NCBI GenBank assembly: GCA_020201275.1
Contig: JAIVHB010000165.1
Coordinates: 1 to 37,177 of the forward strand
DNA: 37,177 nucleotides
Source of the DNA: Rhodothermaceae bacterium
Lineage (GTDB): Bacteria; Bacteroidota; Rhodothermia; Balneolales; Cyclonatronaceae
Direction: 5' to 3'
Part shown: piece after piece, positions 1 through 37,177 of the stretch
Numbering within the stretch: the first letter of the stretch is position 1
Layout: each line of letters starts with the position of its first letter
Notes under the pieces: generated by a model
The model's input: the letters and a program-made list of their open reading frames with translations, nothing else
Told to the model about the DNA's origin: nothing
Databases searched by the model: none
Made by a program: the position numbers and the translations under genes

Positions 1-89
1 AACCACACAACCCATTCGTGATACTCTCTTCCCCAAAAATTTGTACCTTTATCGCAAATAAATAAACAGACCATTTGATCATTATTAAG

Positions 90-1103
90 ATGAAAGATAT
101 TGCAGACAAAACATTCAGAATTGTAATAATCGGCAGCGGTCCGGCCGGCCTGACCGCCGCTCTGTATGCCGCACGGGCCGATCTGAAGCCCCTGGTGCTG
201 GAAGGTCCTGAACCCGGCGGACAGCTCACCACTACCACCGATGTGGAGAACTTCCCGGGTTATCCCGAGGGGGTGATGGGACCGAAAATGATGGAGGATT
301 TCCGTGAGCAGGCCACCCGTTTCGGCGCCGACTGCCGGTACGGAATGGTCACATCCATCGAGTTCGACAAACGACCTTACAAACTGACTATCGACGAAGA
401 GACTACGATTTTTGCAGAAGCTGTGATCGTGGCGACCGGCGCGGCGGCGAAGTGGCTGGGTCTGCCCAGTGAGCAGCGCATGCGCGGACGCGGTGTTACA
501 GCCTGTGCCACTTGCGACGGTGCCTTTTTCCGCGAGCAGCACGTAATCGTAATCGGCGGCGGCGACTCCGCCATGGAGGAGTCCACCTTCCTCACCAAAT
601 TTGCCAGCAAAGTGACCATTGTACACCGGCGTGATGAATTCCGGGCGTCCAAAATCATGCAGGACCGCGCCTTGAATCATCCCAAAATCGAGGTGATCTG
701 GGATTCGACTATCGAGGAGGTGCTCGGCGAACAGGTTGTACAGGGGGTTAAGCTCCGCAATGTGAAGACCGGTGAAATCACCACCCTTGAAGATGTAACC
801 GGCGTTTTCCTTGCCATTGGTCATAAGCCGAACACCGACCTGTTCAAAGGGGTACTCGACATGGACGAAAGCGGTTATATCATTACCAAACCGCGGAGCA
901 CCTACACCAACATGGATGGCATCTTTGCCTGCGGCGACGCCCAGGACGCCATCTACCGCCAGGCGGTTACAGCTGCCGGCAGCGGGTGCATGGCCGCCCT
1001 GGATGCGGAACGCTGGCTTGAAAATCAGGTAGATCACGTTGAAACCGGAGGTTATCGATTATATCATCCGGGCGGCCGGCACATCCCCCTCCGGAGCGAA
1101 TAA
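90..1103 (+). CDS. trxB: Thioredoxin reductase (NADPH), with abnormal C-terminal extension
   Basis: FAD- and NADPH-dependent disulfide reductase that keeps cytoplasmic thioredoxin reduced. Seen: an N-terminal FAD-binding GSGPAGLTAA motif, the redox-active CATC pair (Cys139/Cys142, followed by DGAFF), an NADPH-binding GGGDSAMEE motif, and the C-terminal FAD segment containing GIFACGDAQD. The ATG at 90 is preferred over an in-frame TTG at 75 because it places the FAD motif at the usual distance. Family members normally end soon after the ERWLENQ-like sequence, reached here at about 1028. This frame instead runs 24 codons further into the following nitroreductase gene (tail VDHVETGG...). A TAG lies one base out of frame at 1030-1032, so either one extra base or a deletion joining the two genes would explain the tail. 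The enzyme core looks complete. Family certain; natural C-terminus doubtful. Confidence 0.95.
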   Translation: MKDIADKTFRIVIIGSGPAGLTAALYAARADLKPLVLEGPEPGGQLTTTTDVENFPGYPEGVMGPKMMEDFREQATRFGADCRYGMVTSIEFDKRPYKLTIDEETTIFAEAVIVATGAAAKWLGLPSEQRMRGRGVTACATCDGAFFREQHVIVIGGGDSAMEESTFLTKFASKVTIVHRRDEFRASKIMQDRALNHPKIEVIWDSTIEEVLGEQVVQGVKLRNVKTGEITTLEDVTGVFLAIGHKPNTDLFKGVLDMDESGYIITKPRSTYTNMDGIFACGDAQDAIYRQAVTAAGSGCMAALDAERWLENQVDHVETGGYRLYHPGGRHIPLRSE

Positions 1104-1572
1104 GCAACCCTGGCATTTTTGCGTGGTGCGCGATCCGGCTGTGAAGAAGAACATTCGCGAAGGGGCTGAAGCCGAAGAGAAGCAGAATTACAGCGCTCGC
1201 TTCAGCGATGAGATGCTGGGTGATATCGAACACCTCGGCACCAACCCGGTAAAGGAATTTCTGGAGACGGCCCCGGTGCTGATTGTTGTATTCAAAGAGA
1301 GCTACCGTGTAGAGGATGGATATAAACGGAAAAACTACTACGTGAACGAATCGGTGGGACTCGCCTCGGGACTTTTACTTGCAGCCATCCACAATGCGGG
1401 ACTTGTAACCGTTACCCATACGCCGAGCCCGATGAAATTTCTCAATCAGATACTCGACCGGCCACAAAATGAGGTCCCAATTTTACTCATGCCTGTGGGA
1501 TACCCGGCTCATGACGCTGTAGTGCCCGACATCGAACGCAAACCGCTGCACGAGATCATGACCCGGTACTGA
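1039..1572 (+). CDS. Nitroreductase family protein, N-terminally truncated
   Basis: FMN-dependent NAD(P)H nitroreductase-like oxidoreductase of unknown substrate. The readable part begins at the family signature RAAGTSPSGANKQPWHF, which in complete members lies about 45-55 residues from the N-terminus. The C-terminal half is well preserved (NESVGLASGLLLAAIHNAGL; TPSPMKFLN; PVGYPA). The only in-frame initiator is a TTG at 1039, preceded three codons earlier by TAG at 1030. The missing N-terminal segment usually carries the RRSVR-type FMN phosphate-binding residues, so the product is probably inactive. It overlaps the 3' end of trxB by 65 bases in another frame. That is not a normal gene arrangement and suggests a deletion between the two genes. 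Family assignment is good; functionality is doubtful. Confidence 0.8.
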   Translation: MKPEVIDYIIRAAGTSPSGANKQPWHFCVVRDPAVKKNIREGAEAEEKQNYSARFSDEMLGDIEHLGTNPVKEFLETAPVLIVVFKESYRVEDGYKRKNYYVNESVGLASGLLLAAIHNAGLVTVTHTPSPMKFLNQILDRPQNEVPILLMPVGYPAHDAVVPDIERKPLHEIMTRY

Positions 1573-1804
1573 CCTACGAATCCGACCTGTACTGCATTTC
1601 CTGATTTCCGCATAGAAATTAGTGACCATGTCCGCATATCACAAACCAGTATAGCGGGGTATTTAGGGTTAATTACCGTGGTTTAATCACTTTTTAAGTA
1701 AATATACGGATGCATCGTCAGGTCAATTTTCCCTATCATCAGCGAAACTTGCGTATGGCTCTATCGTATTGACGTGCTTTCACTTAAAAATAAATCGGGA
1801 AAAT

Positions 1805-2719
1805 ATGAAACGTGTTCTGAAGGTAACTGGTGCAGTACTTGTTTTTCTTGTTCTGCTGATAACCCTGCTGCTGGCGTATGTTTATACCGCATCTACCAGC
1901 AGGATGAACTCCGACTATCACATCGAAGTGGCTACGTTAAATGTGCCCACAGACTCACTCAGCATTGCCAGGGGTAAATATCTGTTCACGACCCGGGGTT
2001 GTGTTGACTGCCACGGTGAAAACCTGGGTGGCAAAGTATTTGTCGAAGATCCCGGAATCGGTTTTTACTACGGCACTAACCTGACAACTGGTGTTCAGGG
2101 TATCGGAACAACCTACAGCAACGAGGATATCGACCGGGCGATCCGGCATGCCGTGAAAAAAAACGGCAAACCGGTTCGCATGATGCCCTCCATGGACTGG
2201 GCTCATTTTAGCGATTCCGACATCGCCGAGCTCATCGCCTATATCCGCTCCGCCCCCCCTGTCAATTCGGATTTTCCGCCCATTAAAGTCGGGCCACTCG
2301 GCCGCGCGCTGTTCCTGGCCGGTGAATTTCCGCTTCTCCATGCAGAGTTGATCGATCACACTATGGAGCGACCTCAAATGATTGTCGAAGAGGTTTCCAT
2401 CGAGTACGGATCCTACATCACCGCCACCTGCATGGGCTGCCACGGGCATTCACTTACCGGCGGACCAATACCCGGTACACCGCCCGACTGGCCCCCGGCA
2501 GCCAACATCACGCCCGATCCGGTCAACGGCATTGGAACCTGGTCTGAGGAGGATTTTTTCAGGGCCATGCGTGAGGGCAAGCGTCCCGATGGTACGGATA
2601 TCAGCCCCATTATGCCATGGATGTACACCCGCGAAATGAACGACACCGAAATCAGCGCCATCTGGACCTATCTCAGGTCACTTGATGTTGTGACCACCAC
2701 CGAACTGATACTGAACTGA
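1805..2719 (+). CDS. Membrane-anchored di-heme cytochrome c
   Basis: Predicted periplasmic electron carrier of about 304 residues with two covalent c-type haem sites. Seen: an N-terminal hydrophobic segment (residues about 6-27) that looks like an uncleaved anchor or signal; CVDCH at residues 66-70; CMGCH at 209-213; and methionine-rich stretches after each site (MMPSMDW and PIMPWMY) that could supply the axial ligands. The two halves resemble a duplicated single-haem domain, each with GIGTxxSxEDxxRAxR. The ATG at 1805 is chosen over the in-frame upstream start at 1769 because the hydrophobic segment then begins immediately. Proteins of this kind often act beside alcohol or sugar dehydrogenases, but no such partner is adjacent. 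It converges on the prolyl oligopeptidase gene with a 55 bp gap and no convincing terminator. Confidence 0.88.
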   Translation: MKRVLKVTGAVLVFLVLLITLLLAYVYTASTSRMNSDYHIEVATLNVPTDSLSIARGKYLFTTRGCVDCHGENLGGKVFVEDPGIGFYYGTNLTTGVQGIGTTYSNEDIDRAIRHAVKKNGKPVRMMPSMDWAHFSDSDIAELIAYIRSAPPVNSDFPPIKVGPLGRALFLAGEFPLLHAELIDHTMERPQMIVEEVSIEYGSYITATCMGCHGHSLTGGPIPGTPPDWPPAANITPDPVNGIGTWSEEDFFRAMREGKRPDGTDISPIMPWMYTREMNDTEISAIWTYLRSLDVVTTTELILN

Positions 2720-2774
2720 CGGGATTTGGACATCCGGGCCGGCTTTTCCGGTTATATTCTGCCCGTTGTCAGCC

Positions 2775-4892
2775 CTATTTTACACGCAGGCCGGTGTGTT
2801 TCGCGATGAATGCCCAGCGGTCGGCGGCTTCCTCGATGATCATTGCCGTTGGCCGGCCCCCTCCGTGCCCGGCACGCGTTTCAATACGTATTAGAACGGG
2901 GTTACCACCGGCATGCTGTTCCTGCAGGGTCGCGGCAAACTTGTGGGAGTGTGCCGGTACCACGCGGTCGTCACGCTCGGCCGTTGTGATGAGCGTTGCC
3001 GGGTATTCGATTCCCATTTCCAGGTTATGCAGCGGTGAGTAGGCGTACAGGTATTCAAAATCTTCCGGATTGTCGCTTCGGCCGTAATCGCTTGCCCAGG
3101 CCCAGCCGATTGTAAACATGTGGTAACGTAGCATGTCGAGCACACCCACGGCCGGCATGGCAACTGCGAACAGGTCGGGGCGCTGCACCATGGCAGCAGC
3201 AACCAGCAGGCCCCCGTTTGATCCGCCGCCGATTGCCAGTTCCGACGATGAAGTGTACCCCTCATCGAGCAGGAATTCGGCCGCGGCGATGAAATCATCG
3301 AACACATTCTGCTTGTTCTCTTTGGTACCGGCCTGGTGCCACTCGCGACCATACTCACCGCCGCCTCTCAGGTTGGCAACGGCATAGATACCACCCATCT
3401 CCATCCAGATCAGGTTGCTTACACTGAAGCCGGGTGTCATGCTGACATTAAACCCGCCGTAACCGTACAGGTAGGTCGGGTTGTTACCGTTTTTCTCCAG
3501 CCCTTTTTTATAGGTGATGAACATCGGGACCATGGTACCGTCTTTGCTCTCGTAGAAAACCTGTTCCGTAACGTACTCCTCAGGATTGAAATCCACATCC
3601 GGTCTCCGGAATTCCTCGTATGTATGAGTCGTAAAATCGTAACGGAATATCGTTGTGGGGTAGGTGTAACTGGTAAAAGCAAAAAATGCCTCCGTATCAT
3701 CTCTTTCGCCGCTGAACCCGCTTGCCGAGCCGATTCCGGGCAGTTCAACCTCCCTCTCAAGGTTTCCGTCCTTGGCGTAAATGCGCACTTCCGAACGGGC
3801 ATCCACCAGATAAGAGGCCACAAACTGATTGTTCACAACCGAAATACCGGTAAGCACATGCTCCTGCTCCGGTATGACGGTCTTCCAGTTGTTCTTCGCC
3901 GGATTACGGAGATCGATCGAAATCACCCGGTTTTTCGGCGCATCCAGATCGGTCTGGAAGTAGAACACCGGCCCGTCGTTGGTTATGTAGCTGTATCTGG
4001 CCTCGAAGGTGTCGATCAATTTTACTACAGACCTGCCGGTACGCGATATATCCTGATAGTATAAACGGTTACGTGGTGCGCTGCTTTCCGATAACGAAAT
4101 GATCAGATAATTTCCGTCGTGGCTTACAGAACCGCCAATCATCCAGTTTGGCTCGTCAGGGCGTTCGTAAATCAGGACATCTTCCGATTGATCGGTTCCC
4201 AGCCTGTGATAGTACAGTTTTACATTGGTATTCTCGGCTGTCAGCTCCTCGCCCGGGGCCGGTTCAGGGTACCGGCTGTAGTAGAATCCCTGCTCATCAT
4301 GGGTCCAGGATCCGCTTGAAAATTTGATCCATTTCAGATGTGTATCGAGGTCTTCTCCCGTTTCGATCTCGCGTACAAAGAATTCACGCCAGTCGGACCC
4401 TCCGTCCGATTTGCCGTACATCAGATAGCGTGCATTTTTTGAAATGGCTACTGATGCCAGCGATACGGTACCATCTTCGGAGAAAATGTTCGGGTCGAGC
4501 AGAACCCTTGGCTCATCATCCAGGCTCTGCATCGTGTAGAGTACGCTCTGATTCTGCAGCCCGTCGTTGTAGCTGTAAAAATAGTGCCCGCCTCGCTTCG
4601 ATGGCGTGCTGTAGCGGGGATAATCCCACAGGGTGGTGAGTCTCGATTCTATCCGGTCGCGGCCGGGCAGCGATTTCAGATAGGGGAAGGTGACATCGTT
4701 CTGAGCCCGTACCCAAGCTTTGGTATCCTCGGCATTCGGGTCTTCCAGCCAGCGGTAGGGATCGGCAACCTCGGTTCCGTGATAGTCATCCACTACGTCC
4801 AGTTTTTTGCTTTCGGGATATTCAAATGTTTCGGACGCGCAGGCCGTAAAAAATACAGCCATCATATATAGAAATGAGCGTTTCATTTTCAT
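2775..4892 (-). CDS. Prolyl oligopeptidase family serine peptidase (S9A), lipoprotein
   Basis: Serine peptidase that cleaves short peptides after proline. Seen: a signal sequence ending in a lipobox-like FTAC at residues 15-18, so the protein is probably lipid-anchored in the periplasm. An N-terminal beta-propeller region begins with the DDYHGTEVADPYRWLE motif typical of S9A enzymes. The C-terminal alpha/beta hydrolase domain has the nucleophile elbow GGGSNGG (Ser558), the acid in ERDDRVVP (Asp641/642) and the histidine in RAGHGGG (His676). The 705-residue length is normal for the family and the triad is complete, so it should be active. Transcription converges with the upstream cytochrome gene. 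The gene appears to stand alone. Confidence 0.95.
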   Translation of the reverse strand: MKMKRSFLYMMAVFFTACASETFEYPESKKLDVVDDYHGTEVADPYRWLEDPNAEDTKAWVRAQNDVTFPYLKSLPGRDRIESRLTTLWDYPRYSTPSKRGGHYFYSYNDGLQNQSVLYTMQSLDDEPRVLLDPNIFSEDGTVSLASVAISKNARYLMYGKSDGGSDWREFFVREIETGEDLDTHLKWIKFSSGSWTHDEQGFYYSRYPEPAPGEELTAENTNVKLYYHRLGTDQSEDVLIYERPDEPNWMIGGSVSHDGNYLIISLSESSAPRNRLYYQDISRTGRSVVKLIDTFEARYSYITNDGPVFYFQTDLDAPKNRVISIDLRNPAKNNWKTVIPEQEHVLTGISVVNNQFVASYLVDARSEVRIYAKDGNLEREVELPGIGSASGFSGERDDTEAFFAFTSYTYPTTIFRYDFTTHTYEEFRRPDVDFNPEEYVTEQVFYESKDGTMVPMFITYKKGLEKNGNNPTYLYGYGGFNVSMTPGFSVSNLIWMEMGGIYAVANLRGGGEYGREWHQAGTKENKQNVFDDFIAAAEFLLDEGYTSSSELAIGGGSNGGLLVAAAMVQRPDLFAVAMPAVGVLDMLRYHMFTIGWAWASDYGRSDNPEDFEYLYAYSPLHNLEMGIEYPATLITTAERDDRVVPAHSHKFAATLQEQHAGGNPVLIRIETRAGHGGGRPTAMIIEEAADRWAFIAKHTGLRVK

Positions 4893-5176
4893 CAGTTTGG
4901 TGGTTCACTCAAGTCATCCATCCCGTTACACAGGATTTTGAAATATGGTGTCGTATCCTGACCGGTTGGTTATTTGTTCAGACTCGAAATTTAGCGCAAA
5001 TAAAAGGTATGAGCAAAAACGGGTATGTATAAGGATGGACATAATCCCACAAGTACCGGAACGCGCGTTACCCGGGCGGCGCAGCATATCGAAAAGCAGG
5101 TAGACCCGCACTATTACCGGCCAGTGCCGCTTGCCCGGCACCTTAACCATGCCGGTGTTCTCCACCAGCGGCGGGG

Positions 5177-5893
5177 CTAGGGCTCGAGGAAGAGCAGTGA
5201 ACTGTTGTCTTTGAGCCAGCGCTCGGCCTGCTTCCAGTCGGGGAAATGCCTGCCGACCTCCCTCCAGAACGCGGGGCTGTGATTGAAATGCACCATGTGG
5301 CACAGCTCGTGGATGAACAGGTAGTCCCAGATTTCGGGCGGACACTTGACAAGCCTCCAGTTGAACGACAGGTTGCCTTTAGTGCTGCAGGTACCCCATT
5401 TGGTCTTCTGGGAGCGGATGAAAACCCGCTGATAGGTAAAGCCGTGCTGTGCTGCAATATCATCGAGCCGGGCGGGGATTTCAGCAAGAGCTGCTTTGCG
5501 GTAGAACTGCATAAGCGCTGCATTAATATCTGATGTGCCCGGTTTCAGGTGACCGGGGTAGAACAGCGCCGCACCCGTTTCCTTCACCGATCGGATGCGG
5601 CCGGAATGGTCGGGGTACATGGGTATCCACACGCCCCTGAGCAGCAGTTCACCCTCGCTGAAACGGTTTTTTTCGTCTGTAGCACACCGTTTTTGCTGCA
5701 TCCTCCCGATGCTTTTGTCCACCCAGGCCCGCTGGGATTTGAGGAATGTCTCCATCTGCCCCCGGCTGCACCAGTTCGGTGCCGACACAACCACCCTGTC
5801 AGCTTTGATCCGGATGCGGATATTCTTTTGCCGCTTCCTCTTTACGTATTCGACCGGTACCGGTGCCCCGTTATCAGTCACGAAAAGGTCCAT
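5177..5893 (-). CDS. YgjP/WLM-type (DUF45) zinc metallopeptidase
   Basis: Predicted zinc-dependent metallopeptidase of the YgjP-like DUF45 family, 238 residues. The zinc motif HELCH is seen at residues 195-199, with a further histidine at 205 (HFNHSPAFW) as likely third ligand. Upstream lie the family-typical KTKWGTCS and LSFNWRLVKCP segments. The N-terminal half begins with a strand-rich region (VEYVKRKRQKNIRIRIKADRVVVSAP) usual for these proteins. No signal peptide is seen, so it should be cytoplasmic. The start codon lies one base after the stop of the TPR-protein gene upstream, so the two genes are almost certainly co-transcribed and translationally linked. The biological role of this family is poorly known; some relatives act in DNA-protein crosslink repair. 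Confidence 0.88.
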   Translation of the reverse strand: MDLFVTDNGAPVPVEYVKRKRQKNIRIRIKADRVVVSAPNWCSRGQMETFLKSQRAWVDKSIGRMQQKRCATDEKNRFSEGELLLRGVWIPMYPDHSGRIRSVKETGAALFYPGHLKPGTSDINAALMQFYRKAALAEIPARLDDIAAQHGFTYQRVFIRSQKTKWGTCSTKGNLSFNWRLVKCPPEIWDYLFIHELCHMVHFNHSPAFWREVGRHFPDWKQAERWLKDNSSLLFLEP

Positions 5894-5894
5894 G

Positions 5895-7145
5895 CTACAA
5901 CTCCCTCAGCAGTTCGCGGGCGCGGCCCGCATAAAAACTGTGGTTCCTGCGGCTGTTGAGTTCACGCAGATAGCGTTTCCCCTCGTCCGTGTGACCCGAC
6001 CGGAGATGGGCGCGCGCACTGTACCATGTGGCCATAGCACCGAAACGGCGCTCATTTGGATTACGGGCCAGCCTGGCGGAATAGGAGAGAGCCTTTTCCG
6101 ACTTCTCCAGGGCGAGGTCGTTTTGCAGGTGCATATAGGCAATGCGGGCCCTTACGGCATTCATCTCCTCCTGAAGTGGCAGATCGGTACTGAAATCGGG
6201 ATCTGACAGGGTAGAATCGATGAGGATTGCCGCTCTGTTCAGGTCGCCCACATTCACATAAGCCCTCATACGCAGGCGTCTGAAAAACCCGTTGGCCGGA
6301 TACCGGTCAGTCAGGGTTTGCAGGTAGTGCAGGGCAAGGTCATACTGCTGTTCATAGTTCAGGTTGATGTGGCCCAGAAAATAGGTCGATTCGGGGATCA
6401 CGAAGGCGCTGCTGTCGGCAGCCATGCGCAGGCGGTTTAGACCGTCTTCACGATCGCCGCCGGGCAACATCCATGCCAGCGGCTTCACAAGCGGGTATTC
6501 CTCGGCGAGGTAGGCAGCGAAATAGTTGTAGGTACCCATGCCGAACTGAAGGTCGGGCAGATCGGGCTCAAGTTGCTCGAGCCGGAATAGCACGTTCAGG
6601 CTTACGCGGGCATGACTCAGGCTCTGGTACCAGCTTTCACGGTTGGAGTAGAGCCGCGCCAGAAAACCATTGGCCAGGGCTTTTATCACAAGCGCATCCA
6701 CATGGCGGCGGTCGCGGTTCAGCAGCCGGTCGCTCCTGAAATCGGCTTCCCGGAGCTTGTTGATGAACAGCTCGTCGGTGGATGTGTTCTCAAGATCGGG
6801 CAGGATGGTCCACCAAAGTTCCAGGGCTTCCCAGAACGGCCACACCGGGTGATCGGGATGCGCCTGTTTCCAGGGTGCCATCAGCCGGCGGGCACCTGTG
6901 AACTCGAGATTGTACACCATATCGACCGCAGATTGCGCAGCGGCAACAAAATCGGGATCACGGAGCAGGTACGGATCTGCCTGCCGGGTGGATGCAGCCG
7001 GAAGCGGCATATGGACATGTGTTATCGCGACCGGCGGGCCTGGTATCGTTGATGCAGGCAGGACAGGTTGTGCGTATAAGGCAGTTTGGGCCATCGCCAG
7101 AAACAAAAGGCTTGCAATTGGTGCTGCACAGATTTTATTCATCAT
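5895..7145 (-). CDS. Secreted TPR-repeat protein, function unknown
   Basis: Not recognised as a named family. Seen: two adjacent ATGs, then a signal peptide (residues about 1-26, ending ALYAQ) indicating export to the periplasm. A proline-rich linker follows, then a largely alpha-helical body with tetratricopeptide-like units (for example around residues 180-215, 245-300 and 345-416). The composition (many Arg, Leu, Ala and aromatic residues at helix positions) fits a superhelical protein-interaction scaffold. Its stop codon is one base before the start of the YgjP-type metallopeptidase gene, so both are probably read from one promoter upstream of 7145. It might tether or organise peptides or envelope proteins, but that is speculation. 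Length 416 residues; no truncation evident. Confidence 0.75.
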   Translation of the reverse strand: MMNKICAAPIASLLFLAMAQTALYAQPVLPASTIPGPPVAITHVHMPLPAASTRQADPYLLRDPDFVAAAQSAVDMVYNLEFTGARRLMAPWKQAHPDHPVWPFWEALELWWTILPDLENTSTDELFINKLREADFRSDRLLNRDRRHVDALVIKALANGFLARLYSNRESWYQSLSHARVSLNVLFRLEQLEPDLPDLQFGMGTYNYFAAYLAEEYPLVKPLAWMLPGGDREDGLNRLRMAADSSAFVIPESTYFLGHINLNYEQQYDLALHYLQTLTDRYPANGFFRRLRMRAYVNVGDLNRAAILIDSTLSDPDFSTDLPLQEEMNAVRARIAYMHLQNDLALEKSEKALSYSARLARNPNERRFGAMATWYSARAHLRSGHTDEGKRYLRELNSRRNHSFYAGRARELLREL

Positions 7146-7149
7146 GATG

Positions 7150-7255
7150 CCTGCGGTTAATTTCTCGCGGGTTTTTTTGCCTGCGTTTTCCTGAGATTAT
7201 GCATTCGTTATGCCTGCTTATTTTCCCCACAGTTTTCCTGCGGTTATGTATTCGT
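7150..7255. repeat. Imperfect short direct repeats upstream of the TPR gene
   Basis: Two 24-base copies at 7185-7208 and 7232-7255 match at 21 of 24 positions (core gttttcctg...ttatg...attcgt), with a start-to-start spacing of 47 bases. A third partial copy (cctgcggtta) sits at 7150-7159. They occupy the gap between the hydrolase 3' end and the TPR-protein start, on the side where the TPR-gene promoter must lie. They could be operator-like sites or simple local duplication; nothing in the sequence decides between these. Confidence 0.5.
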
Positions 7256-7401
7256 AAAACTTGCGTTATGCATGCTCTTTTTTCCCTGCAGTTTCATTTA
7301 ACTGGCATTGATTGATCAGTCCCGCCGTTACTGGTAAATCCCGGTCACTGGCCGGTGCGTCCGGTGCAGCCCGCGCGGATTCATCACCCGCAACTGATAC
7401 A

Positions 7402-8229
7402 TCACCCGTTGAAGGAGTCGAGCCAGCGGATGGTGTGGTCGAGTACTTCGGTGAATTTTTTCGGCAGGTTGTCGTCAAGGTAAGGATGCGTGCTGCCAAA
7501 TGTGTGGTTGGCTCCATCGATGAAAATCCGGTCTTTTTCGCTGCTAGGGCAGTTTTCGTATAAAATCTGTGTGTGTTCAAAAGATACGGCATCATCGTCG
7601 GTTCCATGAATGAAACAGCAGGGCAGATTCAGATCTTCGTCGTACACCACCCGGTCTACCCGCATGGTCTGGCCGGTACGGCTGTTCAGGATTTCGGTAT
7701 ATCCTTTGGTCTTCCAGTCGTTGATCTGTGCTTCGCTCCATTGTTTGAGCACGTTGGAGACGGCCGCCCAGGTAACGACCATGGTGATCTGATCGAGTTC
7801 TGATGCGGCAACAACCGCTGTATGGCCACCCCGCGAATGCCCGATTACGGATACATTGTGGGGATCCATGGTTACCAGCGACGATTTGATGGTACTGTCT
7901 TTCAGGGCTTCGAGCACACTGGCCACATCCTCGAGATCCTGCGACAGCGTTTCGCGGGCAAACAGGTCGAGGCGGTCAAATTCACAGGGATTGTCTCCGG
8001 TGCCGTTCAGCGAAAAATTCATGGCCAGAACGGCATAACCGGTACTCGCCATTTCGATGCAGGCGTCGGGGAACGTGCCCCAGTCTTTGAAACCCTTGAA
8101 CCCGTGCAGGAACAGTACTACCGGCAGTTCATACATGGCATGGGATGGGGTGTACAGATCGTAAGCAATGGGCAGGCCCTCCGATGAGGGAATGGTTCCC
8201 GAATCTTTCTTTACTGAATTGCTCTTCAT
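7402..8229 (-). CDS. Alpha/beta hydrolase (dienelactone-hydrolase/S9-like)
   Basis: Single-domain alpha/beta hydrolase of 275 residues; substrate unknown. Seen: the oxyanion-hole HGF motif (LFLHGFKGFKDWG, residues about 40-51), the nucleophile elbow GHSRGG with Ser132, an acidic residue in HGTDDDAV (Asp211-213) and the catalytic histidine in DGANHTFG (His242). No signal peptide. Its ATG overlaps the TGA of rluB by the ATGA arrangement (8226-8229), so it is translationally coupled and is the last gene of the scpB-rluB-hydrolase operon. A role linked to ribosome or chromosome maintenance cannot be inferred from this position alone. Typical annotation would be dienelactone hydrolase or prolyl oligopeptidase-like hydrolase. 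Confidence 0.85.
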   Translation of the reverse strand: MKSNSVKKDSGTIPSSEGLPIAYDLYTPSHAMYELPVVLFLHGFKGFKDWGTFPDACIEMASTGYAVLAMNFSLNGTGDNPCEFDRLDLFARETLSQDLEDVASVLEALKDSTIKSSLVTMDPHNVSVIGHSRGGHTAVVAASELDQITMVVTWAAVSNVLKQWSEAQINDWKTKGYTEILNSRTGQTMRVDRVVYDEDLNLPCCFIHGTDDDAVSFEHTQILYENCPSSEKDRIFIDGANHTFGSTHPYLDDNLPKKFTEVLDHTIRWLDSFNG

Positions 8230-9053
8230 TTTTTAAGCGATTTTTTATCCAAAAGCTTCACCAGTGTCCGGAGTTCGTTCACTTCCCGGTCTTTGAGGAA
8301 GCGCCAGCGGCCGCGTCTCATGCCTTTGAGTGAGAGTCCGCCGTAGATCGTCCGCTTGAGTGTAACGACTTCGGAGCCCACAGCTTGTATCATCCGCCGA
8401 ACAAGATGGTTCCGGCCTTCGAACACCGAAAGTTTAATTCCGTTGGGATGGGTTTCCATCCGGCTTACATGGTACGCTTTAGCCGGGCCATCTTCAAGGT
8501 CGACGCCGGCCTTCATGCGGGCCATATCCTCATCGCTGAGGCGGCTGGTGGTAACGACCTCGTATATTTTACGCACATTGTAACTGGGATGCATCAGCCG
8601 GTTGGCCAGTTCGCCGTCGTTGGTGAGCAAAAGCAGGCCGGTGGTGTTCCGGTCGAGGCGGCCAACAGGGTAAACCCGCTTGCCGGTGGCATCCTCAATG
8701 AGGTCCATCACCGTACTGCGGTCGCGCTCGTCGCTGGTGGTGGTGATGGTGTCTTTGGGTTTGTAGAGCAGTATATAGACGTGTTCTTCGGGGCGGATCA
8801 CATGGCCGTCGACCTCAACGCGCTCCGATGTTTTGATCTTCTGGCCCATTTCGGTCACTACTTTGCCGTTCACCTTCACGCGGCCCGATGTGATCAGGCT
8901 ATCGGCCTCGCGCCGTGAACAGATACCGGCGTGCGCTATGTATTTATTGAGGCGTACGATGCCCTCCGCCTCAATTTCAAGCTGTTTCTGCCGTGTGGAG
9001 GCACTGGTTTGGGGGGGACTCTTCCTGCCTCTGTTGCCGGTTTGTTTCTTCAA
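8226..9053 (-). CDS. rluB: 23S rRNA pseudouridine synthase RluB-type
   Basis: Converts a uridine of 23S rRNA (U2605 in E. coli for RluB) to pseudouridine in the cytoplasm. Seen: an S4 RNA-binding domain at residues about 33-75 (VRLNKYIAHAGICSRREAD; VNGKVV), followed by the RsuA/RluB/E/F catalytic domain with the GRLDRNTTGLLLLTNDG motif, in which Asp134 is the catalytic aspartate. A basic, low-complexity N-terminal tail (residues 1-25) precedes the S4 domain. Length 275 residues, normal. It lies 31 bases downstream of scpB, an arrangement common in Gram-positive and Bacteroidota genomes, and overlaps the following hydrolase by four bases. The RluB versus RluE/F subtype cannot be proven from sequence inspection, but the S4 domain and operon position favour RluB. 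Confidence 0.92.
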   Translation of the reverse strand: MKKQTGNRGRKSPPQTSASTRQKQLEIEAEGIVRLNKYIAHAGICSRREADSLITSGRVKVNGKVVTEMGQKIKTSERVEVDGHVIRPEEHVYILLYKPKDTITTTSDERDRSTVMDLIEDATGKRVYPVGRLDRNTTGLLLLTNDGELANRLMHPSYNVRKIYEVVTTSRLSDEDMARMKAGVDLEDGPAKAYHVSRMETHPNGIKLSVFEGRNHLVRRMIQAVGSEVVTLKRTIYGGLSLKGMRRGRWRFLKDREVNELRTLVKLLDKKSLKK

Positions 9054-9084
9054 AATGTACCGATATGTGTGATGTGCGAATCTT

Positions 9085-9627
9085 TCAGGTCGTGGCCGCG
9101 CCGTTACCGGCCGCGCTTCCGTTACCGGCGTTGGATACGAGTTCGGCTTTCAGCTCCAGGATCAGTTGCCGGTGCTGGGCCATGTCGTCGTCCTGCAGAA
9201 TTTCCTCAATTTCGCGCGGTTTGGGCAGCTCGTCGATCGAGTTGATCCCGAAATGTTTCAGGAACGTGCTGTTTGTCTGGTAGAGCAGCGGCCTGCCGGG
9301 ACTGTCATTGCGTCCGGCCACATCCACCAGCTCCTGCGACATTTTCCGGCTCGCGTTTTCATGCTGCAGGAACTGCAGCCAGGGGTGGAATTCACGCCGC
9401 GTGGCAAAGGTATAGCCGCCGCCGATCTGAATGACGGAGAAACAACGGCCAGTATCCTGGTATTCGCGGTTCAGCTCCGCAACGATCTCATCAACCTCGC
9501 CGGGAGTAAGTTCGAAACCGTCTTCTCTGGCCATAATCGTTTCGGCAATCTGCCCGGCACCCAGGGGTTCGGGGTGCGAGAAAATAAGCGATTCAACGAT
9601 GGCTTTGGCCGATATTTCTGTGTGCAT
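9085..9627 (-). CDS. scpB: Segregation and condensation protein ScpB, internally deleted
   Basis: ScpB is the winged-helix (kleisin-associated) subunit of the Smc-ScpAB complex in chromosome organisation. Seen: the N-terminal winged-helix region (AKAIVESLIFSHPEPL...), the link YTFATRREFHPWLQ, and the conserved tail AGRNDSPGRPLLYQT...FLKHFGINSIDELP. Between them the family normally has about 40 residues of the second winged helix (an ALETLAIIAY...PVT..EIE..RGV-like block). Here residue 98 (Gln) is followed directly by ELVDVAGRN, with the junction at about 9333/9334. The frame is preserved, so a shortened 180-residue protein could be made, but the second domain should not fold. No scpA is adjacent, although scpA normally precedes scpB. 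First gene of the scpB-rluB-hydrolase operon. Confidence 0.85.
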   Translation of the reverse strand: MHTEISAKAIVESLIFSHPEPLGAGQIAETIMAREDGFELTPGEVDEIVAELNREYQDTGRCFSVIQIGGGYTFATRREFHPWLQFLQHENASRKMSQELVDVAGRNDSPGRPLLYQTNSTFLKHFGINSIDELPKPREIEEILQDDDMAQHRQLILELKAELVSNAGNGSAAGNGAATT

Positions 9628-9730
9628 TTAGATGAAAAAGTATTCGGGTTTGTACAATATAACCGCATGAGCGGGAATCACAAAACCCGATAAACGATTG
9701 TGGAAAAGATGTTATTAACGCGGAACACAT

Positions 9731-9773
9731 AAAAACTGATGCCCGGACGCCGGTCTGCCGTTCATGGGCATCA
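9731..9773 (-). terminator. Rho-independent terminator after the cyclophilin gene
   Basis: An 8-bp perfect inverted repeat (TGATGCCC/GGGCATCA, 9737-9744 and 9766-9773) is followed on the minus strand by GTTTTTATG. It lies about 70 bases after the cyclophilin stop and before the scpB operon, separating the two transcripts. The loop is long (21 bases), which lowers certainty. Confidence 0.6.
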
Positions 9774-9842
9774 GGTTGGTCTTAATGGTCAGGTTGGCCA
9801 TAACAGTCTCATTGGCCGGGGTAACCAGTAAACCGGTATCGG

Positions 9843-10520
9843 CTAACGCCCTACGCGGATGGTCTGTATGATGACCGGATCGACCGGATGGTCGCGCAGC
9901 CGCGGGTCGTCGGTGTGGGTTCCCGTAGTGGCGATGGCGTCGACCACCTCAAGACCCCGGGTAACACGTCCAAACGCGGTGTATTCGCCGTCGAGGTGGT
10001 TGCGCTCTTCATGCATGATGAAAAACTGTGAACCGGCCCCGTACGATTTGTCGCCCACCCTGGCCATGGAGAGAATACCCTTCTCGTGCACCGTATCATT
10101 AAATTCATGCGGGATGGCGGCTATGGGACCGCCCTGGCCGTTGTTGAACTTGTTGCCGTCGCGGCTGTTGGGATCGCCGCCCTGGATCATAAAACCGGGG
10201 ATCACACGGTGGAACTGGGTGTTGTCATAAAACCCGCTCTCGGCCCGGGTGATGAAGTTGAAGCAGTGGATGGGGGCTTTATCGGTAAAAAACTCCAGGG
10301 TGATCTCCCCTTTGTTGGTCACGATGGTGGCGGTTATGCCGCGCAGGTTGCCGGAGAGAAAGTCGAGTTTTTCTTTTTCAGTTTTCATGGCATCTATATC
10401 ATTGCGGAGGTCGGATACCTGGGAACGCAGTATCCTGTTTTGTTCGGAAAGGCGGTCCAGTTCACCCTTGTTGCAGGAGATGAACAGGAGGCCTGCGATC
10501 AGGATTACAACAATTCTCAT
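9843..10520 (-). CDS. Cyclophilin-type peptidyl-prolyl cis-trans isomerase, lipoprotein
   Basis: Catalyses proline cis-trans isomerisation, helping folding in the envelope. Seen: a short hydrophobic signal with lipobox FISC (Cys16), so the protein is lipid-anchored. A coiled-coil stretch follows (residues about 19-55, LSEQNRILRSQVSDLRNDID), then a cyclophilin domain from about residue 60 with FHRVIPGFMIQGGDP, GGPIAAIPHEFN, SMARVGDKSYGAGSQFFI and the LDGEYTAFGRVTRGLEVV core. The arginine of FHRVI and the QFFI segment, which form the active site, are present. Length 225 residues, complete. It follows priA by 115 bases on the same strand and is followed by a terminator, so it is probably read on its own or with priA. 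Confidence 0.92.
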   Translation of the reverse strand: MRIVVILIAGLLFISCNKGELDRLSEQNRILRSQVSDLRNDIDAMKTEKEKLDFLSGNLRGITATIVTNKGEITLEFFTDKAPIHCFNFITRAESGFYDNTQFHRVIPGFMIQGGDPNSRDGNKFNNGQGGPIAAIPHEFNDTVHEKGILSMARVGDKSYGAGSQFFIMHEERNHLDGEYTAFGRVTRGLEVVDAIATTGTHTDDPRLRDHPVDPVIIQTIRVGR

Positions 10521-10635
10521 TGTAGGTATTTTTTAGTTGTTGGTTTAAGGCGCATAATATACGGAAAAACGCCATATTCAATGTCAGGGACTCAAATCAT
10601 CTATTGTTTTAAAAATGGTATTTCTTTGTCTCCCC

Positions 10636-12183
10636 TCACACCGCATCCACATTCACGGTGATCCGCACTTTCGATGCCCCTTTCGGTTTCTCCGACTCAT
10701 AGGCCGCAAACGCCTGGTCGAGCAGGTGTTCGATGGAGGCCGCGCCGTGGGCCACGGGCATCTTCATGAGGCCTTCCCACCGGAACTCATTTTTTATGCG
10801 GTGGATGGCGGCAGGGGCCGGACCCAGAACGGGGATGCCGCCGGCCACACGAATCAGGGCCTGCACGAAGGCCTGGGCCACACGGCCCACCAGCTGGGCG
10901 TCGGCCGATTTGAAGGTGAACTGCACGAGCCGGGAATACGGTGGCCAGAGCAGGTTTTTGCGCTGCGATAGTTCCGCGGCGGCGAACCCTTCGAAATCGT
11001 GGTTCCGGGCATAGACAATGGAGGGATGCTCCGGCTGCCAGGTCTGCAGGTAGACCACACCCGCCTTGGCTGCACGGCCCGGACGCCCCGATACCTGGCT
11101 GAGCAGCTGAAACATGCGCTCCGACGACCGGTACGAAGGGAAGGCCAGCTCTGTATCTGCGTTCACCACGCCCACCACCGTAACATTGGGGAAGTCGAGG
11201 CCCTTGGCCACGAGCTGGGTGCCGACCAGTATCTGGTGCTCGCCGCGGCCGAAACTGTTCAGGATGCGGGCATGAGAATCCTTGCCGCCCGTTGTGTCCT
11301 GGTCCATCCTCAGGATCGATGATCCCGGGAACAGGCCGTCGAGCTCTTCCTCGACCCGCTGCGTACCCGAACCCACCTGTTTTACGGAACCGGCATCGCA
11401 GCTCGAGCAGTTCTGCCCCAGGTTCCGGCTGAAACCGCAGTAGTGGCAGCGCACATGGTTCCGGTATTTATGGAAGGTGAGGGCCACCGAACAGGAGGGG
11501 CACTCCTCGATATGACCGCAGGTTTCGCATTGTACAAACCCGGCGTACCCGCGGCGGTTATAGAGCAGAATCACCTGTTCGTCACGGTCGAGGGCGTCGG
11601 CCATGGCCTGGTAGAGCGGCGCGGCCAGCGGACCGTGCATGCCCGACGACCGGTATTTCTTCAGATCGATGATGTTCACCGCCGGCATGCCGTGGCCGGA
11701 GTGGCGCTCGCGCAGTTTGAGCTGGGTGTTCTTGCCTTTTGAACTGTTGTACAGGCTTACCAGCGAGGGTGTGGCCGATCCGGTTACGATCACCGCGTCG
11801 CTGCGGAAGGCCCGCATGATGGCCACATCCCGGGCGTGATAGCGCGGGGCCGGGTCCTCCTGCTTGTAGGAACTGTCGTGCTCTTCGTCGATGATGATGA
11901 GGCCCGGGTTTTCGAGCGGGGCGAACACGGCCGACCGCGGACCGATGGCGATGCGTTTCTTCCCCTCACGGAGCTGTTTCCAGGCTTCGTACCGCTCGCG
12001 GTCGTTCAGGCGGCTGTGCAGCAGGGCGATGCTGTTGCCGAAGATGCGGTAGAACCGCCGGAGGGTCTGTGGCGTGAGGGCGATCTCGGGCACAAGCACC
12101 AGCCCGGTACGCCCGGCCTCGAGCACATGGCGCAGCGCGTGGATATAGACCTCCGTTTTGCCGCTGCCGGTAACGCCGTGCAT
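10636..12183 (-). CDS. priA: Primosomal protein N' (PriA), C-terminal part of a frameshifted gene
   Basis: Helicase that restarts stalled replication forks by loading the primosome. This reading frame carries the superfamily 2 helicase core: Walker A GVTGSGKTEVY, DEEHDSSYKQ box, GSATPSL motif, and the helicase C-terminal motifs VGTQLVAKGLDFPNV and SQVSGRPGRA. It also carries the eight-cysteine zinc-binding insert (CETC, CPSC, CHYC, CSSC). The first ATG in this frame is at 12183, inside Walker A, but coding clearly continues upstream in the same frame to about 12357 (EGWFTEAEVPAPEE...LLNNSQQEAF). That shows the gene is split by a frameshift rather than starting here. Joined with the N-terminal part (12255-13025) it gives the normal PriA length of about 790-800 residues. 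Confidence 0.93.
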   Translation of the reverse strand: MHGVTGSGKTEVYIHALRHVLEAGRTGLVLVPEIALTPQTLRRFYRIFGNSIALLHSRLNDRERYEAWKQLREGKKRIAIGPRSAVFAPLENPGLIIIDEEHDSSYKQEDPAPRYHARDVAIMRAFRSDAVIVTGSATPSLVSLYNSSKGKNTQLKLRERHSGHGMPAVNIIDLKKYRSSGMHGPLAAPLYQAMADALDRDEQVILLYNRRGYAGFVQCETCGHIEECPSCSVALTFHKYRNHVRCHYCGFSRNLGQNCSSCDAGSVKQVGSGTQRVEEELDGLFPGSSILRMDQDTTGGKDSHARILNSFGRGEHQILVGTQLVAKGLDFPNVTVVGVVNADTELAFPSYRSSERMFQLLSQVSGRPGRAAKAGVVYLQTWQPEHPSIVYARNHDFEGFAAAELSQRKNLLWPPYSRLVQFTFKSADAQLVGRVAQAFVQALIRVAGGIPVLGPAPAAIHRIKNEFRWEGLMKMPVAHGAASIEHLLDQAFAAYESEKPKGASKVRITVNVDAV

Positions 12184-12254
12184 CAGAAAATGGTGGTATT
12201 CACCGGCATCGAGGTATCCGCGGATGGCTTCGAAGGCCTCCTGCTGGCTGTTGT

Positions 12255-13025
12255 TCAGCAGGGCGATCTGCGAGGGATCGTATTCCAGGTCGGGGACCTC
12301 CTCGGGGGCGGGAACCTCGGCCTCCGTAAACCAACCCTCCTTCCAATGGCTTCGAGGGCCTGGAACCAGACGGGCTTTTTCCTGCCTTCGAGCACTTCCT
12401 CAGCCGACTGAAGCCGGATGTTAAAGTCATCCGGCCGGTCGAAAACCGTCACCATTTTGCGTTTTACGCGCAGTTCTGGTTCCTGCCACTGCTGCAAAAT
12501 GCCCCGGCGCACCAGGCTTTTGATGATGCGCTCACCTGCGTCTCCCCACCGCTTCAGCGCTTCCTTATGGTGATACCGGCCCCGTGCCTGCACCTCACCG
12601 AGTATTTCCAGTTCCTCTTTCGAAAAGTTGTTTTCACCCTTCATGCCCTCCGGCGGTGCATCCCCGTCGTGCCCGGCCAATTTCAAATAAACCTCCGCCA
12701 CGAAATTGAGCCCGGCCGGCAGCGACGCCTGCACCGCCTCACCGTGGCTGCAGTAGTAGAACTGCGAGATCCACCGGGTGAGGTCGATCAGATCAGGCGG
12801 CATCACCGGTTCACTGTCGAGGCTGCGGACGATTTCACGAACCTCAAACGCCGGTTTACGGTTGTGGCACTCCGTAACCATGCCGATGGCCATCTGGTCG
12901 CGCAGCGGTATCCACACCCGCATGCCCGGGGTAAGACTGTCGCGCAGACCCTCCGGAATGAGATAGGTAAAAACCTGCCTCACCGGGGTAGGAAGGGCGA
13001 TGTCGGCATACATGTTTCGGGGCAT
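12255..13025 (-). CDS. priA: Primosomal protein N' (PriA), N-terminal part, frameshifted
   Basis: N-terminal DNA-binding part of PriA. Seen: the 3'-DNA-end-binding region (YADIALPTPVRQVFTYLIP; LRDQMAIGMVTEC, residues about 5-60) and the winged-helix region up to about residue 225 (KKPVWFQALEAI). After that, the 30-odd residues (GRRVGLRRPRFPPPRR...) are Arg/Pro-rich and unlike PriA. In the adjacent frame the sequence continues as EGWFTEAEVPAPEE and runs into Walker A. Restoring one base at 12341-12342 (an A/T run) or at 12335-12337 (a G/C run) would rejoin the frames. As read, translation would stop at 12255 without any helicase domain. PriA is a central restart protein, so a real null mutation would be costly. 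Confidence 0.9.
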   Translation of the reverse strand: MPRNMYADIALPTPVRQVFTYLIPEGLRDSLTPGMRVWIPLRDQMAIGMVTECHNRKPAFEVREIVRSLDSEPVMPPDLIDLTRWISQFYYCSHGEAVQASLPAGLNFVAEVYLKLAGHDGDAPPEGMKGENNFSKEELEILGEVQARGRYHHKEALKRWGDAGERIIKSLVRRGILQQWQEPELRVKRKMVTVFDRPDDFNIRLQSAEEVLEGRKKPVWFQALEAIGRRVGLRRPRFPPPRRSPTWNTIPRRSPC

Positions 13026-13289
13026 GGGGGAGAGCTTTTTGCGTGGTTTACGGGTGCATCAAATATCACATATCCCGGAGAGGGGAACAAATCTAACATA
13101 AAGTACGGATGCTCGTTCCGGCCACCATACCCGCTTTGTTTTACTGTCCGAACCGGATACGATGTAATATCCCATCGTTTGATATCTTACATTTATGCTC
13201 AACATTATGTAACCTGTAGTCATTGGCCCGCATATATTTTTCACTATCAATCCCTGGCAGATATAACTCACTAACCCGGTTTTTTAAAC

Positions 13290-14831
13290 ATGAAAATACC
13301 CAGCCTGATCCTCCGGCAGCTCTACAATTACGGAAGTTTGAAGAACACCGAATACGGGGTTCAGTTCAGTCTGAAGAACCGCCTTTCCGAAGCCACCCTG
13401 GTCGGTATCTATGACATCACCCTGAACGGCAGCGAGATCCCGGCCGACAAGGTGACGCTGCGCTTCGGCAACGGGCTGGCCCTGCAGCCACGGCAGGTGT
13501 CGCCCGAGTCGCCGGTGAACCTGGGTCTCAGGGATGTGGTGCAGATCGATGTGCAGACCGATAACCTGCCCAGTGGTAAACACAAGGTGGGCATCACGTT
13601 TTTGTCGGAGAATTTCGGGAAGCTGGCCCTGAGCGTGGAAGACGCCCTGCACGACAACGGGGCAGACCGTGTAAAAATTCCGGTCGACAAGTCGGATGAT
13701 TACAGCGATCAGGCAATCAAAAGCCGGCAGACATTCGTGGAGCAGTTTAGTGGCAAAAAACTACAACATTTGCCGAAATATTCATTTGATCCGGCCATTA
13801 CACAAGGTAACGTGGAGGCGTTTACCGGCGTGGCACAGGTGCCGGTTGGCTTTGCCGGTCCGATACGGGTGAACGGTGAGCACGCAAAAGGGGATTTCCT
13901 GGTACCGCTGGCCACCACCGAGGGCACGCTGGTCGCCTCCTACAATCGGGGCATCAAGGTGGTGAACCTGTCGGGTGGCGTAACATGCACCGTGGTGGGC
14001 GACAGCATGCAGCGGGCGCCGGTATTCATCTTCGAAAACGCCCGGCAGGCACGCGATTTCGGCAAGTGGGTCGACGAAAACATGGATTCTATCCGCCGGG
14101 AGGCCGAAGCGACCTCAAATGTGGCCAAACTGCAGTATATCGACCACTTCCTCACAAACAAGTTCGTCTACCTGCGGTTCAATTACTTCACCGGGGATGC
14201 AGCCGGCCAGAACATGGTGGGCCGCGCCACCTTCGCCGCCTGCAGCTGGATCATGGACAGCTACAAGGGGATTTCACGCTTTTTCCTGGAGTCGAATTTC
14301 GCCACCGACAAAAAGGCCTCCCAGGTGAACATCATGCGCACGCGCGGCAAGCGGGTTACGGCGGAGGCGGTACTTAAGCGGGATGTTCTCATTCAGCACC
14401 TGCGTGCCGATCCGGAGGTGCTCGACTACCAGAACCGGGTGGCAACCGTCGGTGCGTTCATGTCGGGCGCGAACAACAACGGCGCCCACTCGCCGAACGC
14501 CATAACCGCCATGTTTATCGCCACCGGGCAGGATGTGGCCAACGTTTCAGAGTCGTCGGCGGGCATCCTCTATTCGGAGGTAACACCGGAGGGTGATCTG
14601 TACCTGTCGCTCACCATCCCCTCACTAATTGTGGCCACCTACGGGGGCGGCACTGGCCTGGCCACACAGCGCGAATGCCTCGAACTTATGGGTTGCTACG
14701 GCAAGGACAGGGTGAACAAATTCGCGGAGATCATCGCCGGAGTGGCACTCGCCGGCGAGCTGTCGCTTGGTGCCGCGATTTCGTCACTCGACTGGGTGTC
14801 GAGTCATGAAGAGTACGGGCGGAACAGGTAG
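13290..14831 (+). CDS. mvaA: Hydroxymethylglutaryl-CoA reductase (class I-like)
   Basis: Reduces HMG-CoA to mevalonate with NAD(P)H, the committing step of the mevalonate route to isoprenoids. The catalytic domain starts near residue 155. Seen: the catalytic Glu176 in GNVEAFTGVAQVPVGFAGP; TTEGTLVASYNRG; the NAD(P)-type motif GDAAGQNM; the catalytic lysine in FATDKK (Lys341); Asp415 in ATGQDVANV; TYGGGTGLATQ; and a C-terminal histidine in SSHEEYGRNR (His506). The DKK motif and C-terminal SHxxxxRNR agree with class I enzymes. Residues 1-130 form an extra strand-rich N-terminal region that I do not recognise. It is divergent from priA across a 264 bp gap that should hold both promoters, and converges on the yifB gene with a 2-base gap. 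Confidence 0.93.
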   Translation: MKIPSLILRQLYNYGSLKNTEYGVQFSLKNRLSEATLVGIYDITLNGSEIPADKVTLRFGNGLALQPRQVSPESPVNLGLRDVVQIDVQTDNLPSGKHKVGITFLSENFGKLALSVEDALHDNGADRVKIPVDKSDDYSDQAIKSRQTFVEQFSGKKLQHLPKYSFDPAITQGNVEAFTGVAQVPVGFAGPIRVNGEHAKGDFLVPLATTEGTLVASYNRGIKVVNLSGGVTCTVVGDSMQRAPVFIFENARQARDFGKWVDENMDSIRREAEATSNVAKLQYIDHFLTNKFVYLRFNYFTGDAAGQNMVGRATFAACSWIMDSYKGISRFFLESNFATDKKASQVNIMRTRGKRVTAEAVLKRDVLIQHLRADPEVLDYQNRVATVGAFMSGANNNGAHSPNAITAMFIATGQDVANVSESSAGILYSEVTPEGDLYLSLTIPSLIVATYGGGTGLATQRECLELMGCYGKDRVNKFAEIIAGVALAGELSLGAAISSLDWVSSHEEYGRNR

Positions 14832-14833
14832 GC

Positions 14834-16372
14834 TCATAAAAGCCAGCCCTCGCGATCGAGGCTACGGTACTGGATGGCTTCGGCAACGTGTTCGGCCCGG
14901 ATTTCTTCGGAGGGCTCGAGATCGGCGATGGTCCGGGAAACTTTCAGGATGCGGTCGTATGCACGGGCCGACAGACCCAGAACGGTGATCGCCTTTTTGA
15001 GTATGGAATAGCCCGCTTCGTTAAGCCGGCACATTTTGCGCGCCATCCTGCCCGACATGTGCGCGTTGCAGTGGATGTTCATGCCCGTAAACCGGCGGTG
15101 CTGATGCTTGCGGGCCCCGATCACCCGCGCTCTCACCGACGCCGAGCCCTCACCCATCGACCGGCTGGTAAGCTCATCGAACCCCACCTTGTTCACCTCT
15201 ACATGCAGGTCGATGCGATCGAGCAGCGGCCCGCTGATTTTCCCAAGATACCGCTGCATCTGGGTTCCCGTAATCCCGTTCATAAGATCGGGATTGTACC
15301 AGTCGCCCCCGGGTGAGGGGTTCATCGATGCCACCAGCATGATCTTGCTGGGATAGTTCACACTCAGCCGTGACCGCGATATGCTCACATGCCCGTCTTC
15401 AAGAGGCTGGCGCAGAACCTCAAGTGCGCTTCTCCTGAACTCGGGCAGCTCGTCAAGGAACAGCACCCCGTTGTGGGCCAGTGATATTTCACCCGGCATC
15501 GGTATGCTCCCGCCCCCCACCAGGGCCACATCCGATATGGTATGATGCGGTGCCCGGAACGGGCGTCTCGATATGAGCGCCCTCCCGGTAGACAACAACC
15601 CCGAAACGGAATGGATCTTAGTCGTTTCCAGGGCTTCCGGCAAGCTCAGCGGCGGCAGAATCGTGGGGATACGCCTCGCCAGCATGGTCTTCCCAGATCC
15701 CGGCGGTCCAACAAGCAGAATATTATGTCCGCCTGCTGCGGCCACCTCGAGCGCCCTTTTCACATTTTCCTGGCCCTTTACATCCGAAAAGTCGACCACA
15801 TCGCCGGTCTGATCGCGCATGAAAATGGCGTTCAGGTCGATGCTTACGGGCGCCTTCACCTGCGGCATCCTGAACCACTGCACCGTATCGGCCAGCTTTT
15901 TGAACGCGAACACCTCCATGCCCTCCACCACAGCGGCCTCACCGGAATTGGTCTCTGGCACGATCACCCTTTTGAACCCCTTTTTCTTCGCTTCCACCAC
16001 CACCGGCAGCACCCCCTTCACCGGCCTGATGTACCCGTCGAGGGCCAGTTCACCGAGGATGATGCTGTCGGCAAGCTGGTCGCCGGGAATCTGCCCACTC
16101 ACGGCCAGCAGCCCGATGGCGATGGGCAGATCGAAGGCGCTCCCCTCCTTGGGCAGGTCGGCCGGGGCCAGGTTTATGGTGAGCTTACCCCGTGGCATCT
16201 CGACACCCGAGTTCACCATCGCGGCCTCAATCCGGTCTCTCGACTCCCTGATTGAACGGTCGGGAAGGCCCACCAGATAATAATTGGGGATGCCCGGCAG
16301 TTTATTAACTTCAACATCTATGATATGGGCATCAACCCCAAACGTGGATGCGCAGTAGACATGAGAAAGCAT
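14834..16372 (-). CDS. comM: YifB/ComM family Mg-chelatase-like AAA+ ATPase
   Basis: AAA+ ATPase of the YifB family; the Vibrio/Haemophilus homologue ComM is a branch-migration helicase used in natural transformation. Seen: the N-terminal Lon-like S5-type domain (VDVEVNKLPGIPNYYLVGLPD-type region, residues about 15-180), Walker A GPPGSGKT, Walker B VLFLDELPEF, the arginine-finger region, and the C-terminal ComM domain (LSARAYDRILKVSRTIADLE). The ATG at 16372 (MLSHVYCASTFG) is preferred over an in-frame start at 16420 because family members begin there; length is then 512 residues, typical. It converges with HMG-CoA reductase with two bases between stop codons. Complete. Confidence 0.93.
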   Translation of the reverse strand: MLSHVYCASTFGVDAHIIDVEVNKLPGIPNYYLVGLPDRSIRESRDRIEAAMVNSGVEMPRGKLTINLAPADLPKEGSAFDLPIAIGLLAVSGQIPGDQLADSIILGELALDGYIRPVKGVLPVVVEAKKKGFKRVIVPETNSGEAAVVEGMEVFAFKKLADTVQWFRMPQVKAPVSIDLNAIFMRDQTGDVVDFSDVKGQENVKRALEVAAAGGHNILLVGPPGSGKTMLARRIPTILPPLSLPEALETTKIHSVSGLLSTGRALISRRPFRAPHHTISDVALVGGGSIPMPGEISLAHNGVLFLDELPEFRRSALEVLRQPLEDGHVSISRSRLSVNYPSKIMLVASMNPSPGGDWYNPDLMNGITGTQMQRYLGKISGPLLDRIDLHVEVNKVGFDELTSRSMGEGSASVRARVIGARKHQHRRFTGMNIHCNAHMSGRMARKMCRLNEAGYSILKKAITVLGLSARAYDRILKVSRTIADLEPSEEIRAEHVAEAIQYRSLDREGWLL

Positions 16373-16490
16373 TGTATCTAATTCCTTGCGTTTACGTATA
16401 TAGATGTAGTTCGCAGTCAATACTTACAAAACCCGTGCTGATCACAGCAGAATTATTAACACAGACATGCACAAACCCGGAGAACTTATC

Positions 16491-16856
16491 ATGGCAACAG
16501 GCACCAACACCGTATTCGAAGAAATCCGATCCACCGGCGAAAAACTGATCGACGAAATACAGACGCTCATCAAAGAGGGCAGCATCCGCAGAATCGTTGT
16601 CAAAAACAAACGCGGAAAGGTGCTGCTCGATACCCCCCTGAATCTCGGTGCCGTCGGTGTTGGCGGACTCATCCTCCTGCACCCGGTCGTAACCACCATC
16701 GGCGCTGTCGTAATGTTCATGAACGATATCCAGGTTCTTGTGGAACGCACCGATAAAGACGACAATGAAATCGAAGTCGAGTCACACGTAATCGAGGTCG
16801 AAGACGACGATGATGAGAGCGCGCCCAGGAAAAAGAAAAGCAAAAAAAACACGTAG
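16491..16856 (+). CDS. DUF4342 domain small membrane-associated protein
   Basis: Short protein of about 121 residues matching DUF4342 by pattern: an amphipathic N-terminal helix (EEIRSTGEKLIDEIQTLIKEG), the strand pair SIRRIVVKNKRGKVLLDTPLNLG, one hydrophobic segment (VGGLILLHPVVTTIGAVVMF) and a short VLVER strand. An acidic tail follows (EVEDDDDESAP), ending in a very basic KKKSKKN. The ATG at 16491 has a GGAG eleven bases upstream; an alternative ATG at 16467 adds eight residues. The function of this family is unknown; the hydrophobic stretch suggests membrane association. It is divergent from yifB. The charged tail appears to be a lineage-specific extension (inference). Confidence 0.8.
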   Translation: MATGTNTVFEEIRSTGEKLIDEIQTLIKEGSIRRIVVKNKRGKVLLDTPLNLGAVGVGGLILLHPVVTTIGAVVMFMNDIQVLVERTDKDDNEIEVESHVIEVEDDDDESAPRKKKSKKNT

Positions 16857-16901
16857 TATCAGAATTTGGGTTGGGGAAGTACATTTTTGTTAGTATGCTT
16901 C

Positions 16902-16937
16902 GAACAAATGAACATTTGAACAAGTGAACATTTGAAC
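16902..16937. repeat. 16-bp tandem repeat at the 5' end of the aminopeptidase gene
   Basis: The units gaacaaatgaacattt (16902-16917) and gaacaagtgaacattt (16918-16933) differ at one base and are followed by a partial gaac. The only possible start codon of the aminopeptidase frame (TTG 16932) lies inside this repeat, exactly where the gene has lost its signal sequence. The repeat may mark the recombination or mis-assembly junction. Confidence 0.75.
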
Positions 16938-18908
16938 GGCGAAGTGATTCAGGAGGGGCAGCATGGGGGTCTTCCGAACGGGCTGAAACATGAACAGATC
17001 CGGGCCGGCCTGCAGATCAGCTATCCCGATTACGATACCGACAGCCGGTACTCGGTGAGTTATTACGGGCTCGATCTTGAAATTTTCCCACCCACAAAAC
17101 GTATTTCCGGTTCCGCGCATCTCCGGCTGGTTGCCGGCGAATCGATTTCGGATGTCCGGATTGACCTGAATCCTGCCCTGGAGATCGATTCCATTCTAAC
17201 TGGCAGTGGTACAAAGGCCGTTTTTGACCGCAGCACAGGGACTGCCCCCTGGGTGGTCGGAATAGCGCTGGACCGGGAATTTACTGACGGTGAGCTCATC
17301 GACCTGTACATCCACTACAATGGCAGCCCGGAAGAGTCGGGCTTCGGCAGTTTCACGTTTTCGAGCGCGGGGGGCCAGCCCGCCATCTGGAGCCTGAGCC
17401 AGCCCTATGGTGCACGCGACTGGTTTCCCGTGAAGCAGGATCCTGCCGATAAGGCCGATTCGGCCGATGTGATTATCACCGTTCCGGAGCCGCTGAAAGT
17501 GGGATCGAACGGCACCCTGCTGTCGGTGACCGGGCTCGAAGGCGACCGCAGCCGCTGGCACTGGAGTACCCGTTACCCCATCTCCTACTACCTGATTTCG
17601 GTGGCCATCGCCGATTACCAGGAGTTCACCCAGTGGTTCCGCTACGCTCCGGGCGATTCCATGCCGGTTGTCAACTATATATATCCCAACGCCGACATCG
17701 AAGCTGCACGGCAGCAGACGTCTGTAACCATCACCCTGCTGGAGGCTTTTTCTGAATTGTTCGGACTCTACCCGTTCATTGATGAAAAATACGGACATGC
17801 CCAGTTCGGCTGGAGGGGTGGCATGGAGCATCAGACCATGAGTTCGATGGTCAATTTCAACCGGGGGCTGATTGCCCACGAGCTGGCCCACCAGTGGTTC
17901 GGCAACACCATCACCTGCGAAAGCTGGCACCATATCTGGCTCAATGAAGGATTTGCCACCTTTCTGGAGGGCATCACAATTGAGGTGCTCGACGGTGACA
18001 ATGCCTACCGGAACTGGCGGTCTGACCAGACCAACCTGATTACATCGGAACCCGGAGGCAGCCTGATCGTACCTGACGAATTTGTAGATCCCGGCGATGC
18101 ATCGGCCAGTATCAGCCGCATTTTCAACTACCGCCTGAGTTATGTGAAGGGGGCCATGGTGCTGCATATGCTCCGGTATGAGCTTGGGGATGAGGCCTTT
18201 TTCGGGGCCATCCGTTCCTATTTGGACGGGCCGCTCCGTTTTGACTCGGCAACCACCAGTCATTTCATGGAGGCCCTCGAAAACCATCTCGGAACCGGCC
18301 TTCAGCCATTCTTCGATCAGTGGGTTTACGGCGAGGGGTATCCGGAGTGGATTATCAGGTATGCCATACAGCCGATTGGCGGCATGTACCGCACCTGGAT
18401 GCGCTTTTCGCAGGAGCAGTCGCACCCGTCCGTTCCGTTCTTCGAACAGACCCTGCAAATCAGGCTCACCGGCGGTGACTCCGATACGCTGATCACAGTA
18501 AGGCCGGAATCCAACCACTACGAGTTTGAAATTGATCTCCCCTTCCGTCCCGGAATCCCCGAACCCGACCCGGGACGGAACCTGATTATTGGCCGTTCTG
18601 ATGTGATTCAGGTGAATTACAATAGCCGGGAAGCCCTTTTGCCGGAAAGATCGCGGCTGAACAGCAACTATCCCAACCCGTTCAATCCCGAAACCATCAT
18701 CCCGTTCGAGCTGGCAAGGTCCGGCGAGGTTCTGATTGATGTATTCGATGCTCAGGGCAGAAAAATCGCAACTCTTATAAACGGGAGCCTGCCCTCCGGC
18801 TACCACGAAACCCGCTGGAACGGATCCGGTGCCGCCAGCGGCATCTATCTGGTACAGCTACGTACGGATGATGCGCTGGATGTGATAAAAATTGTGCTTA
18901 TTAAGTAA
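16932..18908 (+). CDS. M1 family aminopeptidase with T9SS sorting tail, N-terminus missing
   Basis: Zinc aminopeptidase predicted to be secreted or cell-surface. Seen: an N-terminal beta domain, the substrate-binding motif GGMEH (296-300), the zinc motif HELAH (316-320) with the third ligand Glu339 in WLNEGFATF, and a helical C-terminal domain. A C-terminal type IX secretion sorting domain (about 577-658) contains NYPNPFNPETIIPFEL and ends GIYLVQLRTDD...IKIVLIK. Such a cargo protein needs a Sec signal peptide, but none is present: the frame opens at a TTG within a 16-bp repeat, directly at what looks like the mature N-terminus (EVIQEGQHGG...). The promoter, start and signal peptide therefore seem to be lost or displaced. 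The catalytic residues are intact. Confidence 0.88.
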   Translation: MNGEVIQEGQHGGLPNGLKHEQIRAGLQISYPDYDTDSRYSVSYYGLDLEIFPPTKRISGSAHLRLVAGESISDVRIDLNPALEIDSILTGSGTKAVFDRSTGTAPWVVGIALDREFTDGELIDLYIHYNGSPEESGFGSFTFSSAGGQPAIWSLSQPYGARDWFPVKQDPADKADSADVIITVPEPLKVGSNGTLLSVTGLEGDRSRWHWSTRYPISYYLISVAIADYQEFTQWFRYAPGDSMPVVNYIYPNADIEAARQQTSVTITLLEAFSELFGLYPFIDEKYGHAQFGWRGGMEHQTMSSMVNFNRGLIAHELAHQWFGNTITCESWHHIWLNEGFATFLEGITIEVLDGDNAYRNWRSDQTNLITSEPGGSLIVPDEFVDPGDASASISRIFNYRLSYVKGAMVLHMLRYELGDEAFFGAIRSYLDGPLRFDSATTSHFMEALENHLGTGLQPFFDQWVYGEGYPEWIIRYAIQPIGGMYRTWMRFSQEQSHPSVPFFEQTLQIRLTGGDSDTLITVRPESNHYEFEIDLPFRPGIPEPDPGRNLIIGRSDVIQVNYNSREALLPERSRLNSNYPNPFNPETIIPFELARSGEVLIDVFDAQGRKIATLINGSLPSGYHETRWNGSGAASGIYLVQLRTDDALDVIKIVLIK

Positions 18909-18916
18909 CAAAACAA

Positions 18917-19184
18917 CGTCATGCAGAGCGCAAGCCTGCGCACGTCCTGAGCGCAGTCCTGAGCGCAGCGGAGCGGAGTCGAAGGGCGAAGCTGTGTGAA
19001 GTCGAAGCACGTGGGGGCTTTTTTAAAAAGCCCCCGGAAGGCGCCTAAGGGCTATATGCACCCGCGCAGTGCTGCCGCACTGCACACATGGTTCGACTTC
19101 AGCCCTCGCCGTGCTAGGGCTTGCGCCCTTCGACATCGGCTTTCGCTTCACTCAGCCTGCGCTCAGGCCATGCTCACCATGACG
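18917..19184. repeat. 268 bp nested palindromic intergenic repeat element
   Basis: The outer ends CGTCATGCAGAGC (18917-18929) and 19172-19184 pair at 11 of 13 positions. Inside are perfect nested inverted repeats: CCTGAGCGCAG (18946-18956, duplicated at 18958-18968) with 19157-19167; GTCGAAGGGCG (18978-18988) with 19124-19134; GAAGTCGAA (18998-19006) with 19092-19100. Two apical hairpins follow: GGGGGCTTTTT with AAAAAGCCCCC (19013-19035, one-base loop), and GCAGTGC/GCACTGC (19066-19083). The left arm has a perfect 12-bp tandem duplication (TCCTGAGCGCAG, 18945-18968). The layout folds like a two-armed cloverleaf. The words resemble the GTCATGCTGAGCG...GTCGAAG intergenic repeats seen in Bacteroidota and relatives. 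It fills most of the 434 bp gap between the aminopeptidase and ahcY; the first apical hairpin could also act as a terminator. Confidence 0.8.
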
Positions 19185-19280
19185 GAGGAGAAATTGGAAT
19201 GAAGCCGGGGCTGGAGTTGTTACACCTTACTGCCCAACAATGACGTGCTTCACAATTGGACGGCACGCATTACATCCAAA

Positions 19281-19311
19281 TTGAATCTCGCAATTTTTCA
19301 GCGTATTTTTC
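19281..19311 (+). promoter_or_regulatory. Candidate Bacteroidota-type promoter of ahcY
   Basis: TTG at 19281-19283 is followed after 20 bases by TATTTTTC at 19304-19311, close to the TTTG-N19-21-TAnnTTTG pattern of Bacteroidota primary promoters (one mismatch in the -7 element). It lies 31 bases upstream of the ahcY ATG, leaving a short leader. No SAH riboswitch consensus was recognised in the leader. Confidence 0.4.
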
Positions 19312-19342
19312 AAAATTATAATTATCAATAATCTTAGGCTAC

Positions 19343-20644
19343 ATGAGCACTGTTAAAGAAAAACTATCTTACAAAGTAAAAGACATTTCACTGGCCGACT
19401 ACGGCCGCAAGGAGATTCGTCTGGCCGAGGCTGAAATGCCCGGACTGATGGCCCTGCGCGAGGAATTCGGCTCGAAAAAGCCCCTCAAGGGAGCACGTAT
19501 TTCCGGCTGCCTCCACATGACTATACAGACAGCTGTACTCATCGAAACCCTGGTCGAACTCGGGGCCGATGTACAGTGGAGTTCCTGCAACATCTACTCC
19601 ACTCAGGATCACGCCGCGGCGGCAATCGCCAAAGCCGGCATACCGGTCTACGCTTGGAAAGGGATGACCGAAGAGGAGTACGAGTGGTGCATAGAGCAGA
19701 CCGTTTTCTTCCCCGACGGCGAGCCCCTGAATATGATCCTTGACGATGGGGGCGACCTCACCAATGTGGTTCTCGACAACTATCCCGAGCTTACCGCGAA
19801 CATCCGGGGGATCTCTGAGGAGACCACAACCGGGGTTCTCCGCTTGTACGAGCGTATGAAGAAAGGAACGCTCACCATTCCCGCCATCAACGTTAACGAT
19901 TCGGTCACGAAATCTAAATTCGACAACAAATACGGCTGCAAGGAGTCCTGCGTGGATGCCATCCGCCGGGCAACCGACGTGATGATGGCCGGCAAGGTGG
20001 CTGTGGTTGCTGGCTATGGTGATGTGGGCAAAGGATCGGCCGCATCCCTCCGCGGTGCCGGCGCACGTGTTATCGTAACCGAGATCGATCCCATCTGCGC
20101 GCTTCAGGCTGCCATGGACGGCTATGAAGTGAAAAAAATGATCGATGCCGTTCAGGAAGCCGACATTGTGGTAACCGCTACCGGTAACAAGGATATCCTT
20201 ACATCACGCCACTTCCAGGTGATGAAAGATAAAGCCATTGTGGGCAACATCGGCCACTTCGACAATGAGATTGATGTGCGCTGGCTTAAGGCCAATGCTA
20301 CCGAAGACAACATCAAGCCCCAGGTTGACCTCTATAAATTCGTAGACGGGCGTGAGATCATTCTGCTCTCGCAGGGCAGGCTTATGAACCTTGGCAACGC
20401 CACCGGCCATCCCAGCTTTGTGATGAGCAACAGCTTCACTAATCAGACCCTGGCGCAGATGGCGCTCTGGAATGATGAATTTGAAGTTGGTGTACACGTT
20501 CTGCCGAAGCATCTGGATGAAAAAGTGGCCCGGCTCCACCTGCATAAAATCGGCGTTGAACTCGACGAACTCAGTAACGAGCAGGCAGACTATATCGGGG
20601 TACCGAAAGAAGGTCCTTTCAAATCGGACATGTACCGGTACTGA
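19343..20644 (+). CDS. ahcY: S-adenosyl-L-homocysteine hydrolase
   Basis: Cytoplasmic NAD-dependent enzyme that splits S-adenosylhomocysteine into adenosine and homocysteine, relieving product inhibition of methyltransferases. Seen: the substrate-binding [14 protein letters not shown] and [17 protein letters not shown] regions, [17 protein letters not shown], the NAD-binding [12 protein letters not shown] motif, [25 protein letters not shown], and the C-terminal KSDMYRY tail that contributes to the neighbouring subunit's NAD site. Length 433 residues, normal for the form without the 40-residue insert. It begins after a promoter-like sequence and ends before a strong terminator, so it is a single-gene transcript. 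Highly conserved and apparently intact. Confidence 0.98.
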
Positions 20645-20656
20645 TCACCGTTAAAA

Positions 20657-20684
20657 GCCGGCACATTTGTGCCGGCTTTTTTTT
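20657..20684 (+). terminator. Rho-independent terminator of ahcY
   Basis: A perfect 9-bp GC-rich stem GCCGGCACA/TGTGCCGGC (20657-20665 and 20668-20676) with a TT loop is followed by eight T. Four A bases precede the stem, so it could also work weakly on the minus strand. It lies 13 bases after the ahcY stop codon. Confidence 0.93.
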
Positions 20685-21061
20685 CTTTTAAAAAACAGAA
20701 AGGCTTTAAGGCAACTTCCCCTTACCGGATTTAAGCCCGCATTGCAGTCTGAAACCCGTGTTGCCCAAAACCTTCCTGATAACCGTTCTCCATATTCCCA
20801 TACTTACTATCGCATACGTATTTGTTCTACTATCATGTTTACCCAATCCCCCGGGAGAACGGTTTTAAGTGTGAACTTTCAGATTTTCGTGAATCTCTTA
20901 CCCTTTTAATCGATTAACCGGGCCAAAGCAGCTCATTAAAATTTATTTATATTTCTGATTCTACCTCAGCCGGTTGCCCGTTTTCAGTATCAAATTTAGC
21001 TTGCCAGGCTGTCATCCTTATTAAAATCAGACAGTAAGAGTTTGCATAGTGAAGATTACAT
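20685..21061. other. Intergenic region, no gene recognised
   Basis: This 377 bp gap between the ahcY terminator and the first ECF sigma gene holds no convincing coding sequence. An 80-codon open frame at 20667-20909 overlaps the terminator and has no recognisable features. The region should contain the promoter of the ECF/kinase module; AT-rich stretches around 20935-20960 and 21015-21060 are candidates, but no clear consensus was found. Confidence 0.5.
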
Positions 21062-21610
21062 TTGACTGATTCAACCAATAAGAACCACCCCCGGAACGAG
21101 TCCTACCATGGTGTTGATGAACTCTTGCCCGAGATGTACGATATTCTCCGGAGCAAGGCGCATCTGCACCGTATGAAACTCGGCGGCGAGATTACATTAA
21201 ACACCACCGAGGTTGTGCACGAAGCCTATGAGAAGCTGGTAAATGGCAAAGACAAACCATTTTGGAATGACCGTGCCCACTTTCTCCGGATTGCCGCCCG
21301 TACCATGCGGTTCATTTTGATCGACTATATCAGAACCCGCGACCGGGACAAGCGGGGTGGTAAACTCAAAGATCTTACGCTGAACGAGACCTCGGGCCAG
21401 CATCTTGTTGCGGGCAATGAATCGCTGTTCAGCCTTCACGAAGCACTGGGTAAACTGGAAGCCATCAGTCCGCGGCATGTGGCTGTTGTGGAGTGCCGGT
21501 TTTTTGCAGGTTATTCCATCGAGGAAACATCGGAGGCACTGAATATTTCGCCCGCTACGGTAAAACGCGACTGGACCCTGGCCCGGACGTGGCTGTATAA
21601 AAATTTGTGA
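21062..21610 (+). CDS. ECF-type RNA polymerase sigma factor (TIGR02999-like)
   Basis: Sigma-70 ECF subfamily factor of 182 residues that should direct RNA polymerase to a private promoter set. Seen: region 2 (DELLPEMYDILRSKAH; LNTTEVVHEAYEKLV; HFLRIAARTMRFILIDYIR) and region 4 ([37 protein letters not shown]). In region 2.2, Thr48-Thr49 stand where ordinary ECF sigmas carry acidic residues (DAEDLVQE-type). No anti-sigma factor gene is adjacent; instead a Ser/Thr kinase gene starts 43 bases downstream on the same strand. The annotated start is TTG at 21062, as no ATG exists before region 2, and no strong ribosome-binding site is seen. Probably the first gene of a two-gene operon. Confidence 0.9.
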   Translation: MTDSTNKNHPRNESYHGVDELLPEMYDILRSKAHLHRMKLGGEITLNTTEVVHEAYEKLVNGKDKPFWNDRAHFLRIAARTMRFILIDYIRTRDRDKRGGKLKDLTLNETSGQHLVAGNESLFSLHEALGKLEAISPRHVAVVECRFFAGYSIEETSEALNISPATVKRDWTLARTWLYKNL

Positions 21611-21653
21611 TTGTGGAGTTGCACACTCCAATACGTATTATGCGGGAGCAGGT

Positions 21654-23816
21654 ATGAACCCAAAACAGTGGGAACAATTCGAAGCACTGTACATCGAACT
21701 GCATCAGCAGCCCGAAGCGCAGCGGCAGAGTTACATCGTTCAATTAAAAATTGATGATGAGGTCAAAGACCTGCTGATGGCAAGTCTGGAGGATACAGAC
21801 AAATCGGAACAGTTTTTTGACTCTCTTCGGGGAGTGGCCGATGATATTCTCAATGAGAAGGCCCTTGAATTTGAACGTCCACCCGAAAAAATCGGCGCTT
21901 ACAAGATCGCCCATAAAATCGGGCGGGGCGGTTTCAGTTCCGTCTATCTGGCAACGCGCGACAACGATTTCAGCGTAAAAATACTGCACCGCGGCCTCGA
22001 GGGCAGTTCCGCCCTGAATCGGTTTTATTCGGAACGCAGCATTCTCGCTTCACTGAATCATCCCAATATTGCCACACTGTACGATGGAGGGGTAACCGAC
22101 GACGGTCGCCCCTATCTTTTCATGGAGTATATCGACGGGGTGCATATTGACCAGTACTGTGCAGCCAACAACCTGCACCTGGAACAGCGGCTGCATTTAT
22201 TCCTCCTCATTTGCGAAACCATCAGCTATGCCCACCGCAACCTGGTTATTCATCGCGATATCAAGCCGTCGAACATTCTGGTCGACAATAACGGCCGCGT
22301 TAAGCTGCTCGATTTTGGTATTGCCAAGCTATTGGATAACAATGATATAGAAGCCGACCTCCACGAAACCCGGCTCGGTACCAGGGTTATGACCCCGATG
22401 TTTTCCAGCCCGGAACAGATAAGATCGGGGTCGATTACCACCGCAAGCGATGTGTACCAGCTCGGGTTGCTGCTCTACCGGATGCTCACCGGAGGATTTC
22501 CCTACAACCGGAATACCACAAACCGGTACGATCTGGAGCAATCCATTCTGAATGATGATCCTGTACTGCCCACATCGCAGCCGGAATCTGAAGGCTTTAT
22601 CGGGTCACGGTTGTTACGTGGTGACCTTGAACACATCATTATGATGGCCCTCGAAAAAGATCCATCAAGGCGATACGGATCTGTTTCTGAACTGGCCGAT
22701 GACGTTAAGCGGCACCTTGACGGTCATCCGGTCAAAGCAGTAAAACCGTCGCTGGGTTACAGGAGCAACCGTTTTATCAGGCGTCATAAGACCTGGGCCA
22801 TACCCACGCTGGCACTGATCGTGCTGTTGCTGGGCAGCTCTATCGGCCTGTTGTACCAGTCGCACATCATTAAACAGGAGCGTGATATTGCCCTGGCACT
22901 TGAACGCCTGTCGAGCGAAGAGGCAGCCAAGGCGGAAGAACTGTCAGAATATCTGATTGAATTGTTCCGGGTTAACGATCCGACCCGGGGCGACGCACAG
23001 GATTTAACCGCCCGAGAATTGCTTGACAGGGGAGCCGGATCGCTGAGTAATCGTTTCCCGGATGAACCGGAAATCCAGGCCCTGTTTGGCGAAACCCTTG
23101 GTCGGATTTATATGAATATCGGGCTGTTCGATCAGAGCCGTGAGCTGCTTGAGAATGCGAATGAAATAAGAAAAGAACTGGACGATCAGGTTGCACTGGC
23201 CAGATCGCATAATTACCTGGGCAGCATGTACAATATGAGCAGAAACTACCTGCTGGCATCTGAAAACTTTAAAAACGGCCTCAATCTCCTGGATACCAAT
23301 GAGTCGGTTGATGAAGAACTTTATATAAACCTGCTCGCCGGGTATGCCTCCTCGCTTCGTGAAGGCGGAAGTCCTGATTCGGCTGCCATATTCATGGACA
23401 GGGCCTATTCTTTGGGAAATAATGTGTATGAAGCGTCAGACCGGCGCATGCTCAGGCTCAAGGCCGAGTATGCTTTCATTCTGAGGGGATTGGATCGCCT
23501 TGATGAGGCTGAAGAAATCTACCGGGAGGTGTTATTGGCTATCACCGTTCCTGAAGTAACTGATTCACTTACTGCAGCCTCAATCATGAATAACCTGGCG
23601 TACCTGCTCAGGTTGCGGGAGCGCTATGACGAAGCCGCCGATTTATACAGGGTATCCCTCGCTCTTCATGAAGGTATTTATGGTAACAACCATCCTCAGA
23701 CCATCATGATAAACAACAACCTGGCAAATGCATACAATGTTACCGGGGCATACGACACCGCCGACAGCCTGTTCCTGGAATCACTCAGCCGATTCCATGT
23801 TAGTGGTGGCACATAA
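21654..23816 (+). CDS. Transmembrane Ser/Thr protein kinase with TPR domain, 3' end frameshifted
   Basis: PknB-like membrane kinase. Seen: an acidic N-terminal helical region (1-75); the kinase domain at about 80-355 with glycine loop GRGGFSSVYLA, Lys109 in FSVKIL, catalytic HRDIKPSN (Asp202), DFG (Asp220) and SSPEQ; one membrane segment (381-401); then a TPR region (from about 420 to the end) expected to be periplasmic. The beta2-beta3 loop is about five residues shorter than in the second kinase of this window, but the lysine is present. The last TPR unit breaks off after LFLESLSRFH: the frame ends in VSGGT at 23816, while TPR-like coding continues in the next frame to 24024. It is co-directional with the ECF sigma gene 43 bases upstream, its probable substrate. 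Confidence 0.9.
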   Translation: MNPKQWEQFEALYIELHQQPEAQRQSYIVQLKIDDEVKDLLMASLEDTDKSEQFFDSLRGVADDILNEKALEFERPPEKIGAYKIAHKIGRGGFSSVYLATRDNDFSVKILHRGLEGSSALNRFYSERSILASLNHPNIATLYDGGVTDDGRPYLFMEYIDGVHIDQYCAANNLHLEQRLHLFLLICETISYAHRNLVIHRDIKPSNILVDNNGRVKLLDFGIAKLLDNNDIEADLHETRLGTRVMTPMFSSPEQIRSGSITTASDVYQLGLLLYRMLTGGFPYNRNTTNRYDLEQSILNDDPVLPTSQPESEGFIGSRLLRGDLEHIIMMALEKDPSRRYGSVSELADDVKRHLDGHPVKAVKPSLGYRSNRFIRRHKTWAIPTLALIVLLLGSSIGLLYQSHIIKQERDIALALERLSSEEAAKAEELSEYLIELFRVNDPTRGDAQDLTARELLDRGAGSLSNRFPDEPEIQALFGETLGRIYMNIGLFDQSRELLENANEIRKELDDQVALARSHNYLGSMYNMSRNYLLASENFKNGLNLLDTNESVDEELYINLLAGYASSLREGGSPDSAAIFMDRAYSLGNNVYEASDRRMLRLKAEYAFILRGLDRLDEAEEIYREVLLAITVPEVTDSLTAASIMNNLAYLLRLRERYDEAADLYRVSLALHEGIYGNNHPQTIMINNNLANAYNVTGAYDTADSLFLESLSRFHVSGGT

Positions 23817-24024
23817 CATCTATGTAATCGCCCTTGGAGAAGACCATGAATGGACGACAGGTTTACTGATTGAGCGCGCACGTACACTTGCCGAAATGAA
23901 GCGTACTTCGGATATAAAACCCCTGCTAACCCGGGTAATCCGGTTAACTGAAGCCCGTTATGGCACCGATCATGATAACATCCGCAATGCCGGTGAAATT
24001 ATGGCTGAGTTCAATGTTGAATGA
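23798..24024 (+). pseudogene. Out-of-frame 3' remnant of the TPR kinase
   Basis: In the frame one base ahead of the kinase, coding resumes with VVAHNIYVIALGEDHEWTT and continues through LLTRVIRLTEARYGTDHDNI to a TGA at 24022-24024. GEDH and GTDH are the inter-repeat motifs of TPR units in this kinase family (compare YGNNHPQT in the main frame), so this is the missing C-terminus and not a separate gene. The spacing between the last YGNNH and LGEDH is about 50 residues against a usual 42, so more than a single-base change, such as an indel plus rearrangement, may be involved. Confidence 0.7.
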
Positions 24025-24032
24025 ACGAATAT

Positions 24033-24060
24033 TCATTATAAGATTGTCATTTTATAATGA
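24033..24060. terminator. AT-rich hairpin after the kinase gene
   Basis: A perfect 9-bp inverted repeat, TCATTATAA/TTATAATGA (24033-24041 and 24052-24060) with a 10-base loop, starts nine bases after the kinase remnant's stop codon. It lacks a GC-rich stem and a T-tract, so termination is uncertain. It could instead be a protein-binding palindrome or an mRNA-end stem. Confidence 0.4.
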
Positions 24061-24199
24061 TGATAGCGAAATGTGAACGTGCTTAACGGCAGCTGGAATA
24101 TGATCCTAATGCTATACAAAGTGGAGTTTTAAACAGGCGGATTATTACACGACCAGACATCTCACATGGTAATATCTGCTGGGTGATCAACGCGTGACA

Positions 24200-25060
24200 T
24201 CAGGAACTGAAAATTACGGTTCTTCGGCCGGTTACAATTATCCGCCGCTCTAGGTGGGCCTGTACCGCCCTCGAGAGAACGATCCTTTCAATATCCCGCC
24301 CGATCTGTTTGAGCTGATCTGACGTGCACTCATGATTCACCCTCTCCACATCCTGTTCGATGATGGGTCCCTCATCCAGGTCTTCGGTGGCGTAGTGCGC
24401 GGTGGCACCGATCATCTTCACACCCCGCTCGTAGGCCCGGCCATAGGGATTGCCACCCTGAAAAGCCGGCAGAAACGCATGGTGAATGTTGATTACCCGC
24501 CCTTCGTAATCTTTTACAAACCCGGGTGAAAGGATCTGCATATACCGTGCCAGCACCACCAGGTCTATATGATGCTGTTTCAACAGTGCCCTGACCTGTT
24601 CTTCCTGTTCCGCCTTGGTTCCGTTGTTCACCGGCAGATAGTGGAAGGGCACACGGAACTGACCCGCCACCTCTTCAAGCTGAGGATGGTTGCTGATGAT
24701 GAGCGGGATATCGCAGTCGAGCTCTCCCTCCTTCCATCTCAGCAGCAGGTCGTACAGGCAGTGAGATGTTTTTGAAACGAATACCGCCATCCGCTGCGTC
24801 CTGTCGGAATAGTGAACCGACCAGGTGAGGTCAAATGGTTTGCCGAAAGCATCAAAATCGTCCTCCAGCCTGCGCCGGGTTGTGGGGATGTCGTTCATGG
24901 CAAGCTTCATCCGCATGAAGTACTTCCCCGTCTCCAGATCGCTGTACTGCTGGCAACTCAGGATATTGAAGCCCTTTTCATAGAAAAAGGTGCTTATGGA
25001 AGATACAAGACCTTTGCGGTCGGCACATTGTATCAGAAAAATAATCGAAGGCTGGGACAT
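24200..25060 (-). CDS. purU: Formyltetrahydrofolate deformylase
   Basis: Hydrolyses 10-formyl-tetrahydrofolate to tetrahydrofolate and formate, balancing the one-carbon pool. Seen: an N-terminal ACT domain (residues about 5-75, IQCADRKGLVSSISTFFYEKG), the regulatory part of PurU, and a formyltransferase-fold catalytic domain with ARYMQILSP, the substrate/catalytic segment INIHHAFLPAFQGGNPY, and GATAHYATEDLDEGPIIEQD, which supply the Asn-His-Asp catalytic set. Length 286 residues, normal. It starts 16 bases after the stop of the sugar-dehydrogenase gene on the same strand, so the two are probably co-transcribed. Complete. Confidence 0.96.
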   Translation of the reverse strand: MSQPSIIFLIQCADRKGLVSSISTFFYEKGFNILSCQQYSDLETGKYFMRMKLAMNDIPTTRRRLEDDFDAFGKPFDLTWSVHYSDRTQRMAVFVSKTSHCLYDLLLRWKEGELDCDIPLIISNHPQLEEVAGQFRVPFHYLPVNNGTKAEQEEQVRALLKQHHIDLVVLARYMQILSPGFVKDYEGRVINIHHAFLPAFQGGNPYGRAYERGVKMIGATAHYATEDLDEGPIIEQDVERVNHECTSDQLKQIGRDIERIVLSRAVQAHLERRIIVTGRRTVIFSS

Positions 25061-25076
25061 CCGGGTATACTGTGAC

Positions 25077-26216
25077 TTATTCCGGGATGAGCCTTACGAT
25101 GCCTGTTCCTTCAACACCGAGATAGAGATAGCCGTCCGCACCCATTTTCACCTCGCGCACACGTCCGATCTGCTCGAGTATACGCTCGGAATGAACAGCC
25201 TCATTGCCATCAAGAACAACCCTGTGCAGGTGCTGATGAGCAAGCGCACCAACCATTATGTTGCCTTTCCATTCCGGGTACCTGTCGCCGGTTACAAAAG
25301 CCATGCCGGAGGGGGCTATCGAAGGGGTCCAGTAATGCACCGGCTGTTCCATGCCTGCACGAACAGAATCTTCGGTTATGATGGTCCCGTTATAGTTAAT
25401 ACCATACGTGATTTCAGGCCAACCGTAATTGTTACCCGCACGCATTACGTTGAGCTCGTCGCCACCGCGTGGGCCGTGTTCGTGGGTCCATATTTCATCA
25501 GTATCGGGGTGCACATCCATGCCCTGGGCATTTCTGTTGCCATAGGTGAATATCTCGGGGCGCGCATTCGGTACGTTCACAAATGGATTGTCGGCCGGTA
25601 TCTGACCGTCGTCGTGAAGGCGGAATATTTTTCCTGAGTGGTTGGTGAGATCCTGTGCGTTTTCCATTTCGCCGCGGTCGCCTATAGAAAAGTACATGTA
25701 ACGGTTGGAATCAAAGCGGATCCTCGATCCGAAGTGAACCCGTCCGGTTGTGAGCGGCTCGCCCCTGAACAGGACCTCCTGATCAGTTAATGTATTGCCG
25801 TCGAGCCGGGCGCGCATGATTGCTGTGTGGCCACCGCCCTCACCCGGGTAGGAGTAGGAGAGATAGATCCAGCCGTTTTCTTCAAAGTCGGGGTGCAATT
25901 CCACATCAAGAAGACCACCCTGCCCACGGGCATATACCTCGGGAACTCCTCCGATGGCTGCGGGCTCTACCGAGCCCTCCCTGAGTATGTAAAGTTCTCC
26001 GGACCTTTGTGTTACCAGCATCGAACCATCAGGTAAAAATGCAAGTCCCCAGGGTACCTCAATTCCTTCCAGAACCGTTTCCACCCTGAATGCCTGAACT
26101 TCCGACCGGATCACATCCTCGTCCATAACCAGGGGTGCATCACTTTTCTCGCCGGCGCATGCCGTTCCGGAGGTTGCCATAATTGCCAGTGTTAACAGAA
26201 TAATCAGTTTTTTCAT
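25077..26216 (-). CDS. PQQ-dependent sugar (glucose/sorbosone) dehydrogenase family protein
   Basis: Six-bladed beta-propeller oxidoreductase of the soluble glucose/sorbosone dehydrogenase (YliI-like) family, expected to oxidise aldoses in the periplasm with PQQ. Seen: a signal sequence with a cysteine (residues about 1-21, SGTACAG) that may be a weak lipobox; the blade-1 motif VPWGLAFLPDGSMLVTQRSGELY; GQGGLLDVELHPDFEENGWIYLSYS; the catalytic-histidine region GRVHFGSRIRFD; FTYGNRNAQGMDVHP; IWTHEHGPRGGDELN; and a C-terminal blade closing EVKMGADGYLYLGVE. Length 379 residues, complete. It precedes purU by 16 bases. No PQQ synthesis gene is in this window, so cofactor supply is unknown. Confidence 0.92.
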   Translation of the reverse strand: MKKLIILLTLAIMATSGTACAGEKSDAPLVMDEDVIRSEVQAFRVETVLEGIEVPWGLAFLPDGSMLVTQRSGELYILREGSVEPAAIGGVPEVYARGQGGLLDVELHPDFEENGWIYLSYSYPGEGGGHTAIMRARLDGNTLTDQEVLFRGEPLTTGRVHFGSRIRFDSNRYMYFSIGDRGEMENAQDLTNHSGKIFRLHDDGQIPADNPFVNVPNARPEIFTYGNRNAQGMDVHPDTDEIWTHEHGPRGGDELNVMRAGNNYGWPEITYGINYNGTIITEDSVRAGMEQPVHYWTPSIAPSGMAFVTGDRYPEWKGNIMVGALAHQHLHRVVLDGNEAVHSERILEQIGRVREVKMGADGYLYLGVEGTGIVRLIPE

Positions 26217-26427
26217 ACTAAAAAGAGCTTTTGCTTAATTTGACTTTGTTTAATGGGACCGAAAAACAGATTTCAGGTTACCATTCCGGTTAAGTTCATA
26301 ATCTATGGCTTTTGTGGAAGTAATACCGAAGTATTACCGGTTATTTACAAGTTTTTGAAATCAGTGAACTGAGGCCAGCGGTCTTAATAAGGTGTTTTAC
26401 GGTTACAGGCAGTGCAGATTAGCCCGT

Positions 26428-27588
26428 TTAGGTATTGAAAACAATGACCGGACAGGCTGCATTTCGGATAATACTCTCCACCCGGGGTCCAAGATAGAGC
26501 CTGTCGGATCCCGGACGGATGTTGGTACCGACAATAATAAGATCAATTTTTCTGCTGTCTGCAATTTCGATGATGGTTTCTTCCGGACTATCCCCTTTTT
26601 TTACCAGTCCTTCCGTTTTAACACCGAACGCCTCACCAAGCTTTTGCAATTCACGGACGGCCTCCGTGGCAAAATTGAAGATATTTTCAACCTGCTGTTC
26701 GCGTATATAACCCGTCAAATTAGAATCTGTCGGTGCCACAATCAATGCAAGCACCTCTTTCTCAGGATCCGTTTCTGCCATGATGAAGGCCAAATCCGCC
26801 GCATTTTTCGCAGCCTGGCTACCGTTTGTTGGCACCATAATGCGTTTGGGCGCCCAGTCGCTGCTGATATTTTCCGATTTGACGATCATGGTGGGGCAGG
26901 GAACCATACGAACAAGGTAATCGATGATGGAACTGAATAAATGCTTGCTGTCGGGTGCATTCTCAGTTCCACCGATTACAAGAAGGTCATAATCCTTTTT
27001 GGATTCATCCAGAATTGCCTCACCAGGTTCATCACTTTTCACCACTTTTGTGGTGATTTCCATTTGTGTAAAGAATTTTGACAATTCCGTGAGATAGTCA
27101 TCACATTCCGATTTGTTATTCTCTCCCGATACCGTCATAAGTGTTACAGACAGATGACGGTCCTGACCGAGCATTTCCAGAATCGCGGCCTCAATAGATT
27201 GCAGTGCGGTGTTGTCGGGTAGCTCCTTCCTTACCCTCACCGGAAGCAAAATTCTGTGGATATCGGCCACCAGGCTGTGCGATTCGAGTTCCTCCTTTTT
27301 GAGCCGCTGCTTCTCTTCATCACCAATCGTAACTCTTTTCAGCACCCATCGAAGGGCTAACGGTGCCATAAGTGATGTAGAAATGGCCATCACCACAATG
27401 ATGGAAAACATGTCCTGTGAAAGGATGCCAAGCCGGAGACCTATGGTTGCTATGATGATTTCCATGGCACCACGCGCATTAAGGCCGGCACCGAAGCTGA
27501 GGGCGGTCCAGTGATCTTTGCCGCCGATTAGCCTGGCCCCGGCATAGGTACCCACTACTTTACCTATAGTGGCAATAGCGCACCCCAC
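26428..27588 (-). CDS. CPA2 cation/proton antiporter, C-terminal fragment with two UspA domains
   Basis: Second half of a Kef/NhaS3-type antiporter. Seen: the end of the exchanger domain (AIATIGKVVGTYAGARLIGG, LSFGAGLNARGAMEIIIATIGL, IIVVMAISTSLMAPLAL; residues about 4-85), followed by two universal-stress-protein domains. The first (about 105-230) includes DLLVIGGTENAP; the second (about 245-385) includes KRIMVPTNGSQAAKNA and DLIIVGTNIRPGSDR, a nucleotide-binding-type loop. The apparent GTG start at 27588 overlaps the upstream fragment and is probably not a real initiator. Compared with complete relatives, about 70 residues (several membrane helices) between FLWGA of the upstream frame and AIATIGK here are absent, and the frame is shifted. 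UspA domains probably sense nucleotides or stress (inference). Confidence 0.87.
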   Translation of the reverse strand: MGCAIATIGKVVGTYAGARLIGGKDHWTALSFGAGLNARGAMEIIIATIGLRLGILSQDMFSIIVVMAISTSLMAPLALRWVLKRVTIGDEEKQRLKKEELESHSLVADIHRILLPVRVRKELPDNTALQSIEAAILEMLGQDRHLSVTLMTVSGENNKSECDDYLTELSKFFTQMEITTKVVKSDEPGEAILDESKKDYDLLVIGGTENAPDSKHLFSSIIDYLVRMVPCPTMIVKSENISSDWAPKRIMVPTNGSQAAKNAADLAFIMAETDPEKEVLALIVAPTDSNLTGYIREQQVENIFNFATEAVRELQKLGEAFGVKTEGLVKKGDSPEETIIEIADSRKIDLIIVGTNIRPGSDRLYLGPRVESIIRNAACPVIVFNT

Positions 27589-28367
27589 AAAAACGTAAGC
27601 ACGATTACCAGGGTAAGAAGACGGTCGCGGCTGCGCACCTCATCCTGCACATAAACAAGCAGTTTTCCGACTATCCAGCGGCCAATGGTAAAACTGAATA
27701 CCAAAAATGCCAGAACACTGCCCACTATCTGCAACACACTTCCCGCAGACACTGCATTGCCGGCAGCCAGACCTGCCACTATCGAGAGCAGTATCCACCC
27801 CGTCGTATCATCACTCATCCCGGCGGCAAGTATGGTCTGACCGATATCGCGCCGCATCAGGTTCATGTCCATCAATACCTTCGCAATAACCGGGATGGCC
27901 GATATCGACATGGCTGTTGCCACAAAAAGGGAAAAAATCAGGCGTTCGTCCGCATCGGCCAGCAGGAATTCAGGCAGGTACTGACCGAGCATGAAACCGG
28001 TCGCAAATGTAACAGTAATGCCACCGAAAGAAACCCCGATGGCCGTTTTGGCGTGCCTTTTGATGAGTTTTATATCTGTTTCCAGCCCTGTTAACAGCAG
28101 CAGGAACATGGCACCCAGCAGGCTGATCACTTCCAGCAGGTAGCCCTGTGTATCATTCTGGGGAATCACCCATTCGCCGACTACGGGAACCAGGGTACTG
28201 AGCAGGGACGGGCCCAGGATGATCCCGGCGAGAATTTCACCCACAACGGATGGCTGGCCAAATCGCTGCGCAATTTCGCCAAGCACACGTGCGGCCATAA
28301 GCAGCACGGCTATCTGGAAAACGAGCATCAGCACATCGTGGTGCGGAGCAGAAGAAAAAACATCCAT
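27564..28367 (-). CDS. CPA2 cation/proton antiporter, N-terminal fragment
   Basis: First half of a monovalent cation:proton antiporter-2 family protein. Seen: about eight hydrophobic helices with the family motifs ARVLGEIAQRFGQPSVVGEILAGIILGPSLL (split across residues about 26-56), LLTGLETDIKLIKR, and ATAMSISAIPVIAKVLMDM followed by GMSDDTTGWILLS, whose acidic pair is the ion-binding signature of this family. The fragment ends in LTFLWGALLPL and stops at 27564. Complete proteins continue through further helices (LEAVLGAFVVG-like) that are missing here. It shares a 25-base overlap with the downstream fragment in a different frame. It is divergent from the second ECF sigma gene across a 226 bp gap. 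As it stands, a functional exchanger is unlikely. Confidence 0.87.
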   Translation of the reverse strand: MDVFSSAPHHDVLMLVFQIAVLLMAARVLGEIAQRFGQPSVVGEILAGIILGPSLLSTLVPVVGEWVIPQNDTQGYLLEVISLLGAMFLLLLTGLETDIKLIKRHAKTAIGVSFGGITVTFATGFMLGQYLPEFLLADADERLIFSLFVATAMSISAIPVIAKVLMDMNLMRRDIGQTILAAGMSDDTTGWILLSIVAGLAAGNAVSAGSVLQIVGSVLAFLVFSFTIGRWIVGKLLVYVQDEVRSRDRLLTLVIVLTFLWGALLPL

Positions 28368-28539
28368 AGGGTGAATAAATGGTCAATCGGGAAAGCGTGA
28401 ACATAACAAACTATGCGTTAATATCGGAACGTGTTGCAAAAAAAACACGGAGGTATGGTCAATCAGTGGTTCCGGATTGGCAGTCGATTGTCGTTATTGG
28501 CTTTTTATAATATTTGTATCAGAACAAATTAAAGGCCGG

Positions 28540-28568
28540 TTTGTATTGTTTATATTAAACTATCTTCG
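28540..28568 (+). promoter_or_regulatory. Candidate promoter of the second ECF sigma gene
   Basis: TTTG at 28540-28543 and TATCTTCG at 28561-28568 are separated by 17 bases, resembling TTTG-N19-TAnnTTTG with a short spacer and one mismatch. It ends 25 bases before the ATG at 28594, within the 226 bp divergent gap shared with the antiporter. Weak evidence. Confidence 0.28.
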
Positions 28569-28593
28569 AATTTGAATTAAAAACGGGCGCAGC

Positions 28594-29166
28594 ATGACTT
28601 CCTCTCCCGATGAACAATATCTGACGCGATTACTCAACTCACTGAGTGAGGATGACAGTGATTCTGTAAATGAGGTTTTGCCTGTTGTATACGATGAATT
28701 GCGCCGGATGGCGCACCGGGAACTCCGCAGAGAGCGAAGCGGTCACACATTAAACACCACGGCACTTGTTCACGAAGCTTATCTTAAACTGGTACAAAGC
28801 CCCCCTAAGGGTGAGTGGGAGGGGCGAAAGCATTTTTTCGTGATCGCAGCAAGGGCAATGCGGCAGGTTCTGGTAAATTATGCCAGATCAAGAAATACTC
28901 TGAAACGTGGAAGCGGCGGGGAATCCGTACCTCTTGAAGAGGAATTCTATCTCAACCGGGAAAAAGCCGTGGAACTAATTGAACTGGATGAAGCACTGCA
29001 GCGGCTTGAAAAAATGGATAAGCGCCTCAGTGATGTTGTGGAATGCCGGTATTTTGGGGGATATGGAGTTGAAGAGACAGCCGATTTACTGGGTGTATCA
29101 CCAGCAACAGTTAAACGCGACTGGACGAGTGCGAGAGCCTGGCTCTTTGGCCAGATGGGTAAGTAA
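28594..29166 (+). CDS. ECF-type RNA polymerase sigma factor (TIGR02999-like), second copy
   Basis: Paralogue of the ECF sigma at 21062, 190 residues with an ATG start. Seen: region 2 ([57 protein letters not shown]) and region 4 ([37 protein letters not shown]). As in the first copy, Thr55-Thr56 occupy region 2.2 positions where typical ECF sigmas have acidic residues. No anti-sigma gene is adjacent. The gene converges on a TPR Ser/Thr kinase gene, with only four bases between the two stop codons, so the pair is not an operon here. Antisense or read-through effects between the two transcripts are possible. Intact. Confidence 0.92.
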
Positions 29167-29170
29167 TTGG

Positions 29171-31570
29171 CTACAATGCCGATACTCGCTGTTCAATGAG
29201 GTTCAACAAGCTGCGGGTATGATTGTTCGATGAATCAATCTGCGAATTGCTATTCAACAATTCCCGGGATATTTCGAAATGAGAACGAGCCATTTCGCGC
29301 TTATTAAAATTAATCCGATCAGGATGGTAGGCCAGGTCGCCCAGGTGGATATGACTGACAGCCAGCGATTGCCTTGCCTGAAGATTTTTCGGATCTGTTT
29401 CAGCCAGCCATTTGAATATTTCGAATGATTTCTGATAATGATCCAGTGCCGAATCCAAATTACCCGCCTGTCTGTACATAAGCCCCATTTTTTCATAGGC
29501 AACAGCCTGGTCTCTTATGGCATCGGTATTTGCCGGATTCATTTCGGCATACCGTATTCTGAGCTCCATCGACTCCCTGAAACTAACAAGCGCACTATCA
29601 AACTCCCGGCGTGATTCATGCATAGTACCGATACGCTCAAATATAAGCCCAAGCGGACGAATCACCTGTACATTTTGCGGATTTGATGCACTTACCGCAA
29701 GTAATATTTCTTTGGATTCCATATACACATCAAGTGCCTCATCCGCTTTACCCCGGTTTTGATAATTGGGATTGCCGAGCAGATCGCCCAATTTGATCAG
29801 AGATATGGCACAGGCAATCTGACGGTCGGGTTGCCCGGGAAACCGTTCAGACAATCGCCTGTAGACCTGTACAGAATGCCTTTGCGTTGCCTCAGCCTGT
29901 TCAAGCTGGCCAAGTGAACCCTGAACATCACCCATTTTTTCGTAGATATTCGCATAAATCTGCAATGCATTCACATAATCCGGATCCGTTCTCAATACCT
30001 CTTCAATCAGATCCAGACCTTTTTTATAACTGAAAAGCGCGTCGTTTTGCCTTCCAAGATTTGCATTTGTCGGGTTGCCCTGCACATCCCCAATCCGCTG
30101 CCATGCTGCAGCCAGTTCAATACTGAGTTCTATATTGGATGCATCCTGAACCGATAACTGTCCCAAATAGTCAAGCGCCCGGTCCACTACAACTTCGCGG
30201 GCTGCTGTCGACCCCGGCAGATCAGCTATAGAGTCATGAAATTCAAATAGTATAGATCCGGCCAGTTTGCGAATATCCTCGAAACGCTGCTCGGCAATTT
30301 GCCGCTGTTCATCAGCAATACCGGCCTGGCGCAGTGCTATAGCTGTGGATGCCATCAATACGAAAAATAATGCTAATGCAAAGCCTACACCGGTTTTATT
30401 CCTGCGGATGAACTTGCCGGCGCGATATCCAAAACTTTCAGCGCGGGCACTAACCGGCTTGTTGCTCCGATAGTTGGTGATATCCTGCTTAAGTTGCTCA
30501 ACGGACGAATATCTTCTCTCCGGCACCTTTCTGAGGGCTTTAAGAATGATATTATCGAGGTCGCCCTTCAATGTTTTAGCAAGATTTCTGGCCTGTTGGG
30601 GAGTAACTTCTTGTGAATTCTGGTTCTGTGTCGCGGTTTTATGGGATCTTTGAATAAGTGTGCTGGGTTTTAGAGGCTCCAAACCCGCCACAATCCGGCC
30701 CACCTCTATCGGACTCTTTTTACTTACATCGTAGGGCAGTAAACCTGTGAGCATTTCGCATAATAATAATCCCAACGTATATACATCGGATGCCGTTGTA
30801 ATCGGATCAAGGTTAACCTGTTCCGGGCTGGCATATTCTGGTGTCATCAGATATAAACCCGTATGGGTTTTTGGAATATCATGCCCGTTGTCCTGTTCCA
30901 GCAGCTTGGCAATTCCAAAATCAAGTAATTTGACGGTGCCATGTCTGTCGACCAGAATATTTGATGGCTTCAGGTCGCGGTGAACAATAAGGTGCTGGTG
31001 TGCGTACTGAACCGCATCGCAAATCTGCAGAAACAGATCCAGTTTCTCACTTATGGTCAGGGTTTCATTACTGCACCATGTATCGACCGGAACACCATCG
31101 ATGAACTCCATGATAAAAAATGGACGGCCGTCGTCGTTGATACCGGCATCCAGCAATTTGCAGATGTTTTTATGATCGAGTCGCGCCAGGATATTTTGCT
31201 CCGCCTTGAGCCTTGCCACCATATCCTGCCCTGGAATAAGGCCATGCAGAAATTTAATGGCAACTTTTCTGCTGAAGCTGCCATCTGAGCGTTCTGCCAG
31301 GTAAACTGAACTCATGCCACCCCGGCCGATTTCTTCCAGCACCTTCCATGGGCCTATTAACTCGCCTTTCTGAACAATGATATTATCAAGTGCGGTTCCT
31401 GTGAGAAATGTACCTGAAGCGTAATGGGAATTAAGCATCCTGCTCAGTTCTTCCACCAGATCAGGATGTTCTTTCTCCACCGAACCCATAAACTGCTCCC
31501 GCTCATCAACGGGCAGTTCAAGTGCCTGATGAAAGAGACCGGCTACCATCGTCCACTTTTCAGCTTCCAT
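29171..31570 (-). CDS. Transmembrane Ser/Thr protein kinase with TPR domain, second copy
   Basis: PknB-type kinase of 799 residues, complete. Seen: an N-terminal helical region with an [16 protein letters not shown] motif (similar position in the first kinase: EALYIELHQQPEAQRQSY); the kinase domain at about 75-370 with [16 protein letters not shown], Lys106 in [14 protein letters not shown] (Asp199), DFG (Asp217) and ASPEQ; one membrane segment (about 392-413); and a long TPR region, probably periplasmic, with repeated units such as [21 protein letters not shown] and [19 protein letters not shown]. It is the intact counterpart of the broken kinase at 21654. It converges on the second ECF sigma gene with a four-base gap. 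Likely role: stress or nutrient signalling that ends in sigma phosphorylation (inference). Confidence 0.93.
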
Positions 31571-31880
31571 TTACATCATCGGTTTAATAACTGTGCAATA
31601 TTATACATACAATACCTATGCACGTTTTTAAGTAAATAAGGCTCAGAATGAATCAGTATTCATGAGATTAGGCACCGGACACTGGTTAACCTTCAAATCT
31701 TTATAACAGCCCTCAATCCGGGAAATTCGTGTCACCTGTTACCATTGGACCATTCCGGCATATAAAAACCATATGGACAACAATCACAAATGCTCAACCC
31801 CTGAGCCTGATCATTTCAAATCCGGATACTTCACACTGACGGAAGAGCACATCCGGACTGAGCTTCCCGATATGTTAATT
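31571..31880. other. Intergenic region upstream of the second kinase
   Basis: This 310 bp stretch lies between the kinase start and the desaturase stop, both on the minus strand. No gene recognised. It should hold the kinase promoter; no clear consensus was found. A 6-bp hairpin (GGACTG/CAGTCC, 31888-31903) lies within the last desaturase codons but has no T-tract. Confidence 0.45.
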
Positions 31881-32993
31881 TCATACCGGACTGGTTTCAG
31901 TCCATTTAAAATCCGGATTACCGAATTTTTTCAATACCCGGTAGTGAGAGGCCACAGCCTCGCGAAATGTTCTATGCTGATTGTAGGGGATACCGAATTC
32001 CAGGGCCGTTTTTTCAACGATCGGGCTGAGCGCCGGATAGTGAATGCTGCATACTTTCGGAAAGAGATGGTGCTCGATCTGAAAATTGAGACCACCCACA
32101 TACCAGCACAAGGCCTTGTTATCGCGGGCGAAATTGTTGGTCGTCATCATCTCGTGGATCGCCCAATGCTCATCGATCATGTTTGTTTCGTCGGGTACCG
32201 GATGGTCCGTTGACTCCACAACATGGGCAAGCTGGAAGATAATACCCAGAATGAGTCCCGCAGTGATATGCAGCGTTACGAAACCGATGAGCAGCTGCAC
32301 CCAGGTGATATCGAGAAGCAGTAGCGGCAGCACGAGCATATAGCCATAGTAGATCAGTTTTGTGACTATCAGGATGATCCACTCGCTGACGGGGTGCTGT
32401 TTGTTGTCATAGGGGCCGATATTGGGTTTCAGAAAATTCTGATAATCCTTTATGAAAACCCAGAAGAAAGTGGCCAGGCTGTAGGCGAAAAAAGCGAGGA
32501 TGTGCTGCACACGGTGTATCAACTTAAATTCCGAATGGGGCGAAAGGCGGATGAATGCTGCTACTTCCAGATCCTCATCATGTCCGTGAATGTTGGTAAA
32601 TGTGTGATGAATGATGTTGTGGGTTATTTTCCAGATGTAGCCGTTGGCCCCGAGCAGGTCAAATGAAAAGCCGAGAGCCCGGTTCACATGCTGGTTCGAC
32701 GAATACGCGCCGTGTAGTGCGTCATGGGATACGGAAAAACCGATACCGGCCATGCCGATACCCATCAGAAACGTTAAAAACCACATCCATCCAAGTGAGA
32801 GCTGGCCCGTCATGATCAGGGCATAGGAGCCGAAATAAAGCGTCAGCAGCACAATGGTTTTCACCACCATTTGTGTATTGGCGTGCCGGGACAGATTATT
32901 TTCTGCAAAATAAGCGTCTACGCGTTGCTTAACAGTCTTACTGAACTCCCGACTGATACGATTATTGCAGGTTACTCTTTCTACAGTTCCCAT
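31881..32993 (-). CDS. Membrane fatty acid (acyl-CoA/acyl-lipid) desaturase
   Basis: Di-iron membrane desaturase that introduces a double bond into fatty acyl chains, probably adjusting membrane fluidity. Seen: the three histidine boxes HDALH, HNIIHH and QIEHHLFP in the usual order; four hydrophobic segments around residues 45-90 and 200-255; and a conserved HVVES segment between boxes 2 and 3. Length 370 residues, typical of the linoleoyl-CoA/delta-6-like front-end group, though without a fused cytochrome b5 domain (no HPGG). Regioselectivity cannot be read from sequence. It is transcribed alone; the histidine-kinase gene upstream ends in a terminator about 85 bases before this start. Intact. 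Confidence 0.94.
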   Translation of the reverse strand: MGTVERVTCNNRISREFSKTVKQRVDAYFAENNLSRHANTQMVVKTIVLLTLYFGSYALIMTGQLSLGWMWFLTFLMGIGMAGIGFSVSHDALHGAYSSNQHVNRALGFSFDLLGANGYIWKITHNIIHHTFTNIHGHDEDLEVAAFIRLSPHSEFKLIHRVQHILAFFAYSLATFFWVFIKDYQNFLKPNIGPYDNKQHPVSEWIILIVTKLIYYGYMLVLPLLLLDITWVQLLIGFVTLHITAGLILGIIFQLAHVVESTDHPVPDETNMIDEHWAIHEMMTTNNFARDNKALCWYVGGLNFQIEHHLFPKVCSIHYPALSPIVEKTALEFGIPYNQHRTFREAVASHYRVLKKFGNPDFKWTETSPV

Positions 32994-33077
32994 ATTCGAT
33001 ATTTTAATGCTTAAATCACTAATATAACATAATTTTCAGGTGTTAATGTAATCTGAGCAATAAAAATTCCAGCACTT

Positions 33078-33113
33078 ATAAAAATGGAGGGCTACCATTA
33101 ACGGCAGCCCTCC
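33078..33113 (-). terminator. Rho-independent terminator downstream of the histidine kinase
   Basis: An 8-bp GC-rich stem GGAGGGCT/AGCCCTCC (33086-33093 and 33106-33113) with a 12-base loop is followed on the minus strand by ATTTTTAT. It ends the histidine-kinase transcript about 210 bases after its stop codon. The rest of the 327 bp gap (32994-33320) holds no recognised gene. Confidence 0.75.
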
Positions 33114-33320
33114 TGTGTTACCAAACCCCCGTTTTATCTCTCGGGACATTAATTCGAATCAATAGCTCTTAGAAACTGGTAAATTACTTCACCAGCATCA
33201 TTTCAGTGTTTTGATGAATTCTTTTAGTGAAGAAGATTTCTATAGTATGCACCAATCCCGACCGATTCGGATCATGAAGAAAAAAATTGTTTCCAAATGA
33301 CTCCTCAAGGCGAGTATTTG

Positions 33321-34184
33321 TCAGTCGGTATTCGGCAGTGTAATTGTAAATTTACTACCCTTGCCCGGTTCGCTGTTGAGCCGGATTTTACCGTTATGCT
33401 TCTCAACAAATTCTTTACAGAGAAGCAGCCCCAGACCTGTTCCCTTTTCCTTATTGGTGCCGGGTGTGGAGTGCAGGATATCTTTCCGGAACAGTTTCAT
33501 CTGGTCTTCGCCGGATATTCCGATTCCAGAGTCCTGAACTGAAATTTCCACATATTCTCTACCGGCTGATGCACTGATCTTTACTTCCCCGCCGGGTTTT
33601 GAGTATTTCACTGCGTTATTGACCAGGTTTCGGAGTACCGTTTTCATCATCCGCACATCAGCCACAATCTGGAGTTCGGGCGGGATGGAATGCACGAGGC
33701 TCACCTGTTTCTGAACAGCTGAACATCTGATAATCCGGATCTCATCCATCAGCATGTGCTTAAGGTCTATTTCTTCTGGCTGCAACTTTCTTTCATCGTT
33801 CTGGGATATAGCCCATGCGCCAAGATTATCCAGCAGGTTCAGCGAACTGTTAGCCGATTCTGCTGCAATGTCGATATAACTCTCAATATCATTCTCACCT
33901 TTTTTGTCAAAATAGTCGCGGATTATCTCCAGTATCCCGATCAGCGAGATAAAAGGGCTCCGCAAATCGTGCGCAATGATTGAAATCACTTTAGTATTCA
34001 TGGCGATAACCCCGCCAAGTTCACGCGACTGTTCGGCAACAACCCTCTCAAGCTGCTTATTGTAATCTGTTAATTCCTTTATACGCTTGATTAATCGCAT
34101 GTGTGAAGCTGGTGTAGTTCCGGTATATTTATCAGCCGGTTGACGTCTCTCTCTAACATCTTCAGTAGTAACTTCTCGTTCCAT
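33321..34184 (-). CDS. Soluble sensor histidine kinase
   Basis: Cytoplasmic two-component histidine kinase, 287 residues. Seen: an N-terminal charged region and coiled coil (about 25-60, LIKRIKELTDYNKQLERVV), the H-box IIAHDLRSPFISL (phospho-His72), the N-box LRNLVNNAVKYS (about 184-195), G1 DSGIGIS, and G2 GTGLGLLLC. The ATG at 34184 is chosen because AAAGGAAG lies just upstream; a TTG at 34217 would add 11 residues. No membrane segment, PAS or GAF sensor domain and no receiver domain is present, and no response regulator gene is adjacent, so the signal and partner are unknown (orphan kinase). It may take its signal through the coiled coil or a partner protein. Intact. Confidence 0.92.
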   Translation of the reverse strand: MEREVTTEDVRERRQPADKYTGTTPASHMRLIKRIKELTDYNKQLERVVAEQSRELGGVIAMNTKVISIIAHDLRSPFISLIGILEIIRDYFDKKGENDIESYIDIAAESANSSLNLLDNLGAWAISQNDERKLQPEEIDLKHMLMDEIRIIRCSAVQKQVSLVHSIPPELQIVADVRMMKTVLRNLVNNAVKYSKPGGEVKISASAGREYVEISVQDSGIGISGEDQMKLFRKDILHSTPGTNKEKGTGLGLLLCKEFVEKHNGKIRLNSEPGKGSKFTITLPNTD

Positions 34185-34618
34185 TGAGCTTCCTTTCCGA
34201 TTGTTCTTCACAGGCAAATCAGGAGAGCATTCTCCGGAGGTCGTCTCCCCCGCTTCATATCCGGGAGACTCATTCTTTCATTAAAATATCGTCTAAAATG
34301 ATAATAAACAACTACTTGAATGAACTTAAGCACTCATCATCAACTTTCCACTAACCAAACCAGCAACATTTGCTGTTCTGTTTCTCCTTCTCTTCCTTAC
34401 CCATTGTCTGTTTATTCATCGATCACTTGCCATGTGCCTGTTTTTTCCAATAACCTCTCTTTTGTTTAGCACTGGCATGATTAATATATTAAAAATTCCT
34501 AATAACAACACCTGCTATTATTAACATTAATACACGCGATAGCGGCACTATAACCAGTTTGATTGATTCTGATGAGCGGCAATTCATGTTGTCCTACTCG
34601 TATAGTCCGCCCAGGCAA
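34185..34618. other. Intergenic region, no gene recognised
   Basis: This 434 bp, AT-rich gap lies between the histidine kinase start and the DUF3185 protein stop, both on the minus strand. Open frames on the plus strand from 34559 are antisense to the DUF3185 gene. The histidine-kinase promoter should lie here. No clear hairpin or repeat was found. Confidence 0.5.
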
Positions 34619-34831
34619 CTATCTGCCGTATCCTTTTCTGCCCTTTACGATGCCTGCAATACCGATAATGCCCACAATAATCCCCCCGATGAGCAGCCAC
34701 ATGGATCTGTCGGTAGGGGAGCCCGTAAAAATGCGGGACACATCGGAGCTGAATGAATCCATCTCCATCATCCCCCAGATTATCAAAATTATTCCGGCAG
34801 CAAGTATTGCGACCGATCTGATACTACCCAT
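34619..34831 (-). CDS. DUF3185-like small two-helix membrane protein
   Basis: Small inner-membrane protein of 70 residues. Seen: two hydrophobic helices (SVAILAAGIILIIWG and MWLLIGGIIVGIIGIAGIV) joined by a short loop with the GSPTDRSMW motif and ending in a basic tail (KGRKGYGR). This layout matches the DUF3185 pattern. The ATG at 34831 has a good ribosome-binding site (AGGAG, seven bases upstream), so the longer in-frame start at 34873 is not favoured. Function unknown; such proteins are often found near stress or envelope genes. It follows another small membrane-protein gene by 104 bases on the same strand. Confidence 0.78.
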   Translation of the reverse strand: MGSIRSVAILAAGIILIIWGMMEMDSFSSDVSRIFTGSPTDRSMWLLIGGIIVGIIGIAGIVKGRKGYGR

Positions 34832-34935
34832 ACAATCTCCTGCAACTTTATGAATTATTGGACTATTAATCACCCGGGAAAGTACCAGGCCGGCAAATCC
34901 TGATTATGTTTCAGGCTGGCACGAATGTACCGTTA

Positions 34936-35256
34936 TTATGTGAGAACTATCAGAAGTAGAAGAATGATAATTATTGCCGTTGCAGAAATATAAACACCAC
35001 CACTAAGGCCTCTCAGATCATTTTGTATGGTTTTCACTTCCTGTTGAAGCTCGCTCTTCTGAGAGGGGCTCATCACGGAAACATCCATCTCTTTGATTTC
35101 ATCCAGCCTTTTAAGAAGAACTTCGGCACGCTCAACCTCTTCATTTTTATTAACTGCTGTGGCATTCGCAAGTTTGTCGGCCGTGGCATGGGATGCAACC
35201 GGATTAAGAATCATCAACATCAGGGCTGTGATCAGGCCAGCTATTACTTTTTTCAT
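34936..35256 (-). CDS. Small exported membrane protein, function unknown
   Basis: Protein of 106 residues. Seen: a signal peptide (about 1-24, ending SHATA), a charged helical middle (ERAEVLLKRLDEIKEMD; SQKSELQQEVKTIQNDL), then a C-terminal membrane helix (GGVYISATAIIIILLLLIV). The GGVY-plus-hydrophobic-tail layout recurs in small Bacteroidota-type proteins of unknown role. The ATG at 35256 starts a clean signal sequence. It is upstream of the DUF3185 gene on the same strand, and the two may be co-expressed small envelope proteins. The 288 bp before it (to 35544) is divergent from the gamma-glutamyltranspeptidase gene and should contain promoters for both. Confidence 0.7.
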   Translation of the reverse strand: MKKVIAGLITALMLMILNPVASHATADKLANATAVNKNEEVERAEVLLKRLDEIKEMDVSVMSPSQKSELQQEVKTIQNDLRGLSGGVYISATAIIIILLLLIVLT

Positions 35257-35544
35257 GGCAACCGGGTTTAGATTAAGGTTTTATTCAGATCAGCATAATG
35301 GATGTCCCATTATTAGCTGTCTGAGCAATTAATAAATAATTAATCACTTTTTATACCATAATTCCAAATCCCAACTGCCACAGTTTCCAGTATATCTTAT
35401 CCACTGTGGCGGCTACTCGCATCCTCACACTCAAGATTGGTGAAATGGGAATCTGAAATGGCACAAAACCAGTTTTGATAAACGAATGATGCTGCCTATC
35501 CTTGGAATGCTATTCCCATTTTCAAACTTACTTGAGTACTAACA

Positions 35545-37177
35545 ATGATTACCCATAGAAATAATTTACTCCCGGATTCACAAACACTTATTACGCTATT
35601 TATTATTCTTCTGACCGTAACAACTGCCTGTGAAAAGCCTGCCAGGGATTCTCAAATCGATTATACCATCCCCGAACAGCCCGAAATTGCCAGCGGTTAC
35701 ACAGAAAAACCGGGCTGGGAATTCTCCAAATACGCCGTTACTGCAGCCAATCCTCTGGCCGCCGATGCGGGTTACCAGATCCTGCAGGCAGGTGGTTCGG
35801 CCGTGGATGCTGCCATAGCCGTGCAACTCGTACTCTCTTTGGTTGAACCGCAATCAAGCGGTATTGGTGGCGGTACATTCCTCATGTACTGGGACGGTGA
35901 CAGCGTCTATGCACTCGACGGTCGTGAAACCGCCCCGGCCGGCGCCGATGAAACTCTATTTCTTGACAATGACGGCAATCCGCTGCCGTTTGCCGATGCC
36001 GTTTCCAGCGGGTTATCCGTTGGTGTTCCCGGCACCCTTGCCATGCTGCATTCTGCCCATGAACAGTTCGGGGAGCTTCCGTGGGGCGATCTCTTTGTTC
36101 CGGCCATTACACTTGCTGAAGAGGGCTTCAGGATTAGTCCAAGGCTGCACGCCATGATCCGGAACGATGCTAACCTGTTCTCTGATGATATTGCCCGCAG
36201 TCTGTATTACGATGAGAATGGAAAGGCGCATCCGATCGGACATAATCTCCGCAATCCTGCCTTTGCCCGTATCCTGAGCCTGGTTTCAGGGCAGGGTATC
36301 GAAGCGTTCTATACCGGGGATGCAGCTGCCGGAATTGCTGAACGGGTTCAGAACCACCCCAGGCCCGGCACTATGACAACGGATGATATCAACCGGTATC
36401 CTGATCAGGACTTTACCCGTGAGGCCATTTGTACAGATTGGCGGACTTACCGCATTTGCGGATTCCCGCCTCCTTCATCAGGCCATATCACCATCATGCA
36501 GATACTTGGCATATTGGATAACCTGGATCTGCCGGATGAGGCGCTTCGTGAAGATCAGCCGGAATCTGCCTGGCTGCACTATTATATGGAAGCGTCCAAA
36601 TTGGCATTCGCCGACCGGAATATGTACATAGCCGATCCCGCATTTGTTCAGCCCCCTGCCGGTAGCTGGAACAGCCTGCTAAATCCTGGCTACCTCACAG
36701 CACGGTCGGCGGCCATCAGCGAAATGGCCATGGATCAGGCTGAAGCCGGAGATCCGGGATCTGTCGGGTCACTATTTGGGATACATCCCTGGCAGCCCGA
36801 CAATGGGACCAGCCACATCAGCATTGTCGATCGCGAGGGTCGGGCCGTAGCCATGACCACCACTATCGAGTCGGGTTTCGGAAGCCGCATCATGTCGGAT
36901 GGGGGTACCGGCCTGCCGGGGGGGTTCCACCTGAACAACCAGCTTACCGATTTTTCGCTGACACCACGTGATGCAGACGGCCGGCTGATCGCAAACCGTG
37001 TGGAGCCTGGAAAGCGTCCACGTTCCAGTATGAGCCCCACACTGGTCTTTGAACGGGAAACCGGCGAGCTGATCGTATCGGTCGGATCACCCGGCGGTGC
37101 GGGCATCATTCACTACACGGCCAAAGCACTTATCGGCATGCTCGACTGGGGCCTTAATGCGCAGGATGCCATTGATC
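35545..37177 (+). CDS. ggt: Gamma-glutamyltranspeptidase, lipoprotein (3' end outside window)
   Basis: Transfers or hydrolyses the gamma-glutamyl group of glutathione and related peptides. Open from the ATG at 35545 to the window edge, about 544 codons. Seen: a signal sequence with lipobox TTAC (Cys29), so the protein is likely lipid-anchored; the large-subunit start ANPLAADAGYQILQAGGSAVDAAIA (split) and GIGGGTFLMYW; the autoprocessing threonine Thr422 in DNGTSHISIVD; and small-subunit motifs AMTTTIESGFGSRIM, FHLNNQLTDFS, GKRPRSSMSPTLVF and VGSPGGAGII. The large-subunit domain is complete and the nucleophile is in place, so it should self-cleave normally. The stop codon and last residues are not in view. 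Together with the peptidases elsewhere in the window it suggests peptide and glutathione scavenging. Confidence 0.95.
   Translation, partial: MITHRNNLLPDSQTLITLFIILLTVTTACEKPARDSQIDYTIPEQPEIASGYTEKPGWEFSKYAVTAANPLAADAGYQILQAGGSAVDAAIAVQLVLSLVEPQSSGIGGGTFLMYWDGDSVYALDGRETAPAGADETLFLDNDGNPLPFADAVSSGLSVGVPGTLAMLHSAHEQFGELPWGDLFVPAITLAEEGFRISPRLHAMIRNDANLFSDDIARSLYYDENGKAHPIGHNLRNPAFARILSLVSGQGIEAFYTGDAAAGIAERVQNHPRPGTMTTDDINRYPDQDFTREAICTDWRTYRICGFPPPSSGHITIMQILGILDNLDLPDEALREDQPESAWLHYYMEASKLAFADRNMYIADPAFVQPPAGSWNSLLNPGYLTARSAAISEMAMDQAEAGDPGSVGSLFGIHPWQPDNGTSHISIVDREGRAVAMTTTIESGFGSRIMSDGGTGLPGGFHLNNQLTDFSLTPRDADGRLIANRVEPGKRPRSSMSPTLVFERETGELIVSVGSPGGAGIIHYTAKALIGMLDWGLNAQDAID

Follow-up and report, generated by a model that had tools for sequence, protein, structure and literature searches.

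PriA (primosomal protein N′, TIGR00595) is the replication restart helicase, and a priA gene split beside a Shine-Dalgarno-like sequence can be set against several described systems. Bacterial deletions are usually mediated by repeats, and misjoined or collapsed scaffold gaps are a general kind of assembly error. In −1 ribosomal frameshifting of the dnaX type, Shine-Dalgarno stimulators act 9–14 nt 5′ of the shift site, according to one report (PMC5009743). The gene described here lies in a window of 37,177 nts (the whole stretch of DNA analysed), which is an entire contig of a 3.42-Mb metagenome-assembled genome made of 253 contigs and 95.7% complete (G000:C102).

The gene occupies positions 13025 to 10636 on the minus strand and, as the preliminary description had reported, is divided between two frames. 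The N-terminal frame (12255–13025, minus strand) stops at 12255 and encodes 256 aa including an out-of-frame tail, with the 3′ DNA-binding domain (PF17764, PriA_3primeBD, E 3.5e-24 in Pfam) and part of the next domain. The C-terminal frame (10636–12399, minus strand) is open only from 12399, over 587 codons. The helicase, zinc and C-terminal domains are encoded here, with the Pfam matches PF00270, PF00271, PF18319 and PF18074, and NCBIfam TIGR00595 scores 580.5 bits (cut-off 230.35). Its first listed start codon is at 12183, just ahead of the Walker A motif. The window thus has no continuous priA frame, whereas in the congener priA is a single frame of 822 codons. The N-terminal half was not found a second time in the genome to which the window belongs.

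The congener, which matches the record RECM01000161.1 of Balneolaceae bacterium DLM2.Bin41 at 100% identity, was the sole one compared. Two gap-free blocks align to it, 10633–12344 at 95.2% and 12346–14832 at 92.9%, and between them 79 bp of the congener are absent, at a junction located at 12344/12345 with a placement uncertain by 1 nt. The absent stretch corresponds to 26 residues and one base between the 3′ DNA-binding domain and the helicase, in what we take to be the winged-helix region. In a search among 59 relatives, 56 gave a priA match, with an internal stop in none of the matches listed. Of 39 loci entered in an alignment, 37 gave an intact frame, L045 and L046 being dropped with the frame-finding motif unmatched; these 37 loci are not 37 independent species, and some may be one genome taken from two collections. 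All 37 have residues at the missing stretch, 26 to 30 in the 36 that were counted, the congener being the reference row. The missing piece was not found elsewhere in the window's genome.

These observations bear directly on the proposal that a single base had been lost and that restoring it would rejoin the two halves with normal spacing. A one-base sequencing or consensus error would agree with the one-step difference between the two frames. However, repairing one base would leave a gene without any residues where the aligned relatives have 26–30, and at this position the congener is longer by 79 bases. Moreover, the small indels listed for the aligned part of the window are intergenic or at the margins of genes, by visual comparison with the list of open reading frames, and none is found inside a gene, save two single-base differences close to where the gene at 1769 is listed to start. 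A one-base indel was hence rejected as the main cause, and an error of this kind is very improbable. The preference for a plain indel over recoding was sound, but the indel consists of 79 bases lost cleanly and not of one homopolymer base. Local features of the site were also considered. The congener stretch folds no more strongly than shuffled sequences (z −0.42), which does not support strand structure as a cause, no Rfam match was obtained in the window that would indicate a structured RNA at the priA site, and the absence of a direct repeat at the junctions led to the rejection of a repeat-mediated deletion. Further along the window, synteny with the congener contig ends at 14832–14843, and the genes that follow have their matches about 40 kb away on that contig.

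The AGGAGG noted beside the break is present on the coding strand (12336–12341, minus strand) and had been put forward as a possible stimulator of programmed −1 frameshifting. It falls within conserved Arg-Lys-Glu-Gly codons and is ordinary coding sequence common to the intact gene of the congener. Indeed, the coding strand of priA contains four AGGAGG (11856, 12237, 12297 and 12336), with counterparts in the unbroken congener gene at 1485, 1866, 1926 and 1965. The window as a whole contains 20 AGGAGG against 14.5 expected, a number reached by 10 of 100 shuffles. The lack of a slippery heptamer, already remarked upon, holds: no X_XXY_YYZ heptamer occurs in the overlap of the two priA frames, and since the AGGAGG is shared with an intact congener as well, programmed frameshifting does not fit. 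The sole A_AAG-type codon upstream (12377) sits 5′ of the AGGAGG, which is the wrong order under the 9–14 nt rule (PMC5009743). With no heptamer and the elements in this order, recoding is unsupported, and the priA break is not a recoding site.

Production of PriA from the split gene, by AGGAGG-stimulated −1 frameshifting or by internal initiation, would draw on the −1 step that connects the two frames in their coordinates and on the position of the AGGAGG at the junction. Against it, the 26 residues would be missing from a frameshifted product too, and internal initiation would begin no earlier than 12183, at the Walker A motif. Conservation of the frame break in relatives had been named beforehand as an observation that would favour recoding; the break is not conserved, and all 37 aligned relatives have a continuous priA frame. 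None of the literature matches listed on frameshifting mentions priA. Recoding is the least probable of the explanations considered, to the point of being almost negligible.

Other genes of the window carry similar losses. A second clean junction, at 9333/9334, lacks 114 bp of the scpB core present in the congener, and scpB (9085–9627, minus strand) encodes 180 aa against 218 aa in the congener. In the solved ScpB homologue 1t6s, the residues removed are present, flanked by two stretches that match. At a third junction (7636/7637), 45 bp are absent relative to the congener from an alpha/beta-hydrolase gene (7402–8229, minus strand), which encodes 275 aa against 290 aa. Furthermore, a sodium/proton antiporter with universal-stress domains (26428–28367, minus strand) is divided between frames 28367–27564 and 27639–26428 and is split in the same manner as priA. 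It lacks the middle of the transporter domain, Pfam positions 9–221 and 297–374 of 375 being covered; the match of the first frame to the solved transporter 5bz2 ends at residue 193, and that of the second to 4bwz begins at residue 298. The congener has no matching stretch across most of this gene.

The comparison was extended to 105,371 aligned bases, covering 45 regions of the window's genome and 84 of the congener, and clean losses of 40 bp or more were counted. Nine were found in the window's genome (79, 45, 114, 92, 138, 153, 225, 100 and 99 bp) and two in the congener (142 and 78 bp), a difference with a one-sided binomial P of 0.033. At a threshold of at least 20 bp, there were 18 losses in the window's genome, of which eight were dropped for being shorter than 40 bp and one (44 bp) for a poorly matching flank, and three on the side of the congener, of which one was dropped as shorter than 40 bp. 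Eight of the nine losses touch genes: priA, scpB and the hydrolase within the window and, outside it, a flavin oxidoreductase, a sensor kinase, a TonB-dependent receptor, an acyltransferase-like protein and two sugar permease genes, the names outside the window having been read by eye from translations. The sensor kinase is without the stretch bearing the ATP-binding asparagine motif, and the 225-bp loss (G000:C101, L083 about 9818) runs across the border of two sugar-permease genes, so that the tail of the first is fused to the beginning of the second and both are damaged. The direction of change was set by third parties for priA (37 relatives) and scpB (the solved homologue), and the other seven losses are defined against the one congener. 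Among the regions compared, a sequence of about 180 bp (G000:C108, L089 9766–9961) matches many congener contigs in both orientations and is possibly a dispersed palindromic repeat.

Since many other genes carry similar clean losses, the break in priA would most likely be an assembly join. The preliminary description therefore appears right to us in suspecting an error, although by another route than a miscalled base. We consider it likely, from sequence comparison, that contig ends were joined at this point without overlap or filler during assembly, and the organism itself probably has an intact priA. Two pieces of sequence would have been placed end to end, dropping 79 bp; as this amounts to 26 codons and one base, the two halves of priA would come to lie in different frames. 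The exact step is a guess, for example a scaffold join in which the gap length was set to zero. We infer likewise that the other losses arose in the assembly and not in the cell. Their recurrence across the assembly, far above that in the comparison genome, points this way, as does the fact that they strike conserved cores such as that of scpB.

The junctions are informative in this respect. Microhomology is 0 or 1 nt at all nine, with a sum of 3 against a mean of 6.6 for random breakpoints. There is thus no excess, and neither slippage at repeats nor an overlap of k-mers is indicated. Because a k-mer join needs an overlap that these junctions do not have, a join at the level of scaffolds is the one we adopt, although real molecules bearing the join would give the same picture. 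Conversely, a k-mer assembler alone would presumably not have joined ends overlapping by 0–1 nt unless the reads carried the join, which favours a real deletion. Some observations fit less readily with an origin in assembly. Two losses also exist on the side of the congener. Eight N runs of 37 to 182 persist in other contigs of the window's genome, among the regions examined; these may be scaffold gaps, in which case filler was not always left out, or else stretches that were withheld. With that reservation, they do not support a blanket removal of all N runs from scaffolds. In the one run that could be measured, 37 N stand for 10 bases in the congener, hence gap estimates are not uniformly too short.

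The main rival is that the population sampled truly carries a 79-bp deletion, whereby priA would be a recent pseudogene and the cell would live without normal PriA, making a 256-aa fragment and possibly also an internally started helicase fragment. The flanks do align cleanly, and the sequence looks accurate at the base level. In addition, six of the nine losses have a length divisible by three (P = 0.042 for random lengths), which would agree with some of them being genuine length changes that passed selection; within single genes the count is four of seven (P = 0.17). However, the same type of event affects several conserved genes within 37 kb, scpB and priA included, and junctions with 0–1 nt of microhomology are unlike the usual repeat-mediated deletions of bacteria. 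Decay of the gene would also be expected to bring small frame-breaking indels inside genes and relaxed selection, and neither is seen. For priA, dN/dS values of 0.18 and 0.05 for the two halves indicate purifying selection on both; the value is also 0.05 for a neighbouring HMG-CoA reductase-like gene (named by eye from its translation). We regard a real deletion in priA as unlikely, albeit well ahead of a one-base error or recoding. If all the losses were real, a process resembling end joining would recently have produced a burst of short blunt deletions (45–225 bp, lacking microhomology) in this Balneolaceae lineage, with priA and scpB among the housekeeping genes struck and with base-level sequence and selection elsewhere normal, and this broader scenario seems more doubtful still.

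The favoured reading, an assembly join, removes a candidate recoding site. Split or shortened genes in this genome (at least priA, scpB, the antiporter and the two permeases) should not be taken as gene loss until they have been checked against the reads. It is also worth noting that comparison with one congener was enough to tell a clean loss of many bases apart from a one-base frameshift, a distinction that cannot be drawn from the frames alone.

With respect to the systems introduced above, the locus resembles dnaX-type −1 frameshifting in its internal Shine-Dalgarno-like sequence and its one-step frame difference. It departs from it in having no slippery heptamer, in the order of its elements and in being unconserved, and the change of frame is explained by the 79-bp loss. 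Compared with PriA itself, the locus retains the 3′ DNA-binding, helicase, zinc-ribbon and C-terminal domains, distributed over two frames, and its helicase part (515 residues) is 98% identical to that of the congener. The difference lies in the 79 bp absent between the 3′ DNA-binding domain and the helicase and in the resulting change of frame, shared by none of the aligned relatives. A likeness, as judged from sequence comparison, would also exist to the misjoined or collapsed scaffold gaps of metagenome-assembled genomes, in which clean losses, here of 45–225 bp in many genes, have random-looking junctions and are set in otherwise accurate sequence.
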